DNA of 64,000 bases from Lichenicola cladoniae (GTDB lineage Bacteria; Pseudomonadota; Alphaproteobacteria; Acetobacterales; Acetobacteraceae). Positions 1 to 64,000 of this stretch are shown here, piece by piece; the first letter of the stretch is position 1; each line of letters starts with the position of its first letter. A model generated the notes under the pieces. The model was not told where the DNA came from, made no database searches, and saw only the letters and a program-made list of their open reading frames with translations. The stretch is from NCBI RefSeq assembly GCF_013201075.1, contig NZ_CP053708.1:1243501-1307500 (forward strand), read 5' to 3'. Both the position numbers and the translations under genes were made by a program.

Positions 1-719
1 TCCATGCCCTCGAGCCCCGGCCAGGAACGCGCGATCTGCTGCAGCGCCGGGATGTCGAAGCCGCCATCGGCGGGATAGGCGAGGATCGCGGTCTGCGGTC
101 CGTTGTCGCGGATGCGCCGGGTCAGTGCGCGGGTATCGACGCCGCAGATGCCGGGGATGCGGCGCGACTTCAGCCAGGCATCCAGGGGCTGGGTCGAACG
201 CCAGTTCGACGGCTCGGTCAGGTCCTCCTTCACCACCAAGCCGCGGGCGGCGATGTTGATCGCCTCCTCGTCCTCGGGCGTGGTGCCGACATTGCCGATA
301 TGCGGGAAGGTGAAGGTGATGATCTGGCCGGCGAACGACGCATCGGTCAGCGTCTCCTGGTAGCCGGTCATCCCGGTCGAGAAGCAGATCTCGCCGATCG
401 ACTGCGCCTGGCTGTGCGCGCCGAAACCGCGGCCCCACATGACGCTGCCATCCGCCAGCACCAGTGCCGCGGTGGCCCCGGCCGGAGCGGGGTGCGGGTG
501 TGATGATGCGCTTGGCATGGCCGGCTCCGCGGGCTTGGGGGAAAGGGAAAGGTCGGACACGACAAGGTCGGTCGCCTGCAGGATGGCGGTCCAGTGCTTG
601 GGTGGAACCGCGCGCGCCTGTCGCCATTTACGGATGGCCTCGGTGCCGACGCCGGTCAGCCGGGCTGCCTGCTCGGTGCCTCCCAATCGTTCGATGATCG
701 CCTCGACCGTCATCGGCAT
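1..719 (-). CDS. carA: Carbamoyl-phosphate synthase small subunit with in-frame N-terminal HTH-like extension (3' end outside window)
   Basis: CarA is the glutaminase subunit of carbamoyl-phosphate synthase and feeds arginine and pyrimidine synthesis. Only the N-terminal part lies here; the gene runs off the left edge before the amidotransferase Cys. From the Met at 518 the protein shows the CarA start: ALVLADGSVMWGRGFGA, then GEICFSTGMTGYQETLTD and FPHIGNVG. The frame is open for 67 further codons upstream to ATGs at 713 and 719. That stretch reads like a small helix-turn-helix module (RLGGTEQAARLTGV, then EAIRKWRQARAVP) followed by a Pro/Ser linker. So the protein is either an HTH-CarA fusion starting at 719/713 or a normal CarA starting at 518. 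No stop separates them. I recall an HTH module named carph-isopro in some CarA proteins but could not check it. Divergent from yqeY. Confidence 0.88.
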   Translation of the reverse strand, partial: MPMTVEAIIERLGGTEQAARLTGVGTEAIRKWRQARAVPPKHWTAILQATDLVVSDLSLSPKPAEPAMPSASSHPHPAPAGATAALVLADGSVMWGRGFGAHSQAQSIGEICFSTGMTGYQETLTDASFAGQIITFTFPHIGNVGTTPEDEEAINIAARGLVVKEDLTEPSNWRSTQPLDAWLKSRRIPGICGVDTRALTRRIRDNGPQTAILAYPADGGFDIPALQQIARSWPGLEGM

Positions 720-773
720 GACATAAGGACCTTCCAGACCGCGTCCGGACGGCTTAGCAAGAGGGTGGTCCAT

Positions 774-827
774 TGGGAAGATAATTCCCACTTGGCGGTC
801 AAAGGCCGGATGGGAAATCTCTTCCCT
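774..827. promoter_or_regulatory. Two matched palindromes in the carA / yqeY divergent spacer
   Basis: TGGGAA-N5-TTCCCA occupies 774-790 and TGGGAA-N5-TTCCCT occupies 811-827. Both have the same 5-nt spacer, and their centres are 37 bp apart. They lie between the divergent carA and yqeY starts, where promoters should be, so they look like paired operator sites. The binding protein is unknown; the HTH-like segment at the CarA N-terminus is a nearby candidate (inference). I found no convincing sigma70 -35/-10 pair here. Confidence 0.45.
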
Positions 828-857
828 GCATGGTCGGGTATGATGGAGTTCGACCCC

Positions 858-1313
858 ATGTCGCTGCGTGTGCGCTTCACCGACGGTCTGAAAACGGCGA
901 TGAAGGCGGGTGACGCGCCCCGCGTCTCGACGCTTCGCATGGTGCTGGCGAGGCTCAAGGACCTGGATATCGCCGCCCGGCCCAAGGGCATCGAACAGAT
1001 CCCCGACGACGAAGTCACCGCCATGCTCCGCAACATGGTCAAGTCCCGCAGGGAGTCCGCCACCATGTTCCTGCAGGGCGGCCGGGGCGAGCTGGCGTCC
1101 AAGGAAGATGCCGAGATCGTGGTGATCGAGGAGTTCCTACCGGTGCCGATGGACGAGGCGGCGCTGGTCCTCGCCGTCGCTGATGCGGTCGCGGCAACCG
1201 GAGCCGCGTCGATGAAGGACATGGGCAAGGTGATGGCGTCGCTGAAGACGACGCACGGCGCAGTACTCGATCTCGGCCGGGCCAACGCGCTGGTGAAGGC
1301 GCGGCTGTCCTGA
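858..1313 (+). CDS. GatB/YqeY domain protein
   Basis: Small soluble protein of 151 aa whose whole length matches the YqeY family, related to the C-terminal tail domain of the amidotransferase subunit GatB. Seen: SLRVRFTDGLKTAMKAGD, RVSTLRMVLARLKD, a central SRRESATMFLQGGR segment and a C-terminal MKDMGKVMASLKTT stretch, all typical. Function in bacteria is undefined; tRNA binding is presumed from GatB homology. It sits 20 bp upstream of dnaG, a common placement ahead of the primase/sigma operon. ATGs at 840 and 843 are in frame, so the N-terminus could be 5-6 residues longer; 858 gives the family-like start. Confidence 0.9.
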   Translation: MSLRVRFTDGLKTAMKAGDAPRVSTLRMVLARLKDLDIAARPKGIEQIPDDEVTAMLRNMVKSRRESATMFLQGGRGELASKEDAEIVVIEEFLPVPMDEAALVLAVADAVAATGAASMKDMGKVMASLKTTHGAVLDLGRANALVKARLS

Positions 1314-1333
1314 CCGGCTGATCGCACCCGCGG

Positions 1334-3193
1334 ATGGCATTCGATCCCGCCTTTCTCGACGAGCTGCGCGCCCGCACCCCGCTCGGCGCGGTGATCGGGC
1401 GCAAGACCAAGCTCGTTCGGTCGGGGCGCCAGCTCAAGGCGTGCTGCCCGTTCCATGGCGAGAAGACCCCGTCCTTCTATGTCTATGACGACCATTTCCA
1501 CTGCTTCGGCTGCGGCGCGCATGGCGACGCGATCTCGTTCGTCATGCAGGCGGAGGGGCGCTCGTTCATGGAGGCGGTCGAGGGCCTGGCCTCCGAGGCG
1601 GGCCTCGAGGTGCCGAAGCAGGCCCCCGCCGATCGCGGCCGGGCGGAGCGTGCACGAACCCTGACCGACGTGCTCGACGCCGCCCAGCGCAGCTACGTGC
1701 GCCGGCTGCACAGCGGCGAGGGCAGGGACGGGCTTTCCTACCTGCGTGGCCGCGGCCTGACCGACGCCACCATTGCCGACCATGGGCTCGGCTGGTCCGG
1801 CGACGGGCGCGGCAGCCTGATGACCGAACTCCGCGAACAGAACTTTCCGCCCGAGCTGATTGCCGAGGCCGGGCTGATGCGCGTGGACGAGGAGGGGCGT
1901 CCCAAGGGCGAGCTGTTCTTCAACCGGGTCACCTTTCCGATCCGCGACAAGCGCGGCGGGCTGGTGAGTTTCGGCGGGCGGACCCTGGGCGACGGCCAGC
2001 CGAAATACCTGAATGGTCCGGAGACCCCGCTGTTCATCAAGCGCCGCACCCTATTCGGGCTGGAGCGCGCCAGTTCCAACCTGCGCACGATCCGCCCGCC
2101 CGGCAGCACCGCCCTGGCATCGCGCGAACTGGTGGTGGTCGAGGGCTATATGGACGTGATCGCCCTGCACCAGGCCGGTTTCGGCGGCGCCGTCGCGCCG
2201 CTGGGCACGGCGCTCACCCCCGAACAGCTCGAGGCGCTATGGCGCGTGGCGCCGGCACCGGTGCTGTGTTTCGACGGCGATAGTGCCGGGCGGCGGGCGG
2301 CGATCCGGGCGGCCGAGACCGCGCTGCCGTTGCTGGACCCGGAGCGGACGCTGCGCTTCGTCCGGCTGCCGGAAGGCGAGGACCCGGACAGCCTGGTGCG
2401 CAAGCAGGGTGCACCGGCGATGACGGCCGAACTGGCCGGGGCGGCCGGCCTGGCCGACGTGCTGTTCGAGCTGCTGAGCGAGGGCATCAGGAACCCCGGT
2501 CCGGAGCAACGCGCGTCGCTGCACGCGAAACTGACCGAGGCCGCCGCGACGATCGGCCACAAGGGACTGGCCAGCGAGTACCGCCGCACCCTGCAGCAAC
2601 GCTTCTTCGAGACGTTCGCCAAGCAACGCCAGACCGGCCGTGCCGGGGGGCGGGCACAGGATGGGAGGTCCGCGTTCAAGCCGGCTCCGGTCATGTCGGG
2701 CGCCAGGCCGGTTCCGGCCGCGGACCGGGTCAGGCTCGAGCGGATGCGCCTGCTGCTCGCGATCCTGCTCCGTCATCCGGACCTGCTGGCCGATGTCGAA
2801 CAGGCGCTATGCGGGCTTGATTTACCCGACGATCTGGCGTCTATGCGGGCTGCGATTCTGGAGGCGGCCCATGCCTCACCGACACTTGACTCGGCAGGGC
2901 TCACAGCCCACCTGCAGTCAGCCGGACTGTCGGCACAAATCGACACGATATCGGCTCCCTCGCCTTTGCCCATGCCTGCCGGCGCGTCCCATGACGCAAT
3001 GCCAGCGGAAGCGGAAAAGACGTGGTGGCATTTTTTTGGCTTCCTGAGTGTCGAGGGCTTGCGAGAACAGAGAGCAGCGGCGGAGCAGGCATTCATCCAG
3101 TGTCCGGATGAAGAGAGCCAGAAGCGATTGATCTTACGGAAAATGACGTTGGATTTCGTCGAACGTGGCGAGATTGCCGACGAAGAAGGCTGA
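1334..3193 (+). CDS. dnaG: DNA primase
   Basis: Synthesises RNA primers at the replication fork and works with DnaB helicase. The 619-aa protein has the N-terminal CHC2 zinc finger (C37/C38, H41, C57, C60 around CCPFHGEKTPSF and HCFGCGAHGD). The TOPRIM catalytic core is at about residues 265-320 (VVVEGYMDVIALHQAG with the metal-binding Glu, and CFDGDSAGRRA with the Asp pair). A less conserved C-terminal DnaB-binding region follows. Start ATG 1334 lies just after yqeY. Downstream is rpoD, giving the classic dnaG-rpoD pair. The last ~150 codons are slightly less GC-rich than the core. Confidence 0.98.
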   Translation: MAFDPAFLDELRARTPLGAVIGRKTKLVRSGRQLKACCPFHGEKTPSFYVYDDHFHCFGCGAHGDAISFVMQAEGRSFMEAVEGLASEAGLEVPKQAPADRGRAERARTLTDVLDAAQRSYVRRLHSGEGRDGLSYLRGRGLTDATIADHGLGWSGDGRGSLMTELREQNFPPELIAEAGLMRVDEEGRPKGELFFNRVTFPIRDKRGGLVSFGGRTLGDGQPKYLNGPETPLFIKRRTLFGLERASSNLRTIRPPGSTALASRELVVVEGYMDVIALHQAGFGGAVAPLGTALTPEQLEALWRVAPAPVLCFDGDSAGRRAAIRAAETALPLLDPERTLRFVRLPEGEDPDSLVRKQGAPAMTAELAGAAGLADVLFELLSEGIRNPGPEQRASLHAKLTEAAATIGHKGLASEYRRTLQQRFFETFAKQRQTGRAGGRAQDGRSAFKPAPVMSGARPVPAADRVRLERMRLLLAILLRHPDLLADVEQALCGLDLPDDLASMRAAILEAAHASPTLDSAGLTAHLQSAGLSAQIDTISAPSPLPMPAGASHDAMPAEAEKTWWHFFGFLSVEGLREQRAAAEQAFIQCPDEESQKRLILRKMTLDFVERGEIADEEG

Positions 3194-3282
3194 AACGGCC
3201 GAGGCCATGAGCCCGACCCGCCTCGTGTGGCGTGGTCGTTGCGAGGCAATCGGCCAGGGACCGGGTTGGAGTTGAGTTAAGC

Positions 3283-5238
<1,956 letters not shown>

Positions 5239-5291
5239 CCGGCGACCACGGCCGTGCTCGTTCGTTGCCCGGTTCTCGACCCCCACTGATG

Positions 5292-5315
5292 TTCCGGCCC
5301 GGATGCGGGCCGGAA
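5292..5315 (+). terminator. Hairpin downstream of rpoD
   Basis: Perfect 10-bp stem TTCCGGCCCG / CGGGCCGGAA with GATG loop, 53 bp after the rpoD stop. It has no U-tract, so it may be a weak terminator or a processing/stability element. Its 3' arm runs into the GGAAGAGG that is the likely ribosome-binding site of the next gene, so folding could also mask that site. Confidence 0.5.
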
Positions 5316-5328
5316 GAGGCAAACACGA

Positions 5329-5940
5329 ATGTCCATCTGGCAGCCGCAGCTCCAGGATCGGAGCACGACCCGGGTTGCTGTCGACGTCACCTTCCTGCGT
5401 CTGGATCCGAATGCCGTCGGCGCGCCGGTCCCTCCGGATGACGGCGTTCCGACGAGCTTTCCACCCGGTTGCGATCTGGTCAGGGTCCTGGCGCCGACCG
5501 TGGAGTTCTATCGCTACCTCTACAATACCGTCGGGAATGCCTATTGCTGGTGGCTCAGGCGCATGACGCCCGATATCGAGCTGGCCGCGCTGCTGGCGAA
5601 TCCCAAGATCAGTCTGCATGTGCTGTATCGGGGCGGCGAACCGATCGGCTTCTTCGAGCTGGACGGGCGTGACAGCCTGGACGTCAATCTCAGCTATTTC
5701 GGGCTGATGCCGCACGCCATCGGCACCGGCGCCGGCTACCCGCTCCTGCTGGCCGCCGTCCACACCGCGCGTGCGGGCAGCAGTGGCGGGGTCGTCCGGG
5801 TCAATACCTGCACCGCCGATCATCCGAGGGCGTTGGGCACGTATCTGCGCGCCGGCTTCGTGCCGATGCGGACGGTGCGCGAGATCTGGGACATCCCGAA
5901 CCGCCTCGGATTGCCGATCGCCGACCGCCTGCGGGCGTAG
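5329..5940 (+). CDS. GNAT-family N-acetyltransferase
   Basis: Cytosolic 203-aa protein of the GNAT fold, predicted to move an acyl group from acyl-CoA to an unknown amine. Visible: a beta strand carrying PIGFFELD, a variant acyl-CoA-binding turn in GLMPHAIGTGAGYPLLLAAV, and a late VNTCTADHPRALGTYLRAGF segment, the usual C-terminal N-acetyltransferase signature around the Asn and the Y..GF turn. GGAAGAGG precedes ATG 5329 by about 9 nt. It follows rpoD and precedes the tonB-like gene by 10 bp, so the latter two may be co-transcribed. Substrate unknown. Confidence 0.8.
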   Translation: MSIWQPQLQDRSTTRVAVDVTFLRLDPNAVGAPVPPDDGVPTSFPPGCDLVRVLAPTVEFYRYLYNTVGNAYCWWLRRMTPDIELAALLANPKISLHVLYRGGEPIGFFELDGRDSLDVNLSYFGLMPHAIGTGAGYPLLLAAVHTARAGSSGGVVRVNTCTADHPRALGTYLRAGFVPMRTVREIWDIPNRLGLPIADRLRA

Positions 5941-5950
5941 GCCGCCCTAG

Positions 5951-6937
5951 ATGACCCGCGGACCGTCGCGCAATGGTCCGGGCGTGTCGGATCCGGTAAT
6001 GCGCCTGGCTCCGTTGCCGCCCGCTTCTATCGGCATGGGCAACACGCCGCCGGTCCTGGCGCCGGCGCTGCCGACACGGCTGGCACCGATACCGTCGCGG
6101 CGGACCACGCAACCGGCAGTGCGGGTCCCGGCACAGGCGCGCGTGCGGCTGTTCGTGCCGTCGCGTGCGTGGGGCGGACGCCGGCGACGCGAGCTGCTGT
6201 TCGCAGCCGCCGGGCTGGCGGTTCTGTTCCATGTGCTGCTGACCGTGGCCATCCTGGAGGCGCCGCATCTGTGGCCCGCACCGGCGACCCCGCTCGCGGC
6301 GCCGCCGCCATCCGCCTCGGACCCGCCGACCATCGAGATGCTGATGGACAAGAACCGCTATGCCGGCGGCTCCCAGGCGACCCCGCCGGCGAGCCCGACG
6401 CCGCCGGCACCGGTCGCGCCGCCGTCGCCGCCCAAGCCGCAGCCACCCGCGGCGCCCGACCTGGCCTCATCCACCCTGGCGTCCCGCGAGCAGGTGACGG
6501 TGCCACCGGCGTCGCATGACCCGACCACGACGCGGCCGCCCAGCCCGACGCCCCCGGCGCCGGAGGCGGCAGCCCAGCCGAGCCAGCCCCAGGTCAACCT
6601 CGATCAGGCCGATGGGCTCGGCTACGGCATGCAGGACGATCCGAGGATCATCCCTGCGAGCCCGGACGACAGCCATGCCAACCGGATGCCTCCCTATCCG
6701 CCCGCCGCCGGCCGGCGCGGCGAGGAGGGATCGGTGCAGATGCTGATCCGGATCGCCGCCGACGGGTCGGTCACCTCGGTCGAGGTCGCGACCAGTTCGG
6801 GCTACCAGACCCTCGACCGCACCGCGCGGGACGCGGTCGTGCACTGGCACTTCAGGCCGGCCGTCCAGGACGGCGTCGCGGTCCCGACCCAGATGATGCA
6901 GGTCTTCAACTTCAGGATCGACCGCAAGCACCCGTAG
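5951..6937 (+). CDS. TonB-like energy transducer
   Basis: 328-aa protein with a long cytoplasmic N-terminus (about 78 aa), one transmembrane helix (LLFAAAGLAVLFHVLLTVAI, about 80-100), a periplasmic Pro/Ala/Ser-rich spacer (about 115-215) and a C-terminal TonB domain (about 235-325). In that domain MPPYPPAAGRRGEEGSVQM, VTSVEVATSSGYQTLDR and WHFRPA are the family landmarks. TonB proteins pass proton-motive energy from ExbBD to outer-membrane receptors. No exbB/exbD or receptor gene lies nearby, so its partner is unknown; it could also be a TonB-domain scaffold. The N-terminus ahead of the membrane helix is longer than in textbook TonB. Confidence 0.82.
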   Translation: MTRGPSRNGPGVSDPVMRLAPLPPASIGMGNTPPVLAPALPTRLAPIPSRRTTQPAVRVPAQARVRLFVPSRAWGGRRRRELLFAAAGLAVLFHVLLTVAILEAPHLWPAPATPLAAPPPSASDPPTIEMLMDKNRYAGGSQATPPASPTPPAPVAPPSPPKPQPPAAPDLASSTLASREQVTVPPASHDPTTTRPPSPTPPAPEAAAQPSQPQVNLDQADGLGYGMQDDPRIIPASPDDSHANRMPPYPPAAGRRGEEGSVQMLIRIAADGSVTSVEVATSSGYQTLDRTARDAVVHWHFRPAVQDGVAVPTQMMQVFNFRIDRKHP

Positions 6938-7060
6938 GAACAACCCGGTGGTGGTTTGGACATCGCCAGCTATGACTTTCCTGTGTAATCGATGGGCGGT
7001 CTGGAACCTGCGGTTGGCGGATGGTCCAGGTCCTGCCCCGGTTCCGATATCTTGCAGGAA

Positions 7061-9118
7061 ATGGCCGATGGCGAACTCGTGCACCACACACTGCGCATCG
7101 ATGGCGCCCTGAAGATGCCCAACGATCTTCGGATGGCACGCAGCCCGGTCGTGCAGCGGGACGGCGCCTACCATCTCAGGCTCCCTGGCGGCGGTACTGC
7201 GCCGCTCTACGACCAGCCCGGCTTGGCGGCTCGAAGCTTCCTCGACGGCTGGTCGCCCACCGCCTTCCATCCCGGCATCGGTCCGTTGCGCCTGCTTGCA
7301 TTCACCGGGCCGGATGGTGCCCGCGCCTGCTGGTTTCTCGACCAGGGCAACGTGCGCCTGGGCGACAGCCTGACCGACCTTCCGCCCGAGGTGGCGGGCG
7401 CGTTCCTGGCGGCTGCCTGCCCAATGCTGCAGGGCCTCGTCCGCGAGGTCATGCTGCGGCCGAGGCCGCGGCCGTCGGCACTCGAAGCCGCGGACGCGTT
7501 GCTGCTGCTCGGCCCGCTGGTATGCGAGCAGGCGGTGGAGGCGATCGGCGACGACCTCGTCCTGAAGCCGCGGATGATGCTGGTGGACAAGCTTTCGCCG
7601 ACCATCTCGATCGACACTCCGGACGGAAACCAGGTCGAGGCCGGTATCGACCGCCTGCACATCCAGTCCGGCTTCGCCGTCACCCTGCAGGACCGCCTGG
7701 TCGCCTCGACCCGGAACGGCGTGCTGACCTGGCCCAGTCCGGTCAATGGCCGTCCGTTGCAGGTACAGGGCTGCCTGTATTTGGACGATTTCCGCCTGGC
7801 CTACCGGTTTGCCGATACCATCCACGGTCTGGTCTTCTACGTGATCGCTTCGGACCATCTGTGCCGCGCACTCGGGATATACTTCCCGACCGGCAACCTC
7901 CTGGTGGTGAAGGACGAGTGGAGCCGGCACCTGTCCGACGTCTATTTCCCGGACGGGGTCGGGCGCCGGATCGCCAGCCACTGCGCAGCCTGGGCGCAGG
8001 AGCTGGTTCCCTATCTCGCCCGCGGCGTGCAGGGGACCGCCAGCATCATGCGTGGCCCCTCGGGCGCGCATCTCGGCCATCAGCTCTGGAACGAGCTGAC
8101 CGGCATGGAGACGCTGCTGACCCATGCGGCCGGGTCGTTCATCCCGGAATGGATCGTCGCCGGCGCCGGTGAGGGCGTCGAGTTCTGGGGCCCGATCGAG
8201 CGGCTGTTTCCCGAGCTCGAGGGCCGCGTCAACCGCACGCTCGCCGACGATGCCGGGATCACCGCGTATCTGTATGCCAAGGGCCTGTGCGCCGCGCGGG
8301 TGACCGGGGAACGTATCTCGGCCGAGTTGCGCCGGCGCCTGCAGGCGAGCGTGGACACGGGGGCGGCGCGGCATCGGCTGCACGCGCTTCGGCGCCAGAC
8401 CGGCAAGGCGTCCGGCCCGCAAATGCCCGGCGACATGCCGCCGCCGGTCATCCTGCTGGGGCTGCGTGTCGAGAACCGGACGATGACCGACCTCGCCGGC
8501 TTCTGTATCAGGCTGGCCGGCCTGATCGCCAGGACCTGGCCGGGCGCGGTCCTGGTCGTGGATGGCCATAATTCGCGGGAAGGCGGGACCGGCGTGCACA
8601 GCAGCCGGATCATGAGCCATGGCGAGGTGCTGGCGGCGCACACGCCGCTGAGCATCGAGCAGGCGATCGTCGTCCAGATGCGCGCTGCATTGGCTGGCCT
8701 GCCGATCCATATCGAGGACACGCTCGACCAGCCGATCGGCGCCAGCCTGGCGTGGTCGATGCTGTCAGACTGCTTCATCTCAATCTGGGGCGCGAGCCTC
8801 GCCAAGTTCCGCTGGGTCTGCAACAAGCCGGGGCTTGCGGTCAGTAGCCGGGCCAACCTGCTGCACCGCGACGACCTGCACATCTACGACCAGCCGCGCT
8901 ACATGGAAGACCCGACCCGGTTGCTGATGGCGGACCCCGCCTCCGTCACCGACGAACCGGACGCGCCCCGTCTGGTGCCGGTGGCCCTCGACAATCCCTT
9001 CTTTGCCAATTTCCGGGTCGACGAGGACCGGCTGTTCGACCAGTTCCGCGCCTTCGTGTTCGAGGTGATGACGGAGGCGTCGCTGAACGGTGCCGCGACC
9101 CCGCCGCCGGGGACGTAG
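7061..9118 (+). CDS. Large protein of unknown family, paralogue A; possible glycosyltransferase-like C-terminus
   Basis: 685 aa, no signal peptide or clear membrane helix. It is plainly homologous, end to end, to the protein at 12107-14077. Shared landmarks: WPSPVNG, an MRGPSGAHLGHQLWNEL block (about residue 330), GEGVEFWGPIERLFPEL, VILLGLRVENRTM, a VVDGHNS turn, SIWGASLAKFRWVCN (about 575) and TDEPDAPRLVPVA. The late WGA(S/G)LAK..W..N motif in a Rossmann-like context is reminiscent of GT-B/GT61-type sugar transferases, but this is only an analogy. The start is uncertain: ATG 6992 is in frame, and 7061 was chosen because it gives the same 21-residue leader as the paralogue. It opens the cassette ending at 14077. 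Confidence 0.7.
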   Translation: MADGELVHHTLRIDGALKMPNDLRMARSPVVQRDGAYHLRLPGGGTAPLYDQPGLAARSFLDGWSPTAFHPGIGPLRLLAFTGPDGARACWFLDQGNVRLGDSLTDLPPEVAGAFLAAACPMLQGLVREVMLRPRPRPSALEAADALLLLGPLVCEQAVEAIGDDLVLKPRMMLVDKLSPTISIDTPDGNQVEAGIDRLHIQSGFAVTLQDRLVASTRNGVLTWPSPVNGRPLQVQGCLYLDDFRLAYRFADTIHGLVFYVIASDHLCRALGIYFPTGNLLVVKDEWSRHLSDVYFPDGVGRRIASHCAAWAQELVPYLARGVQGTASIMRGPSGAHLGHQLWNELTGMETLLTHAAGSFIPEWIVAGAGEGVEFWGPIERLFPELEGRVNRTLADDAGITAYLYAKGLCAARVTGERISAELRRRLQASVDTGAARHRLHALRRQTGKASGPQMPGDMPPPVILLGLRVENRTMTDLAGFCIRLAGLIARTWPGAVLVVDGHNSREGGTGVHSSRIMSHGEVLAAHTPLSIEQAIVVQMRAALAGLPIHIEDTLDQPIGASLAWSMLSDCFISIWGASLAKFRWVCNKPGLAVSSRANLLHRDDLHIYDQPRYMEDPTRLLMADPASVTDEPDAPRLVPVALDNPFFANFRVDEDRLFDQFRAFVFEVMTEASLNGAATPPPGT

Positions 9119-9260
9119 GCGTCCGCCGCAGACGCACGGTTGTAGCCGGACTGTCGCGGACACGCGATTTTCGTCTAGGATTGTTCCGGAGGCAGCCGGT
9201 CTGGGTGCCCGACAGGATGCGTCCGGCGCCGCCCGACCGCAGGCTTTCGAGAGGATGGTC

Positions 9261-10367
9261 ATGGTTTCGAGAGTGGCGATCATCGGTGCCGGCTGGTATG
9301 GCTGTCATCTCGGCAGTTCGCTGAAGTCGCTGGGCTTCGACGTCAAGGTGTTCGAGCAGCACCACCGGCCGCTGCACGAGGCATCCGGCAACAACCAGTT
9401 CCGACTGCATCTCGGCTTCCATTATCCGCGCCATCACGGCACCCGGGTGCAGTCGCGCGACGGGTTCATGCGGTTCATGGAGCGCTATCCGCAGCTCAGC
9501 CGCGAGGTCGTCGAGAACATCTACGCGGTGCCGAAGGCCGAGAGCCTGATCGACTTCGCGACATACCGGCTGATCATGACCTCGACCGGCATCGAGTTCC
9601 GGGAGCAGAACGAGACCTCGATCCCGATCCGCGAGATCGCCGGGCTGATGCTGACCGCCGAGCGGGTGCTGCTGATCGAGCAGGCTCGCCGGTTCTTCAG
9701 GGACCTGCTGGGCGACAGCCTGGTGCTGAACCACAAGGTGACCTCGATCGAGGAGGACACCGACTGCGTCATGGTCGAGGGCGAACCCTACGACCTGCTG
9801 ATCGACGCGAGCTGGGGACAGCAGCTCGGCATGCCGATGCCGTTCTTCTACGAGCCGACCGTGCTGCTCTATTACGAGACCGACCACGCCTTTCCGGCCT
9901 GCACGTTCGTCGATGGTCCGCTCTGCTCGGTGTATCCGACCGAGGATCCGAACATCTACACCCTCTCCAGCGTGCCGCACACGCCGCTGGCCCGCGTGAC
10001 GAATGCGCAAGAGGCCCAGCGGATCCGCGACAGCGTCTCGTCGGAAACCGTCAGCGCCAAGGTGAAGGCGATGGAGGAACAGGTCGGCCGCTACCTGCCG
10101 ACGTTCAAGGAGAGCTTCCGGTTCGTCGGCCCGCAGCTTGCCATCAAGACCAAGCCGGTCGGCAACTTCGACGATCGCAGCTGCTCGGTGTTCCGGCGCG
10201 GCCGCGTGTTCCATGTCATGTCGGGCAAGATCGACACGATCTTCTTCGCCATGGAGCGGATCCTGGCCTTCATCGAATCCAGCCGCGAGCGGGGCTTCAC
10301 GCCGCTGGCGAGCCCGCTGCGACGCGACATCGTCAAGCGCAGTCTGCTGACCCAGGAGCAGGGCTGA
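9261..10367 (+). CDS. FAD-dependent oxidoreductase (DAO-like fold)
   Basis: 368-aa flavoprotein. The N-terminal dinucleotide-binding motif GAGWYG (residues 9-14) in SRVAIIGAGWYGCHLG is followed by a strand ending in the ribose-binding Glu (VKVFE). A His-rich substrate stretch follows (FRLHLGFHYPRHHGT, about 47-62), then a DLLIDASWG FAD contact and a C-terminal GRVFHVMSGKIDTIFF segment. The fold resembles D-amino-acid oxidase-type or sugar oxidoreductases seen in polysaccharide clusters; the substrate is unknown. Start chosen at 9261, where GAGAGG sits 6 nt upstream; ATG 9255 is too close to that site. The next gene begins 5 bp after its stop, so the two are probably co-translated. Confidence 0.78.
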   Translation: MVSRVAIIGAGWYGCHLGSSLKSLGFDVKVFEQHHRPLHEASGNNQFRLHLGFHYPRHHGTRVQSRDGFMRFMERYPQLSREVVENIYAVPKAESLIDFATYRLIMTSTGIEFREQNETSIPIREIAGLMLTAERVLLIEQARRFFRDLLGDSLVLNHKVTSIEEDTDCVMVEGEPYDLLIDASWGQQLGMPMPFFYEPTVLLYYETDHAFPACTFVDGPLCSVYPTEDPNIYTLSSVPHTPLARVTNAQEAQRIRDSVSSETVSAKVKAMEEQVGRYLPTFKESFRFVGPQLAIKTKPVGNFDDRSCSVFRRGRVFHVMSGKIDTIFFAMERILAFIESSRERGFTPLASPLRRDIVKRSLLTQEQG

Positions 10368-10372
10368 ACACC

Positions 10373-11179
10373 ATGAGCGAGAGCCCTGCAATGAGCGTAC
10401 GCGCACTGATCGGCCATACCGGTTTCGTCGGCTCCAACCTGATCCGGCAGCAGGGCTTCGACAAACTCTACAACTCGACCAGCATCGGCCAGATCGACGG
10501 CGACCATTTCACCGACGTGATATGCGCGGGCGTCGGGGCGGTGAAATGGTGGGCGAACCAGAACGCGGACGAGGATCGTGCGCGGATCGAAGGCCTGATC
10601 GCCCATCTCGACACCATCACCACCGACAACTTCACCCTGATCTCGACCATCGACGTCTACGGCTCGCCGATCGGGGTCAGCGAGGCGGACCAGCCGATCC
10701 TCGAGGGCCTGCATCCCTATGGCTCGAACCGCGCCATGCTGGAGCGTTACGTGTCCGACCGCTTCGCCAATCACCAGATCGTCCGCCTGCCGGCACTGTT
10801 CGGGGCGGGCCTGAAGAAGAACGCGATCTACGACCTGATGAACGGCAACCGCATCGACGTGATCAACGGCGCCTCGGTGTTCCAGTGGTATCCGCTCGAA
10901 CGGCTGTCGGCGGATCTCGAACTGGCCCGCACCCGTCACCTGGGCGTGGTAAACCTCGCCACCGAACCGGTGTCGATGGAGGAGATCCGGGCGCGGTTCT
11001 TTCCCGGCAGTGCGATCGGCGCGGATGCGGCCCCGCAGGCCCGTTACGACATGCGTACGATCCATGACGCGGAGTTCGGGGGCGTGGACGGCTACATTCT
11101 CGACAAGGCAGGGGTGCTTGCGGCGATGGAGCGGTTCATCGCCAATGAGAGTGGCACGACGGACGGAGCCCGCATGTGA
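10373..11179 (+). CDS. NAD-dependent epimerase/dehydratase-like protein (extended SDR) with Arg at the catalytic Lys position
   Basis: 268 aa. The cofactor loop GHTGFVG (residues 14-20) fits GxxGxxG of extended short-chain dehydrogenases. STIDVYG (91-97) supplies the Ser/Thr. The active-site tetrad should read YxxxK, but here it is Y116-G-S-N-R120, with Arg for Lys. The acidic residue that normally ends strand 2 is not obvious, so NADP or a degenerate site is possible. Likely substrate is a nucleotide sugar or sugar derivative, given the neighbours (inference). ATG 10391 is an alternative start. The stop overlaps the GTG of the isomerase gene by 3-4 bp, which suggests translational coupling. 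Confidence 0.78.
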   Translation: MSESPAMSVRALIGHTGFVGSNLIRQQGFDKLYNSTSIGQIDGDHFTDVICAGVGAVKWWANQNADEDRARIEGLIAHLDTITTDNFTLISTIDVYGSPIGVSEADQPILEGLHPYGSNRAMLERYVSDRFANHQIVRLPALFGAGLKKNAIYDLMNGNRIDVINGASVFQWYPLERLSADLELARTRHLGVVNLATEPVSMEEIRARFFPGSAIGADAAPQARYDMRTIHDAEFGGVDGYILDKAGVLAAMERFIANESGTTDGARM

Positions 11180-11997
11180 GGCGGCTCGGCGTTTCGAACC
11201 TCGCCTGGAGCCCTGAGTCGGAAGCACGCGCATTCGCGCTTCTGGCCGGGCACGCCGTCGACGGCGTCGAGGTGGCGCCGACCCGCATCGCTCCGTGGGA
11301 CGATCTGACCCCGGCGCGGCTGGCGGCATTCCGCGATGGCTGCACCGCGTCCGGCCTGTCGGTGAGTTCGCTGCAGGCGGTGTTCTTCGGCAAGCCGGAG
11401 GCGACGCTGCTCGCCGACCAGGCCGGCTTCGACGCGATGTGTGCCCACATGCACGTGCTGGCGAAAATCGCCGAGACGCTCGGGGCCGGCGTCGCGGTGT
11501 TCGGCGCGCCCAGGAGCCGGCTCAAGGGCGACCTGTCGAACGACGATGCGATGGCGCTGGCGGCCGAGCGGCTCTCCGTGCTGGGCGACATCGCCGCAAC
11601 CGGCGGCCTGGTCCTCGGCATGGAGCCGGTGCCGCCCGTCTATGGCGCCGACTTTCTCAACCGGTATCGCGACATCATCGCGATCGTCGAGATGACCGGC
11701 CACCCGAACATCCGCGCGCATCTCGATACCGGTTGCGTGACGCTCGGCGGCGACCGGCCGGCGGACGCGATCCGCGAGGCCGCTCCGCTGCTGGCGCATT
11801 ACCACATGGCCGAGGCGCAACTCGGATCGTTCGCGTCACCCGGCTTCGATCATGCGTCGGCCGGACGGGCGCTGGACGAGATCGGCTACGATCGCTGGGT
11901 GGTGATCGAGATGAAGCAGGGCGAGGGGGATGGCCTCGCGGACGTCGAGACCGCGATCGCCTACGCCCGGACGCATTATTTCGGTGCGGCAACCTGA
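11176..11997 (+). CDS. Sugar phosphate isomerase/epimerase family TIM-barrel protein
   Basis: 273 aa, AP-endonuclease-2/xylose-isomerase-like TIM barrel. Typical elements: a short first strand (RRLGVSNLAWSP), VFGAPRSRL, a catalytic-type Glu in LVLGMEPVPPVYG, LDTGCVTLGG with the metal-site Asp, HYHMAEAQLGSF with the metal-site His, and a final VVIEMKQGEG strand supplying the last Glu. Members isomerise or epimerise keto/aldose sugars, often with a divalent metal. The GTG start at 11176 overlaps the preceding stop (ATGTGA), so it belongs to the same operon as the FAD oxidoreductase and SDR. Substrate not deducible. Confidence 0.8.
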   Translation: MRRLGVSNLAWSPESEARAFALLAGHAVDGVEVAPTRIAPWDDLTPARLAAFRDGCTASGLSVSSLQAVFFGKPEATLLADQAGFDAMCAHMHVLAKIAETLGAGVAVFGAPRSRLKGDLSNDDAMALAAERLSVLGDIAATGGLVLGMEPVPPVYGADFLNRYRDIIAIVEMTGHPNIRAHLDTGCVTLGGDRPADAIREAAPLLAHYHMAEAQLGSFASPGFDHASAGRALDEIGYDRWVVIEMKQGEGDGLADVETAIAYARTHYFGAAT

Positions 11998-12106
11998 TCG
12001 GGACGATGCGGCATGCTCACGATCGGCCAGGTAGGATTGAGTCCATGACCGGCCTCGGTCCGGACATTCCCCATCCGCAAAAGCCGTGCGCGTGGTAGAA
12101 ACGTTC

Positions 12107-14077
12107 GTGAGCCAGTCTGCCGGCACCGTGGCTGATCCGGCGACGTCGCCCGCCCTGCCGCCCGGCGGTGACTATCTGATCGCGGATCCGCTCTTTCTCA
12201 AGAACGGATCGCTTCACATCACCCTGTGCGGCCATGACCTGCCGTTGCTGATGAGCGGCGAGCCGGTACGGGAGTTCCTGCCCGGCTGGCGTGCGGCGGC
12301 GCTGTTCACCGGGTTTGCGCCGTTGTTCCTGCTCGAACTGGTTCATGACAGCGGTGCCCGCGCGACCTGGTTCCACGACCACCGGCTGCAGCGGATAGGT
12401 GACGCCGTTGCTGCATTACCGCGTGAATTGGCCGATCTATTGAAAAGCCGTGCCGTGCCGCTGCTCCGGTTGCTGACTGGCCCCTTGTTGGGAAGCTGCA
12501 CTCCTTTTGTCGATCCCCGGGTGCGCGCCTTCCTCGGCGTCAACGAGGCCACCCGCCTGGCGATCGGCATGCTCTGCGTCGACGAGCTGGTGCGTCCGCC
12601 GATCCTGCATCTCGTGGGCGAACTGGTATCGAACGCGCTGGTGTATCGCGGCGAGGACGACCGCCTACGGCTGCTCGACCATGACTGGGTTTCGGAAGCG
12701 CTTTTTCAGGACTGGCAGGATCGTATCGCTGGCTTCGCGCGTGCAGGCCGGATGAGCTGGCCGAGCCCGGTCGATGGCGTCGAGTTGTATGCGCAGGGCG
12801 GACTGGTATTCGACGATTTCCATTTCGCCTTCCGCTTCGTGGACCACCGGCACAAGCTGGTGTTCTTCGTCATGGTCGGCGAGCACCTGTCGGCGATCGC
12901 CGGCATCTGGTTCCCGTCGATGGGACTGATGGTCACCCGGGACGGGACGCAGCATGGTCTGGCCCGGGCCCTGATCCGCAGCATGCCGACCTGGTTCGTC
13001 ACCCACTCGCTGTTATGGGCGGATGAGTTGTTCGCCTACCTGAACAAGGGCGCCACCCGGTTCGCCAGCGTCATGCGCGGGCCGCCGGGGGTTCATATCG
13101 GCCACCAGCTCTGGAACGAGCTGAGCGGCATCGACCGCTACGTGCAGGATGCGCCCGACGCACTGCTCGAGTGGATCGTCCTGAATTCGGGTGAGGGGAT
13201 CGAGGTGTACGGGCCGATCGACCGGCTGTTCCCGGAACTCGCCGGTAAGGTCAATCGCCGCCTACATAACGCTGCCGACTTGGCCCGCTACGCTTATGAG
13301 CACGGCATCCTGGTGCTGCGCGTGACGCGTGAGCACGTGTCCCGCCGCCTGCGCCAGCGGATCCAGCAGCACGTGGCGCAACTGCCGGCCGCACGCCGGG
13401 TGACGGACATGCTGCCGGCGGGACGCGACGCTCCGGTGATCCTGTTCGGTCTGAGGGTCGAGAACCGCACGATCGTCGATCTCGGCGAGTTCCTGGAGCA
13501 CTTCGTGGCGTTCGTTGCCGATCGCTATCCGGGCGCCCTGATCGTGTTCGACGGCCATAACGCAGCCGGCGAGGAAGCGGATGGCAAGGTCATCGGCAGC
13601 CACGGCGAAGGGTTCGCCGGCCGCAGCCCGGTGAGCGTCGAGCACGAGCTGGTCTCGGGCCTGCGCACGGCTTTTTCCGAAAGCCCGGTGACGATCCTTG
13701 ACACCATCGGCGCACCGATTTCCGCCAGCATCGCCTGGGCGACCGCAAGCGACTGCTTCGTGTCGATCTGGGGTGCGAGCCTCGCGAAGTATCGCTGGGT
13801 CTGCAACGCGCCCGGCTATGTGCTGACCAGCCGCGCGAACCTGCTGCAGCGCGGCGACCTGCATATCTACGACGATCCCGCCTACATGCAGGACCCGTCG
13901 CCGCTGGTTTTCCCCGATCCCGATCTGATCACCGACGAACCGGATGCGGTGCAGCTCGTGCCGGTGGCGCCGGGGGACTGGGCGCTGTTCAATTTCCGTG
14001 TCGACCAGGCGCGGCTGCTGCCGGAGATCGGCATGTTCATCGATCGTGCCATGGAGGTTCGGGCCGACCGGGCCTGA
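12107..14077 (+). CDS. Large protein of unknown family, paralogue B; possible glycosyltransferase-like C-terminus
   Basis: 656 aa, homologous throughout to the protein at 7061-9118. Matching blocks: WPSPVDG, FDDFHFAFRFVDH, VMRGPPGVHIGHQLWNEL, GEGIEVYGPIDRLFPEL, VILFGLRVENRTIVDLGEF, IVFDGHNA, SIWGASLAKYRWVCN, a HIYDDPAYMQDPS stretch and TDEPDAVQLVPVA. No signal peptide or membrane helix, so presumably cytosolic. The conserved GHQLWNEL and WGASLAK motifs are the best guesses for catalytic or ligand-binding sites. A sugar-transferase role is inference only, from motif feel and the sugar-enzyme neighbours. Start uncertain: in-frame GTGs at 12086, 12092 and 12107; 12107 gives a leader equal in length to paralogue A. 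A 109-bp spacer separates it from the isomerase gene. Confidence 0.7.
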   Translation: MSQSAGTVADPATSPALPPGGDYLIADPLFLKNGSLHITLCGHDLPLLMSGEPVREFLPGWRAAALFTGFAPLFLLELVHDSGARATWFHDHRLQRIGDAVAALPRELADLLKSRAVPLLRLLTGPLLGSCTPFVDPRVRAFLGVNEATRLAIGMLCVDELVRPPILHLVGELVSNALVYRGEDDRLRLLDHDWVSEALFQDWQDRIAGFARAGRMSWPSPVDGVELYAQGGLVFDDFHFAFRFVDHRHKLVFFVMVGEHLSAIAGIWFPSMGLMVTRDGTQHGLARALIRSMPTWFVTHSLLWADELFAYLNKGATRFASVMRGPPGVHIGHQLWNELSGIDRYVQDAPDALLEWIVLNSGEGIEVYGPIDRLFPELAGKVNRRLHNAADLARYAYEHGILVLRVTREHVSRRLRQRIQQHVAQLPAARRVTDMLPAGRDAPVILFGLRVENRTIVDLGEFLEHFVAFVADRYPGALIVFDGHNAAGEEADGKVIGSHGEGFAGRSPVSVEHELVSGLRTAFSESPVTILDTIGAPISASIAWATASDCFVSIWGASLAKYRWVCNAPGYVLTSRANLLQRGDLHIYDDPAYMQDPSPLVFPDPDLITDEPDAVQLVPVAPGDWALFNFRVDQARLLPEIGMFIDRAMEVRADRA

Positions 14078-14140
14078 CCTGCGGGGACGCGTCACCGGTC
14101 AGGCGTGGACACCGGTCGTACACTGCGTCTAGGACCGGGG

Positions 14141-15523
14141 ATGGACAACCAAGCCAGCCTTCCGCTTCGTTCGCGAACCGACCGCCATGCCGCCGGGAAG
14201 GCGCTTCGCCAAGCCACCAGGCGCCCGGTGCACGCGGAGTGGCAGCCGTCGGCGAGCCGCCCCGATCCGATCGGCATCATCGAGGCCCAGGGCGCCAGTC
14301 GCATTCCCGAGCTGCTGCCGATCCGCTATGGCCGGATGAAGGCCTCGCCGCTCGCCTTCCTGCGCGGCGCGGCTGCGATCATGGCAGCCGATCTCGCAAC
14401 GACCCCAGCCAGCGGCCTGCGCGTGCAGAGCTGCGGCGACTGCCATCTGGCGAATTTCGGGAGCTACGCCACCCCGGAAGGCCTGCCGGTTTTCGACATC
14501 AACGATTTCGATGAAACGCTGCCTGCGCCGTTCGAGTGGGACGTCAAGCGCCTCGCCGCCAGCCTTGTCCTGAGCGGCCGCGAGCACGGATTGCGCGAAC
14601 GCGACAGCCGCCGGCTCGCCCTCGATGCCACGCAGGCCTACGGGCGCGAACTCGCGCGCCTGGCGCGACTGACCCCGCTGGAAGCCTGGGGCACCCGGAT
14701 CGACCTGCTGGATGCGATCGACGCGATCGACGACCACCATGCGAGGAACCGGGCCCGTGCCAGCCTGGACGAGCAACTGCACAGCGCGTCGACGCAGTTC
14801 GGCCTGCTCGACACCGGCAGCCGGACTCCGCGCCTGCGCGAGAAGCCGCCGCTGGTGATCCGCCTTCCCGAACATGAGGCCGCGACCCGGCAGGCATTCG
14901 CCCGCTATGCCGCAACGCTTTCGCCGGAACGCCGGCTGCTGCTCGAGCGCTACCGGCTCGAAGACGTCGTGTTCAAGGTGGTGGGTGTCGGCAGCGTCGG
15001 CACCTTCTGCGCGATTGGCCTGTTCGCCACCGCGGACGGCGAACCGCTGCTGCTGCAGATCAAGCAGGCGCAGGCGTCGGTGCTGGAACCGTTCGCCGGC
15101 GGATCGACCTATCCGGACGCAGGCGAGCGGGTGGTGGTTGGCCAGCGGATCATGCAGGCGGCGTCCGACCTTTTCCTGGGCTGGACCCACACCACCGGGC
15201 CGCATCATGACGACGATACCAGTGCCGCGGCCGGCCGGCAGTTCTATGTAAGGCGGGTCAAGGATGCCCGTCTTGCCGCCCTGGCGCCGCAGATCGAGCA
15301 GCACGGGCTGGCCGAGTATGCCGCCCTGTGCGGGCGAACGCTGGGCCGGGCGCATGCGCGGTCCGGCGACATCGTCGGGCTCGCCGCCTATCTCGGGCAA
15401 GGCCGCAGCTTCTCGCACGCGATCGCCGATTTCGCGGTGCTGTATGCCGACCAGACCGAGCGCGACTGGCAGGGCTTCAACCAGGCCATCGAGTCCGGCC
15501 GCCTGACTGCCGCGCCGGGCTGA
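14141..15523 (+). CDS. DUF2252 family protein
   Basis: About 460 aa. Recognised by the DUF2252 core: LLPIRYGRMKASPLAFLRG, SCGDCHLANFGSYA, VFDINDFDETLPAPFEWDVK and a late HARSGD segment. The layout recalls aminoglycoside-phosphotransferase/protein-kinase-like folds (HLANFG and DINDFD resembling catalytic and metal loops), but no reaction is established for the family. ATG 14141 was chosen over GTG 14105 because it begins right before the conserved N-terminal region and follows a G-rich stretch. It lies 63 bp after paralogue B and 9 bp before the MgtC-like gene, so the latter two are probably one transcript. Confidence 0.8.
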   Translation: MDNQASLPLRSRTDRHAAGKALRQATRRPVHAEWQPSASRPDPIGIIEAQGASRIPELLPIRYGRMKASPLAFLRGAAAIMAADLATTPASGLRVQSCGDCHLANFGSYATPEGLPVFDINDFDETLPAPFEWDVKRLAASLVLSGREHGLRERDSRRLALDATQAYGRELARLARLTPLEAWGTRIDLLDAIDAIDDHHARNRARASLDEQLHSASTQFGLLDTGSRTPRLREKPPLVIRLPEHEAATRQAFARYAATLSPERRLLLERYRLEDVVFKVVGVGSVGTFCAIGLFATADGEPLLLQIKQAQASVLEPFAGGSTYPDAGERVVVGQRIMQAASDLFLGWTHTTGPHHDDDTSAAAGRQFYVRRVKDARLAALAPQIEQHGLAEYAALCGRTLGRAHARSGDIVGLAAYLGQGRSFSHAIADFAVLYADQTERDWQGFNQAIESGRLTAAPG

Positions 15524-15532
15524 CGGAGCCGG

Positions 15533-16270
15533 GTGGTGAGCTATCCCGAACTGTCCGGCTGGTGGTCCGGCTTCCTGTCGAGCGCCTACGCGCACACGCT
15601 CGCCGGCTACACCACCGCCTTCCTTCTGGGCACGCTGATCGGGTTGGAGCGGCAGTGGCGGCAGCGGAGTGCCGGACTGCGCACCAACGTGCTGGTCGCG
15701 GTCGGCGCCGCCGCCTTCTCGGACCTCGGCATGCGCCTGCTGGGTGCGGACGGGGCGACCCGCATCATCTCCTACGTGATTTCCGGTATCGGCTTTCTCG
15801 GCGCCGGCGTGATCCTGAAGGACGGTACCAACATCCGCGGCCTCAACACCGCGGCCACGCTCTGGTGCTCGGCGGCGGTCGGCACGCTGGCCGGCAGCGG
15901 CCTGCACCTGGAGGCAGCCACGCTCGGCGGCTTCGTGCTTGCGGGCAATACGCTGCTGCGGCCGCTGGTGAACTGGGTCAATCGCCGTCCGCTCAGCGCA
16001 GAGGTGACGGAGGCGAAATACATGGTGCATGTCACCTGCCACCCGCGCGACGTCTCCGATGTTCGCGATCTGCTGGATGTCGAGCTGGACCGGGCGAACT
16101 ATCCGGTGCGCGAGGTCGAGATGCGGTCCAGCAGTAGCGAGCAGGTCGAGCTGGCCGCCATCCTGGTTCCGACCACGGCGAGCGAGGCGGAACTCGATGC
16201 CGTCATCGCCGCACTGGAGACCTCGTTGCTGGTCCTGTCCGCGACCTGGTCGGTCGAGGCGACGTCCTGA
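15533..16270 (+). CDS. MgtC/SapB family membrane protein
   Basis: 245 aa. The N-terminal two thirds are hydrophobic with about four to five transmembrane helices and carry the MgtC signatures LIGLERQWRQRSAGLRTN, GAAAFSDLG, GIGFLGAGVILK and GLNTAATLWCSAAVGTLAGSG. The C-terminal ~85 residues form a soluble, ACT-like regulatory domain (YMVHVTCHPRDVSDVRDLLD). MgtC-like proteins sit in the inner membrane and are linked to Mg2+ limitation and acid or intracellular survival; SapB-type members are less defined. Start is one of two tandem GTG codons (15533 or 15536), preceded by GGAG. Likely co-transcribed with the DUF2252 gene. Confidence 0.88.
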   Translation: MVSYPELSGWWSGFLSSAYAHTLAGYTTAFLLGTLIGLERQWRQRSAGLRTNVLVAVGAAAFSDLGMRLLGADGATRIISYVISGIGFLGAGVILKDGTNIRGLNTAATLWCSAAVGTLAGSGLHLEAATLGGFVLAGNTLLRPLVNWVNRRPLSAEVTEAKYMVHVTCHPRDVSDVRDLLDVELDRANYPVREVEMRSSSSEQVELAAILVPTTASEAELDAVIAALETSLLVLSATWSVEATS

Positions 16271-16388
16271 CAAGGTGTATGGTTGGCCGGACCCCTCTTG
16301 CAGCCATCACGGATGATGTTTCGAGTTCGGAACCAGGCTAATCGATGCGGCCCCTTCACTCATCGTTCCCAGCAGGAGAACCCGACCC

Positions 16389-17075
16389 ATGATCCAGTTC
16401 TATTACAGCCTGGCGCCGAACCCGATGAAGGTGGCGTTGTTCCTGGAGGAGGCGGGCCTCCCGTATGAGCCGATCCCCGTGGATACCCGCACCGGCGCGC
16501 AGTTCGACGCGGCGTTCGTCGCCCTGAACCCGAACGGCAAGGTGCCCTGCATCGTCGATGGCGACGCAACCGTGTTCGACAGCAACGCCATCCTGCTCTA
16601 CCTCGCCGAGAAAACCGGCCGGTTCCTGCCCGAGAGCTCGCCGGCGGCGCGTGGCGACCTGCTGTCCTGGCTGATGTTCGTGGCGACGGGGGTTGGTCCG
16701 TTTTCCGGCCAGGCCGTGCATTTCCGGCACGTTGCGCCGGAGCCGAAGGATTATGCGCTCACCCGCTACTCGTTCGAGGCCGAGCGGCACTGGGGCATCC
16801 TGGAAGCCCATCTTGCCGACCGGCCGTATATGCTGGGCGACACCTATACGATCGTCGACATGTCGGTCTGGGGATGGCTGCGCATGGTGCCGCGCGTGCT
16901 TGGCGGGGACGAGGTCTGGAGCAGGCTGCCGAACCTGAAGCGCCTGCTCGACGAGATCAACGCGCGCCCGGCCGCGATCCGCGCGCTTGCCCTCAAGGAC
17001 CGCCACGTCTTCAAGGCCGAAATGGACGATGCGGCCCGGCGGATCATGTTCCGGCACACCATCCCGGCCACCTGA
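16389..17075 (+). CDS. Glutathione S-transferase family protein
   Basis: 228 aa, two-domain GST. The N-terminal thioredoxin-like domain (1-80) has FYYSLAPNPMKVALFLEEAGLPYE, the cis-Pro loop GKVPCIVDG and DSNAILLYLAEK for glutathione contacts. The all-helical C-terminal domain has GDTYTIVDMSVWGW, the N-capping box typical of GSTs. The Ser in YYSLAPN is a plausible thiolate-activating residue. Role is probably conjugation or reduction of small electrophiles; substrate unknown. Preceded by AGCAGGAGAACC just upstream of ATG 16389. Monocistronic by spacing. Confidence 0.9.
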   Translation: MIQFYYSLAPNPMKVALFLEEAGLPYEPIPVDTRTGAQFDAAFVALNPNGKVPCIVDGDATVFDSNAILLYLAEKTGRFLPESSPAARGDLLSWLMFVATGVGPFSGQAVHFRHVAPEPKDYALTRYSFEAERHWGILEAHLADRPYMLGDTYTIVDMSVWGWLRMVPRVLGGDEVWSRLPNLKRLLDEINARPAAIRALALKDRHVFKAEMDDAARRIMFRHTIPAT

Positions 17076-17254
17076 CCGAGCCACCCGGAATCACGTTTTT
17101 TCTTGCGGGGCACGCCGATCCGTGGTCCACCCCCGCGTTCCCTGCCGGAGCGAGTGGCATCGCCCCGGCTATACCCATGCCCCGCCTTGCGCGGTGCGCC
17201 TACCCCGAGGATTTCCCCGGACGGTCGGGTTGAATGCATCCGAAGGGAGAACCC

Positions 17255-17758
17255 ATGCCACTTTATGAATGCACGATCATTGCCCGCAATGACGTCACGC
17301 AGCAGCAGGTCGAAGCGCTCGCTGACGTCATCGCCACCCAGCTCGAAGGCGAAGAAGGCTCCATCCAGAAGCGCGAGTATTGGGGGCTTCGCAGCCTCGC
17401 ATACCGCATCAAGAAGAACCGCAAGGCGCATTACATGCTCCTCGGCCTGGACGCGAAGCCGGCCTCGCTCAACGAGATCGAGCGCCAGCTCAGCCTCAAC
17501 GAGGACGTGCTGCGCTTCCTGACCATCCGCGTCGACGCCATCGACGAGGCGCCGTCGGCCATCCTCAGCCGCAAGGCAGACGATCGCGAGCGCGGCTTCC
17601 GTGGTCCCAAGCCCGCCGGACGCTTCGATAGCGGCCGCAAGCGCGGCTATGACGACCGTGAGGAATTCCGGGCCCGCGACGAAGGCGGCGAGCGCCCCGA
17701 GCGCGGCGGCGAGCGTGGACCCCGTGGCCCGCGGTCCGAGCTGGCCGAGGCGGAGTAA
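17255..17758 (+). CDS. rpsF: 30S ribosomal protein S6
   Basis: 167 aa. The ferredoxin-like S6 core (PLYECTIIARNDVTQQQVEA, KREYWGLRSLAYRIKKNRKA, LNEDVLRFLTIRVDA) is followed by a long charged Arg/Gly/Glu-rich tail of about 65 residues, as in many alphaproteobacteria. S6 binds 16S rRNA with S18 on the platform of the 30S subunit. ATG 17255 is preceded by GAAGGGAGA. The order rpsF-rpsR-rplI with short spacers is the standard operon. The ~180-bp leader (17076-17254) may carry an S6:S18 autoregulatory element, but I could not identify one. Confidence 0.97.
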   Translation: MPLYECTIIARNDVTQQQVEALADVIATQLEGEEGSIQKREYWGLRSLAYRIKKNRKAHYMLLGLDAKPASLNEIERQLSLNEDVLRFLTIRVDAIDEAPSAILSRKADDRERGFRGPKPAGRFDSGRKRGYDDREEFRARDEGGERPERGGERGPRGPRSELAEAE

Positions 17759-17764
17759 GGCATC

Positions 17765-18046
17765 ATGTCACAGACCATTCAAGAAGACGCCGGCCCCGCC
17801 GGCCGGCGCGCAGCAGTCGGCGCCCGCCGGCCGTTCTATCGCCGTCGCAAGTCCTGCCCGTTCTCCGGCCCGAACGCGCCGAAGATCGACTACAAGGACG
17901 TGCGCCTGCTGTCCCGCTTCCTCTCGGAGCGCGGCAAGATCGTACCGAGCCGAATCACCGCCGTCTCGGCGAAGAAGCAGCGCGAGCTCGCCCAGGCGAT
18001 CAAGCGTGCCCGCTTCCTTGCCTTGCTGCCCTACATCCTGAGCTGA
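17765..18046 (+). CDS. rpsR: 30S ribosomal protein S18
   Basis: 93 aa. Basic protein with the S18 core [40 protein letters not shown] and [20 protein letters not shown]. It partners S6 in the 30S platform. An N-terminal extension of about 20 Ala/Gly/Arg-rich residues precedes the core. Starts 6 bp after the rpsF stop with an AAGG-type ribosome-binding site. Confidence 0.97.
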
Positions 18047-18059
18047 GGGAGCGCATTCC

Positions 18060-18638
18060 ATGTCCGCAACCGAAGTGATCCTGCTCCAGCGCATCGAGAA
18101 GCTGGGCCAGATGGGCGAAATCGTTAAGGTGAAGCCGGGCTATGCCCGTAACTTCCTGCTGCCCCAGGGCAAGGCGATCCGCTCGAACAATGCCAACCGC
18201 GCGCGTTTCGAAGGCGAGCGGATCCAGCTCGAGGCGACCAACATCAAGCGCCGCGAGGAGGCCGAGCGCCTCGCCGAGCGGATGAGCGGCCTTACCGTCG
18301 TCATCATCCGTCAGGCCGGCGACAGCGGCAGCCTGTATGGCTCCGTGTCCCCGCGCGACATCGCCGTCGCTGCGGCGGAAGGTGGCCTCACCATCAACCG
18401 GACGCAGGTCCAGCTCGAGCACCCGATCAAGACGCTCGGCCTGGCCGACGTGCGCGTCGTGCTGCATCCCGAGGTGACCATCCGCGTCGTTGCCAACGTC
18501 GCTCGCTCCCCCGAGGAGGCCGAGCGCCAGGCACGTGGCGAGCGTGTCGGCCGCGATGACGACGATGACGACACCGACCTGCCGGTCTTCGGCGGCGGCC
18601 TCGACGAGGCTGATCCGGAGCTGGACGAGACCGCCTGA
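18060..18638 (+). CDS. rplI: 50S ribosomal protein L9
   Basis: 192 aa. The N-terminal rRNA-binding domain ([33 protein letters not shown]) connects by a long helix to the C-terminal domain ([31 protein letters not shown]). An extra acidic tail (DDDDDDTD, then the terminal stretch) makes it longer than the ~150 aa of Escherichia coli L9. It sits at the L1-stalk side of the 50S subunit. Last gene of the rpsF operon, followed by a strong hairpin. Confidence 0.97.
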
Positions 18639-18666
18639 CGATCGGCGAAACGAACGGAACGACTGG

Positions 18667-18696
18667 AACGGCCCGGACCTCAAGTCCGGGCCGTTT
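18667..18696 (+). terminator. Hairpin terminator after rplI
   Basis: Perfect 12-bp GC-rich stem (18667-18678 with 18684-18695) with loop CTCAA, starting 28 bp after the rplI stop and ending in a short TTT. Strong enough to act as the ribosomal-operon terminator, though the U-run is short. Confidence 0.8.
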
Positions 18697-18792
18697 CACG
18701 TTGGAGGGACGGTGCATGCGAACGCGGCTCCCGGCCTTTGACGGTATAGCCCCGGTCGGTCATTCTCCGATCGGCTGCGGGGAGATCGAAGC

Positions 18793-20034
18793 ATGTCCAT
18801 CCTGCTCGACCTGATCCTGCGGCGCTTCATCAGGGACGGCCGGGTCGATATCCGTTTCGCAAACGGACGTACCTGTTCCTACGGCCACGGCGCGCCGCAC
18901 GTGGCGATGGAAATCCTGACGCGGAAGGTCGAACTCGACCTCATCCTCAATCCCGGGCTGCTGCTCGGCGAAGCCTATATGGACGGGACCATCCGTCCGG
19001 TCGGCTGCACGCTGTATGACCTGATCGACGTGTTCATGATGAATGCCACCAATGGCGGTCATCCCGGCGTGGTGGTTGCCTCCAGGCTGCGCGAACTGAA
19101 GAAGGCCTGGACCCAGCACAACCCGGCGTCACGCTCGCGCCGGAACGTGGCGCATCACTACGACCTCAATGGCCGGCTCTACAGCCTGTTCCTGGATCGC
19201 GACCGGCAATATTCCTGTGCATATTTTCCGCGCGGCGACGAAACATTGGACGAGGCGCAGGACGCCAAGAAACACCATATCGCCGCCAAGCTGCTGCTCG
19301 ATCGTCCCGGGCTCGAAGTGCTGGATATCGGTTCCGGCTGGGGCGGGCTCGCGTTGACCCTCGCCCGCGACTATGGCGCCCGTGTCACCGGCGTGACCCT
19401 GTCCACGGAACAGCTTGCGGAATCACGCGCCCGCGCCGAGGCCGAAGGGCTGGGCGACCGCGTCCGGTTCGAACTGGTCGATTACCGTTCGATCGAAAAA
19501 CGGTTCGACCGGATCGTTTCGGTGGGTATGTTCGAGCATGTCGGGGTCGGTCATTTCTCTACCTTCTTCACCCGGCTCCGGGAGATGCTGGTCGATGACG
19601 GCGTCGCGTTGGTCCATTCGATCGGACGTTCCGAGGGCACCGGCGCCACCAACGCCTGGCTCGACAAATACATATTTCCGGGCGGCTATTCGCCGGCACT
19701 GAGCGAAACGTTCGCCGCGATCGAGCGCTCCGGCCTCTGGATGACCGACTGCGAAGTGCTGCGGCTCCATTATGCCAAAACCATCGCGCACTGGCGGCGA
19801 CGCTTCGCGGCAAATCGCACCGTGATCGCCTCGCTCTACGACGAACGCTTCTGCCGCATGTTCGAGCTTTATCTCGCCGGATCCGAAGTGGCGTTCCGCC
19901 GGCGCGGATTTATGAATTTCCAGATCCAGCTCACCCGCCGTATCGACGCCGTGCCACTAGCACGGGACTACATGATCGATGCGGAACGAGCGGCCGTGGA
20001 TATGCAGGCATTGGAGCGGGTCGATGCGGATTGA
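18793..20034 (+). CDS. cfa: Cyclopropane-fatty-acyl-phospholipid synthase
   Basis: 413 aa. Adds a methylene from S-adenosylmethionine across the double bond of unsaturated phospholipid acyl chains. The N-terminal lipid-binding domain (RDGRVDIRFANGRTCSYGHG) is followed by the methyltransferase with NVAHHYDLNGRLYSLFLD, the SAM loop LDIGSGWGGLALTLA (about 176-190), VGMFEHVG, YIFPGGYSPAL and the C-terminal HYAKTIAHWRRRF. All are CFA-synthase landmarks. ATG 18793 follows a GGGGAG site. Its 3' end overlaps the start of the phosphodiesterase gene by 11 bp, so both lipid genes are probably one operon. Confidence 0.95.
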   Translation: MSILLDLILRRFIRDGRVDIRFANGRTCSYGHGAPHVAMEILTRKVELDLILNPGLLLGEAYMDGTIRPVGCTLYDLIDVFMMNATNGGHPGVVVASRLRELKKAWTQHNPASRSRRNVAHHYDLNGRLYSLFLDRDRQYSCAYFPRGDETLDEAQDAKKHHIAAKLLLDRPGLEVLDIGSGWGGLALTLARDYGARVTGVTLSTEQLAESRARAEAEGLGDRVRFELVDYRSIEKRFDRIVSVGMFEHVGVGHFSTFFTRLREMLVDDGVALVHSIGRSEGTGATNAWLDKYIFPGGYSPALSETFAAIERSGLWMTDCEVLRLHYAKTIAHWRRRFAANRTVIASLYDERFCRMFELYLAGSEVAFRRRGFMNFQIQLTRRIDAVPLARDYMIDAERAAVDMQALERVDAD

Positions 20035-20944
20035 CGACATCGGCTCTATGACAGGACGCAGTGTCCCTCGACCCCGCCGAAAGCTGAGCCTCCGTACCGC
20101 GTGTCTTGCAGGGTTCGTCCTGCTGCTGTCGAACGAAGCCTCGGCGCGCACGCTGACGATCAGCCTGCGACAGGGCCCGATCGTCTGTGCCCATCGAAGC
20201 TGGACCACGCCGGAGCAACCGGAAAACAGCTTGCGGACCATGCGCAACACCGAACTGCACGGGCGGTTCATGCTCGAGATGGACCTCGGCCTTACCCGTG
20301 ACGGCACCATCGCCATGATGCACGACGCCACCATCGACCGCACCACCGACGGCCAGGGACGCTTGTCCGACCTGTCCGATCGGGAACTGCGCCGTCGCCA
20401 CCTGCGCAACGCGTCCGGCACGGTCACCGCCGAGCACGTGCCGCTGCTGTCGGACGTGCTGGCCTGGAGCCACGCCGATCCGCGTGCTCTCCTGATGCTC
20501 GACATCAAGCAGACGCCGCCGGAGCGGGTGATGATGCTCGTGCGTCGCTACCGGATGACGTCGCGCGTGCTGCTGCTGACGTTCGACCCGGCACTTGCCA
20601 AGGCGGCCTTCGCGGCCGATCCGAAGGTGCTGGTGTCCGTGCTGGTCAGATCGAACAGCGATCTCGACCTCTACCGCACCATGGCAGGCGGCCGCCGTTT
20701 CGCGGCCTATATTCCACGCGATCTCCCGCCCGGGCTGTTCCAGCGGGCACATGCCATGAAGGCGGTGGTGATCACGGATATGCTGAACACCCGCGATGCG
20801 CTCGCCGACACGATGGATCCGCACGCGATCCAGCGAGTTTCACCGACACGAGCCGACTACCGGAAGGTCGTGACCAGCGAGCCGATCGACATACTTGTCA
20901 CCAACCACCCGATAATCGCCGCGAGCGCAGCGGAGCGTCGATAG
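20024..20944 (+). CDS. Glycerophosphodiester phosphodiesterase family protein, exported
   Basis: 306 aa. The N-terminus has a twin-Arg/basic stretch then a hydrophobic segment (TACLAGFVLLLSNEASA), a likely signal peptide with cleavage after SARA-like residues, so the enzyme should act in the periplasm. The GDPD TIM-barrel residues are present: the first His in CAHRSW, the Glu in PENSLRT, E and D in LEMDLGLTRDG, and the second His in MMHDATIDRTTDG. It would cleave glycerophosphodiesters from phospholipid turnover to glycerol-3-phosphate and an alcohol. The start overlaps cfa; GGAG precedes ATG 20024 by about 8 nt. ATG 20048 is an alternative. Confidence 0.88.
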   Translation: MRIDDIGSMTGRSVPRPRRKLSLRTACLAGFVLLLSNEASARTLTISLRQGPIVCAHRSWTTPEQPENSLRTMRNTELHGRFMLEMDLGLTRDGTIAMMHDATIDRTTDGQGRLSDLSDRELRRRHLRNASGTVTAEHVPLLSDVLAWSHADPRALLMLDIKQTPPERVMMLVRRYRMTSRVLLLTFDPALAKAAFAADPKVLVSVLVRSNSDLDLYRTMAGGRRFAAYIPRDLPPGLFQRAHAMKAVVITDMLNTRDALADTMDPHAIQRVSPTRADYRKVVTSEPIDILVTNHPIIAASAAERR

Positions 20945-21176
20945 ACATGGCGGTATGGTTGTTGTTCCGCTCCGGTTCTTGATGATGGATGGAATGACCG
21001 ATCAAAGGGACGGCCTTTCCCCAGCATCGACCGGAGGGCGGTTGCGACGAAGAACTTGTGCGCCTCCGCTGCTGACCAGCTGAGCGAAGCAAGAGGGAGC
21101 GCGTGAAAATACTCCGACCCCGGTCGCAAAGCGCCACGCTGGAAGTAAGATTACAACGTTCTCGCCATCGATTTCG

Positions 21177-21371
21177 ATGACGTCTCGTGAACGGGACAGT
21201 CACGTCAGCCTGCCAGTCCTGTCAGGCAGCATCGAACTGGAGATCGCGGACCGGCGACTGACGTCGTTCGAGGGAGATTGCGCATTTCTCGATGCGCATA
21301 TCGTCCACCGGCTGCGCAGTTGTGATGAGCGGTCTGCTGCGGCACTTGTGATAATCGCGCGTCACCCGTGA
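21177..21371 (+). pseudogene. Cupin-domain fragment, probable remnant of an XRE-cupin type regulator
   Basis: A 64-codon frame reads like the last half of a cupin barrel: VLSGSIELEIADRR, then LTSFEGDCAFLDAHIVHRLR and ending ALVIIARHP. This is the usual C-terminus of small HTH-cupin regulators or cupin proteins. The first half of the barrel and any HTH are missing, and no ribosome-binding site supports the ATG. The upstream 230 bp (20945-21176) and the 75 bp after it contain no other recognisable gene and are less GC-rich than the neighbourhood. Best explained as a decayed gene. Confidence 0.5.
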
Positions 21372-21446
21372 CTGGTTTCTAGCCACCCATATCCCAAACC
21401 GAAACGGTGTATGTGCGGTAGATCGCGATATACAGCTGGTAGACTT

Positions 21447-22355
21447 CTATAGGCTCACCGGTTGGAGATGCGTCTTGAACCAGCTGATCTCTGCAGCGAC
21501 GACATTATCAAAATGCGCGCCAGAATAAATATCATAATGCCTGGCTCCCGTTTCGTTATGCAAAGCTTTGGTAGGCGTTCCGATTGCATCGAAAAGGGCC
21601 TGGCCTTGTTCCGGCGGGTTCACGGTGTCTTTTTCAGCAACAACTACCAGCACCGGGCAAACCACGTCTCTTGCGGCGATAGCTGGCTTGTAGAGCAGGG
21701 TCTCACGAACGGTCAGAAAGGGTATCTTGACGTTCATCGCAGGAAATTCGTCCTTGTAAGCTTCGAAGAACGCTTTCGACTCATCATCGTTAAGAACCCG
21801 TGTGATGCCGACAAACATTTCCTTGCCGCTATCACGCCGTTTTGCTTCCATCTTGTCGAGCGTGGCGATGAAGCCCAGCTTTTCCTCCGACGACATCCTG
21901 CCCGTGACGATAGTTTCTCCGTCGGCGAACGGCAGCTGCGTCACGACGCAACTAATGTCGGGGTTGTTGGCTGCAGCTGACACGACATGGCAGCCACCGA
22001 ACGAAGTGCCCCATAGTCCGATGCGGTCTTCATCATGAGCGGTGTGCTGTTTTGTCCATGCTATCACCGTTTGGATATCCTCGATCTGCATCGCCGGAAC
22101 GAGCCGGCCGCGTTCACCGCCGCTCTTGCCGAAACCGCGGTAATCGAAGGTAACCGATGTAAATCCGGCTGCCGCGAATGCCTCCGCAAACGCTGGCAGC
22201 AGGATCTCCTGGATGCCGCAAAATCCGTGGCACAGGATGATCCAAGGCGTGCGACCATGGGTCTCGGAACCATGGACGGTTACGGCGATATCATTACTGA
22301 TGCAGTAAGTTGTCGTTTTCAAAATAGCTCCATCCGCTCGCTCAGAAGCTGTCAT
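21447..22355 (-). CDS. Alpha/beta hydrolase
   Basis: 302 aa, cytosolic. The serine-hydrolase triad is visible: nucleophile in GLWGTSFGGCH (about residue 117), Asp in VVVAEKDTVNPPEQ (about 243) and His near the C-terminus in the SGAHFD context. The oxyanion segment is ILCHGFCGIQE, and VTFDYRGFGKSGGERG is typical of acyl-peptidase/dienelactone-hydrolase-like proteins. Substrate unknown. Codon use is noticeably less GC-rich than in the surrounding genes, as for the neighbouring acetyltransferase, suggesting acquired DNA. Divergent from the gene at 22519, sharing a ~160-bp spacer. Confidence 0.85.
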   Translation of the reverse strand: MTASERADGAILKTTTYCISNDIAVTVHGSETHGRTPWIILCHGFCGIQEILLPAFAEAFAAAGFTSVTFDYRGFGKSGGERGRLVPAMQIEDIQTVIAWTKQHTAHDEDRIGLWGTSFGGCHVVSAAANNPDISCVVTQLPFADGETIVTGRMSSEEKLGFIATLDKMEAKRRDSGKEMFVGITRVLNDDESKAFFEAYKDEFPAMNVKIPFLTVRETLLYKPAIAARDVVCPVLVVVAEKDTVNPPEQGQALFDAIGTPTKALHNETGARHYDIYSGAHFDNVVAAEISWFKTHLQPVSL

Positions 22356-22518
22356 CCATAATCAGGCCACTGCGGCTTAGCAACACAGCGAATGGCAATG
22401 CTGCGGATGCCCGCCTATCGTTGGGTGCCGACAGACCGGCTCCTTGTGGTTCTGGAATAAGGATCGATATCGTGCGATTTGTTCATCACTTGGAGCGTCA
22501 TTGAATGATGAGATCCTC

Positions 22519-23373
22519 ATGAAAGATCCCCTGCCCGATACCCGGTCCATAATCGTGAGGTCGGAGGCTGTGCAGCGTAAAGCATGGCGCCTGTTGTCCC
22601 ATGCTGCGCCGCCTGATCTGGTCGACACGCTGGGGATCCAATACAAAGAGGTTGGATCGACCCTGTATCAGGGAGCCCTGGGGGTTCCCGGCGCACAGTT
22701 CAACAAAGTATTCTCCTTCGGCCTCGACGGTGATTTGACCGCATCATCTGTTGCAGCAGCAGCCGATTGGCTCGGACTTGCCTGCTGCGAGCGGTCGTTG
22801 TTGATGGTGCCAGCTGAGGGAAGCGATACAAGAGTTGACGGCATTCTGCTCGCCAACCGATTTCAGCGTTTTCCCTTGGACATTGCCATATTTCATATGG
22901 ACGCGACCGATATGCCCGACCTGTCGCGCTCGTCAGGTATTCATGTCGGTACGGTCGGGCTCGAAAATGCGGCGGAGTTTGGTGGTGTTTTATCGGAAGG
23001 GCTCGAAGCTCCCGCCGCTGCATCATGGCTGGCTACCTTCGCCATCGGCCGGCCCGGTCTGACAGCCTATCTGGCTTACGAAGGATCCGTTCCCGTCGGA
23101 GCTGCGGCGTTGTTTATCGACGGTGAGTGGGGCTGGTTGTTCATTGCCGCCGTCAGACCCGACTACAGGAATCGAGGAGCTCAAACGGCGTTACTCGCGC
23201 GTCGCCTCGAGGACGGTAGGAAGGCGGGGGTACGCACGTTCAACATCGGTGCACTTCGCCCAGCTCCAGGTCACGGAGACGTCTTTGCGTCATACCGCAA
23301 CATCGAGAGGGCGGGATTCAAGCTCGCTTACAATCGCCCGAACTATATCCTGCCATCGATTAAAACAGCGTGA
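22519..23373 (+). CDS. GNAT-family N-acetyltransferase (two-domain type)
   Basis: About 284 aa. The C-terminal GNAT domain (about 150-284) shows VGAAALFIDGEWGWLFIAAV, RPDYRNRGAQTALLARRLEDG (the acyl-CoA pyrophosphate loop R-N-R-G-A) and YRNIERAGFKLAYNRPNYI. The N-terminal half is a degenerate GNAT-like or substrate-binding domain. Substrate unknown. The start is uncertain: ATG 22519 is the first ATG, but an in-frame TTG at 22501 lies just after GGAG and may be used. Codon use is AT-richer than the genomic norm here, like the divergent hydrolase. Confidence 0.8.
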   Translation: MKDPLPDTRSIIVRSEAVQRKAWRLLSHAAPPDLVDTLGIQYKEVGSTLYQGALGVPGAQFNKVFSFGLDGDLTASSVAAAADWLGLACCERSLLMVPAEGSDTRVDGILLANRFQRFPLDIAIFHMDATDMPDLSRSSGIHVGTVGLENAAEFGGVLSEGLEAPAAASWLATFAIGRPGLTAYLAYEGSVPVGAAALFIDGEWGWLFIAAVRPDYRNRGAQTALLARRLEDGRKAGVRTFNIGALRPAPGHGDVFASYRNIERAGFKLAYNRPNYILPSIKTA

Positions 23374-23770
23374 CGAAAGCGCTTTGCCCCGCGGAGACGC
23401 GATCACCTGAATTTTGCCTGGGTGGAAGCTTCCGGTGCAGAAGGTCGCCGCGACAGCGGTCCGTTCCTGTGGTCGCGGTCGCAGGAGGGTTCGAGCGCCT
23501 GGCTGCAAGGCGTGCGGTACTACGCCGGTCTGGCCTGCGGTCAGTAGTTGGAAGACCTGGCAGCTTCTCTGCCACGTACCCAACGGTCGGCCGCGGACCG
23601 GAACGCGGGGTAAGCCGATCAGGTCAGGATCAGCCTGACCGGATCGGTTAGAGCCACACCTGCTTCTTCCGGACGAAGGCGACACCTCGGTCTGCCTGAC
23701 GACGACGCTCAAATCGTCAGAGTCCGCCTGAGCGTTTCCGCACAGGCCGCCGCAGCGGCAGGATCAGCAA
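23374..23770. other. Non-coding stretch with a long imperfect hairpin
   Basis: About 400 bp without a credible gene. Its main feature is an inverted repeat at 23615-23628 / 23634-23647, 14-bp arms with a single mismatch around loop ATCAG. It lies 240 bp after the acetyltransferase stop and about 125 bp beyond the stop of the convergent lipoprotein gene. No U-tract on either strand. It could be a bidirectional transcript end or part of a small RNA. Confidence 0.5.
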
Positions 23771-24145
23771 TCAGCGGCCACCGTGACCGCCACCATGCCC
23801 GCCACCACCGCGTGAACCGCCCCCGCCGTGGAAGCCACCGCCACCGCCATGGAACCCGCCGCCGCCGCGTGGACCGTTCGGGATCCCGGGGATCGACCGT
23901 CCGCTGCCATGTCCGCCGCCGAAGCCACCCCGGCCGCCGCCGCCGCGATACGGACCGACCCGGTAGCCGCTACCCCAGCCGCCGTACCCGCCATATCCAC
24001 CACCACTGGTGTCGTAGTAGCCGGCGCCATAACCGTCATTGCCATAGCCGCCATCATACCCGCCGACGGCACATCCCCCGAGCGGTGCGGCAAGCAGGGC
24101 GACCGCGAAAGCCAGCCGTGGGAGCTTCGAGCCGAAAGCGGTCAT
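23771..24145 (-). CDS. Glycine-rich putative lipoprotein
   Basis: 124 aa. A signal peptide with lipobox is clear: LAFAVALLAAPLGGCAVGG, cleavage before Cys, predicting a lipid-anchored envelope protein. The rest is almost pure Gly with Tyr/Asp in the first half (GGYDGGYGNDGYGAGYYD) and Gly/His/Arg/Phe repeats in the second (GGGGFHGGGG type). This is low complexity with no enzymatic fold, and the His-rich tail could bind metal (inference). Its ATG overlaps the stop of the VOC gene in ATGA (24142-24145), so translation is coupled. Similar Gly-rich lipoproteins are common but uncharacterised in this group. Confidence 0.78.
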   Translation of the reverse strand: MTAFGSKLPRLAFAVALLAAPLGGCAVGGYDGGYGNDGYGAGYYDTSGGGYGGYGGWGSGYRVGPYRGGGGRGGFGGGHGSGRSIPGIPNGPRGGGGFHGGGGGFHGGGGSRGGGGHGGGHGGR

Positions 24146-25125
24146 TTCGCGCTCTCCGCTGCTGCGTCTTCGGGCCATTCCATCAGCCCGAACAATGCGC
24201 CCTCCGGGTCAGCCACCAGGGCGATCGTGCTGCCATGCCGATCCACCCTCGGTGCCAGCACGGTCTGGCCGCCGGCCGCCGTGACTTTGGCAACCGTTGC
24301 AGCAGCATCGGCAACTCGGATGTAATTCACCCATCGCGGATGCACCCCGGGGCGGTCCGAGGGCAGGGGGTTGATGCTCGCCCGCGCAAAGCCGTCCGAT
24401 GCGACAATCAGGTGCTGCGCGTCGCCGGCATCCAGCAGCGTGAATACGTCGTAGCCGAACAGGCTCTTGTAGAACCCGGCATCCGCCGTGGGATCCGTGG
24501 TGATCAGCGAGCTCCAGATCCACTCGCCGGGATCGGCCTGCACATCCGCCGGATCGCCGCTGCTCGAGGCAAGCAGCCCGAACACCGCACCCTGGCTATC
24601 GGCGAGCAGGGCCCCGCGACCGAAGTTGGCGATGTCATGCGGTTGCACGAGCACCTTGGCGCCTTGCTGCATCGCCATCGCATTCAGCCGGTCGACACTG
24701 TCCGGTGCGGTACCGCTCGAGATGAACGTCAGCCACGCCGGACGCCGGCCTGGCGGCATCTTCCGTTGCAGGATTCCGCCGACGATGTCGCCGTTCAGCG
24801 ACGCCTGCGCGAACAGGCCCGAACTTGCCGGGATGTCGCGGAACGTCCAGCCGAACATCGAGCCGTAGAACCGCTTTGCCGCGGCCATGTTCGGCGTGAC
24901 CAGTTCGGCGAATATGACCTTGCCGACGTGATGCTCGGACGTGACGGGCGACACCAGGCCCGGCAGGTCAGGAGTCGCCGCAGATCCCGGTGCCGCAGCG
25001 GCACCGCTGCAGACCAGGACTCCAAGCCCCAGCATAACAGTCCGCCATCGCTTTACAGAGCGTTGTCTGATCCCGATGGCACGGTTTGCACGTCGCTTGG
25101 ATGCCGTTCTGACCGTGTCCAGCAT
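24142..25125 (-). CDS. Exported protein with two VOC (glyoxalase/bleomycin-resistance) domains
   Basis: 327 aa. The N-terminus is basic and then hydrophobic (WRTVMLGLGVLVCSGAAAAP), a probable signal peptide; periplasmic location is unusual for VOC proteins. Domain 1 (about 65-185): GKVIFAELVTPNMAAAKRFY, FGWTFRD, ending AVFGLLAS. Domain 2 (about 195-320): WIWSSLITTDPTADAGFYKS, LFGYDVFTLL, ending GALFGLMEWPED. Each has the paired beta-alpha-beta units, but the metal ligands are not obvious, so a binding rather than catalytic role is possible. ATG 25125 has GGGAG upstream. Coupled by ATGA to the glycine-rich lipoprotein gene. Confidence 0.83.
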   Translation of the reverse strand: MLDTVRTASKRRANRAIGIRQRSVKRWRTVMLGLGVLVCSGAAAAPGSAATPDLPGLVSPVTSEHHVGKVIFAELVTPNMAAAKRFYGSMFGWTFRDIPASSGLFAQASLNGDIVGGILQRKMPPGRRPAWLTFISSGTAPDSVDRLNAMAMQQGAKVLVQPHDIANFGRGALLADSQGAVFGLLASSSGDPADVQADPGEWIWSSLITTDPTADAGFYKSLFGYDVFTLLDAGDAQHLIVASDGFARASINPLPSDRPGVHPRWVNYIRVADAAATVAKVTAAGGQTVLAPRVDRHGSTIALVADPEGALFGLMEWPEDAAAESAK

Positions 25126-25141
25126 AGTCTCCCGCGTTTGC

Positions 25142-25160
25142 CCGTAATCATTACGGTATA
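25142..25160 (-). promoter_or_regulatory. Extended -10 element with overlapping 15-bp palindrome upstream of the VOC gene
   Basis: On the minus strand TGC-TATACC (extended -10, hexamer at 25155-25160) precedes a perfect palindrome CCGTAAT-G-ATTACGG at 25142-25156, which would cover the transcription start. The VOC-gene ATG follows 17 nt later. A repressor bound here would block initiation. No clear -35 is seen, as expected for an extended -10 promoter. Confidence 0.45.
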
Positions 25161-25187
25161 GCACTCTGCGGGTTGCCTGGTGGGGCC

Positions 25188-26021
25188 TTACAGCAATTGC
25201 GCCAGCCGATCGAATTCCTCGACCGACAGCGTTTCGGCCCGTCGTTGCGGATCGATCCCGGCACGATCCAGCAGCGCCTCGCCGCCGACCGACTTCAGCG
25301 AGCCGCGCAGCATCTTGCGCCTCTGCCCGAAGGCGGCCGCGGTCAGCCGCTCCATCGACCGGAACAGGTCCGGTGGCGGCTGCACGGGATGAGGAATGAG
25401 CCCGACCACGGCAGAGAAAACCTTGGGCGGCGGCAGGAACGCCCCGGGTGGAATACGCATCAGCAGGTCCGCGCGGCAGGTCCACTGCGCCAGCACCGCC
25501 AGCCGTCCGTAGGCGTCCGCACCGGGGGCGGCGGCGATCCGCTCGGCGACCTCCATCTGGAACATCAGCGTCAGCCGTTCCCACGAAGCCGCCTGCCGCA
25601 GCCAGCCGATCAGCAGCGGCGTGCCGACATTGTAGGGAAGGTTGGCCACGATCTGGCGCGGTTCCGGCACCAGCGATGCCAGGTCCAGCCGCATCGCATC
25701 GTCCTCGATCAGCCGCAGCCGGTCGCCTTCCGCGCCGTTCACCGCCTGCCGCAGTTCCTCGATCGCCAGCACCGCACGGCTATCGATCTCGATCGCGGTG
25801 ACGGTCTCGGCCGACGTCGCCAGCAACGCCCGCGTCAGCCCACCGGGCCCGGGCCCTACCTCGACCACATGTCGACCATCCAGATCGCCCGCCTGCGCCA
25901 CGATCCGTCCAAGCAGCACCGGATCCAGCAGAAAATGCTGCCCCAGCGACTTCCGCGCATCCAGCCCATGCCGCGAAAGCACCTCCCGCAACGACGGCAG
26001 GCCGGCTGGTAAACCCTTCAT
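25188..26021 (-). CDS. rsmA: 16S rRNA (adenine(1518)-N(6)/adenine(1519)-N(6))-dimethyltransferase
   Basis: 277 aa (KsgA). Dimethylates two adjacent adenines in the 3' hairpin of 16S rRNA during 30S maturation. Motifs: SLGQHFLLDPVLLGRIV, SAM loop VEVGPGPGGLTRALL (about 53-67), AIEID, IEDDAMRLDL, catalytic NLPYNVGTPLLI, then FQMEVAERIAA and the C-terminal FGQRRKMLRGSLK. It lies downstream of surA in a minus-strand series with lptD/lptG/lptF. The 165-bp spacer from surA (26022-26186) holds no recognisable gene; the pdxA usually found here is missing. Confidence 0.97.
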   Translation of the reverse strand: MKGLPAGLPSLREVLSRHGLDARKSLGQHFLLDPVLLGRIVAQAGDLDGRHVVEVGPGPGGLTRALLATSAETVTAIEIDSRAVLAIEELRQAVNGAEGDRLRLIEDDAMRLDLASLVPEPRQIVANLPYNVGTPLLIGWLRQAASWERLTLMFQMEVAERIAAAPGADAYGRLAVLAQWTCRADLLMRIPPGAFLPPPKVFSAVVGLIPHPVQPPPDLFRSMERLTAAAFGQRRKMLRGSLKSVGGEALLDRAGIDPQRRAETLSVEEFDRLAQLL

Positions 26022-26186
26022 TGACCGGCCGTGCAGCGAACGGTTGGGACTGCGCTGTGCCGAGTGAGAGCGAAGCGCCCGTCGTGGCTATCGAGAACCG
26101 GAGCGGAGCGGCCTCCTGGCCGTGAGCACCGGAAGCGCAGAAAGCCGCGTCGGATCGCCGGCACAGTAGCGGTCCCGAGCGTTCGC

Positions 26187-27560
26187 CTAGGAGCGCATGT
26201 CTATGGTGGCTTTGCGGTGCAGATCCCGATTCAGCTGGCGCGAGACCAGCTCGACGCGGTCGTTCAGGAGCTGGTCGGCGATCTCCTCGGTGCTGCGGTC
26301 GGCGAGGTTCTTCTCGGTCCGGGCACAGACCATGATCACGTCGATGCCATCGCCGGATACCAGCGGATGGCTGGCGACGCCGGTCGCGAGCGGCGCCAGC
26401 ACGTTCGCCATCTGCGGGTTGAGGCGGCTCAGCTGCACGCTGCCGGGATTGCTCGGGCGCTTCTCGCCGAAGCTCTTGTTGGCGGCCTCGAGGTCGGCAC
26501 AACTATGCGCGCTCTTGGACAGGGCGGTCGCCTTCTGCAACGCCTCCTGCTGCTGCGGGCTCGGAGCCTGTGGGTTGAGCGGGGTGGTGAACGGGATGAA
26601 GGCCTGGCGCAGATCCATCATCGTCGCCATCTCGCGACCGATCTGGCGACGGCCGGACAGGGTGATGATCTCATAGCCGCCGGCGACCCGGATCGGGTTG
26701 CTGACCGCGCCGATCGGCATCTCCTTGGCGACCGCGACCACCTGGGGGTCGAGGTTGTCCGCCTGCACCCAGCCCAGCGAGCCGCCATCGAGCGCGGTCT
26801 GGCTCTGGCTGAACTGCGCCGCGACGATCGCGAACGGGGCGCCGTCATGCAACTGCTGGATGATCGTGGTGGAAAACTTCAGCGCGTCGGCGGCATTCTT
26901 CGGGTCGTCGACCGGCACGAAGATCTCGCTGATCTGGTACTCCGGCTGGCCGGCTTCGCTGTGCAGGGACGCCTGCCGCTGGTGGATGTCGGCCGAGCTC
27001 ACCCGCGAGCGGTCGCCGAGCTGCTCGCGCAATACGCCGGTCCAGGCGAGCTGGACCCGGATCTGGTCGATCAGCGTGGTGAGCGAGACGCCGTCCTGGG
27101 CAAGCCGGTCGCGCAGCGCGTTGGGCGACATGTTGTTGCGCTTCTCGATATCGCCGATCGAGGCGGCTATCTGCTCGAGCGGGACGTTGATGTGACGCTG
27201 CTGGATTTCCTGCATGCGCAGCTTCTCGTCGATGAGCTGGCGGGTGATCTGCGGGCGCAGCCGGGACAGCACCTCGTCGTTCATCGGCAGGCCGGTCGAC
27301 AGCGCGAACAGCCGTCCACGATCGGCGACATCCCGGCGGGTGATGATCTGGCCGTTCACCACCGCGATGATCTCGTCCTGCGGCTGGGCCGCATCCGGCG
27401 TCTTGGCAGCCGGAGCGATGCCGGTGCCGGCCGGTGCCGCATGCCCATGATGGGGCTGCGGGGAGGCGAACGCACTGGCCGACGTCACCACGCCGGAGGT
27501 CGCCAGGCTGCAACTGGCGAAGGCGGCCAGGGCCGGGAGGGTGAAGCGCCTGAAGCTCAT
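26187..27560 (-). CDS. surA: Periplasmic peptidyl-prolyl isomerase / outer-membrane protein chaperone SurA
   Basis: 457 aa. Signal peptide (LPALAAFASCSLATSG, then ASA), then a His/Pro/Ala spacer and the SurA N-domain (IIAVVNGQIITRRDVADRGR, LRPQITRQLIDEKLRMQEIQ, then ITLTTLIDQ-like helices). One parvulin domain follows (YQISEIFVPVDDPKNAADAL, FAIVAAQFSQSQTALDGGSL, GWVQ and GAVSNPIRVAGGYEIITL), then a C-terminal tail. SurA escorts porins and LptD to the BAM complex. ATG 27560 was chosen over the GTG at 27581 because it starts the signal peptide and has AGGGAC upstream. It follows lptD by 21 bp. Confidence 0.93.
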   Translation of the reverse strand: MSFRRFTLPALAAFASCSLATSGVVTSASAFASPQPHHGHAAPAGTGIAPAAKTPDAAQPQDEIIAVVNGQIITRRDVADRGRLFALSTGLPMNDEVLSRLRPQITRQLIDEKLRMQEIQQRHINVPLEQIAASIGDIEKRNNMSPNALRDRLAQDGVSLTTLIDQIRVQLAWTGVLREQLGDRSRVSSADIHQRQASLHSEAGQPEYQISEIFVPVDDPKNAADALKFSTTIIQQLHDGAPFAIVAAQFSQSQTALDGGSLGWVQADNLDPQVVAVAKEMPIGAVSNPIRVAGGYEIITLSGRRQIGREMATMMDLRQAFIPFTTPLNPQAPSPQQQEALQKATALSKSAHSCADLEAANKSFGEKRPSNPGSVQLSRLNPQMANVLAPLATGVASHPLVSGDGIDVIMVCARTEKNLADRSTEEIADQLLNDRVELVSRQLNRDLHRKATIDMRS

Positions 27561-27581
27561 GGGATGTCCCTGGTCTGCCAC

Positions 27582-29936
27582 TCAGCCGTTCACCGGGAAG
27601 GTGCCGAGCGTCTTGAAGGTAAGGGTGAAGAGGATCGACGTATCCCCACTGTCCCCGTTGATGGTCGTGTAGCGCCGGTTGAAGGCGACGTCGAAGATAA
27701 AGCAGTCGTTCGTGTAGGCGAGATCGGCGCCCAGCGCCACGAACCGGTTGGAGGCCAGGTCCCTTCTGCCATAGGCCGACACACGATAGGCCTTGTAGGT
27801 GCTCGATGCGCCCAGGGTGGCCTCGTTGGTCGGCACGAAATACGCCGCCGGCGGTCCCACGGTATAGGGATTATTGTTGTAGTAGTAATAGTAACTCTTG
27901 GAATTATAGATGTAGCCGCCGGTCACCGAGAGCAGCGGCACCCCGGCGGTGATCAGCCCGTCGGCGAAGCGGGTCTGGCCCGAATTATGGTCCATCCGGT
28001 CGCGGGCGGTGAAGTCGAGCCACCTGGTCGGCGTGAAGCTCAGCCGGCTGACGATATCGGACGCGTGGGTCCCCAGGCCGCTGTTCGGCAACTGGTTCCG
28101 GTCGATGTGCTCCTGGTAGCTCTCGCCGACCAGAGCATCGATCTGGTGGTTGTTGAAGGTCCAGTTCGCGTGCAGGCCGACATTGGCCCGCATCCCGCCA
28201 TCGAGCCGGTCCACGCCCTCGTGGCGGTTCAGCGAGAACAGGGTGGTGTCGGTGAACTCGTAATCGAGGCTGTCCTCGTTCGGGCGGTTCCGGGTGGTGC
28301 TGTTGCCCGAATTCGGCGCCGCGATGAGCTGGACGATCGGCTCGACGATCACCGAGCCGTTCTTCAGTGTCTTGAGGAACGGCCAGTTCATCTTCACGGC
28401 GACGGTCGGCAGCGCCTGGATGGTCGTCGCGGCGTTGACGGTGCTGTAGGCAGGAAGCAGGTCGAGCTTGGTCGCCTTGTAGAGCTCGCTATCCACGTGC
28501 CCGGTCACCACGAACACCTGCCCGAGCGCGTTGCGGAACGGCCGGTCGTAGTTGAGGCTGAGCTGCAGGCGCTGGTCGGAGTTGCCGTTCGGGCGATAGA
28601 TGTTGAAGTCGTTGGTGTTGACGCTGAGCCGGCCGCCGAGTGCGTCGGGTTCACCCATGTAGCTGTAGAGATACCGCGGGAGCACGAACGGCAGCTCGCT
28701 CTGGTTGATGACGCCGGTGTTAAGCCCCTGGTAGAAGCTGCTGTCGATCCGCGAATACGACCCGACGCCGAAGCCTTCGAGGTAGAGGTTGCTGCCCAGC
28801 ACGTCGGCGCCGTAGCCGGTGATGCGGTAGTCGCGCATGTAGTTGGCCGAGCTGGCCAGGTTGACGTCGGCGCCGTAACGCCAGTTCTCGTTCAGGCTGA
28901 ACTGGGTGTGCGCGAACAGGTAGCCCTGCAGCCCCTTGTCGTTCGAGGGGGCGATATAGTTGGTGCCGGAGTAGTAGCCGCCCTGGTCGTTGGTATCGTA
29001 GGCGACGGCGCCGGTCAGGTGGACGATGCCGGTGTTGAACCGCTCACGATACTGGGTGGTGAGCTGCGGACCGGTGGAGCTCGAGATCAGCGGCACGAAA
29101 GTGATGTCGGTGCTGCGGTTGACCGCCCAGAAATAGGGCAGCGTGATGTAGGTGCCGAGGTGCTTGTCGGATGGCGAGATGTCGCCGAGCAGCAGGCCGC
29201 TCTGGCGCTTCACCGACGGATCGGGGGTCGAGAAGAACGGCAGGTAGCCGACCGGCACGCCGAACATGTCGAGATACATGTCGCGGTATTCCATGCGGTG
29301 ATGCTCGAGGTCGTCGGTCGCGTCGTAGGCACGGATCTGCCAGAAGGGCGGACGCTCTGGATGCTGCGCGCAGATCTTGCAGGACGTGTAGACGGCCCGC
29401 GACATCTCGTTGACCTTGCCGTCGGTGCGTCGCGAGCCATTGGCCGCCAGCTTGCCGTTCATGGCGAGCAGGGCGCGCATGTTGGTCATGACGCCCTCGC
29501 GCAGGCCCTGGGTCAGCTCGGCATAGTCCGAGAACAGCACCTGTCCGTCCGGCTCGACGATCGCCACATGGCCGGATGCGGCGGCCACGTTGGTATTGCG
29601 GTCGAACGTGACCTTGTCGGCCCGCAGGATGTGGTCGTTCTGCCAGATCTCGACATGGCCGGTCCAGGTGACCAGGCCGCCCTTGCTGTCGTAGCTGACA
29701 TCGTCGGACCGGAACGTCACCGGCTCGTTGCGGGCCAGCGGCGCGCCCTTGCCGGCGCCCGCCCTCGGCATGGAGAATTGGGCCCGGGCCGCCTGGAAAG
29801 GCGCGCCGGCGAGCGCGATGCCTGACAGTCCCGCCACCACCATGATGGTACGCGATCGCCACAGGCGCCTGGGGAGTGGTGCGCCCGTGGCGCAGGGGCA
29901 TGGGGTTCGGAGAGCGGGAGCAGCGAAGCGGCGCAT
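27582..29936 (-). CDS. lptD: LPS-assembly outer-membrane protein LptD
   Basis: 784 aa. Signal peptide region to about residue 52 (IALAGAPFQAARAQ), then the LptA-like jellyroll (VTFRSDDVSYDSKGGLVTWT, GHVEIWQNDHILRADKVTFD, ASGHVAIVEPDGQVLFSDYA), then the large beta-barrel starting near LGTYITLPYFWAVN and ending in strands such as ILFTLTFKTLGTF. Together with LptE it inserts LPS into the outer leaflet. Cysteines: a CKIC pair near residue 190 and a single Cys in TNDCFIF near the C-terminus, fewer than the four of E. coli. A Tyr/Asn run (SYYYYYNNNPY) lies in a late loop. Its ATG overlaps the lptG stop. Confidence 0.96.
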   Translation of the reverse strand: MRRFAAPALRTPCPCATGAPLPRRLWRSRTIMVVAGLSGIALAGAPFQAARAQFSMPRAGAGKGAPLARNEPVTFRSDDVSYDSKGGLVTWTGHVEIWQNDHILRADKVTFDRNTNVAAASGHVAIVEPDGQVLFSDYAELTQGLREGVMTNMRALLAMNGKLAANGSRRTDGKVNEMSRAVYTSCKICAQHPERPPFWQIRAYDATDDLEHHRMEYRDMYLDMFGVPVGYLPFFSTPDPSVKRQSGLLLGDISPSDKHLGTYITLPYFWAVNRSTDITFVPLISSSTGPQLTTQYRERFNTGIVHLTGAVAYDTNDQGGYYSGTNYIAPSNDKGLQGYLFAHTQFSLNENWRYGADVNLASSANYMRDYRITGYGADVLGSNLYLEGFGVGSYSRIDSSFYQGLNTGVINQSELPFVLPRYLYSYMGEPDALGGRLSVNTNDFNIYRPNGNSDQRLQLSLNYDRPFRNALGQVFVVTGHVDSELYKATKLDLLPAYSTVNAATTIQALPTVAVKMNWPFLKTLKNGSVIVEPIVQLIAAPNSGNSTTRNRPNEDSLDYEFTDTTLFSLNRHEGVDRLDGGMRANVGLHANWTFNNHQIDALVGESYQEHIDRNQLPNSGLGTHASDIVSRLSFTPTRWLDFTARDRMDHNSGQTRFADGLITAGVPLLSVTGGYIYNSKSYYYYYNNNPYTVGPPAAYFVPTNEATLGASSTYKAYRVSAYGRRDLASNRFVALGADLAYTNDCFIFDVAFNRRYTTINGDSGDTSILFTLTFKTLGTFPVNG

Positions 29937-31048
29937 CAGCCGTCCTCCAGGTGAAGCAAGAGGGTTATGGCAAGCAACAGCCCGGCGCCGCTCGGCGCCC
30001 AGGCTGCCATGATCGGAGGCAGCGCGCCGGATTGACCGAACTGCTCGGCGATCTTGGAAATGGTGAATAGCGCGAATCCGGCGGCGATGCCGCTGCCGAT
30101 CATCCGCGCGACACCGCCGCGCCGGACCGGTCGCATCGAGAAGCCGGCCGATACCAGGGCCATGGTGCCGGCCAGCAGCGGCAGCGCCAGCAGTTCCTGG
30201 AAGTGCAGCCGGTGCCGGATGGTGGAGAAGCCCGACCGCTCCAGCAGCGCGATGAAGCCGGGCAACGACCAGACCGACAGCGTGTCCGGAGCGGCGAAGC
30301 TCTCCTGCACCCGGTTCACGGTGAGGTCGGTGGGCAGGCTGATGTCGCCCACCTTCTCGGGCAGGTGATCGGGCGCGATGCTGCTGGCGCCGTGAAAGAT
30401 CCAGGCACCAGCGCCGAGACGGCCATCACTCGCCTCGACCCGGCGCAGCAGCCGGTCCTTCGCATCCAGCCGGAACACGCTGATGCCCTGCAGGTCGAGC
30501 ACGCCCTTTTTCAGCACCACCTTCTGCGCGTGCAGGATGGCGACTCCGCCCGGTGTCAGGCCCGAGTCGGATTGCCGCAGCCAGAGCTGTCCGCCGGACA
30601 GGTTGAGCGAGCCGCCGGCACTGCGCAGGTAGGTGCTGTCCAGCACTTCCGCCCTCGAGTAGGTAGCCGACGAGAGCGGGCTCAGCAGGGTGGTCGCGGC
30701 CAGCCCCAGCCCCATGGCGCACGCCAGCGGCGCCGCCAGGAACTGCCAGGCCGAGATGCCGGCTGCACGTGCCACCACCAGCTCTGACGAACGGGTCAGC
30801 CTCCAGAAACATACGATCCCGCCCAGGAGTACACCGAAGGGCAGGATATCGATGCAGAAATACGGCAGATGGAGGGCAGCGATTTCGACCGCGAGGCTGG
30901 CTGGGACGTCGGGACGGGTCGCCGCGCGGCGCAGCAGGTCGATGAAGTCGAACAGCGATACCAGGCCGGTGAGCGAGGCCACCATGGCCAGCACCGCGAG
31001 GGTGAACTGCCTCGCGACGTACAGGGACAGGGTGACGGCGACAGGCAT
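29936..31048 (-). CDS. lptG: LPS export permease LptG
   Basis: 370 aa inner-membrane YjgP/YjgQ-type permease. Three N-terminal helices (LAVLAMVASLTGLVSLFDFI, YFCIDILPFGVLLGGIVCFW, and LACAMGLGLAATTLLSPLS), a periplasmic beta-jellyroll (about 125-260), and three C-terminal helices (LLALPLLAGTMALVSAGFSM, IAAGFALFTISKIAEQFG, APSGAGLLLAITLLLHL). With LptF and the ATPase LptB it extracts LPS and hands it to LptC. Stop and lptD start overlap (TGATG), and lptF ends 8 bp upstream, so the three are coupled. lptB/lptC/lptA are not in this window. Confidence 0.93.
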   Translation of the reverse strand: MPVAVTLSLYVARQFTLAVLAMVASLTGLVSLFDFIDLLRRAATRPDVPASLAVEIAALHLPYFCIDILPFGVLLGGIVCFWRLTRSSELVVARAAGISAWQFLAAPLACAMGLGLAATTLLSPLSSATYSRAEVLDSTYLRSAGGSLNLSGGQLWLRQSDSGLTPGGVAILHAQKVVLKKGVLDLQGISVFRLDAKDRLLRRVEASDGRLGAGAWIFHGASSIAPDHLPEKVGDISLPTDLTVNRVQESFAAPDTLSVWSLPGFIALLERSGFSTIRHRLHFQELLALPLLAGTMALVSAGFSMRPVRRGGVARMIGSGIAAGFALFTISKIAEQFGQSGALPPIMAAWAPSGAGLLLAITLLLHLEDG

Positions 31049-31056
31049 CTACCGGG

Positions 31057-32199
31057 TCACTCTGCGGCGAGTGCATTGGACGGCGCGGCGCGGCGGCTCA
31101 ACCCGAGCTCGGGCCAGAACAGCATCCCGCAGCAGATCAGGCCGGGCAGGATCGCCTGCAGCCAGATCAGCGGAATCAGGGCAGGCGTGCGGGCGGCTAC
31201 GCTCTGCTCGACCAGCCCCAGGGCAAGCAGCCCGACCACGGTCATGATGGCCGCCAGCGGGCGTGCGATGTTGCCATGCCGGGAGAACGCCCCGGACAGC
31301 ACCGCCACCAGGGCCACCATGGCGAACGAGAACGCGGTCAGCGGGGAGCTGAGACGGCGCTGCGCCTCGACCGCGAACTTGCCGACATCGCGCGCCTGCA
31401 CGAACCGCGGGTCGGGGTGCATCAGCTCGTTCAACGACATCTCGGTGGCATCGCGGTAACGGATGTCGTCGTCCTTGGAGCTTGCGGCGAGGTCGATCGT
31501 GTTGCGCGCGAAGGTTAGCACGTTCAGCCGGCCCGTCTGCCGGTCGATTTCCTCGCGTGACCCATTATAGAGCACGACCCGCGGCACGTCGCCGCTGGAC
31601 TCAAGGTGGCCGTGCTCGGCCAGGATGGTGGCGCGGCTGTTCTTCTGGCGATCATCCTGGACCAGGATGCCGTGCAGGGTCCCGTCCCGGTCGCGCGTCC
31701 GGATATAGACCGTCATGGTCGGCGAGACCGGCGTGAATACCCCTTCCTGGAGCAGGAAGGCGGCCATCTTGTTGCGGATCTCGAACTCGTATTCGCGGAA
31801 GCTGTGATAGCTCGCCGGAACGATCCAGATGTTCAGGACGTAGGAGAGCGCGACCGCGATGCCGGCGCAGTACAAGCCCGGCCTGGCGATCGCCGAGGGC
31901 GGCAGGCCGGCGGCCCGCATGACCGTCAGCTCCCGGTCGGTGGCCAGGCGCTGGTAGACGAACTGGACGACAACGAAGGTGGTGATCGGCAGGATGACGG
32001 CAACGAAACTCGGGATCAGCAGGCTGGTCAGCTGTACGAACACCCTGAACGACAGGCCTCGGTCGACGACCAGGCTGACGAAGCGCAGCGACTGGGTCAG
32101 CCAGATCAGGGCCGCCAGTCCGCCGGTGGTCGCGAGCAGTGCTGCCAGCAACTGTCGCAGCACGTACCGGTCCAGCCTGGTCAGGAAAGGCGCAATCAT
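31057..32199 (-). CDS. lptF: LPS export permease LptF
   Basis: 380 aa from ATG 32199 (upstream GAGAGAGG supports it; an in-frame start 27 codons earlier is less likely). The YjgP/YjgQ fold begins TRLDRYVLRQLLAALLATTG, followed by LLIPSFVAVILPITTFVVVQ, ELTVMRAAGLPPSAIARPGL, a periplasmic jellyroll (about 120-255) and C-terminal helices (AFSFAMVALVAVLSGAFSR, IMTVVGLLALGLVEQS). Partner of LptG in the LptBFG transporter. First gene of the lptF-lptG-lptD-surA-rsmA series. Divergent from the PLD gene across about 86 bp that should hold both promoters. Confidence 0.93.
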   Translation of the reverse strand: MIAPFLTRLDRYVLRQLLAALLATTGGLAALIWLTQSLRFVSLVVDRGLSFRVFVQLTSLLIPSFVAVILPITTFVVVQFVYQRLATDRELTVMRAAGLPPSAIARPGLYCAGIAVALSYVLNIWIVPASYHSFREYEFEIRNKMAAFLLQEGVFTPVSPTMTVYIRTRDRDGTLHGILVQDDRQKNSRATILAEHGHLESSGDVPRVVLYNGSREEIDRQTGRLNVLTFARNTIDLAASSKDDDIRYRDATEMSLNELMHPDPRFVQARDVGKFAVEAQRRLSSPLTAFSFAMVALVAVLSGAFSRHGNIARPLAAIMTVVGLLALGLVEQSVAARTPALIPLIWLQAILPGLICCGMLFWPELGLSRRAAPSNALAAE

Positions 32200-32285
32200 G
32201 CCTCTCTCTACCCTCCATGGCGTTCCGGCAAAAGACGGCAACATGGAACGGAACGTGACCCGTGGTGGGTAAGGGTTCACGGCGG

Positions 32286-33485
32286 ATGGGCAGGGACGCG
32301 CTGCTGGCCCACCATCGTCGGCTGCACGGCCCGGTGTCCAGATGTCCGATCCTGGACGGCAACCGGGTGACGCTGCTGCCGCACGGGGCGGCGGTGGTGG
32401 ATGCGGTGATGGACGCCATCGAGGCGGCGCAGGAGCACGTCCATCTCGAATACTATACCGTCGACGACGTGACGCTCGGCGGCCGCAGCCTGTTTACGCT
32501 GCTGGAACGCACCGCCCGGCGCGGTGTCGAGGTGGCGCTGACCTGGGACGCGATCGGCTCCGGCAGCACCGAGGATGCTGCCTTCGACCGCCTGCGCCGG
32601 GCCGGCGTCAGGCTGCTCGAATATCATTCGATCAACCCGTTCAAGGCCCGTTTCGACATCCGCATGAACGATCGCAACCATCGCAAGCTGGCGGTGATCG
32701 ATGGCCGGGTGGCGGTGATGGGTGGCACCAACATGTCGAAGGTGTACGAGACGCCGGCGTCGGTCGGCCGCGGGCCGGACGCCGACCATGCCTTCTGGAT
32801 CGATAACGGCGTGCGGATCGAAGGCCCGGCGGTAGCCGAGGTTCACGCGCTGTTCTTCCATACATGGGACACGCAGGGCGGCGGCCAGTCGCCACCGCTG
32901 CGCGGGCGCGACGACCCTGGGCCGGCGGCACGGGGCAACCAGCATATCCGCGTGGCCGGCAGCGCACCGGCGGAGCGCCGGCCGCTCTATAACCAGGCGA
33001 TGCGCGCGGCGATCAGGGGCGCACGATCGCGGATCGTGCTGACGACCGGCTATTTCGTGCCGTCGCACCGGGAATGGAAGCTGCTGGCGCGTGCTGCCCG
33101 ACGCGGTGTCGAGGTCGATCTGCTGCTCCCGGGCTACAGCGACGTCCAGGCGGCGGTGCATGCGGCACGCGCCCTGTACGGCCGGTTGCTGCGAGCCGGC
33201 GTGCGCATCCATGAGGTACGGGACGCGATGCTGCACGCAAAGGCGTCGACGATCGACGGTGTGTTCACCGCGATCGGCTCGTCGAACTTCGACTGGCGCA
33301 GCGTGCACTACAACAACGAGATCGACGCGATCGTGCTCGGCCACGAAACCGCCGATGCCGTGGAAGCGATGTTGCGCAGCCAGATCGAGACTGCTTATTC
33401 GATCGGGTATGAGGAATGGCGTAACCGTTCCAAGCGTGAGTTGATGCTGGAGTTTGCAGCGCGGATTTGGAAGCGGCTGATGTAG
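32286..33485 (+). CDS. Phospholipase D-family protein, cardiolipin synthase-like
   Basis: 399 aa with two HKD motifs: NHRKLAVIDG...GGTN (H132, K134) and LHAKASTIDG...GSSN (about residue 320). Members condense two phosphatidylglycerols, or PG with PE, to cardiolipin, or hydrolyse phospholipids. There is no N-terminal membrane helix, so it resembles the soluble/peripheral ClsB type rather than ClsA. A conserved YFVPSHREWKLLARAARRGV segment also fits ClsB. ATG 32286 was chosen; a GTG eight codons upstream is possible. It sits next to the LPS-export genes on the opposite strand, consistent with an envelope role. Confidence 0.88.
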   Translation: MGRDALLAHHRRLHGPVSRCPILDGNRVTLLPHGAAVVDAVMDAIEAAQEHVHLEYYTVDDVTLGGRSLFTLLERTARRGVEVALTWDAIGSGSTEDAAFDRLRRAGVRLLEYHSINPFKARFDIRMNDRNHRKLAVIDGRVAVMGGTNMSKVYETPASVGRGPDADHAFWIDNGVRIEGPAVAEVHALFFHTWDTQGGGQSPPLRGRDDPGPAARGNQHIRVAGSAPAERRPLYNQAMRAAIRGARSRIVLTTGYFVPSHREWKLLARAARRGVEVDLLLPGYSDVQAAVHAARALYGRLLRAGVRIHEVRDAMLHAKASTIDGVFTAIGSSNFDWRSVHYNNEIDAIVLGHETADAVEAMLRSQIETAYSIGYEEWRNRSKRELMLEFAARIWKRLM

Positions 33486-33528
33486 ATAATACCGGTGCAG
33501 GGCGTTGGCGGGTTACACTGTTGACGTA

Positions 33529-33963
33529 TCAGGAGGGCGGCATGGTCCGTCGTTCATGCAACTTCAACCGGATATAGGCGCCTGCCATGCCGAGAAAAAG
33601 CGATAGTACAAAACAAAGGACTTTTAATGTCTTAGGAACGTCATCGACTGCGGATGGACCAGTGAGTAACTGATGCAAGAGCAGGCTGCCGGCAACACCG
33701 ACGCATGGTAGAAGGCCGGAAACTAGAAAACCGGCCCCAATAAAATTGAGGCAGACATAGCCAGAGAGCAAACTGCTGATCATGATTGCGATAATGAAAA
33801 GAACCTGTCCAACATTGGACGCATGACGATCTGCTATTAGTGCTGGCAGCCCGCGTGGGAAACTCATAAAATTACTGCTGATCGATACGAGTATTGTCGA
33901 CAAGATCATTGTCAGCGCGACGTTCAACAGGTTCGACAGAAGTGCGCGAAAAGCTAACTTCAA
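33529..33963 (-). CDS. Small hypothetical membrane protein
   Basis: 144 aa, no family recognised. Four hydrophobic stretches fit transmembrane helices: ALTMILSTILVSISSN, QVLFIIAIMISSLLSGYV, FLVSGLLPCVGVAGSLLLH and VLCFVLSLFLGMAGAYI, with a short charged C-terminus (RLKLHERR). The first codon is TTG with no clear ribosome-binding site, so the N-terminus is doubtful. Base composition is clearly AT-richer than neighbours and rare codons are common, pointing to recent acquisition. Isolated: it faces away from the PLD gene's end and has no operon partner. Confidence 0.5.
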   Translation of the reverse strand: MKLAFRALLSNLLNVALTMILSTILVSISSNFMSFPRGLPALIADRHASNVGQVLFIIAIMISSLLSGYVCLNFIGAGFLVSGLLPCVGVAGSLLLHQLLTGPSAVDDVPKTLKVLCFVLSLFLGMAGAYIRLKLHERRTMPPS

Positions 33964-34198
33964 CGTAGGGTGCCCAGACGCTCAGTGGTGATTTACATAA
34001 CTACGCTAAGGCAAGTAGTTTATCTTCCTACCTATGGGATCGCAATAACTGGACGCTCGATCCCCTCCTATCCTTGGGATGCTTCTTCTTACACAGTATA
34101 ATCTGATAAATGCCGCGCAGAGCAGCAATGCTTTCTGAATAACACTTGATAGGATGTATGAGCTCAATTCGGAATTCTTGCGTCGAACACGCCAGCCT
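33964..34198. other. AT-rich intergenic segment
   Basis: Upstream of the hypothetical membrane protein and downstream of the MOSC gene. It is markedly AT-rich for this genome, with runs such as TAATCTGATAAATGCC and AACACTTGATAGG. No gene, RNA or clear repeat seen. Together with 33486-33963 it forms a ~0.7 kb low-GC islet. Confidence 0.5.
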
Positions 34199-35005
34199 TC
34201 AGGTTTCCTGAAGCACCGAGACTGTGTCGCCCACGGCCAGCGTGCCGGGTGCGAGTGGGATCAGGTTGGCGCCGAACACGATGCCGTCCTCGGTCCGGTT
34301 GATCCGGCCCAGGGTCCGCAACGGCTCGCCGGGATGCGGTGTCTCGCCGGTCACTTGGTCGCGGGTGATGACGACGCAGCGGGTGCTCGGCTTCGGCGCG
34401 CGGAACATCATCGTGCCGATGCGCAGGAGCAGCCAACTATTCTCCGACCATGCGGGCAGGCCCGAGATCGTGACGCTCGGACGGAACCGCTCCATGCCCA
34501 CCGGATGATCGAGCGCTGCGTTCAGGGACGCGAGCGACGCGTCGTTGGCGGCCAGCAACGGATACCCGTCCGCGAAACCGACATGGTCGGCTGGTTCGGC
34601 GAACTCCGGGTCTATGGGCCGCATGTCAGGATCGTCCATGTAGGCCAGCCGGCACGCTCGTCCGAGCGCGTCCGACAGCCAGGCTTCGGATGCCGCATCG
34701 GCCCGCACCGCGGACATCACATCGTTCCATATGGTCACCGTTATGCGGTCGGCGCCCTTGGGTGGAATAGCGGCGAGGCAGCTACGCTCGCCGTGGCGCA
34801 TGGTCAGGCCGGCCTCGTCCGCCCGCGCGTCGAACTGTGCCAGCCGAGCGACCTGCCTCTGGGTCAGGAATGCACCGTCGGGATCGGTCACCATCCAGCG
34901 CCGGTCATGCACGATGCCGTGCCTGGCCACCCCGGTCGAGACCAGGCTCCGGCCGCGCATGCCCTTCACCGGATAGACGTGCAGGCTCTCGACGCGATCG
35001 ATCAT
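34199..35005 (-). CDS. MOSC domain-containing protein
   Basis: 268 aa. N-terminal MOSC beta-barrel domain (SLHVYPVKGMRGRSLVST, RHGIVHDRRWMVTDPDGAFL, TQRQVARLAQ), then the C-terminal MOSC domain with RFRPSVTISGLPAWSENSW and the characteristic Cys in PKPSTRCVVITRDQVTGE, ending in VGDTVSVL. The family (YcbX/mARC-like) binds molybdenum cofactor and reduces N-hydroxylated substrates. No fused ferredoxin domain is present, so it would need a separate electron donor. Start ATG 35005 overlaps the preceding gene's stop in ATGA, so it is translationally coupled to the FAD oxidoreductase. Confidence 0.9.
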   Translation of the reverse strand: MIDRVESLHVYPVKGMRGRSLVSTGVARHGIVHDRRWMVTDPDGAFLTQRQVARLAQFDARADEAGLTMRHGERSCLAAIPPKGADRITVTIWNDVMSAVRADAASEAWLSDALGRACRLAYMDDPDMRPIDPEFAEPADHVGFADGYPLLAANDASLASLNAALDHPVGMERFRPSVTISGLPAWSENSWLLLRIGTMMFRAPKPSTRCVVITRDQVTGETPHPGEPLRTLGRINRTEDGIVFGANLIPLAPGTLAVGDTVSVLQET

Positions 35006-36429
35006 GTCGGGGGGGATGCTTCGGGCAACACCTTGCCGGGGTTCATGATGCCCTTCGGATCGAGCGCATGTTTGATCCGGCGCATCGTTTCGAGCTCGGC
35101 GCCGCCGCGCCAGGACGGCATCATGTAGGGCTTGAGCTTGCCGACGCCATGCTCGGCGGAAAAGCTGCCGTCCAGGTCACGGACGATGGCGGCGACCGTA
35201 TCCATGATCTCATGGTCGCGCGCCAGGAACGCCACCCGGTCGGCGCCGTCCGGCTGCACCAGGTTGAAATGGATATTGCCGTCGCCGAGATGGCCGAACG
35301 GCGCCACCCGGATCCCCGGGATCAGCCGCTCGCAGGCCTCGGTGGCGCGCGCGATCAGTTCCGGAACCCGCGATACCGGCACCGAGACGTCGTTCTTGAC
35401 GTTGCCGCCGGCGCGTTTCTGGGCTTCGGCATGTTCCTCGCGCAGCTTCCAGATCGCCAGGCGCTGGGTCTCGCTCTCGGCGACCACCGCATCCAGGACG
35501 CGGCCCTCCTCGAGCGCCTCGCCGAGCACGCTTTCCAGCAAGGTCCGGAGGCTGTCGTCGTCACGGGCACTGGCGAGCTCGACCAGCACGTAGTGCGGCG
35601 CCGGCTCTGCCAGCGGCAAGGCGGCATCCGGGATCAGCCTATTCACCAGCCCCATGCCGGTGCCGGACATGTATTCGAATGCCTGGATCGCCGAGGGATC
35701 GGCCGACCGGAATGCGGTGAACAGCGCCAGCGCCGCCTCCGGGCTGGCTACCGCGCACAGCGCTACCTCGACCTGGCGCGGGCGCGGGCTGAGCTGCAGC
35801 ACCGCCGCGGTGATGATGCCGAGCGTGCCTTCCGAACCCACCAGCAGCTGGCGCAGCGCATAGCCGGTATTGTCCTTGCGCAACCGGCGCAGGCCTTCGA
35901 ACACCGTGCCGTCCGGCATCACCGCCTCCAGCCCGAGCACCAGTTCGCGGGCATTGCCGTAGCGCACGGTGTTGTTGCCGCCGGCGTTGGTCGCCAGCAC
36001 GCCACCGATCTGCGCCGACCCTTCCGAACTGATCGACAGCGGCAGCAGGCAACCTGCCTCGCGGGCCGCGTCCTGGGCCGCCTTCAGCGTGACGCCCGCC
36101 TCGACCGTCATGGTCATGTCGACGGGGTCGATCGCCCGGATGCGGTTCATGCGGGACAGGCTCAGCACCAGTTCGTGGCCGTTCTCGGAGACGGCGGCAC
36201 CGCCGACCATGCTGGTATTGCCGCCCATCGGCACGATGCCAGCCCCCGCCTCGGCGCAGGCGCGCACGCAAGCCGCGACCGCCTCGGTATCCGCCGGGCG
36301 CAACACCGCCGGGGTGCGGCCGTGATAGAGCCCGCGCCAGTCGCTGCAGTACGGTTCGGTATCGGTCGGATCGGTGAGCATCCCACCCGAACCGAGCCGG
36401 GCGCGCAGGATATCGATCAGAGCATTCAT
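35002..36429 (-). CDS. FAD-linked 2-hydroxyacid dehydrogenase (GlcD / D2HGDH-like)
   Basis: 475 aa. PCMH-type FAD domain: AVLRPADTEAVAACVRACAE, the FAD loop VPMGGNTSMVGGA, and ISSEGSAQIGGVLATNAGG, then LLVGSEGTLGIITAAVL. The C-terminal FAD-oxidase domain has the metal/substrate motif GHLGDGNIHFN and the terminal FSAEHGVGKLKPYM. This pattern fits D-2-hydroxyglutarate, D-lactate or glycolate dehydrogenases; the exact acid cannot be read. Electrons probably go to quinone or an ETF. ATGA overlap with the MOSC gene, 9 bp from the coiled-coil gene. Confidence 0.9.
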   Translation of the reverse strand: MNALIDILRARLGSGGMLTDPTDTEPYCSDWRGLYHGRTPAVLRPADTEAVAACVRACAEAGAGIVPMGGNTSMVGGAAVSENGHELVLSLSRMNRIRAIDPVDMTMTVEAGVTLKAAQDAAREAGCLLPLSISSEGSAQIGGVLATNAGGNNTVRYGNARELVLGLEAVMPDGTVFEGLRRLRKDNTGYALRQLLVGSEGTLGIITAAVLQLSPRPRQVEVALCAVASPEAALALFTAFRSADPSAIQAFEYMSGTGMGLVNRLIPDAALPLAEPAPHYVLVELASARDDDSLRTLLESVLGEALEEGRVLDAVVAESETQRLAIWKLREEHAEAQKRAGGNVKNDVSVPVSRVPELIARATEACERLIPGIRVAPFGHLGDGNIHFNLVQPDGADRVAFLARDHEIMDTVAAIVRDLDGSFSAEHGVGKLKPYMMPSWRGGAELETMRRIKHALDPKGIMNPGKVLPEASPPT

Positions 36430-36438
36430 CGGGACTGC

Positions 36439-36993
36439 CTAGCGGAGAAAGCTCGACTCGGACGCCGGCGGCGTGTGGTCCAGCATCACGAACGCACTGG
36501 TGCCGGCCACGCCGATCAACAGGCCGCACAGCGCGCTCAGCAGCAACAGCATTCGCTTCGGCACCAGCACCTGCGATGCGGACAGAGCCTGCTGCGCCTC
36601 GGCACGCGCCTGCCGGGTCAGGTGCAGCTCGGACCGTAGCGCCTCGATCCGGGCACTGGCGCCGCGCAGGTCGAGATCGAGCTTGTTGATGTCGGCGGTG
36701 AGCTGGGAAATCCGGGTCCGTGCCGCCTGGATCTCGGTGGCACCGGCACTGCCGGCCCGCGGTGCACGCGGCTTTACCACCGGCTTGGCCTGGCCGGCGA
36801 GGCTCGATGACGGATTGGGCGCGATCGCCACGAACAGGTTCTTCAGCGCCCCGCCGGTGATGCCATTGCGCCGGGCGCGGGCCCTGACCGCTTCCAGCGC
36901 GCTCGCGGCCTGGCCGGGCTGGTCCTCGAGCACCAGCGCCAGGATGTCCGAGAGTGTCTTCAGCTCCTTCGGGTCGATCTGCTCGCGCATCAT
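36439..36993 (-). CDS. Hypothetical coiled-coil protein with C-terminal membrane helix
   Basis: 184 aa, family not recognised. The N-terminal ~50 residues are a compact helical segment (IDPKELKTLSDILALVLEDQ, QAASALEAVRARARRNGITG), then a basic Ala/Pro linker. A coiled coil (about 88-135: TRISQLTADINKLDLDLRGA, ARIEALRSELHLTRQARAEA) and one transmembrane helix (MLLLLSALCGLLIGVAGTSA) follow, with a short C-terminal tail. This predicts a tail-anchored inner-membrane protein with a cytoplasmic coiled coil. It lies between sua5 and the FAD oxidoreductase with 6-9 bp spacers, so it belongs to that operon, but its role there is unknown. Confidence 0.75.
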   Translation of the reverse strand: MMREQIDPKELKTLSDILALVLEDQPGQAASALEAVRARARRNGITGGALKNLFVAIAPNPSSSLAGQAKPVVKPRAPRAGSAGATEIQAARTRISQLTADINKLDLDLRGASARIEALRSELHLTRQARAEAQQALSASQVLVPKRMLLLLSALCGLLIGVAGTSAFVMLDHTPPASESSFLR

Positions 36994-36999
36994 GACCAG

Positions 37000-38031
37000 T
37001 CAGCCGGTTGCATGGCGAAGATGTCGCGGGCGAGGTGCCGCCGCGCGCTGCAGCCGGTCGCGAATGGCCAGGCCGAGCCCGTCGGACGGAATGCTCATCG
37101 CCGCGATGCCGGTCAGGCCCCGCCGCCGGCCCTCGTCGTCGAGGTGGCGCAGCCCGGAAAACAGCCGCGCCGCCGCCTCGTGGAGGTCGCCGCCCGGGCT
37201 CAGGTTCCAGACCAGCGTCTGCTGCCTCGTGGTTCCGGGCAGGGGACCGAACGCCAGCAGCGCTTCCATGTGCCCGGCACCGGCGGCATCCAGCCGGACC
37301 GGCAGCGACGGCGCGTAGTGCGATGCCAGCATCCCCGGGGACGCGGGCAGGCCGGCCGGCGCCAGACGCCGCACCGGTCCGATAACCAGTTCGATCGCCT
37401 CGACGGAGATGCCGCCGGGGCGCAGGAGGGTGGGCGTATCGCCGGCAAGGTCGAGCACCGTGCTTTCCAGGCCGACACCGCAGGGTCCGCAATCCAGGAT
37501 CGCGTCGATGCGCCCCCCGAGACCGGCCATGACGTGATCGGCGGTGCTCGGGCTGACACCGCCGGACGGGTTTGCCGAGGGCGCCGCCACCGGCCGTCCG
37601 ACCATGCGCAACATCTCCCGCACCGTCTCGCCGCCGGGAACGCGGACCGCCAGGGTCGGCAGGCCGGCGCAGGCCAGCGCGCATACCGTGCTCGACGCGC
37701 GCCGCGGCAGCACCATGGTCAGCGCCCCCGGCCAGAATACATCGGCCAGGCGGCGGGCCAGGTTGGAGGGCTCTGCTTCGGCGAACGCCGCTTCGGCATC
37801 CGTGAAATGGGCGATCAGCGGATTGAAGCCGGGCCGGTGCTTGGCCTCGAACACCGCGGCCACCGCGCGCGCATCGGTGGCATCTGCGCCGAGCCCGTAG
37901 ACAGTCTCGGTGCCGAACGCGACCAGACGGCCCTGGCCCAGCAGATGGGCGGCACGCACGATTCCCGCCGTGTCGGCATCGAGCCGCTCGGTCGTCACTC
38001 TCTCAGGGTCTTGCGCAGCCGGGTGTCGCAT
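37000..38031 (-). CDS. L-threonylcarbamoyladenylate synthase (Sua5/YwlC type)
   Basis: 343 aa. Makes threonylcarbamoyl-AMP from Thr, bicarbonate and ATP for t6A37 modification of ANN-decoding tRNAs. The YrdC core is clear: LVAFGTETVYGLGADA, AKHRPGFNPLIAHF, FWPGALTMVL, LAVRVPGGETVREML, AAPSANPSGGVSPSTADHV and GLESTVLDLAG. The C-terminal SUA5 domain (about 235-330, after PASPGMLASHYAPSLPVRLD) marks the two-domain Sua5 class. Start ATG 38031 lacks a good ribosome-binding site; GTG 37998 is an alternative. First gene of the run to the MOSC gene; cysQ ends 60 bp upstream. Confidence 0.94.
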   Translation of the reverse strand: MRHPAAQDPERVTTERLDADTAGIVRAAHLLGQGRLVAFGTETVYGLGADATDARAVAAVFEAKHRPGFNPLIAHFTDAEAAFAEAEPSNLARRLADVFWPGALTMVLPRRASSTVCALACAGLPTLAVRVPGGETVREMLRMVGRPVAAPSANPSGGVSPSTADHVMAGLGGRIDAILDCGPCGVGLESTVLDLAGDTPTLLRPGGISVEAIELVIGPVRRLAPAGLPASPGMLASHYAPSLPVRLDAAGAGHMEALLAFGPLPGTTRQQTLVWNLSPGGDLHEAAARLFSGLRHLDDEGRRRGLTGIAAMSIPSDGLGLAIRDRLQRAAAPRPRHLRHATG

Positions 38032-38091
38032 ACCGTACCATTACCATTTCGGACGACGAGTCGGCAGCATCCACGCGTGCCTCATCGACAG

Positions 38092-38901
38092 TCAGTCGTC
38101 CGAGATGCCGGAAACGCCGCCGCGACAGATGAAGAACGGGTTTTCCCAGCCGGGCTTGCCATAGCGGAGCGGGCCGCCCTCGAATAGCGTGACGCTGCCG
38201 CCGGCCGCCTCGACCACCGCCTGTGGTGCCGCGGTGTCCCATTCCATGGTGCGGCCGAGCCGCGGGTAGAGGTCGGCTCGTCCCTCCGCCACCCGGACGA
38301 ACTTCGCCGCCGAGCCGATATTGCCGATGGTGGCGATCCGCTGATGGCCCAGATATTCGAGGAGCCGCGGGTCGTCGGCGTAGTGCCGGGAGGCCAGCAC
38401 GGACAGCCCGGCTTCCGGCGGCGGACGAACATGGATCGCCACCTCGCCATCGCGATCGCGGCGAGTGGCGCCATGACCTACCCGCCCGAGATACAGCTCG
38501 CCATAGGCCGGCAAGGCCACGGCGCCGAGTACGACGAGGCCGTTCCGCACCAGTCCGATATTGACGGTGAAGTCATCGCGTCCGGACGCGAATTCGCGTG
38601 TGCCGTCGAGCGGGTCGACCAGCCAGAATTCCGGCCCGGGCTCGGTCACGAGGCCTGCCGCCGCTTCCTCCTCGGCGATGACCGGGATGCTGGAGCCGGC
38701 CCTGAGCCCGGCCAGGATCAGCGTCTCGGCCTGGTGGTCGGCCTCGGTGACGGGGGAGGCATCGTCCTTGATCAGCGTCTCGAACCCGCGGCTGCGTATG
38801 TCCAGGATGATCCGGGCGGCCTGCCCGGCGAGCTCGGCCGCCAGGGCCAGCAATGCCTCGTCGTCGGTCGGCACGGCGTTCGCAGTTCGGAGAGGGTTCA
38901 T
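38092..38901 (-). CDS. cysQ: 3'(2'),5'-bisphosphate nucleotidase CysQ
   Basis: 269 aa, inositol-monophosphatase superfamily. Hydrolyses PAP (3'-phosphoadenosine 5'-phosphate) to AMP, clearing the by-product of sulfate assimilation. Metal-site motifs: DASPVTEADHQAE (Asp), VIAEEEAA (Glu), WLVDPLDGTREFASGRDDFT (the DPxDGT box) and the C-terminal TMEWDTAAPQAVVEAAGG. ETLIKDDASPVTEAD favours CysQ over SuhB. Divergent from pepA across 147 bp. Confidence 0.92.
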   Translation of the reverse strand: MNPLRTANAVPTDDEALLALAAELAGQAARIILDIRSRGFETLIKDDASPVTEADHQAETLILAGLRAGSSIPVIAEEEAAAGLVTEPGPEFWLVDPLDGTREFASGRDDFTVNIGLVRNGLVVLGAVALPAYGELYLGRVGHGATRRDRDGEVAIHVRPPPEAGLSVLASRHYADDPRLLEYLGHQRIATIGNIGSAAKFVRVAEGRADLYPRLGRTMEWDTAAPQAVVEAAGGSVTLFEGGPLRYGKPGWENPFFICRGGVSGISDD

Positions 38902-38965
38902 GTGACCCGATTAGGGGATCGTCGAGGCGGTTGCCAAGCCGTGGCCGGATCGGACACGCCCTGGG

Positions 38966-38994
38966 TTGCGGCGCCAACACACGCGGCTGATAAT
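38966..38994 (+). promoter_or_regulatory. Sigma70-like promoter for pepA
   Basis: TTGCGG (38966-38971), 17-bp spacer, GATAAT (38989-38994), ending 54 bp before the pepA ATG. Good match to the consensus hexamers in an otherwise very GC-rich spacer. The ~48-nt leader carries no obvious structure. Confidence 0.6.
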
Positions 38995-39048
38995 ATTGGT
39001 GATCGATCCTGACGTCATGCGGCTACACGCCGGAGCCGGAGCGCCCTT

Positions 39049-40518
39049 ATGCTGGATATAGATTTTCACGCTGCCACGTTGCCCGAGAAGGGTGCCCTCG
39101 TTCTTCTGGTGCCCGAGGATGGCGAGCGGCCGGCGCTGTATCTGCAGGCGGACGAAGCGACCCAGGGCGCCGTCTCCCGCGGTCTCGAGGCGGCCGAGTT
39201 CAGCTTCGGCAAGGGCAAGAGCTGCGTTCTGCCGGGGCCTGGCGCCGGCCTGTCGCGCATCGTGGTGATCGGCCTCGGCAAGCGCAGCGAGCTCGACGTC
39301 TCGGCGGCGGAAGCGGCCGGCAGTGCTGCCTGGAACGCCCTCAAGACAAGCACCATCGGCGCCCTGGGTATCGACGGGCTCGCCCCCGAACTTGCGGCGC
39401 ATGCGGCGCTTGGGGCAGTGCTGGCGAGCTACCGGTTCGGGCTGTACCGGACCACGCAGAAGCCCGAGGAGAAGCCGCGCCTCGCCCACCTGTCGGTGCT
39501 GGCCTCCTCGCTGGACAGCGTGCAGGCGGCCTGGCCGGAACTGGCCGCGATCGCACACGGCGTGTTCATCACCCGCGACCTGGTCAGCGAGCCGGCGAAC
39601 ATCCTGACCCCGGCGGTATTCGCGGACCGGATCGCCGCCCTGTCCTCGCTCGGCCTCGAGATCGAGATATTCGACCCGGAGCAGATGGCCGAGCTCGGGT
39701 TCGGCGCGCTGCTCGGCGTGGCCATGGGCAGCGACCTGCCGGCGCGCATGGCGGTGATGCGCTGGAACGGCGCTCCGGAGAACCAGGAGCCGCCGATCGC
39801 CTTCGTCGGCAAGGGCGTGACGTTCGACTCCGGCGGCATCAGCATCAAGCCGGCTGGCGGCATGGAAGACATGAAGTGGGACATGGCCGGCGCCGGCACG
39901 GTGGTCGGGCTGATGGCGGCCCTCGCCGGCCGCAAGGCGCGGGTGAATGCGGTCGGGCTGGTCGGCCTGGTCGAGAACATGCTGTCCGGCCGTGCGATGC
40001 GGCCTGGCGACGTGGTGAAGAGCGCCTCCGGCCAGACCATCGAGGTGCTGAACACCGACGCCGAAGGCCGGCTGGTCCTGGCCGACGTGCTCTGGTACGC
40101 GCAGGACCGCTTCAAGCCGCGCGCGATGGTCAACCTGGCGACGCTGACCGGTGCGATCATCGTGGCACTCGGCCATGAGCATGCAGGCCTGTTCAGCAAC
40201 AACGACGAACTCTCGGTGCGGCTGGCCGAGGCCGGCCTGGCGGTTTCCGAGAAGGTGTGGCGCATGCCGATGGGCGAGCCGTACGACAAGAGCCTGCGCT
40301 CCGACATCGCCGACATGAAGAACATCGGTGGCCGTCCGGGCGGTTCGATCACTGCGGCGCAGTTCCTGAAGCGCTTCGTCGGCGATGTGCCCTGGGCGCA
40401 TCTCGACATTGCCGGCACCGCCTGGTCGTCGAAGGACGCGCCGGGGGTGCCGAAGGGCGCCACCGCGTTCGGCGTGCGCCTGCTCGATCGGCTGGTCGCC
40501 GCGCATTACGAGGACTGA
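39049..40518 (+). CDS. pepA: Leucyl aminopeptidase (M17)
   Basis: 489 aa. Removes N-terminal residues from peptides with two metal ions; cytosolic. N-terminal macro-like domain (about 1-165), then the catalytic domain with GKGVTFDSGGISIKPAGGM (metal ligands K and D), EDMKWDMAGAGTVVG and the signature NTDAEGRLVLADVLWYA, and later IGGRPGGSITAAQFLKRFV. E. coli PepA also binds DNA and regulates carAB; whether this one does is unknown, but carA is in the same window. Start ATG 39049. The next gene starts 13 bp after its stop. Confidence 0.97.
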   Translation: MLDIDFHAATLPEKGALVLLVPEDGERPALYLQADEATQGAVSRGLEAAEFSFGKGKSCVLPGPGAGLSRIVVIGLGKRSELDVSAAEAAGSAAWNALKTSTIGALGIDGLAPELAAHAALGAVLASYRFGLYRTTQKPEEKPRLAHLSVLASSLDSVQAAWPELAAIAHGVFITRDLVSEPANILTPAVFADRIAALSSLGLEIEIFDPEQMAELGFGALLGVAMGSDLPARMAVMRWNGAPENQEPPIAFVGKGVTFDSGGISIKPAGGMEDMKWDMAGAGTVVGLMAALAGRKARVNAVGLVGLVENMLSGRAMRPGDVVKSASGQTIEVLNTDAEGRLVLADVLWYAQDRFKPRAMVNLATLTGAIIVALGHEHAGLFSNNDELSVRLAEAGLAVSEKVWRMPMGEPYDKSLRSDIADMKNIGGRPGGSITAAQFLKRFVGDVPWAHLDIAGTAWSSKDAPGVPKGATAFGVRLLDRLVAAHYED

Positions 40519-40531
40519 CCACGACCGGACG

Positions 40532-41107
40532 GTGACGTTCCGGGTGGCGCTGCTGCGTCACCCGCCGGTGCGTGCGCTCCCGAACCGCTGTTACGGTCGC
40601 GCGGACCTGACGTTGCTGGACGGGTGGGAGGCGACCTTGCCGTCTTACCTGACGGCTCTGGCGGGCATGCGGCCATCGATGGTACGGACCAGTCCGCTGT
40701 CGCGCTGCCTGTTGCCGGCGCAGGCACTGGCCGGGCTGCTGGCTATTCCGGTCCATGTCGATCCGCGCCTGATCGAACTCGATTTCGGCGAGTGGGACGG
40801 CCTCGACTGGGACGATGTTCCACGCGCCTCGCTCGATCTCTGGGCCGCCGACCCTATGGGTTTTGCGGCACCCGGTGGCGAGAGTGGTGTCATGCTGGTC
40901 CGTCGCGTCGAGGCGGTGTGTGCAGATATCCTGGCGGACGCGCGTGACTGTGTCATCGTTTCGCACGGTGGCCCGTTGCGCCTGCTCGGGCCGATGTTGC
41001 GCCGAGAGGTGCCGAGCCTTCTGGCACCGGCGCCAGCGATGGGACGACTTGAGTTCGTGTCGGTAACGGGTCGGCAAGCAGCGACATTTGATGATCTCGC
41101 GCGATGA
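40532..41107 (+). CDS. Histidine phosphatase family protein, CobC/alpha-ribazole-phosphatase-like
   Basis: 191 aa. Phosphoglycerate-mutase-like fold: the catalytic loop FRVALLRHPPVRALPNRCYG (RH dyad, with PP where RHGE/T is typical), GRADLTLLDGWEA, TSPLSRCLLPAQALA with the second Arg, LIELDFGEWDGLDWDD with the acid/base Glu, and VSHGGPLRLLGPML with the second His. LLRHPPV and CYGRADL resemble proteins annotated as alpha-ribazole phosphatase, the last nucleotide-loop step of cobalamin synthesis, which would suit the cobalamin locus 4 kb away. A general phosphatase cannot be excluded. GTG 40532 start, probably co-transcribed with pepA. Confidence 0.75.
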   Translation: MTFRVALLRHPPVRALPNRCYGRADLTLLDGWEATLPSYLTALAGMRPSMVRTSPLSRCLLPAQALAGLLAIPVHVDPRLIELDFGEWDGLDWDDVPRASLDLWAADPMGFAAPGGESGVMLVRRVEAVCADILADARDCVIVSHGGPLRLLGPMLRREVPSLLAPAPAMGRLEFVSVTGRQAATFDDLAR

Positions 41108-41171
41108 CGGGATCGTTGCATGCTGCGTGGGTCTTAGTCCGTTTTCGAACCGGCAGGCGATTAACAAAGGC

Positions 41172-42040
41172 CTAGTATCGGACAGCCTGGTCCGGACGTC
41201 CGAAGTGCCGAGCAGAGTGACGTGGTTCATCCGGCACGACCGGTGCGGCAAAGGCCTCGCGGAAACGCTGCAGCGCCAGTTCGTCATCGCCCGACGCCCA
41301 GGCTTCCAGGCCGATCGTGCCGCGATATCCCAATGTCCGTAGTTCCCGCGCGATCGCCGGATCGCCGGATAGTTGATCTCGCCGGTGCCCGGTTCGCAGC
41401 GTCCCGGCACGTCGGCAACCTGGATTTCGCCGATATAGGGGAGCGCCCGGCGCAGCAGCGCGATCAGGTTCCCTTCTCCGATCTGTGCATGGTACAGGTC
41501 GAGCATCAATCGCACCTCGGGCCTGTCCACGCCGCGTATCAGCGCCAGGCAATCCTCGGCCGGTCCGAACGGCACGCCGGGATGGTCCACTGCGGCATTG
41601 AGGTTTTCCAGCACGAACATGATGTCATGCCGGGCTGCCAAGTCGGCCAGCCGATGCAAGGTCGACTGCGCCGTCATCCACATCCCGCCCGTTACGGCGT
41701 GGCACGGGGTAACAGGCAGGCCCTGTCCGTCCAAGCCGGTGCCATGCAGGTTCAGGCGCGGTATTCCAAGCGCCTTGGCGACCGGGATCGACAGCTCGGC
41801 TGTCCGCAGCAGTTCGTCCGCGCCGTCCCGATCCGCAAGGCGCCCGGTGACATAACCGGTCATCGACGAGAAGCGTGCGCCACTGGCGGCCAGGGCGGCA
41901 ATGTCGTGCCGCGTCCAGTCCCAGATCTCGACCTGGAAGCCGAGCGCGTGGATCCGTCTGACGCGTTCGATGACCGGGAGCGACCGAAATACCATCTCGG
42001 CGCAGACAGCAAGGTCGAAGTCGGATTGCGTCATGGACAT
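41172..42040 (-). pseudogene. Hydroxypyruvate isomerase-like TIM-barrel gene, frameshifted by an 8-bp tandem duplication
   Basis: The frame opens at ATG 42040 (or 42034) with MTQSDFDLAVCAEMVFRSLP, then RLNLHGTGLDGQ, FVLENLNAAVDHPG (first catalytic-type Glu), RLMLDLYHAQIGEGN and QVADVPGRCEPGTGEINYPAI, all Hyi-family landmarks. It then shifts. The expected continuation, ARELRTLGYRGTIGLEAW with the second catalytic Glu, is in another frame. On the plus strand ATCGCCGG occurs twice in tandem (41353-41360, 41361-41368). Removing one copy gives a clean 286-residue protein ending at 41172. As it stands the product lacks the last strand and its Glu. It lies divergent from the sugar-binding-protein gene, so the two probably belonged to one sugar-use locus. 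Confidence 0.82.
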
Positions 42041-42493
42041 CGCTTTCCCGATTTCCGTTAGCCCGGCATGGACCTTCGCAAATCCTGCCCGATCGGCCGC
42101 CGCGAGCCGGAGAGCAGAGGCAGTGCCGCCGGTTTCCGGTCCCATTGCATGATCTTGTTCCGTCTGGACGTCAATATAAGCGAGACTTTCTAATTTCAAG
42201 GTAGTGGACGCCTGGCGGATCGAGAGTTATGAACGATAAATACCTATAGCTGCCGGGATGGAAACCATTTTCCAGCAAAAGGTGCTCGGCTCGAACAACG
42301 GCAACGACCGGCGAGAGGGCCATAATTTCTACAGGACCACCCGGTTCGCGGGTGCGGATGCCCCCGGGCCGGCCAGGACGCTGCGGAAGACGACCCGATA
42401 CTGTCCAGGCGCAAGACAACGCCTGCGAGCGGGCTACGGAGCTTCAAGAAAAACGTCGCCAACAAAATCAAATCAGGACAGGGACGAAACATC
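42041..42493. other. Divergent intergenic region, isomerase remnant / sugar-binding protein
   Basis: About 450 bp. On the minus strand TTGAAA (42194-42199) and TATATT (42173-42178) are spaced 15 bp apart, a possible but sub-optimal promoter for the isomerase gene. The plus side near 42230-42250 is AT-rich (ACGATAAATACCTATAGC) and may hold the promoter of the binding-protein gene, leaving a leader of over 200 nt. No gene is convincing here, and there is no regulator gene. Confidence 0.4.
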
Positions 42494-43456
42494 ATGAGCC
42501 GACCGAGAACTCTTCTGGCATCGGTATCGCTGATTGCCGCCTGCGCCCTCATGGTCGCCGCGCCGCAAGGAGCCGCACAGGCAGCGGAAAAGACCATCAA
42601 CATCATCCTGGTCGATCACGGGCAGGCTGCCGATCCGTTCCACAACGTCATCAAGCGCGGCGCGCAGGATGCGGCGAAGCAGATGGGCGTGCACCTGGAG
42701 ATCCGGCAGCCGCAGAATTTCGACATGACCCAGATGGCCAATCTGATCACCGCGGCCGTCAACCAGCGTCCGGACGGCCTGGTCACCACCGTTCCGGATG
42801 CGGACGCGCTGTCCGGCCCGATCGGACGCGCAGTCGCGCAAGGCATTCCGGTCATCACCACCAACGGAACCCCCGCCAATGGTCACAAGGTCGGTGCCCT
42901 TCTCAATGTCGGGCAGGACGAGGTCGAGGCCGGACGCGCCGCCGGCAAGGCCATGGCCGCGGCTGGCGGCAAGAAGGCGTTGTGCGTCAACCAGGAGGTC
43001 GGCAACGTAGCCCTCGACCAGCGCTGCCAGGGCTTCGCCGCGGGCTTCGGCGGTTCCGTGAAGGTGGTGCCGGTCGACACCGATCCCGCCACCACCAAAT
43101 CCAAGATCGAGGCGGCGCTTCGCTCGGATTCATCAGTGGACAGCATCATCGGATTGAACGCCGTGCTGGTCGGCGAGCCGGCGGTGGCAGCGGTTGCCGA
43201 AGGCGGCTTCGCGAGCCGCGTCAAGGTCGCCTGCTTCGACCTGTCACCCGGCTTCCTGGACGACATTGCCAAAGGCAAGGCGTTGTTCACGGTGGATCAG
43301 CAGCCGTATCTGCAAGGCTACCTGCCGGTACTTTTCCTGGCGCAGAAGGCGCGCTACGGCCTGATCCCAAGTGGCGACGTCGCGACAGGCCCGAACCTGA
43401 TCCGCAAGGACGACGCCGGCAGGGTCATCGACCTCTCCAGCCAGTCGATCCGCTGA
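42494..43456 (+). CDS. Periplasmic sugar-binding protein of an ABC transporter (RbsB-like)
   Basis: 320 aa. Signal peptide (ASVSLIAACALMVAAPQGAA, cleavage near AQA-AE), then a type I periplasmic-binding fold: INIILVDHGQAADPFHNVIK, QMANLITAAVNQRPDGLVTT, VITTNGTPANGHKVGALLNV, KKALCVNQEVGNVALDQRCQ, IIGLNAVLVGEPAVAAVAEG and FTVDQQPYLQGYLPVLFLAQ. These are typical of ribose/xylose/inositol-type binding proteins. No permease or ATPase gene is adjacent, so it is an orphan here and would depend on a distant transporter. Ligand unknown. Next to the broken isomerase gene. Confidence 0.88.
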   Translation: MSRPRTLLASVSLIAACALMVAAPQGAAQAAEKTINIILVDHGQAADPFHNVIKRGAQDAAKQMGVHLEIRQPQNFDMTQMANLITAAVNQRPDGLVTTVPDADALSGPIGRAVAQGIPVITTNGTPANGHKVGALLNVGQDEVEAGRAAGKAMAAAGGKKALCVNQEVGNVALDQRCQGFAAGFGGSVKVVPVDTDPATTKSKIEAALRSDSSVDSIIGLNAVLVGEPAVAAVAEGGFASRVKVACFDLSPGFLDDIAKGKALFTVDQQPYLQGYLPVLFLAQKARYGLIPSGDVATGPNLIRKDDAGRVIDLSSQSIR

Positions 43457-43476
43457 CCGACGGAGCGTTTTTCAAC

Positions 43477-43505
43477 GGGTGGAGGCACGCAAGCATCCTC
43501 CACCC
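43477..43505. terminator. Hairpin between convergent genes
   Basis: GGGTGGAGG (43477-43485) pairs with CCTCCACCC (43497-43505), a perfect 9-bp stem with an 11-nt loop, between the binding-protein stop and the convergent esterase stop. A TTTTT run lies just before it on the plus strand, serving as the A/T tract for the minus-strand transcript. Probable bidirectional terminator. Confidence 0.65.
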
Positions 43506-43523
43506 TACTTTCGTTACAGCGCC

Positions 43524-44591
43524 CTACTTGCCGAGATGCTTGTCGAAGAACGCCCCGATTTCCGTGAAGGCTTCCTTCGCTTCGGGCACGCGGTCGTCGA
43601 ACTGATACTGCGCGTGCGACTGACCTTCATAGACTTCCAGGTCGGCCTCCACGCCCGCGCGGTGCAGCGCGCGATGTACTCGCACGGTGTTGCTGAGCAG
43701 CAGGTCACGCGTGCCGGTGGTCAGGATTGTCGGCGGGAAACCATGCATGTCGCCATAGACGGGGGATAGGAGCGGGTCCTTCAGGTCATGCCCTTTCGCA
43801 TACACGACTGTGGCGGCCTGGCAGAAACCGGTGGGCGAGACAAGAACGTTGTCAACGAGCTTGTTGGTGTAGAAACTGTCGCCGACCATCGTCGCATCGG
43901 ACATCGGCGTGCCAGACCCGAGGGCGCCCGGTAGCGGAAGCCCCAATTGCTTGGCCCGAAGCGTGATTTCCAGCGTCAGCGCACCGCCGGCCGAGGTGCC
44001 GAAGATGCCGATGTTCTTGGGGCTCATCGTCTTCAGCAACGACTTGTAGACCGTGATCCCATCGTCGATCGGGGCCGGAAAATACGCTTCGGGCGGCATG
44101 CGGTAGTCGGGCATGATCACCTTGATGTGGCCGAACCCGGCCATCATGATGGCCTCGGTAGCGCCCGTTTCGCCGGGGAACAGAACGTAGCAGCCACCAT
44201 GTTCATGGATCAAAACCCGGTTACGGTTCTCGGGCGCGATCTCGTTGGGCGTAATGGTGTAGACCCTGACGCCGTCGATCGTCGAACGCTCCATCTTCAC
44301 GTTCATCCGCTGCATCATGTCCGGAATGCCGGCGTTGATCTTGATGGCCTGATGATCGGCGAACTTGCGCCACTCGGCGCCGGTGCTGAACTGGTTGTTC
44401 CAGGCGGGGTTGAGCGGAGCCGCGATGAACTTCTGCATCCCCGGGCTGATATCCGCCGTCGGCACCTGCAAGGTCTTTGCCGGAACCTTGCGCGGTGCCA
44501 GTGCCGTTTCGTCGGCGTTCGCCGCAAACGGGGATATCATCATCGCCGCAGCTAGAACGAGCGATGCGGACCGTGTTGTCGTAAGCTTCAT
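43524..44591 (-). CDS. Exported alpha/beta hydrolase of the HSL esterase family
   Basis: 355 aa. N-terminal signal peptide (SASLVLAAAMMISPFAANA), so probably periplasmic or secreted. Hormone-sensitive-lipase-type motifs: oxyanion HEHGGCYVLFPG (about 131), nucleophile FGTSAGGALTLE (about 198), Asp in LTTGTRDLLLSN (about 300) and His in YEGQSHAQYQF (about 330). The oxyanion motif reads HEHGG where HGGG is usual, which is slightly atypical. It would hydrolyse short-chain esters; natural substrate unknown. Single gene, convergent with the binding-protein gene and upstream of the cobalamin locus. Confidence 0.87.
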   Translation of the reverse strand: MKLTTTRSASLVLAAAMMISPFAANADETALAPRKVPAKTLQVPTADISPGMQKFIAAPLNPAWNNQFSTGAEWRKFADHQAIKINAGIPDMMQRMNVKMERSTIDGVRVYTITPNEIAPENRNRVLIHEHGGCYVLFPGETGATEAIMMAGFGHIKVIMPDYRMPPEAYFPAPIDDGITVYKSLLKTMSPKNIGIFGTSAGGALTLEITLRAKQLGLPLPGALGSGTPMSDATMVGDSFYTNKLVDNVLVSPTGFCQAATVVYAKGHDLKDPLLSPVYGDMHGFPPTILTTGTRDLLLSNTVRVHRALHRAGVEADLEVYEGQSHAQYQFDDRVPEAKEAFTEIGAFFDKHLGK

Positions 44592-44711
44592 GGACGTATC
44601 CCGATTTTCTTTCGGGAACGGTATGCCTGGATGGTTGCGCTGTCATCAGAGGATGCAGTCTTGATTGAACACGTTCTGGACACTGCGAGGATGGGCGGAT
44701 GCGGCGCCCGT

Positions 44712-45479
44712 TCAGCCGGCCGCAGCCAGGGTCAGGAGCACGCAGTCAACGGCGACGCAGACTGTTCCCAGCACGTCGCCGGTATGTCCGCCGATACGGC
44801 GTTGGGCCGAGGCGCACACGATCACCGCGACTGCAGCTGAAGCGGCGATCGCCGCGACTGCGTGCGACGGCGTCAGCATCAGGCTCGATGCAAGCGCGAT
44901 GATGCCGCCGAACGCCAGGGCGCTCGGCGAAATCCGGCCGAGGCCACGGCTCAGGCCGTCGGTGCGCGCCGGCTTCAGCAAAGCCAGCCCGACCAGCATC
45001 GATCCGCGCGACAGCGCGCCGATCACCAGCAAAGCCATAACCGCACGGTCTGCCGGTATGGCCGCCAGCGCGGACACGCGGATCAGCAGCGACAGCATCA
45101 GCGCCAGTGCGCCGTAGCTGCCGATGCGGCTGTCGCGCATGATTTCGAGCCTGTGCTCCCTGGTGCGTCCGCCACCGAAACCGTCCGCGGTATCGGCCAG
45201 TCCATCCTCATGCAGGCCACCCGTCAGCACGACGGCAACCACGAGCGTCCAGCCGGCACCGACCACGGGCGGAAGGCCGAAATTGCGGCAGGCGGTCAGC
45301 GTGGCAGCTTCGGCGCCGCCGACCAGCAGACCGGCAAGCGGATAGGTCCATACGGCGCGGCCGGGACGATACGGCACGTCGCCCGGCACCAGCCAGCCCA
45401 CCGGCAGCCTCGTCAGCAGCCCGAAGCCGGCCGCAAGGTCGGCGCCGATCGCACGGAGATGGCCGCCCGTGTCGCTCAC
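44712..45479 (-). CDS. cobS: Adenosylcobinamide-GDP ribazoletransferase (cobalamin synthase)
   Basis: 255 aa inner-membrane protein joining adenosylcobinamide-GDP and alpha-ribazole to give cobalamin. Landmarks: FGLLTRLPVG, TYPLAGLLVGGAEAATL, the active-site LTGGLHEDGLADTADGFGGG and REHRLEIMRDSRIGSYGALA, followed by several hydrophobic helices (LSLLIRVSALAAIPADRAVM, AVAAIAASAAVAVIVCASA). GTG start at 45479 overlaps the cobT stop (GTGA). Last gene of the cobB-cobT-cobS run. This CobS is not the AAA+ chelatase subunit that shares the name in the Pseudomonas scheme. Confidence 0.95.
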   Translation of the reverse strand: MSDTGGHLRAIGADLAAGFGLLTRLPVGWLVPGDVPYRPGRAVWTYPLAGLLVGGAEAATLTACRNFGLPPVVGAGWTLVVAVVLTGGLHEDGLADTADGFGGGRTREHRLEIMRDSRIGSYGALALMLSLLIRVSALAAIPADRAVMALLVIGALSRGSMLVGLALLKPARTDGLSRGLGRISPSALAFGGIIALASSLMLTPSHAVAAIAASAAVAVIVCASAQRRIGGHTGDVLGTVCVAVDCVLLTLAAAG

Positions 45480-46492
45480 GATGCGGTGGACACGCCTGCC
45501 TCGGCGAACGAGGCCATTCCCGCATGACAGGCGCAGGCCGCGCGCAGGATCGGCACCGCGAGCGCCGCACCGGACGCCTCGCCCAGGCGCATGCCCAGGT
45601 CGAGCAACGGCGTCTTGCCCAGCGCCGCCGCCAGCGCGCCGTGGCCGGCCTCGGCCGAGCGATGCGATACCAGCGCATGATCGAGCCCTCCGGCGTTCAA
45701 CCGGGCCAGGGGGGCGGCGGCGGCCGTACAGACGAAGCCGTCCAGCAACACCGGGATGCGATGCAGCCGTGCCGCCAGCACCGCGCCGAAGATGGCGGCC
45801 AACTCGTACCCGCCGAGGCAGCGCGCGACAGCAATCGGATCGTCCTGCGCCGCTGCATGCAGGGCCAGGGCCGCATCGATCGCCCGTGCCTTGCGGGCGA
45901 GGCCGGCATCGTCGAGCCCGGTTCCGCGACCGGCCCAGGCAGCGCCGTCGCCGCCGAACAGCCCGGCCGCCAGCGCGGCCGCGGCCGTCGTGTTGCCGAT
46001 CCCCATCTCGCCGAGGCACAGCAGGTCGATGCCGGGTTCGATTGCCGAGAAACCGATGGAGACCGCGGACAGGAAAGCCGCCCCGGTCATCGCGGGCGCA
46101 AGAGTAATGTCCGCGGTCGGATCGAGCCCAGCGACCGGTACTACGCGGAGCCCGGCGCCGGCGATCCGGGCTAGCTGGTTGATCGCCGCCCCACCGGCCG
46201 CGAAGTTGCCGACCATCTGCGCGGTCACGGCGGGCGGATAGGGCGAGACCCCCTGTGCGGCGACGCCATGGTTGCCGGCGAAGATCACGATCTCGACACG
46301 GTCCAGGCGGGGGATCGACCGGCCCTGCCAACGGGCCAGCCAGACCGCGAGCTCTTCCAGCCTGCCCAGGCTGCCGGGCGGCTTGGTCAGCGTGGCCTGC
46401 CGGGTCAGCGCCGATGTAGAGGCCTCCGTATCGCCTCCCGGCAGATCCAGACAGGTACGGCGCAGTTCATCGAGGTCACGAAATTCGGTCAT
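45476..46492 (-). CDS. cobT: Nicotinate-nucleotide--dimethylbenzimidazole phosphoribosyltransferase
   Basis: 338 aa. Transfers phosphoribose from nicotinate mononucleotide to DMB, producing alpha-ribazole phosphate for the lower ligand of B12. Motifs: TKPPGSLGRLEELAVWLA, VIFAGNHGVAAQGVS, PYPPAVTAQMVGNFAAGGAA, LLCLGEMGIGNTTAAAALAA, LLDGFVCTAAAAPLA, and the C-terminal GMRLGEASGAALAVPILRAA containing the catalytic-type Glu. Overlaps both neighbours by 4 bp (cobB stop/cobT ATG and cobT stop/cobS GTG). Confidence 0.96.
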   Translation of the reverse strand: MTEFRDLDELRRTCLDLPGGDTEASTSALTRQATLTKPPGSLGRLEELAVWLARWQGRSIPRLDRVEIVIFAGNHGVAAQGVSPYPPAVTAQMVGNFAAGGAAINQLARIAGAGLRVVPVAGLDPTADITLAPAMTGAAFLSAVSIGFSAIEPGIDLLCLGEMGIGNTTAAAALAAGLFGGDGAAWAGRGTGLDDAGLARKARAIDAALALHAAAQDDPIAVARCLGGYELAAIFGAVLAARLHRIPVLLDGFVCTAAAAPLARLNAGGLDHALVSHRSAEAGHGALAAALGKTPLLDLGMRLGEASGAALAVPILRAACACHAGMASFAEAGVSTAS

Positions 46493-47811
46493 GCATCCTG
46501 CAGGGCGATGGCGTGAAAAAAGGATCCGGATACGTGTCCGCGCCGGCCACCGGCGGGCCCGAGCGCGGTGCCGTTCGCGTCGGCGAGGTCGGCCAGCGCG
46601 TCATCGTCGCCAGGGTCGGTGACGCTCGCGTAGTGGAACTCGTGGCCGCGCAGCACCCGGCCGCGCGCGCCCAACGGGGTATCAGCCAGCAACGTCGCCT
46701 CGCGGTAGCCGAGATGCATGCGCCTCTGCGCATATGAGGTGACGTGCCCGAGCAGCCCGGCCATCGGATGGGCGATGCCGGCCGCATCGGTGAGCGCCTG
46801 GCCCAGCACCATGTAGCCGCCGCACTCGCCATGTACCGGGCGCGTGGTCGCGAACCGGGCGAGGCCGTTCCGGAAGCCGGTCGCTGCCGAGAGCGCGCCG
46901 GCGTGCAGCTCGGGATACCCGCCGGGCAGCCAGCAGCAGTCGCAATCGTCCGGCGGCGCCTGATCGGCGAGCGGCGAGAACCGGATCAGCTCGGCGCCGG
47001 CATGCCGCCACGCATGGGTCAGATGCGGATAGAGAAACGAGAAGGCGGCGTCGTCGGCGACCGCGATCCGCTGTCCCGGCGGCGGGATGGCCGGGCCGGC
47101 TGCGGTGTCGGCCGGGCCTGGCGATGGCGCCGCCAGACCAAGGATCGCGCCGAGATCGAGGTCGCGCTCGGCCATGGCCGCCAGCGTGTCGAGGAACGCC
47201 GGCAGCGTGCCGTGTTCGCGCGCCTGCACCAGGCCGAGATGCCGCTCGGGCAGCGCCAGCGCGGCATCGCGTGGAATGCTGCCGAGCACGGCGATGCCGG
47301 CGTCGCGCAGCGCGGACGCGGCGCCGGCATGATGGCGCGGCGAACCGACGCGATTGAGGATCACCCCGGCCACGCGCACCGCCGGATCGAACGTTGCGAA
47401 CCCGTGCGCCACGGCGGCAACCGATTGCGATTGGCCGGACACGTCGAGCACCAGCACCACTGGTAGTCCAAACCGCGCAGCCAGGTCGGCGCCCCGGCCA
47501 CGCCGCCCGGGTGATCCCTCGACCCCGTCGAACAGGCCCATCGACGCCTCGACCACCAGCAGCTCGGCATCCTTGGCCGCCCGACCCAGCGTCGCATCCA
47601 GCAGGGCAGGCGGCATCGCCCAGCTATCGAGCGTCAGGCTGTCGTGGCCGGACGCTGCCGCGTGGAAGGCGGGATCGATGTAGTCGGGGCCGGCCTTGGC
47701 TGCGCGCATCTCGACGCCGCGCCGGCGCAGCCCGGCGATGAGGGCGAGCGCTACCGTGGTCTTGCCGCTGCCCGAGCGCGGCGCCGCGATCATCAGGCCG
47801 CGCGCGGTCAT
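46489..47811 (-). CDS. cobB: Cobyrinate a,c-diamide synthase
   Basis: 440 aa. ATP- and glutamine-dependent amidation of the a and c carboxylates of the corrin ring (hydrogenobyrinate in the aerobic route). N-terminal dethiobiotin-synthetase-like ATPase with P-loop APRSGSGKT (10-18), AAKAGPDYIDPAFH and VEASMGLFDGVEGSPGRRG; C-terminal class-I glutamine amidotransferase with LPGGYPELHAG, nucleophile Cys in VHGECGGYMVLG and a late GHEFHYAS. ATG 47811 was chosen over GTG 47844. Divergent from cbiD with only 53 bp between, and coupled to cobT by ATGA. Confidence 0.95.
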   Translation of the reverse strand: MTARGLMIAAPRSGSGKTTVALALIAGLRRRGVEMRAAKAGPDYIDPAFHAAASGHDSLTLDSWAMPPALLDATLGRAAKDAELLVVEASMGLFDGVEGSPGRRGRGADLAARFGLPVVLVLDVSGQSQSVAAVAHGFATFDPAVRVAGVILNRVGSPRHHAGAASALRDAGIAVLGSIPRDAALALPERHLGLVQAREHGTLPAFLDTLAAMAERDLDLGAILGLAAPSPGPADTAAGPAIPPPGQRIAVADDAAFSFLYPHLTHAWRHAGAELIRFSPLADQAPPDDCDCCWLPGGYPELHAGALSAATGFRNGLARFATTRPVHGECGGYMVLGQALTDAAGIAHPMAGLLGHVTSYAQRRMHLGYREATLLADTPLGARGRVLRGHEFHYASVTDPGDDDALADLADANGTALGPAGGRRGHVSGSFFHAIALQDA

Positions 47812-47828
47812 GCCGGGACCTGCTCGTG

Positions 47829-47857
47829 GTGACAGGGGAGGCACCCGGACCTATATG
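47829..47857 (+). promoter_or_regulatory. Possible promoter for a leaderless cbiD transcript
   Basis: GTGACA (47829-47834), 17-bp spacer, TATATG (47852-47857). Transcription would begin about 7 nt later, at or next to the GTG start codon of cbiD (47865). No Shine-Dalgarno sequence precedes that GTG, consistent with a leaderless mRNA. The element overlaps the head-to-head spacer with cobB. Confidence 0.4.
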
Positions 47858-47864
47858 AAAACTC

Positions 47865-48995
47865 GTGCAGCAGGACACAAACTCCGACAATCAGGCGCTG
47901 CGGCGAGGCTGGACCACCGGCAGCTGCGCCACCGCCGCCGCCAAGGCAGCGTTCGCCGCGCTGCAGGATGGACACTTCCCCGACCCCGTCACCATCACTC
48001 TTCCACGCGGGGGGCAGGTCGCCTTCGCGCTGGCCGAGGCGCGGTTCGACCAGGACGCCGCCGAGGCCGGGGTGGTCAAGGATGCCGGCGACGATCCGGA
48101 CGTGACGCATGGCGCCCTGATCCGGGCACGGGTTCGCCTGCTGCCGGCCGGCAGCGGCATCCGGTTCCGCGCGGGCGAAGGGGTCGGCACCATCACCCGC
48201 CCGGGCCTGGCGCTGCCGCCCGGCGAACCGGCGATCAACCCGGTGCCGCGCCGGATGATCCGCGACGCGATGCAGGAGATCGCAGGCGGCAGCGAGCCGG
48301 ATGCCGAAGTGACGCTGTCGGTCCCCGGCGGCGAGAAGCTGGCCGAGCGTACCCTGAACGGCCGGCTCGGCATCGTCGGCGGTCTCTCGATCCTGGGCAC
48401 CACGGGGATCGTGGTGCCGTTTTCCTGCGCCGCCTGGATCGACACGATCCGCCGCGGCATCGACGTCGCCCGCGCCATGTCGATCGGGCATGTCGCAGGC
48501 AGCACCGGCAATGTTTCCGAAATCGCCGTGCAGGCGCTGCACGGGATGCCCGACGTGGCGCTGATCGAGATGGGCGACTTCGCCGGTGGGCTGCTGAAAT
48601 ATTTGCGCGACCATCCGGTGCCGCGCGTGACGGTTGCCGGCGGCGTCGCGAAAATGACCAAGCTGGCGCAGGGACGCCTCGACCTGCATTCCAAACGCGG
48701 ATCGGCCGACCTGGCGGCGCTTGCGGCGGTTGCCATCGAGGCAGGCGGCGGCAGCGATCTCGGCGAGTGCATCGCCCGGGCCAACACCGTGGCGCAGGCG
48801 TTCTCGCTCTCGTCGGCCGCCGGCGTGGCGCTCGGCGATGCAATTGCTACGCGCGCCTGGACCGTGGCGGCGGAGGTGCTGCGCGGCACCGGCACGTCCC
48901 TCGAGATCGTGCTGTTCGACCGGGAAGGCACGCTGGTCGGCCGCACGGATTTCCTCTCGGTCGATGCGGCTCATTCCCTGAACCGCCTGCGATAG
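47865..48995 (+). CDS. cbiD: Cobalt-precorrin-5B (C1)-methyltransferase / C1 deacylating protein CbiD
   Basis: 376 aa. CbiD methylates C1 and is linked to release of the two-carbon fragment after ring contraction. Motifs: [90 protein letters not shown] and [16 protein letters not shown]. It is the anaerobic-pathway (cbi) counterpart of CobF, and no cobF is seen in this otherwise aerobic-type locus. It lies on the plus strand between minus-strand cobB and cobM, and its last 25 bp overlap the end of cobM. GTG start. Confidence 0.94.
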
Positions 48996-49723
48996 TCGGG
49001 GTCGTAGAGCGCGCTATCACGGAACTCTGCCGTGTCGAGCGCCGGCCCGACCAGCACGAGCGCGGTGCGATCGACAGGGTCCTGCTCGAGCATCGCGCGT
49101 ATCGTGCCCAGCGTTCCGCGCAACACCCTCTGGTCCGGCCAGGAGACCCTGACCGCAACGGCGACCGGGCAGTCCTCGCCGTACAGCGGCGTCAGCTCGT
49201 CCACCACCCGGTCGATCGCATGGATCGCCAGATGGATCGCCAGCGTGGCGCCGGTTGCCCCGAACGCCGTCAGCGTCTCGGTCGGCGGCATCGCCGAGGC
49301 CCGGCCGGACATCCGCGTCAGCACCAGGCTCTGCGCCACTTCCGGCACCGTCAGTTCGCGCTCGAGCACAGCTGCCGCAGCCGCGAACGCGGGCACGCCG
49401 GGCGTCATGGTGAACGGGATGCCGTGCCGGCGCAGGCGCCTGATCTGCTCGGCGACCGCGCTGTAGATCGACAGGTCGCCGGAGTGCAGCCGCGCCACGT
49501 CTTGGCCGGCATCGTATGCGGCCACATACTCGCGTTCGATATCGTCGAGGCTGAGCGAGGCGGTATCCACCAGCCGCACGCCGTCGGGACAATGCACCAG
49601 CATCTCGCGCGGCACGATCGAGCCGGCGAAAAGGCAGACCGGGCAGCGCGCCAGCAGGTCGCGGCCGCGCAGCGTCAGCAGGTCGGCGGCACCGGGCCCG
49701 GCGCCGATGAAGTGCACCGTCAT
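48971..49723 (-). CDS. cobM: Precorrin-4 C(11)-methyltransferase
   Basis: 250 aa, tetrapyrrole methylase family. Motifs: [90 protein letters not shown] and the C-terminal [20 protein letters not shown]. Adds the methyl group at C11 using SAM. ATG 49723 overlaps the cobE stop (ATGA). Its 3' end runs 25 bp into the convergent cbiD gene. Confidence 0.95.
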
Positions 49724-50097
49724 GGCAAAGCTCTCCAGCCGGCTATCGCGCAGGTGGCGTTGGCCGACGATATGCGTGGCAGCAGCAGCACGGCGTCCGG
49801 TCCCGCAGCCGCCAGCGCACACCCTTCCGCCACCGAGGCGACCCCGGTCATCGCTTCTGCCAGTGCGGATTGCGTTGCGCAGCGTGGCTGGGCATCGGCG
49901 AGGGCGCGTTCACCGACGACGATCAGCCCCAGCGACAATGCCCCGGCCGCCGCGATCGGTCCGGGCTCGGCGGCACGGAACTCGGGGATCGCCAGTCGCT
50001 CGGGACGGCAGCCGGCACGTTCCGCCGCGAGTTCGACCAGACCGGCGATCTCGTCAGCGGCGCAACCGGGCCGCAAGCCTATCCCTGCAAAGATCAT
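49720..50097 (-). CDS. cobE: Cobalamin biosynthesis protein CobE (CbiG C-terminal domain)
   Basis: 125 aa, matching the stand-alone CbiG_C domain: [60 protein letters not shown] and [12 protein letters not shown] (the Lys of the classic R-K-x-A stretch is not obvious). CobE is a small protein of the aerobic route of uncertain chemistry, while full CbiG opens the lactone in the anaerobic route. Overlaps cobL and cobM by 4 bp each (ATGA), so it is tightly coupled. Confidence 0.87.
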
Positions 50098-51314
50098 GGT
50101 TTGGTCGCCGCATACTGGGTCACGGTCATTGCCGGCCTGAACCCGTGCATGCCGCCGACCCGGTCGAGCCGTTCCACCGAAATCCGGGTCAGCGTTCCGC
50201 CGTATCGCGCATGGGCTGCGAACAAAACCGCCTCGGTCTCGATCGTGACGGCGTTGATCACCAGCCGGCCGCCGCGGCGCAGCGCCGACCAGGCCGCGTC
50301 CAGCACCCCGGGCCCGCTGGCGCCGCCGCCGATGAACACAGCGTCGGGCCTGGGCAAGTCCGCGAGCCCCTCCGGTGCGGTGCCGTCGATCACCACGAGG
50401 CCGGGCACACCCAGCGAGACCGCGTTGCGCATGACCCGGTCGGCCCGGTCCGGCCGGCGCTCGATCGCGAATGCCCGGTTGGACGGATGGAGCAGCATCC
50501 ACTCGATCGAGATCGAGCCCGACCCTGCGCCGATATCCCACAGGGTCTCGCCCTGGCGCGGCGATAGCGCCGAGAGCGTCGCCGCACGGATCTCGCATTT
50601 GGTGAGCTGGCCGTCATTGCCGAAGAACGCGTCGGGCAGCCCGGTGCCGAGCGGGATGACCCGGGCGTCGGGATCGCCCACGATTTCGATCCCGATCAGG
50701 TTCAGCCGGTCGATCCCGTCCGGCAGCGCATCCGAGGCCTGGAACCGGCGCATCCGTTCGTTCGGGCCGCCCAGTGCCTCCAGCACATGCACGACCGACC
50801 CGCCGAAGCCGTGCCGGACCAGCAGCGACGCGACCGCTTGTGGCGAGGTCTCGTCCGCCGACAGCACCAGCAACCGCGCGCCCGGCTGCAGCGCGGGCAG
50901 CAGCGTCTCGATCGGCCGGCCGCAGATCGAGAGCAGACGGCTATCCTGCATGCTCCAGGCCAGCCGGGCGCAGGCAAGCGAGACCGCGCCGGGTGCCGGC
51001 AGGCACAGCAACTCTCCGGGCGGCACGGCACCCGCCAGCATCGTGGCGATGCCGAAGCAGAACGGATCGCCCGAGGCCAGCACCACCACAGGGTCACCCC
51101 GGCGCGCGAGGATCGCCGGCAGTCCGTCCGCGATCGGCGATGGCCAGGGCATCGTCTCGCCGCGTGTCAGCGAAGCCGCAAGCGCCAGGTGCCGCCGGCC
51201 GCCGACCACCAGCGCCGCGTTGAAGATCAATGTGCGCGCAGCAGGCGGCAGCGCCTCGACACCGTCCTCGCCAATGCCGACAACTGCCAGCCAGGGACCG
51301 GGCGCCGGCATCAT
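50094..51314 (-). CDS. cobL: Precorrin-6Y C5,15-methyltransferase (decarboxylating)
   Basis: 406 aa bifunctional enzyme: the N-terminal CbiE-like tetrapyrrole methylase (WLAVVGIGEDGVEALPPAAR, VLASGDPFCFGIATML, VSLACARLAWSMQDSRLLSI) is fused to a C-terminal CbiT-like SAM methyltransferase (KCEIRAATLSALSPRQGETL, WDIGAGSGSISIEWMLLHPS, FIGGGASGPGVLDAAWSALR). It methylates C5 and C15 and decarboxylates the C12 acetate. Start ATG 51314 (also ATG 51311, GTG 51323); no clear ribosome-binding site. It begins 26 bp from divergent cobK, too close for separate promoters outside coding sequence. Confidence 0.95.
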   Translation of the reverse strand: MMPAPGPWLAVVGIGEDGVEALPPAARTLIFNAALVVGGRRHLALAASLTRGETMPWPSPIADGLPAILARRGDPVVVLASGDPFCFGIATMLAGAVPPGELLCLPAPGAVSLACARLAWSMQDSRLLSICGRPIETLLPALQPGARLLVLSADETSPQAVASLLVRHGFGGSVVHVLEALGGPNERMRRFQASDALPDGIDRLNLIGIEIVGDPDARVIPLGTGLPDAFFGNDGQLTKCEIRAATLSALSPRQGETLWDIGAGSGSISIEWMLLHPSNRAFAIERRPDRADRVMRNAVSLGVPGLVVIDGTAPEGLADLPRPDAVFIGGGASGPGVLDAAWSALRRGGRLVINAVTIETEAVLFAAHARYGGTLTRISVERLDRVGGMHGFRPAMTVTQYAATKP

Positions 51315-51340
51315 GGCCGGCACCGGAGGAGGGACGGATC

Positions 51341-52111
51341 GTGCTGCGGGTTATGATTCTTGGCGGCAGCACCGAAGCCGGCGCGCTGGTTCGCGCACTG
51401 CGCGGCGATTTGCGCTTCGACACCACGCTTTCGCTCGCCGGCGTGACGCGGGCGCCGCTCATCGAGGCGAGCATCGCCACGCGGATCGGTGGCTTCGGCG
51501 GCGTTAATGGTCTTGCCGCGTGGCTGCGCGCCCATGCCATCGACGCACTGGTCGACGCGACGCATCCGTTCGCGCAGCAGATCAGCCGGAATGCCGTGCT
51601 TGCGTGCGCCGAGGCCGGCGTGCCGATGCTGCGTGTGGACCGGCCGGAATGGCGGCCGGTTTCCGGCGATCGCTGGAGCATGGTCGCGGACATGCATGAA
51701 GCCGCCGCCGCCCTTGGGCCTGCGCCCCGCCGCGTGCTGCTGACGATCGGCCGCAAGGATTTGGCTCCGTTCCGCGAGCATCCCCACCACGACTACATCG
51801 TTCGCAGCGTCGATGCGCCGCCCCCGGAGTTGCTGCCGCCACGCTGTCGGCTGATCACGGCACGCGGACCGTTCGATACGGACGCGGAACTGGCACTGCT
51901 GCGCGAGTCCGCGATCGAGCTGATCGTCACCAAGAACTCCGGCGGCCGCGCGACCGATGCCAAGCTCGATGCCGCGCGCCGTCTCGGCCTTGCGGTCGTG
52001 ATGATCGCAAGGCCGGCACCCGTCGAGGGACCCTTCGTGCCGGATTGGCAAAGCGCGTTGCAGTGGCTGGAACAACGCCATCAGGCTTCCGACACGCTGC
52101 GCGCCGTATAG
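51341..52111 (+). CDS. cobK: Precorrin-6A reductase
   Basis: 256 aa, NADPH-dependent reduction of precorrin-6A. Motifs: VMILGGSTEAGALVRALRGD, SLAGVTRAP, RIGGFGGVNGLAAWLRAH, ALVDATHPFAQQISRNA, LLTIGRKDLAPF, ITARGPFD, IELIVTKNSGGRATDAKLDA and VVMIARP. A strong GGAGGAGGG (51325-51333) sits 7 nt before GTG 51341 and decides the start. It is encoded opposite to its neighbours: head-to-head with cobL (26 bp) and overlapping the cobJ 3' end by 31 bp. Confidence 0.95.
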   Translation: MLRVMILGGSTEAGALVRALRGDLRFDTTLSLAGVTRAPLIEASIATRIGGFGGVNGLAAWLRAHAIDALVDATHPFAQQISRNAVLACAEAGVPMLRVDRPEWRPVSGDRWSMVADMHEAAAALGPAPRRVLLTIGRKDLAPFREHPHHDYIVRSVDAPPPELLPPRCRLITARGPFDTDAELALLRESAIELIVTKNSGGRATDAKLDAARRLGLAVVMIARPAPVEGPFVPDWQSALQWLEQRHQASDTLRAV

Positions 52112-52836
52112 ACCCACGGCATCCCGTCGCCGCGTGCGATCAGGCGGGTGCCGGCACACCCGATCAGCACCAGCGTCCGCATGTCCGCGTGTCCGGCATC
52201 CGCGTCCGCCAGCGTCGTGAGCACGATGCGCTCCTCGGGGCGCGACACCGCGGTTGCGAACACGATCGGGATCGTTCCAGGCAGGATCTCGCGTAACGCC
52301 GAAAACGCGGCGCCGAGTTGCCAGGGACGCGCCCGCGACAACGGATTATACAGTGCGATCACGAAGCCCGCTTCGGCCACCGTACGCAGCCGTCGCAGCA
52401 CCAGCTCCCACGGCTTGAGATTGTCCGACAGCGAGATCGCACAGAAATCCCCGCCGAGCGGCGCACCGATCCGGGCGGCCACCGCCATCATCGCCGAGAT
52501 GCCCGGCACCACGCTCACATCCAGCGTCGCCCAGGCCGGCTCGCCATGCTCGATCGCCTCGAACACCGCACTGGCCATTGCGAACACACCGGCATCGCCC
52601 GACGACACCACCGCGACATCCCGGCCCGACCCCGCCAGCGTCAGGGCATGCCGCGCACGGTCGAGTTCCTCGCGATTGTCCGAGATGTGGCGGACCACGT
52701 TCGCAGGCGCCGCGACCCGCGCCACGTACGGTCCGTAACCGACCAGGTCGGTGGCGCGGGCGAGGGCTGCCACTGCCTGTGGCGTGCGCATTGCCACGTC
52801 GCCCGGTCCCAGCCCGATGATCGTGATCGAACTCAT
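52081..52836 (-). CDS. cobJ: Precorrin-3B C(17)-methyltransferase
   Basis: 251 aa. Methylates C17 and drives ring contraction. Motifs: ITIIGLGPGDVAMRTPQAVA, LVGYGPYVARVA, VAVVSSGDAGVFAMASAVFE, SVVPGISAMMAVAARIGAPL, GGDFCAISLSDNLKPWELVL, FVIALYNPLSRARPWQL and VLIGCAGTRLI. Start ATG 52836 overlaps the cobI stop (ATGA). Its 3' end overlaps convergent cobK by 31 bp. Confidence 0.96.
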   Translation of the reverse strand: MSSITIIGLGPGDVAMRTPQAVAALARATDLVGYGPYVARVAAPANVVRHISDNREELDRARHALTLAGSGRDVAVVSSGDAGVFAMASAVFEAIEHGEPAWATLDVSVVPGISAMMAVAARIGAPLGGDFCAISLSDNLKPWELVLRRLRTVAEAGFVIALYNPLSRARPWQLGAAFSALREILPGTIPIVFATAVSRPEERIVLTTLADADAGHADMRTLVLIGCAGTRLIARGDGMPWVYTARSVSEA

Positions 52837-53573
52837 CGCGGCCGCTGCCGTCCCTGGACCAGCACCATCGAGAAATAGGGCGCGGTCTCGCCTTCCATCC
52901 CGGTCATCGGCATCACGCGCTGGTCCGCCTGCGTGCCGCGCTCGACATAGGTGGCGCGGTCTTCGAGCCCGGCCCGCCGCAGCGCGCGCTGGATCTTGGG
53001 GAGGTTGCGGCCGACCTTCATGATCACGGCGGCATCGCATGCCTGCAGGCGTTCGGTCAGCCGGTCCTCGTCGAGGGTGCCTGGCAGCACGCACAAGATA
53101 TCGTCGCCATGCGCGATCGGCAGGTCCGCCGCGGTCCAGCAGCCGCTCATGCCGGTGATGCCCGGGACGGTCTCGTGCGGATAGTCGGCGCGCAGCCGGT
53201 CGAACACGTACATCGAGGAGCCGTAGAAGAACGGATCGCCCTCGCACAGCAACGCCACGTCCTGTCCGGCATCGAGATACGAGGCGACCCGGCCGGCACA
53301 GTCCTCGTAGAAGCTGCCCATGTCGGCAAGATATCGCGGATCGTCGACCGACAGCTCGGTGGTGAACGGATATTCGAACCGCAGCTCGATCGCTTCCTCG
53401 CTCAGCAACTGGTCCGCGATCGAGCGCGCATGGCCGACCCGCCCGCGCTTGGCGAAATAGGCGATCACCGGCGTCATCACGATCAGCCGTGCGGCCTTCA
53501 GGGTCAGGAGCTCCGGATCGCCCGGCCCCATCCCGATCGTGCGCAGCGTGCCGACTTTCGGAGTTTTAAGCAT
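52833..53573 (-). CDS. cobI: Precorrin-2 C(20)-methyltransferase
   Basis: 246 aa tetrapyrrole methylase: GTLRTIGMGPGDPELLTLKA, VIAYFAKRGRVGHARSIAD, VALLCEGDPFFYGSSMYVFD, ETVPGITGMSGCWTAADLPI and AVIMKVGRNLPKIQRALRRA. Methylates C20 of precorrin-2. ATG 53573 shares bases with the cobH stop (TGATG), and its stop overlaps cobJ (ATGA). Confidence 0.96.
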   Translation of the reverse strand: MLKTPKVGTLRTIGMGPGDPELLTLKAARLIVMTPVIAYFAKRGRVGHARSIADQLLSEEAIELRFEYPFTTELSVDDPRYLADMGSFYEDCAGRVASYLDAGQDVALLCEGDPFFYGSSMYVFDRLRADYPHETVPGITGMSGCWTAADLPIAHGDDILCVLPGTLDEDRLTERLQACDAAVIMKVGRNLPKIQRALRRAGLEDRATYVERGTQADQRVMPMTGMEGETAPYFSMVLVQGRQRPR

Positions 53574-54202
53574 CACTCGATGTCGCTCGCGACCGCGTTG
53601 ACGGTCGCCACCGCCATGGCGCTGCCGCCCTGCCGGCCGGCGACGATCGCGAACGGAAGCCGTCCGAACACTGCCAGCGCGTCCTTTGATTCCGCAGCGC
53701 CGACGAAGCCGACCGGCATGCCGATGACAGCAGCAGGCGGTTTCGCCCCGGCCTCGATCAGTTCCAGCAGATGGAACAAGGCGGTGGGCGCATTGCCGAT
53801 CGCCACCAACGCACCGTCCAGATGCTCGCCCCAGAAATCCAGTGCCGCTGCAGAGCGCGTGTTGCCGATCTCGCGGGCCCGCGCCGGCGTCGCCGCATTG
53901 CGCAAGGTGCAGATCACCGCGTTGTCGGCGGGTAGCCGGGCGCGGGTGATGCCGTGCGCGACCATTTCGGAGTCGCACAGGATCGGCTTGCCGGCTTTCA
54001 GCGCCGCCCGTGCCGCCGCTCCGAACCCGTGGCCGAACCTGATCCGCTGCGCGATCTCGACCATGCCGCTGGCATGGATGATCCGCACCGCGATCGGGGC
54101 ATCCGACGCGGTGAAGCCGGACAGGTCCGCCTCGGCACGGATGATCGCGAACGACTTCTCGTAGATGCCGGCGCCGTCCCGGATATAGTCGAAACCGGTC
54201 AC
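53573..54202 (-). CDS. cobH: Precorrin-8X methylmutase
   Basis: 209 aa. Moves the C11 methyl to C12, forming hydrogenobyrinate. Motifs: FDYIRDGAGIYEKSFAIIRA, RIIHASGMVEIAQRIRF with the catalytic His, PILCDSEMVAHGITRARLPA, RSAAALDFWGEHLDGALVAI, GNAPTALFHLLELIEAG and GMPVGFVGAAESKDAL. GTG start overlaps the cobG stop (GTGA). Confidence 0.96.
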   Translation of the reverse strand: MTGFDYIRDGAGIYEKSFAIIRAEADLSGFTASDAPIAVRIIHASGMVEIAQRIRFGHGFGAAARAALKAGKPILCDSEMVAHGITRARLPADNAVICTLRNAATPARAREIGNTRSAAALDFWGEHLDGALVAIGNAPTALFHLLELIEAGAKPPAAVIGMPVGFVGAAESKDALAVFGRLPFAIVAGRQGGSAMAVATVNAVASDIE

Positions 54203-55410
54203 GCCGGATGATCCTTGTGCTGGTGCAGCAGCGATGCCGCCATGTCGAGTGTGAGGCCGTGATGCCGCGGTGTATCGCCCGCCCGTCCATCGACCACCAG
54301 ATCGTAGAGCCCATCATGGCCGACCAGCGTCAATGGCGCGGTCCCCGGATGCGCGCACCCCTTGGCGCAGCCGGACACATGCAGGAACACCCCGTCCGGC
54401 AGCAGCGCGCCAAGTTGGAACGCGGTAGCGGGCGCCGGCACCATGCCGCGCGGGCAGGCGGGTGCTCCGATGCAGGACGCAGTGCGCAGTCGCGGGTCGG
54501 TGGGGTCGAGCAGTTGCCCCGCCAATGTCGAACGCACCGACGACTCGGCTCCCGGCAGCAGCCCGGCAAGCACGAGTGCGCGCCATGGGGTAAGCCGGAT
54601 CGTAGCCTCGCCAAGCTGCTCGGCCAAAGCCGCCAACTGCAGCAGCAGACTTGCATCGAGCCGACCGGGTGGCACGCCAATTCCGAAGGCACCGGCGGGG
54701 AGAGGTCCGACGGCGACAGGGCTTTGCCGGGCGACAAAGCCGATGGGCCGGCATGGCAACCCGTCAGCCTGGAACAGCATCGTTCCGGATACAGGGTCAC
54801 GCGACGGCCGCACCGGCGCGCCGGGAAGGGCCAATGAAGCGCGGGCAAGGCGCTGGGCATGCAGGGGCGCCTCGGCAACGGTGCAGGCAGCGGCGGCATC
54901 TCCGGCTTCGACCTGCCAGGATCCCGGACCCGATGCGCGCAGCGTGATATCCGCACGCACGCTTTCCAGCGACAAAGCGCCGCCACCATCCACCGCGAAC
55001 CCGAACTTGCCCGGTAGCCCGTTCAAACTGTCGTCGGCGATCAGCACCGCCTCGAGCGCGCGCGCAATGGCGAGGGTGTCGGCATCGCAATCCGGATCGT
55101 CGCCGGCCAGCGGCGACGCCTGGATATTGCGTCGACGCTCCGCCGCCGGATCGGCTACGGCAAGTCCAAGCTCGACCGCCTCGCGCGCAAAGAGCGCTGC
55201 GGAGCCGACACTGAATCCGCGCAGCTGCAGGTTGCCCCGGTTGGTCAGCTCGATCATGCCGTTGCCATGCCGCAGCGCCGCCTCTGCAACATGCCGCGCC
55301 GACATCGCATCGAGGCGCGACGCCGACGGCTTGATCCGCACCAACAGACCGTCGCCGGACTGCATCGGCTCGTAGAGCGACGGACACCAGCCGCGCACGA
55401 TCGCGTTCAT
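54199..55410 (-). CDS. cobG: Precorrin-3B synthase (oxygen-dependent) CobG
   Basis: 403 aa, nitrite/sulfite-reductase-like monooxygenase that hydroxylates C20 and forms the lactone of precorrin-3B, the oxygen-requiring step of the aerobic route. Two ferredoxin-like half domains (PSASRLDAMSARHVAEAALR, GMIELTNRGNLQLRGF) and the 4Fe-4S cysteines in CIGAPACPRG (C-x5-C) and HVSGCAKGCAHPG (C-x3-C). About 400 aa is normal for CobG. ATG 55410 overlaps the cobN stop (ATGA). Its presence marks this as an aerobic pathway. Confidence 0.94.
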   Translation of the reverse strand: MNAIVRGWCPSLYEPMQSGDGLLVRIKPSASRLDAMSARHVAEAALRHGNGMIELTNRGNLQLRGFSVGSAALFAREAVELGLAVADPAAERRRNIQASPLAGDDPDCDADTLAIARALEAVLIADDSLNGLPGKFGFAVDGGGALSLESVRADITLRASGPGSWQVEAGDAAAACTVAEAPLHAQRLARASLALPGAPVRPSRDPVSGTMLFQADGLPCRPIGFVARQSPVAVGPLPAGAFGIGVPPGRLDASLLLQLAALAEQLGEATIRLTPWRALVLAGLLPGAESSVRSTLAGQLLDPTDPRLRTASCIGAPACPRGMVPAPATAFQLGALLPDGVFLHVSGCAKGCAHPGTAPLTLVGHDGLYDLVVDGRAGDTPRHHGLTLDMAASLLHQHKDHPA

Positions 55411-58400
55411 GATGCGTCCGGCTCCAGCACTAGCCCGACATCGTTGCGCCGCGGCTGCCAGAACCCGCGTCGGCGTGCCTCGTCGAAGCGGGCCGCCATC
55501 GAAGCGCGTGCCGCTGGATTGGTCTCGCGCATGAACTGCTCGACCATCTCGTTGCCGAGCGTCGCCTCGAACACCAGCTCGAACTGCTGGTCGAACCGCA
55601 CCGGCAGCGTCGCGGCATAGCCATGCAGCGCGTCGAGCGCGCGGGCCATCTCGGCGGCGCCCTGGTAGCCGTGCCGCATCATGCCCTCGATCCACAGCGG
55701 GTTGGCGGCGCGTCCACGCACCACCCGCGCCACTTCCTCGGCGACGCTCCTGATGCGGGGAGCATCCGGCCGCGCGGTGTCCGCGTGATATAGCGCCGGT
55801 GCGGCACCCAGCGAGGCGGCGGCGGCGGCGAACCCACCCTCGTGCGCCGCGACGTCGAGATTATCCAGGAGATCGGTCTCGGCATGGTCCTGCACATGCA
55901 GCAGCGCGTCGGCGCCGGCCACGCCACGAGCAAACCCGGTCGCATCGGCGGTGCCGTCACGGCCGCCTCCATATGCGTAGGAAGAGCCATCGAGATACGC
56001 GCGTCCGAGCTCGTCGCGATCGGTCCAAGCGCCACGCGCCAGCCGGTCCTCGACACCGGTGCCGTACGTGCCCGGTGCCGGGCCGAAGATCCGCGAAGGC
56101 ATCTCGGTGCCGTGTTCCGCCGCGAGCGGGTTCCAATCAGCATCCTCGTCCCGCGCAGCGAGAGTGGCCACCGCCTGGTCGAACAGCGCGATCTGGCCTG
56201 GGAATGCGTCGCGGAAGAACCCGGAAATGCGCAACGTCACATCCACCCGCGGCCGGTCGAGCACGGCCAGCGGCACGATCTCAATCCCCGCGACCCGGCC
56301 GGACCCGCTATCCCAGATCGGCCGCACTCCCATCAGCAGCAGTGCCAGCGCCAGATCCTCGCCACCGGTGCGCAGGCTGGTCGAGCCCCACAGGTCGATC
56401 ACCGCCCGGCGCAGCCAGTCGCCCTGGTCCTGCCGGTGACGCTCGAGCAGCGCCGCCGAGGCCTTCTCCGCCAGCAGGACGGCGGCCCGCGTCGGGATCG
56501 CGCGCGGATCCACGGTGAACAGGTTGCGTCCGGTCGGCACCACGTCAGCGCGGCCACGCGTTGGTGCTCCCGCCGGCCCTGGCTCGACGAACCGCCCGTC
56601 CAGCGCGGCCAGCAGCGCCTGCGCCTCGGCCGGCCCGCTGGCGTCGAGCGCTACCGAGAGCGCGGCAGGGTCGGCATCCGGCAACGCCCGCATCATGCCC
56701 TCGAGCAATGTCCGATGGCCGCGCGGCGCCTGGCCGAATACATGCAGGCCATCGCGGATCTGCAGATCCTTCACGTCGCACAAATACGCGTCCAGCCGGG
56801 CCAGCGCGTCCGCATCGTCGGCATCGCCGCGACGCACGCCGCTTTCCGCCAGCAGGCCGGTGCTCTCCGCGCGATCCAGGATTTCGCCCCGCAGGATCTC
56901 GCCGCGACGGCGATCGAGCCCGTCCGAGGCGGCGAAGTCGTCGATCAGCCGTTCGAGTTCCAGCGCGGCGCCATGCGTGCCGGCGCCTACGATCGGCGGC
57001 GTCAGATGGCCGATGGTGACCGCTCCCAGACGCCGCTTCGCTGCCGCCGCCTCGCCGGGATTATTCACGATGAACGGATACACCACCGGTATGCCGCGCA
57101 GCAGCGCCGAGGGCAGGCATTCCGCCGAGAGCGCGGTCGCCTTGCCCGGCAGCCATTCCAAGGTGCCGTGAGTGCCGAGATGCACGAGCGCGTGGACCCC
57201 GATCCGGGTCCGCAGCCACAGGTGGAAGGCAAGATAGCCGTGCCGGGCAGGGGTGTCGGGATCGTGGTAGCCGGCCTTGCGATCCAATGCAGCGCCGCGA
57301 TCCGGCTGCACCGCCAGGATCATGTGGCCGAGACGGGCATGGCGCAGGGTGAAGTGGCCGTCTCCGACCGACAGGTCGGAACCGGCCGGTCCCCACGCGT
57401 CGACCGTCGCCGCCCGCACGGCCGCCGGAAGTGTCGCGAACAGGACTGCGTATTCGGCCAGTGACAGATACGGCGTCGCCGGATCGTGGCAGAGCCGCCG
57501 GGTGAGTTCCGCGGCGTCGGTTGAGCCGCCGGTCGTATAGCCGGCCCCCTTCAGAATCCGCAGGATTGCCGACAGGCTGGCGAAGCTGTCCAGCCCGACC
57601 GCATGCGCGATCTGCCCGCCGACTGCCGGATAGTCGGACAGCACGATCGCCACCCGGCGATCCGCCGCGGACGTCACGCCGAGCCGCGCCCAGCCGGCCG
57701 CACGATCCGCCGCGAGCGAGATCCCCTCGGCATGCGGCACGTTGATGACCTGGGCGAAATCCTCGAGGCCGGCGCTGGCCTGTTCCGCCTTGAACGAGAC
57801 CGTCGTCGCCAGCAGCCGTCCATCCAGCTCGGGCAGCACCACCTGCATCGCCAGGTCGGTCTGCGACAGGCCGCGCCGGCTCGACTGCCAGGCTACTTCG
57901 CTGCCCACGGCCTGCACCAGTTGCAGCACCGGCACGCCGGCCGCATCCAGCGGCGAACCGGCCGCATCCCGCCGCGACGAGAAGAAGGTCGCGTTCAGCA
58001 CCACGCGGGGTCGTGTCAGACGCAGCCGCCGCTCGACGAACTCAGCCGCTTCCGGCTCCTTCAGCGACGCTGCATAGAGCAACTCGGTCGCCAGGCCACG
58101 TATTTCGAGCGCCTCCGCGAGCGCCTCGAACGGCGCCAGGTCGCCGGCCATCAGGTGCGAGCGATAGAACAGGATCGTCGCGACCGGCCGTCCGTCGAGC
58201 GATGCCGCGCGATGCACTCCGGCGACCGGTACCGGCACCGGCAGCATCCCGTCATCCGGTTCGCGCCCGGCCACGTGCGCCAGCAGCCGCAGCGCACCGG
58301 CGACATTGTGCGGCCCGCCCTGCCGGAGAAAGCCGTCGAGCCGGGCCAGCACCGGCGCCGGCACCGTGGATAGCTCGGCCAGCCTTGGATCGTCCCGTGC

Positions 58401-58751
58401 ATCGCCCGCGATCAACGCCAGCGGGATCCGGTGCCGACGACAGGTGGCCGCCAGTTCCTCGGCGCCGTAGCGCCAGTAATCCAGCCCGCCCAGCAGCCGC
58501 ACCAGCACGCAGCGGGACCGCTCGATGGTCTGCTCGGCATACAGGTCGACCGACATCGGATGGCGCAGCCGCGCGAGGTTGGCCAGCCGCAGCGTCGGCC
58601 GCCCGTCCGGCATCGCATCCCAGCCGGCAGCCAGCGTCGCGAGATCGCTGTCGGAGAAGGACAGGCAGACGATGTCGGCCGGCGCGTGCCCGAGATCGTC
58701 CGCCTGGTCCTGCTCGTCGAGCGTCCGTATCTCGCGGACCAGCAGGTGCAT
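55407..58751 (-). CDS. cobN: Aerobic cobaltochelatase subunit CobN
   Basis: 1114 aa, the large corrin-binding subunit that inserts Co2+ into hydrogenobyrinate a,c-diamide together with the AAA+ subunits CobS/CobT, which are not in this window. BchH-like sequence: VLVRLLGGLDYWRYGAEELA, VATILFYRSHLMAGDLAPFE, VVLNATFFSSRRDAAGSPLD, AIVLSDYPAVGGQIAHAVGL, ALVHLGTHGTLEWLPGKATA, VYPFIVNNPGEAAAAKRRLG, IWDSGSGRVAGIEIVPLAVL, and a late WIEGMMRHGYQGAAEMARAL. Somewhat shorter than the usual ~1250-1280 aa. ATG 58751 is 7 bp after the cobW stop. Confidence 0.96.
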   Translation of the reverse strand: MHLLVREIRTLDEQDQADDLGHAPADIVCLSFSDSDLATLAAGWDAMPDGRPTLRLANLARLRHPMSVDLYAEQTIERSRCVLVRLLGGLDYWRYGAEELAATCRRHRIPLALIAGDARDDPRLAELSTVPAPVLARLDGFLRQGGPHNVAGALRLLAHVAGREPDDGMLPVPVPVAGVHRAASLDGRPVATILFYRSHLMAGDLAPFEALAEALEIRGLATELLYAASLKEPEAAEFVERRLRLTRPRVVLNATFFSSRRDAAGSPLDAAGVPVLQLVQAVGSEVAWQSSRRGLSQTDLAMQVVLPELDGRLLATTVSFKAEQASAGLEDFAQVINVPHAEGISLAADRAAGWARLGVTSAADRRVAIVLSDYPAVGGQIAHAVGLDSFASLSAILRILKGAGYTTGGSTDAAELTRRLCHDPATPYLSLAEYAVLFATLPAAVRAATVDAWGPAGSDLSVGDGHFTLRHARLGHMILAVQPDRGAALDRKAGYHDPDTPARHGYLAFHLWLRTRIGVHALVHLGTHGTLEWLPGKATALSAECLPSALLRGIPVVYPFIVNNPGEAAAAKRRLGAVTIGHLTPPIVGAGTHGAALELERLIDDFAASDGLDRRRGEILRGEILDRAESTGLLAESGVRRGDADDADALARLDAYLCDVKDLQIRDGLHVFGQAPRGHRTLLEGMMRALPDADPAALSVALDASGPAEAQALLAALDGRFVEPGPAGAPTRGRADVVPTGRNLFTVDPRAIPTRAAVLLAEKASAALLERHRQDQGDWLRRAVIDLWGSTSLRTGGEDLALALLLMGVRPIWDSGSGRVAGIEIVPLAVLDRPRVDVTLRISGFFRDAFPGQIALFDQAVATLAARDEDADWNPLAAEHGTEMPSRIFGPAPGTYGTGVEDRLARGAWTDRDELGRAYLDGSSYAYGGGRDGTADATGFARGVAGADALLHVQDHAETDLLDNLDVAAHEGGFAAAAASLGAAPALYHADTARPDAPRIRSVAEEVARVVRGRAANPLWIEGMMRHGYQGAAEMARALDALHGYAATLPVRFDQQFELVFEATLGNEMVEQFMRETNPAARASMAARFDEARRRGFWQPRRNDVGLVLEPDAS

Positions 58752-58758
58752 GGGCCGG

Positions 58759-59829
58759 CTAGACCGCGCCGGTCGCGTCGTTGATCGCGGCCGCGATCGC
58801 GGTGCGGTCGAGACCCTGGCGGCCGATCACCACGATGCTGCCGGCACGGGGCTCGCCCGGCTTCCAGGCTCGGTCGAACTGCTGCCGGAACCGGGTGCCG
58901 ACGCCCTGTACCGCAAGCCGCATCGACTTGCCCTCGACGACGGCGAACCCTTTCATGCGCAGCACGTCGTGCGCCTCGGTGACGGCGGCCAGCCTTGCCA
59001 CCAGCGCTTCGGCACTGGCCTGCGCCCCGATCGGCACCACGAAGCTGTCGAAATCGTCGTGCTCGTGCTCTCCGTCCATCGCGTCGTGATGCGAGGGCCG
59101 GGCCGCCAGATCATCCTCTGCCGCCGAGCCCAGGCCGAGCAGCACCGCCGGATCGAGCCTGCCCTCGGTGGTGCGCACCAGCTTCACCGCACGCGGGATG
59201 ATTCCGGCGATCTGCACTGCGAGCGCATCGACCTCCGCCGTGGTCAGCAGGTCGGTCTTGTTCAGCACCACCAGGTCCGCGGACATCAGCTGGTCCTCGT
59301 AGACTTCGGCCAGCGGATTATCGTGATCGAGCGACGGATCCGCCGCACGCTGGCGGGCGACATCCTCCGGGTCGTCGGCGAATCGGCCGGCATGCACGGC
59401 GGGGGCGTCCACCACCGCGATCACCCCGTCGACGGTCAGCCGGGCGCGAACGCTCGGCCAGTTGAACGCTTTCAGCAGCGGCTTCGGCAGCGCCAGCCCG
59501 GAGGTCTCGATGACGATGTGCTCGGGCGGATTCGGGCGCGAGATCAGCGCCTCCATGGTTGGCACGAAATCGTCGGCGACGGTGCAGCACAGGCAGCCAT
59601 TGGCCAGCTCGACGATATCCTCGTCGTCGCAGCCGGTGATGCCGCATGCCCGCAGCGTGTCGCCATCGATGCCGAGCGCTCCGAACTCGTTGACGATCAC
59701 CGCGATCCGGCGTCCGCCCGCATGCTCCAGCACATGCCGCAGCAGCGTGGTCTTTCCGGCCCCGAGGAAGCCGGTGATGATGGTGGCCGGGATCTTGCCC
59801 AAATTGGTGACGGGACTGGTGACGCTCAT
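58759..59829 (-). CDS. cobW: CobW, zinc/cobalt G3E GTPase of the cobalamin locus
   Basis: 356 aa. G3E P-loop GTPase metallochaperone. Walker A GFLGAGKT (20-27), the metal-binding CLCC motif in ELANGCLCCTVADDF (C79, C81, C82), IVIETSGLALPKPLLKAF, GTP-specificity NKTDL, and a His/Asp-rich metal patch SHHDAMDGEHEHDDFDSF (about 270-287), then the C-terminal CobW domain (RMKGFAVVEGKSMRLAVQGV). Thought to deliver cobalt or zinc for cobalamin synthesis. ATG 59829 overlaps the DUF1636 stop (ATGA), and cobN follows 7 bp later. Confidence 0.94.
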   Translation of the reverse strand: MSVTSPVTNLGKIPATIITGFLGAGKTTLLRHVLEHAGGRRIAVIVNEFGALGIDGDTLRACGITGCDDEDIVELANGCLCCTVADDFVPTMEALISRPNPPEHIVIETSGLALPKPLLKAFNWPSVRARLTVDGVIAVVDAPAVHAGRFADDPEDVARQRAADPSLDHDNPLAEVYEDQLMSADLVVLNKTDLLTTAEVDALAVQIAGIIPRAVKLVRTTEGRLDPAVLLGLGSAAEDDLAARPSHHDAMDGEHEHDDFDSFVVPIGAQASAEALVARLAAVTEAHDVLRMKGFAVVEGKSMRLAVQGVGTRFRQQFDRAWKPGEPRAGSIVVIGRQGLDRTAIAAAINDATGAV

Positions 59830-60224
59830 CGGGGCATTCCTTCGGCTGGCGCGGGAGCAGGGCCGGGGACACGGCCGAGGATCATGGCGGCAAGCGAGGC
59901 CGGCCGCTTCGAGGGCATGACGGTGCCGGTTTTCGATACGCCGTACGAGCGTGCGAACACCAGCAGGTCCTCGGCCATATCCGGTGCAAGGCGTCCGAGC
60001 AGATACGACCACTTGCCCGGCATGGCGATCGACGCCGCGCAGCCATCGTTGCAGACCGCAAGGCATTCCACCGGCAACAGGCGGATCGGAGCGTCGGGAG
60101 CCTCGGAGAGCAGATTGGCCAGGCGGTCGTGCAGCACGTGGCCCGGCACGGGAATGCCGTCCAGCTTCACGCTGCCGGCGCGGCAGGTGGTGCAGACATG
60201 AAGCACGGGTGTCGGTTCGGACAC
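59826..60224 (-). CDS. DUF1636 putative metal/iron-sulfur protein
   Basis: 132 aa, first gene behind the cobalamin riboswitch. Four to five Cys form a ferredoxin-like pattern: HVCTTCRAG near the N-terminus and VECLAVCNDGCAASIAMPGK in the middle, followed by WSYLLGRLAPDMAEDLLVFA. This resembles thioredoxin-fold [2Fe-2S] proteins and the DUF1636 family; function unknown. Its position, ATGA-coupled to cobW and B12-controlled, suggests a role in metal supply or redox chemistry for cobalamin (inference). GTG 60224 start, with GAAGGGG 6 nt upstream. Confidence 0.85.
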   Translation of the reverse strand: MSEPTPVLHVCTTCRAGSVKLDGIPVPGHVLHDRLANLLSEAPDAPIRLLPVECLAVCNDGCAASIAMPGKWSYLLGRLAPDMAEDLLVFARSYGVSKTGTVMPSKRPASLAAMILGRVPGPAPAPAEGMPR

Positions 60225-60379
60225 GGTTGACCCCTTCGAACGCGCGCGCCGGACGATCCGGACACGCTGGGGCACCAACCGCTCCCGGTTTCCCAGGAGT
60301 CGATATCATCGCGATATCGTCGGCATCCGGGCACCCCGCCGGACAACACGGCTCGAAACACGGCCGAACGGCCGCGCGC

Positions 60380-60630
60380 GATGGCAGGTCTCCTGGCTCA
60401 CGGATCTGGACGGGGCCGTGCCAGCGGCCTCGTCCGGCACATCCCGTCGGCCTTCCCGGCGATCCTGCGATCCACCAGTGACCTTGTGCGTGCCGGACCT
60501 TCTCAGGGCCTGGCATGCGACAGAATGCTCACCGCCTACAGTTGCGGGGGCAGCGACGGAATGGAGTGTCGGCCTGGGCCGGCATGCTCGAACCGTCTTC
60601 CCTTTTCACCCTTCTCTCGAAGGGACCATC
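60380..60630 (-). promoter_or_regulatory. Cobalamin riboswitch
   Basis: Minus-strand leader with the conserved B12-riboswitch pieces in order: GGTGAAAAGGGAAGACGGTT, then GCTGCCCCCGCAACTGTA, GCATGCCAGGCC, AGGTCACTGG, CGGGAAGGCCG, and the B12 box GAGCCAGGAGACCTGCC ending near 60383. About 155 nt then separate it from the DUF1636 GTG. They include a short GC hairpin right after the box and the palindromic CGATATCGCGATGATATCG, possible expression-platform elements. High adenosylcobalamin should switch off the operon. Confidence 0.95.
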
Positions 60631-60637
60631 GTTGTCG

Positions 60638-60667
60638 AGTTTAGCGGCCACCCTCCACCTTCGTCAA
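60638..60667 (-). promoter_or_regulatory. Sigma70-like promoter of the cobalamin operon
   Basis: Minus strand TTGACG (60662-60667), 18-bp spacer, TAAACT (60638-60643). Transcription would begin near 60631, exactly at the 5' edge of the riboswitch, which supports both calls. Confidence 0.65.
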
Positions 60668-60752
60668 AGGCAGCCGGCCGAAGTCAAACCATCGTGTTGC
60701 CGGTCCGATGACGCTGTCCGCTGTCGCGGCGCGGGATGTAGCGTGTCCACCG

Positions 60753-61184
60753 ATGACCGATACCGTCGATTTCGAGCGCTTCATCGAGGCCCAGGCTCCG
60801 GTGCTTGCCAACGTCAAGGCGGAGCTTTCCGCCGGCGCCAAGCGGTCGCACTGGATGTGGTTCATTTTCCCGCAGCTTGCCGGGCTCGGCCATAGCTCGA
60901 TGGCCAGGCACTATGCGTTGGCCTCGCTGGCGGAGGCGCGGGCTTATCTCGCCCATCCGGTGCTCGGACGACGGCTGGTCGAGTGCACCGGGCTGGTGAA
61001 CGCCGTGAAAGGCCGCTCGATCAACCGGATCATGGGCAGCCCGGACGACATCAAGTTCCGGTCCTCGATGACCCTGTTCGCCGCCGCCGACCCCGCCATG
61101 CCGGCTTTCAGCACCGCGCTTGACCTGTATTTCGAGGGTGCGGCGGACCCGCTGACGACGCGCATGTTGTCGCAAGCGGGATAG
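60753..61184 (+). CDS. DUF1810 family protein
   Basis: 143 aa. Family landmarks: DFERFIEAQAPVLANVKAEL, GAKRSHWMWFIFPQLAGLGH, SSMARHYALASLAEARAYLA, HPVLGRRLVECTGLV, and IMGSPDDIKFRSSMTLFAAA. Function of DUF1810 is not established; it is a small soluble protein. ATG 60753 fits the family N-terminus; an upstream in-frame ATG (60708) is possible. Divergent from the cobalamin operon, convergent with the PNPOx-like gene. Confidence 0.88.
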   Translation: MTDTVDFERFIEAQAPVLANVKAELSAGAKRSHWMWFIFPQLAGLGHSSMARHYALASLAEARAYLAHPVLGRRLVECTGLVNAVKGRSINRIMGSPDDIKFRSSMTLFAAADPAMPAFSTALDLYFEGAADPLTTRMLSQAG

Positions 61185-61189
61185 GATGC

Positions 61190-61214
61190 GGCGCGACGGA
61201 ACCGCCGTCGCGCC
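61190..61214. terminator. Hairpin between convergent genes
   Basis: Perfect 10-bp stem GGCGCGACGG / CCGTCGCGCC with loop AACCG, between the DUF1810 stop (61184) and the convergent PNPOx stop (61223). No long T-run; likely a bidirectional terminator. Confidence 0.65.
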
Positions 61215-61222
61215 AATCCTGA

Positions 61223-61708
61223 TCAGGCCAGTTTCACCTTCTCGTTCTCGCCGCCGGCGGGCGGCGTGCCGGTGAGCTTGGCTTTCACATAACCGTAGGC
61301 ATGCACCATCTTGGAGTTCGGTGCGTCCCAGTATTCCGCCTGGGTGACCTCGATACGCAGCAGTGCGACATCCGGGTCGTCCTTGCCGTTCGGAAACCAG
61401 GTTGTGAGCAGCTCCGACCAGTGTTGGTCGATCGTCGCCTTGTCCTGTACCAGCGTTCCACTGCCCGACAGCGAGACGTAGTTCTGCAGCTTGGGGTCGG
61501 CATAGGTGACGCCGACGCGATGGTCGGACTGAACCTCGTCCACCTTGTGCGACTTGGCGCTGGTGAAGAACCACAGCGTGCCGTCGAACGAGCTCTGGCT
61601 GGCCGCCATCGGCCGCGCCCGCAGATTGTCGCCGTCCTCGGTGGTCAGCATGGCGAACTTGGTGGACTTCATCATCTCCCACAGCTTGGTGATCTGGTCC
61701 TGGTCCAT
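61223..61708 (-). CDS. Pyridoxamine 5'-phosphate oxidase family protein (general stress protein 26-like)
   Basis: 161 aa, split-barrel flavin-binding fold: KLWEMMKSTKFAMLTTEDGD, LRARPMAASQSSFDGTLWFF, TSAKSHKVDEVQSDHRVGVT, YADPKLQNYVSLSGSGTLVQ and a late LLRIEVTQAEYWDAPNSKM. Binds FMN/FAD or F420-like cofactors in relatives; the physiological role is usually stress-associated and undefined. Start ATG 61708 with AGGAGAG upstream. Single gene. Confidence 0.9.
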   Translation of the reverse strand: MDQDQITKLWEMMKSTKFAMLTTEDGDNLRARPMAASQSSFDGTLWFFTSAKSHKVDEVQSDHRVGVTYADPKLQNYVSLSGSGTLVQDKATIDQHWSELLTTWFPNGKDDPDVALLRIEVTQAEYWDAPNSKMVHAYGYVKAKLTGTPPAGGENEKVKLA

Positions 61709-61822
61709 CGAACTCTCCTAGGGGGATTTGCCGGTTAGAGGCGCCGAGGCGGGCAAAGGTTCCAAACCGGGACGCGGAACGGCCTTCTTCCGCGCTGCCG
61801 CACAGCGTGCAAGGGTCGGCGG

Positions 61823-62716
61823 ATGCGCCTGCACACCGTCCTGACCAGCCTCGCCGCAACCTTGCTGCTGGGCGCGGCCGCCCCCCTGCCAATGCCGGCC
61901 ATCCTGTCTCCGCAACAGATCGTGGACACGGCGCCGCCCGGTGCATGGCAGCCGGTGTCGCCGGAAGATGTGCTGGTGATGGAGCTCGCGACCGGCCAGC
62001 GCATCGTGATCCAGCTCGCGCCGGACTTCGCTCCGGTCCATGTCGCCAACATCCGCGCCCTGGCGCGGGCGCACTGGTGGGACGGCGCCGGCATCGTGCG
62101 GGTGCAGGACAACTACGTGGTCCAGTGGGCGCGCATGCCGGAAGGCCAGGCGCTGCCGAAGGGCATCGATCAGCATCCGCCGGCCGAATACGACCGCCCG
62201 TCCGCAGGCCTCGCACTCCGGCCTCTGTTCTATCCTGACCCCTACGCCCGGCAGGTCGGCTACGCGAACGGCTGGCCGGTCGGGAGCGACGGCACAAGAA
62301 GCTGGCTGACCCACTGCTACGGCATGGTGGGTGTCGGCCGCGACATGCCGCCCGATACCGGCACCGGGGAGGAACTCTACGCGGTGAACGGCCAGGCCCC
62401 GCGACAGCTCGACCGCAACATCGCGCTGGTCGGACGTGTCGTCGACGGCATGCCGGTCCTGGGAGCCTTGCCACGGGGAACCGCGGCGCTGGGTTTCTAT
62501 GCCGGCCCGAAGCAGTGGGTACCGATCCGGACCGTGCAGGTTGCAGCCGACATGACACCGGCATCGCGCCCGAATGTCGAGACGATGCAGGCAACAAGTC
62601 CGGCGTTTGCAAAATATCTAGATGCCCGGGCCAACCGTCGCGACCCGTTCTTTATCAGGCCGGCCAGTGGTGTCGATCTGTGCAATGCGCCGGTACCGAC
62701 GCGATTGGCGCCCTGA
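61823..62716 (+). CDS. Exported cyclophilin-like peptidyl-prolyl isomerase, divergent
   Basis: 297 aa. Signal peptide ([20 protein letters not shown]), so periplasmic. The cyclophilin-type fold is visible: [57 protein letters not shown], then [40 protein letters not shown] and [15 protein letters not shown]. The usual FHRVI..FMIQGGD core is altered (the Phe-His is lost and QGGD reads QWAR), so isomerase activity may be weak or lost. The C-terminus has an added ~40-residue tail. Monocistronic. Confidence 0.8.
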
Positions 62717-62826
62717 GCGGAGCTTCGACGTCCGGCGTCTTGCTGTTGGAGGCGCGTCCAACTTCGCGCATGGCAGCTCATGATCGGCAGGCGCATCGAA
62801 TTTATATGCGTTCGGCATGCCGGCTT

Positions 62827-63873
62827 TCAGACCACAGCGTTTCCAGCCTGTGTCAGCCGAAGCCAGTTTCCATGAGCGAACGCTGACGTGTCGGCCTCGT
62901 TCAATCCGCAATCTGCCAAGAATCGTCGCGCGTCCCCGCCGGGGCGATACTGGTAGGGAAAGTCGGTAGAAAAGAGCAGCCGGTCGGTCCCGACAATGGC
63001 GGCCGCCTGCGCCAGGTAGCCGGGCAGGAACATGCCGCTGGCCGTGACGTACAGGTTGCGGCGCAGGTAGGTCGTGATCGGCTGCTCCAGCTCCGACACG
63101 CGGTCCATGGCCTTGAGGCGTTCCGCATAGAACAGCACGACCTCTCCCCAATGACCGAGGATCACCTGGAGGCCGGGCAGGCGGTCGAACGTGCCGGCAA
63201 GCACGAGGCGAAGAAACTGGATGCCCGCATCGTAATGCCAGCCCAGGCCAAACATCGCGAACACGGCGTCGACCTTCGGCGTGAAGCCAGAGTAATATGC
63301 ATCGCGCACCGCCATGGCGGGCGTGCGGGGGTGGAGCAGAACCGGAACCTTGAGTGCCTCAGCCCTCTCGAAAATCGGGAAGAAGTCCGGATGATCGAGG
63401 TTGCGATCACCGACCCGGCCGGACAGCATGGCGCCCTTGAACCCGAGCGTTCGGACGCAGCGTTCCAGCTCCTGCGCCGCCTCATCCGGCCTCGACACCG
63501 GTAGCGTGGCCAAGGCCTGGAAACGGTCGGGCCATCGAGCGATGGCCATGGCTACCGCATCATTGGCACGCCGGGCCAGTTCGATGCTCTCCGGCCCAAG
63601 ATCGTGCAACGCAGGCGTGGTCAGCGACAGAACCTGAACGTCGAGACCGGCCTCGTCCATCAGGGCGACCCGCTCGCCGGCAAGATCGAGCAGGCGCCGC
63701 TCGATCTCGCCCGAATGCAGCGTGACGCTGGGGTCGGTCGCGGCCAACCCGATCGCGTCCCAGGCGTCGCGCACATCCGCGGTCAAGTAATGTTCTTCGA
63801 TGCCGATCAGCTTCACGCGTGATGCGCCGACAGGCAGGACCGTCCTGCTTTCCTGATTTGAGGAAATGTCCAT
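62827..63873 (-). CDS. Amidohydrolase-2 family protein (decarboxylase/ACMSD-like)
   Basis: 348 aa TIM-barrel of the amidohydrolase-2 branch that includes gamma-resorcylate, dihydroxybenzoate and ACMS decarboxylases. Metal-site candidates: Glu/His in KLIGIEEHYLT near the start, His in VPVLLHPRTPAMA, His in LQVILGHWGEVVLFYAERL, and Asp in RLLFSTDFPYQYRPGGD. These are non-oxidative C-C hydrolases or decarboxylases of aromatic acids; the exact substrate cannot be read. ATG 63873 was chosen for its AAGGAA 8 nt upstream; an in-frame ATG at 63951 would add 26 residues. Preceded to the window end by ~125 bp without a gene. Confidence 0.87.
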   Translation of the reverse strand: MDISSNQESRTVLPVGASRVKLIGIEEHYLTADVRDAWDAIGLAATDPSVTLHSGEIERRLLDLAGERVALMDEAGLDVQVLSLTTPALHDLGPESIELARRANDAVAMAIARWPDRFQALATLPVSRPDEAAQELERCVRTLGFKGAMLSGRVGDRNLDHPDFFPIFERAEALKVPVLLHPRTPAMAVRDAYYSGFTPKVDAVFAMFGLGWHYDAGIQFLRLVLAGTFDRLPGLQVILGHWGEVVLFYAERLKAMDRVSELEQPITTYLRRNLYVTASGMFLPGYLAQAAAIVGTDRLLFSTDFPYQYRPGGDARRFLADCGLNEADTSAFAHGNWLRLTQAGNAVV

Positions 63874-64000
63874 GCCGAGATTCCTTGCGCCGATGTGCTG
63901 TGCCGGATGTGAGGCGTAACTGAGCAATGGCGCCAGACGCATGGGATGCAAACTATGCTTGCACCAGACGCTATGGCCGAAGTGAAAGTACGGCTATGAT

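Follow-up and report, generated by a model that had tools for sequence, protein, structure and literature searches.

What do the two large, homologous proteins of an unnamed family and the three small enzymes encoded between them do together in Lichenicola cladoniae? An earlier note on this DNA had proposed that the small enzymes make a sugar and that the large proteins attach it. We examined the locus within its stretch of 64,000 nucleotides (the window, meaning the whole of that stretch), and the open reading frame (ORF) listing of the window contained the following five genes where the note had placed them.

6992-9118, + strand: large protein A, probable GT-B glycosyltransferase of an unnamed family (ORF; 41% identity to B)
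9261-10367, + strand: FAD-dependent oxidoreductase with a DAO fold (start set by the closest homologues)
10373-11179, + strand: SDR of the sugar-epimerase type, with YxxxR instead of YxxxK (PF01370)
11176-11997, + strand: TIM-barrel isomerase/epimerase of the xylose-isomerase-like family (PF01261)
12086-14077, + strand: large protein B, GT-B glycosyltransferase of the same unnamed family as A (modelled fold)

Some of the starts can be placed differently. Large protein A has an alternative in-frame ATG at 7061 (Met24), and the ORF of the FAD protein opens at 9090, with its closest homologues beginning at ATG 9261, a possible start at 9255 and an end at 10367. The homologues of the SDR begin near 10391, compared to an ORF start of 10373. 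The SDR and TIM genes overlap by 4 bases, and the description of a five-gene cassette whose small genes nearly touch or overlap was borne out. The GC content of the cassette (64-70%) was similar to that of its surroundings, and a scan of 6800-14300 for promoters and terminators gave results near those of a shuffled background (1 versus 0.7 and 5 versus 2.9, respectively). A defense system was considered and rejected, since a PADLOC search (up to E 0.001) matched none of the five proteins, nor the DUF2252 protein.

The three-gene unit and its association with the large family

We selected 32 loci (L074 to L105) carrying a flavoenzyme at least 50% identical to that of the window over most of its length. 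The SDR gene lay beside the flavoenzyme gene in 31 of these and the TIM gene was present as well in 30, the exceptions being L079, where the contig ends after the SDR gene, and L103, where neither gene was found. The order of the trio was kept across many other genera. Within the stretches retrieved, 20 of the 32 loci contained a gene of the large family, which in 19 cases lay no more than about 1 kb from the trio, and the usual arrangement was a trio with one large gene or without any. Of the loci examined, only two, that of the window and L078 of Acetobacter fallax, had large genes flanking the trio on both sides. The bracket of paralogues that the earlier note had described is therefore present in the window but is not conserved. 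These results demonstrate that the FAD, SDR and TIM genes form a conserved unit, and that the two-sided bracket is not its core.

The earlier note had also suggested a search for co-occurrence in other genomes, and this association was found. Among 150 Acetobacteraceae genomes, the flavoenzyme was present in 13, the large family in 15 and both in 12 (p 3e-14, shared ancestry ignored), so that the large family was carried by 12 of the 13 genomes with the flavoenzyme versus 3 of the 137 others. When the same survey was counted by genus, 10 of 102 genera had the flavoenzyme, 11 the large family and 9 both (p 2e-10, again ignoring shared ancestry). The pairing is not obligatory. Of 24 genomes that carry the trio, which represent 24 of the 46 genome_contigs loci and fall within L076 to L105, 6 gave no match to the large family, and in one genome, G002, the trio and the large genes lie on separate contigs. 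Class-wide, the flavoenzyme was detected in at least 3 of 385 genomes (E 1e-30), one of these being a distant relative, and the large family in at least 2 of 385 (E 1e-15), both counts being lower bounds with fewer candidates scored per genome than in the smaller searches. A Fisher test of 18 of 24 versus 2 of 385 was set aside because it is biased by this shallower class-wide scoring.

Fold and family of the large proteins

Homology between A and B is evident from an alignment of 648 columns with 41% identity (E 5e-150), and neither protein had a match in Pfam or NCBIfam up to E = 1, in agreement with the earlier statement that their family is unknown. A match to a characterized family with a different function would, according to the same note, have told against its proposal, and none was found by sequence in these two collections. 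A fold search had been suggested for both proteins. For B, a confident structure model contained a GT-B domain of two Rossmann domains at residues ~323-663, and the nearest folds were those of heptosyltransferases (GT9) and POMGNT2 (GT61), as ranked in the structure library by Foldseek, with a VIA-align re-ranking that covers only the chains ranked by Foldseek. The model indicates that B has a GT-B glycosyltransferase fold. For A the same fold is probable through its identity to B; the conserved motifs of the family are also present in A, and in the tree A is paired with the Lichenicoccus roseus protein whose gene precedes the trio (support 100/98). The remark that no known glycosyltransferase adjoins the small enzymes has been overtaken, because the large neighbors themselves resemble GT-B transferases.

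At the level of Pfam models, neither GT61 nor GT9 was recovered as a family assignment. Neither A nor B matched PF04577 of GT61 in Pfam up to E = 1, and an hhalign comparison of the large family with 19 GT61 proteins gave a weak likeness (probability 22%, P 0.001, 44 columns at the GAxL motif). There was likewise no Pfam match to PF01075 of GT9 up to E = 1, and the hhalign probability with GT9 was near background at 2%. A sequence search of solved structures gave no match for A up to E 10, and the profile of the large family gave one, at E 0.43, that was taken as chance. Profile comparison gave no sign that the beta-rich N-terminal stretches are internally duplicated. The viral contigs contained six candidate stretches for the large family, none of which was confirmed. 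Large-family genes were annotated as hypothetical in all four annotated records examined, and four relatives within the genus had 6-9 large-family matches each, with pieces of split genes counted. It might be argued that the large proteins are GT-B-like with no transferase role, for instance as relatives of nonhydrolysing epimerases or as inactive scaffolds, and that their association with the trio stems from another process; we regard this as very improbable.

The three small enzymes and their neighbors

The FAD protein passed the cut-offs of PF01266 (28.3 versus 27.9) and PF13450 and, having the DAO fold as well, was classed as a DAO flavoenzyme. Its sequence alone gave no match among solved structures up to E 0.01. 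UDP-galactopyranose mutase was rejected as its identity, as the fold is DAO and no GLF domain (PF03275) was matched, compared to 183.5 and 176.9 bits for the true mutases of two phages. Because enzymes with the DAO fold mostly oxidize amines or alpha-hydroxy acids, a step on a sugar is not self-evident. The SDR passed PF01370, the model for extended SDRs and sugar epimerases (25.4 bits, cut-off 20.9). Extended SDRs carry the catalytic motif YxxxK; in its place, all 34 aligned rows had YGx[HN]R. The SDR sequence alone had no match among solved structures up to E 0.01, but its profile matched 6zl6 (E 6e-5), with Arg120 of the SDR aligned on the lysine of 6zl6. An SDR with YxxxR might be inactive as an oxidoreductase.

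The TIM protein passed PF01261 (81.2 bits) and matched a ketose 3-epimerase in the PDB (E 6e-8). The metal tetrad of ketose 3-epimerases is Glu-Asp-His-Glu, and E150, D184, H210 and E245 were present in all 32 rows with letters at these positions (36 rows in all), which makes this a putative tetrad of the ketose 3-epimerase type. The nearest NCBIfam models were IolO (5-keto-L-gluconate epimerase, 44.6 bits) and D-psicose 3-epimerase (41.5 bits), both far under the cut-off of 300. Free sugars are the normal substrates of the xylose-isomerase-like family, and catabolic pathways commonly include such barrels and also DAO dehydrogenases. Together with the two NCBIfam models, this would suit a role in the breakdown or salvage of a free sugar, a sugar acid or inositol, with glycosyltransferases merely as frequent neighbors. 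However, no recurring kinase, sugar transporter or regulator was seen beside the trio when neighborhoods were clustered or inspected by eye (with crude gene calling); the recurrent neighbors were glycosyltransferases, and sugar catabolism would be of little use within a phage replication module. We consider a catabolic role unlikely.

Surface-polysaccharide genes surround the unit elsewhere, including rml-like genes (by eye) and, by Pfam, RgpF/WsaF, GT2 and GT4 transferases and an ABC ATPase; glycosyltransferase genes lie close to it in L083, L087, L091 and L097, and in Asticcacaulis an ABC ATPase follows the trio. The earlier note had remarked that this does not look like an ordinary O-antigen locus; beside the cassette of the window, no flippase, polymerase or exporter gene was found among the eight proteins scanned with Pfam (5951-16270).

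The trio also occurs in phages. In the T4-like viral contigs L120 and L128, a glycosyltransferase-like gene, the FAD, SDR and TIM genes and a DNA cytosine methylase gene lie in a row, which in L120 sits between DNA polymerase and UvsX. Among the 9 viral contigs that carry a flavoenzyme relative, 7 do not have the whole trio. Relatives of the phage glycosyltransferase-like gene adjoin UDP-galactopyranose mutase in both records viewed (Aes012 and C48C1, of 38 with a match), and in C48C1 a TET/JBP oxygenase is also nearby.

Conversely, the large family has a different partner in Methylobacterium, where a large gene is followed by a UDP-glucuronate decarboxylase gene in all four plasmids with a match. 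The decarboxylase was rejected as a general partner, as the surroundings of other large genes gave matches of only 26-28% identity. This adjacency, and the xylosyltransferases that the available part of the literature places within GT61, would agree with a trio that modifies a sugar already in a glycan or on a lipid carrier, while the sugar moved by the large proteins is an ordinary one, for example xylose taken from UDP-xylose. Such a division of labor seems to us quite unlikely, given that the search around the other large genes examined did not recover this decarboxylase and that the phage trio adjoins an unrelated transferase.

Proposed function and comparison with known systems

The pairing of the large family with UDP-glucuronate decarboxylase elsewhere and the position of the phage trio beside another transferase suggest that the trio most likely makes a donor for swappable transferases. 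We therefore favor, as the probable explanation, a portable donor-sugar module that feeds the GT-B large proteins and whose transferase partner has been exchanged between lineages. With a conserved trio and the modelled GT-B fold of B, the best reading is that of small enzymes that make a sugar and large proteins that attach it, and the earlier functional guess appears largely right. The pathway would start from a common sugar precursor, most likely already nucleotide-linked, on which the flavoenzyme would perform a flavin-dependent oxidation, the SDR an NAD(P)-dependent step and the TIM barrel a metal-dependent isomerization or epimerization, to give an unusual activated sugar. The large proteins, with a GT-B fold distantly akin to those of GT61 and GT9, may pass this sugar on to a glycan of the envelope or surface, or to some other acceptor. 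The trio found in T4-like phages would serve a different transferase, probably for DNA base glycosylation.

Partner exchange was computed directly, as were gene content, gene order, co-occurrence, the GT-B fold of B, the DAO fold and the conserved residues, and it is from partner exchange only that we infer a nucleotide sugar as the product. We likewise infer the use of this product by the large proteins, the order of the steps and the phage role. No nucleotidyltransferase belonging to the window's cassette was found, which fits a nucleotide-sugar substrate and equally free-sugar chemistry. More tentatively, and with rather more doubt than belief, the trio could constitute an undescribed nucleotide-sugar pathway, with a sugar new to bacteria, that feeds both a surface-decorating GT-B family and a phage cytosine-glycosylating transferase. 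Among the listed titles and abstract openings from the open-licence literature, no description of the trio or the large family was seen. A fold for a family called hypothetical provides it with a testable role, and a compact module of three genes in fixed order, which lends itself to joint expression, recurs in polysaccharide loci of bacteria and also in the replication module of a phage. A new sugar, if the trio makes one, would be a further donor for glycan engineering and would point to another route of phage DNA alteration.

Compared to known systems, the large family resembles the GT9 heptosyltransferases WaaC and WaaF by fold only. It differs from GT61, with POMGNT2/AGO61, in having approximately 300 extra N-terminal beta-rich residues and invariant motifs of its own, the profile likeness being weak. 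In the available part of one report, an RB69 module thought to supply UDP-arabinose for DNA arabinosylation lies between DNA polymerase and UvsX (PMC6024577), the same slot as that of the L120 sugar genes; its genes are different and its host is E. coli, whereas the trio is mostly bacterial. The cassette is like the supply genes for dTDP-rhamnose and UDP-xylose in that small sugar enzymes adjoin the transferase that uses, or here would use, their product, but those are classical enzymes, and here a flavoenzyme, a YxxxR SDR and a barrel of the ketose-epimerase type take their place.

Gene content and flanks of the cassette

Five open reading frames on the forward strand make up the cassette.

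Open reading frames of the cassette (window coordinates)
6992-9118, +, large protein A, with an in-frame ATG at 7061
9261-10367, +, FAD oxidoreductase, start placed according to homologues
10373-11179, +, SDR
11176-11997, +, TIM-barrel protein, overlapping the SDR gene by 4 bases
12086-14077, +, large protein B

Large proteins A and B were 41% identical over 648 columns, and the five genes with two homologous large proteins that the earlier note described were borne out. On the 5' side are genes resembling dnaG, rpoD and an acetyltransferase gene (by eye) and a TonB-type gene (PF03544). On the 3' side Pfam identifies DUF2252 and MgtC genes, and a glutathione transferase gene and genes for ribosomal proteins were recognised by eye. 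The DUF2252, MgtC and glutathione-transferase-like genes (14105-17075) separate the cassette from the ribosomal-protein genes, unlike in the relative L042, where the latter lie directly 3' of the cassette. The L. cladoniae genome (8 contigs, 6.06 Mb) carries other copies of the large family: L037:9117-10022 is truncated, and L036:9238-11694 and L035:8210-10816 are longer, with an N-terminal stretch that matches the family twice.

The trio as a conserved unit

A scan of genome contigs with the flavoenzyme (FAD oxidoreductase) gave 46 loci, 32 of which (L074-L105) had at least 50% identity across most of the query. These 32 are not independent, as L091 and L092 are apparent near copies, L089/L094 and L100/L101 each form a pair from a single organism, and the window has close relatives in L074-L076 and L090. 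The SDR was present in 31 of them and the TIM-barrel protein also in 30, with gene order kept; L079 stops after the SDR, L103 has neither partner, and in L094 a large gene is inserted between the FAD and SDR genes. Genes in relatives were called by a simple script, and some names were assigned by eye. SDR and TIM-barrel genes of the trio families were not found in the remaining 14 loci, L106-L119, where the flavoenzyme match has 23-43% identity or, in L118, is short. By record, the carriers of the flavoenzyme include Lichenicoccus, Acetobacter, Humitalea, Rubritepida, Roseococcus, Neorhizobium, Rhizobium tropici, Xaviernesmea, Methylorubrum, Methylobacterium, Asticcacaulis, Methylovulum and Tritonibacter, and some carrier MAGs are titled as other phyla, titles that may be wrong.

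In Tritonibacter horizontis (L105:9998-11029) an in-frame stop breaks the flavoenzyme frame, and the SDR and TIM frames are open. Distant relatives (approximately 23-37% identity) in L107 and L109-L116 (mostly Legionella and kin), viral contigs L121-L126 and L073 are without SDR and TIM partners of the trio families; that of L073, from a 24% GC genome, lies beside genes resembling those for GDP-heptose synthesis (by eye).

The two-sided bracket that the earlier note described was confined, among the loci examined, to the window and L078 (Acetobacter fallax). A tree built from 39 large proteins made A sister to the gene 5' of the trio in Lichenicoccus (support 100/98). It placed B, with support 97/93, in a group of eight rows that also holds the genes downstream of the trio in L042, L043 and L078 and unlinked copies; the upstream large gene of A. 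fallax was on a separate branch from that group. The trio comes after genes resembling dnaG and rpoD in five loci (the window, L072, L074, L077 and L090). Ribosomal-protein-like genes lie downstream in all of these but L072, where none was seen in the stretch; the large genes around the trio vary between these loci. The trio is the fixed core, and the bracket is not an essential feature.

Association with the large family and with polysaccharide genes

A large-family gene was within the fetched stretch in 20 of the 32 loci, many on short contigs, and lay within approximately 1 kb of the trio in 19 of these and approximately 6 kb away in L101. Across 150 Acetobacteraceae genomes, 13 carried the flavoenzyme at E 1e-40, 15 the large family at E 1e-20 (G420 and G455 with weak, partial matches) and 12 both (hypergeometric p 3e-14, shared ancestry ignored). 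Counted by genus (n = 102), the values were 10, 11 and 9 (p 2e-10, shared ancestry again ignored). A large-family gene was present in 18 of the 24 trio-bearing genomes searched whole and was not found in the other six, those of L093, L096, L099, L102, L104 and L105, which argues that the large family is dispensable to the trio.

The family also occurs with another sugar enzyme. A tblastn search of plasmids with B matched four records (L154, L155, L228 and L229), all Methylobacterium, close relatives and annotated as hypothetical; in all four, the next gene after the large gene is annotated as UDP-glucuronic acid decarboxylase, and no trio gene is named in the stretches viewed.

The neighbours of the Acetobacteraceae loci read have a housekeeping look. 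Elsewhere, large gene and trio follow rml-like genes (by eye) and a transferase with RgpF, GT2 and WsaF domains in Neorhizobium (L087), and rml-like genes (by eye) and a GT2/GT4 gene in Asticcacaulis (L083), where a probable permease (no Pfam match), an ABC ATPase (PF00005) and further glycosyltransferase-looking genes come after the trio. GT2/GT4 genes are near the unit in Xaviernesmea (L097) and L091. In Methylovulum (L084), the genes just 5' of the large gene and trio encode an HMGL-like aldolase, a cytidylyltransferase (CTP_transf_3) and a hydrolase of the HAD type; this stretch (L084:4517-7529, M. miyakonense) could yield a CMP-activated acidic sugar.

Phage relatives and the proposed role of the trio

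Of nine viral contigs with a flavoenzyme relative, two carry the whole trio and L127 the FAD and TIM-barrel genes; no large-family gene was found in viral contigs.

Phage trio units (viral contigs, T4-like replication module)
L120, 8928-14885
L128, 953-6869

Both units have the order dCMP deaminase, small gene, glycosyltransferase (GT)-like gene, FAD, SDR, TIM, DNA cytosine methylase (PF00145 in L120) and UvsX-like gene, and in L120 DNA polymerase is upstream and a DnaB-type helicase downstream. The GT-like gene, a function-unknown entry in L120 (PHROG 14998) and a Glyco_trans_1_2 match below cut-off in L128, encodes a putative transferase. It has relatives in 38 phage records, of which two were viewed: in Aeromonas phage Aes012 the relative comes after a gene for UDP-galactopyranose mutase (183.5 bits to GLF), and in phage C48C1 it is flanked by a TET/JBP oxygenase on one side and a mutase (176.9 bits to GLF) on the other. 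The three adjacent genes of C48C1 (L231:4586-8033) are a candidate route to furanosylated hydroxymethylcytosine.

A protein of GT-B fold and an unrelated GT-like protein each adjoin the trio or an enzyme of UDP-sugar chemistry, and chiefly for this reason we infer that the trio is a donor-sugar module acting at the nucleotide-sugar level. Gene neighbourhood is evidence for shared function and not for a reaction; the trio would make the donor sugar for its transferase partners, with the order of steps a guess, and the SDR, with its YxxxR, may lack activity or rely on a different proton path. The suggestion in the earlier note that the small enzymes could make a sugar and the large proteins could attach it was largely upheld and sharpened.

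The whole is probably a donor-sugar module with a glycosyltransferase, an arrangement of a known kind. Its GT-B family is unnamed, and no description of its enzyme trio was found in the open-licence literature searched. In the phage branch, for which the evidence comes from two contigs and two relatives with annotation, the trio, GT-like gene and cytosine methylase look like a DNA glycosylation unit. In phage RB69, the genes between DNA polymerase and UvsX include a module that may provide UDP-arabinose for modifying DNA (PMC6024577), and the L120 unit occupies the same genomic place.
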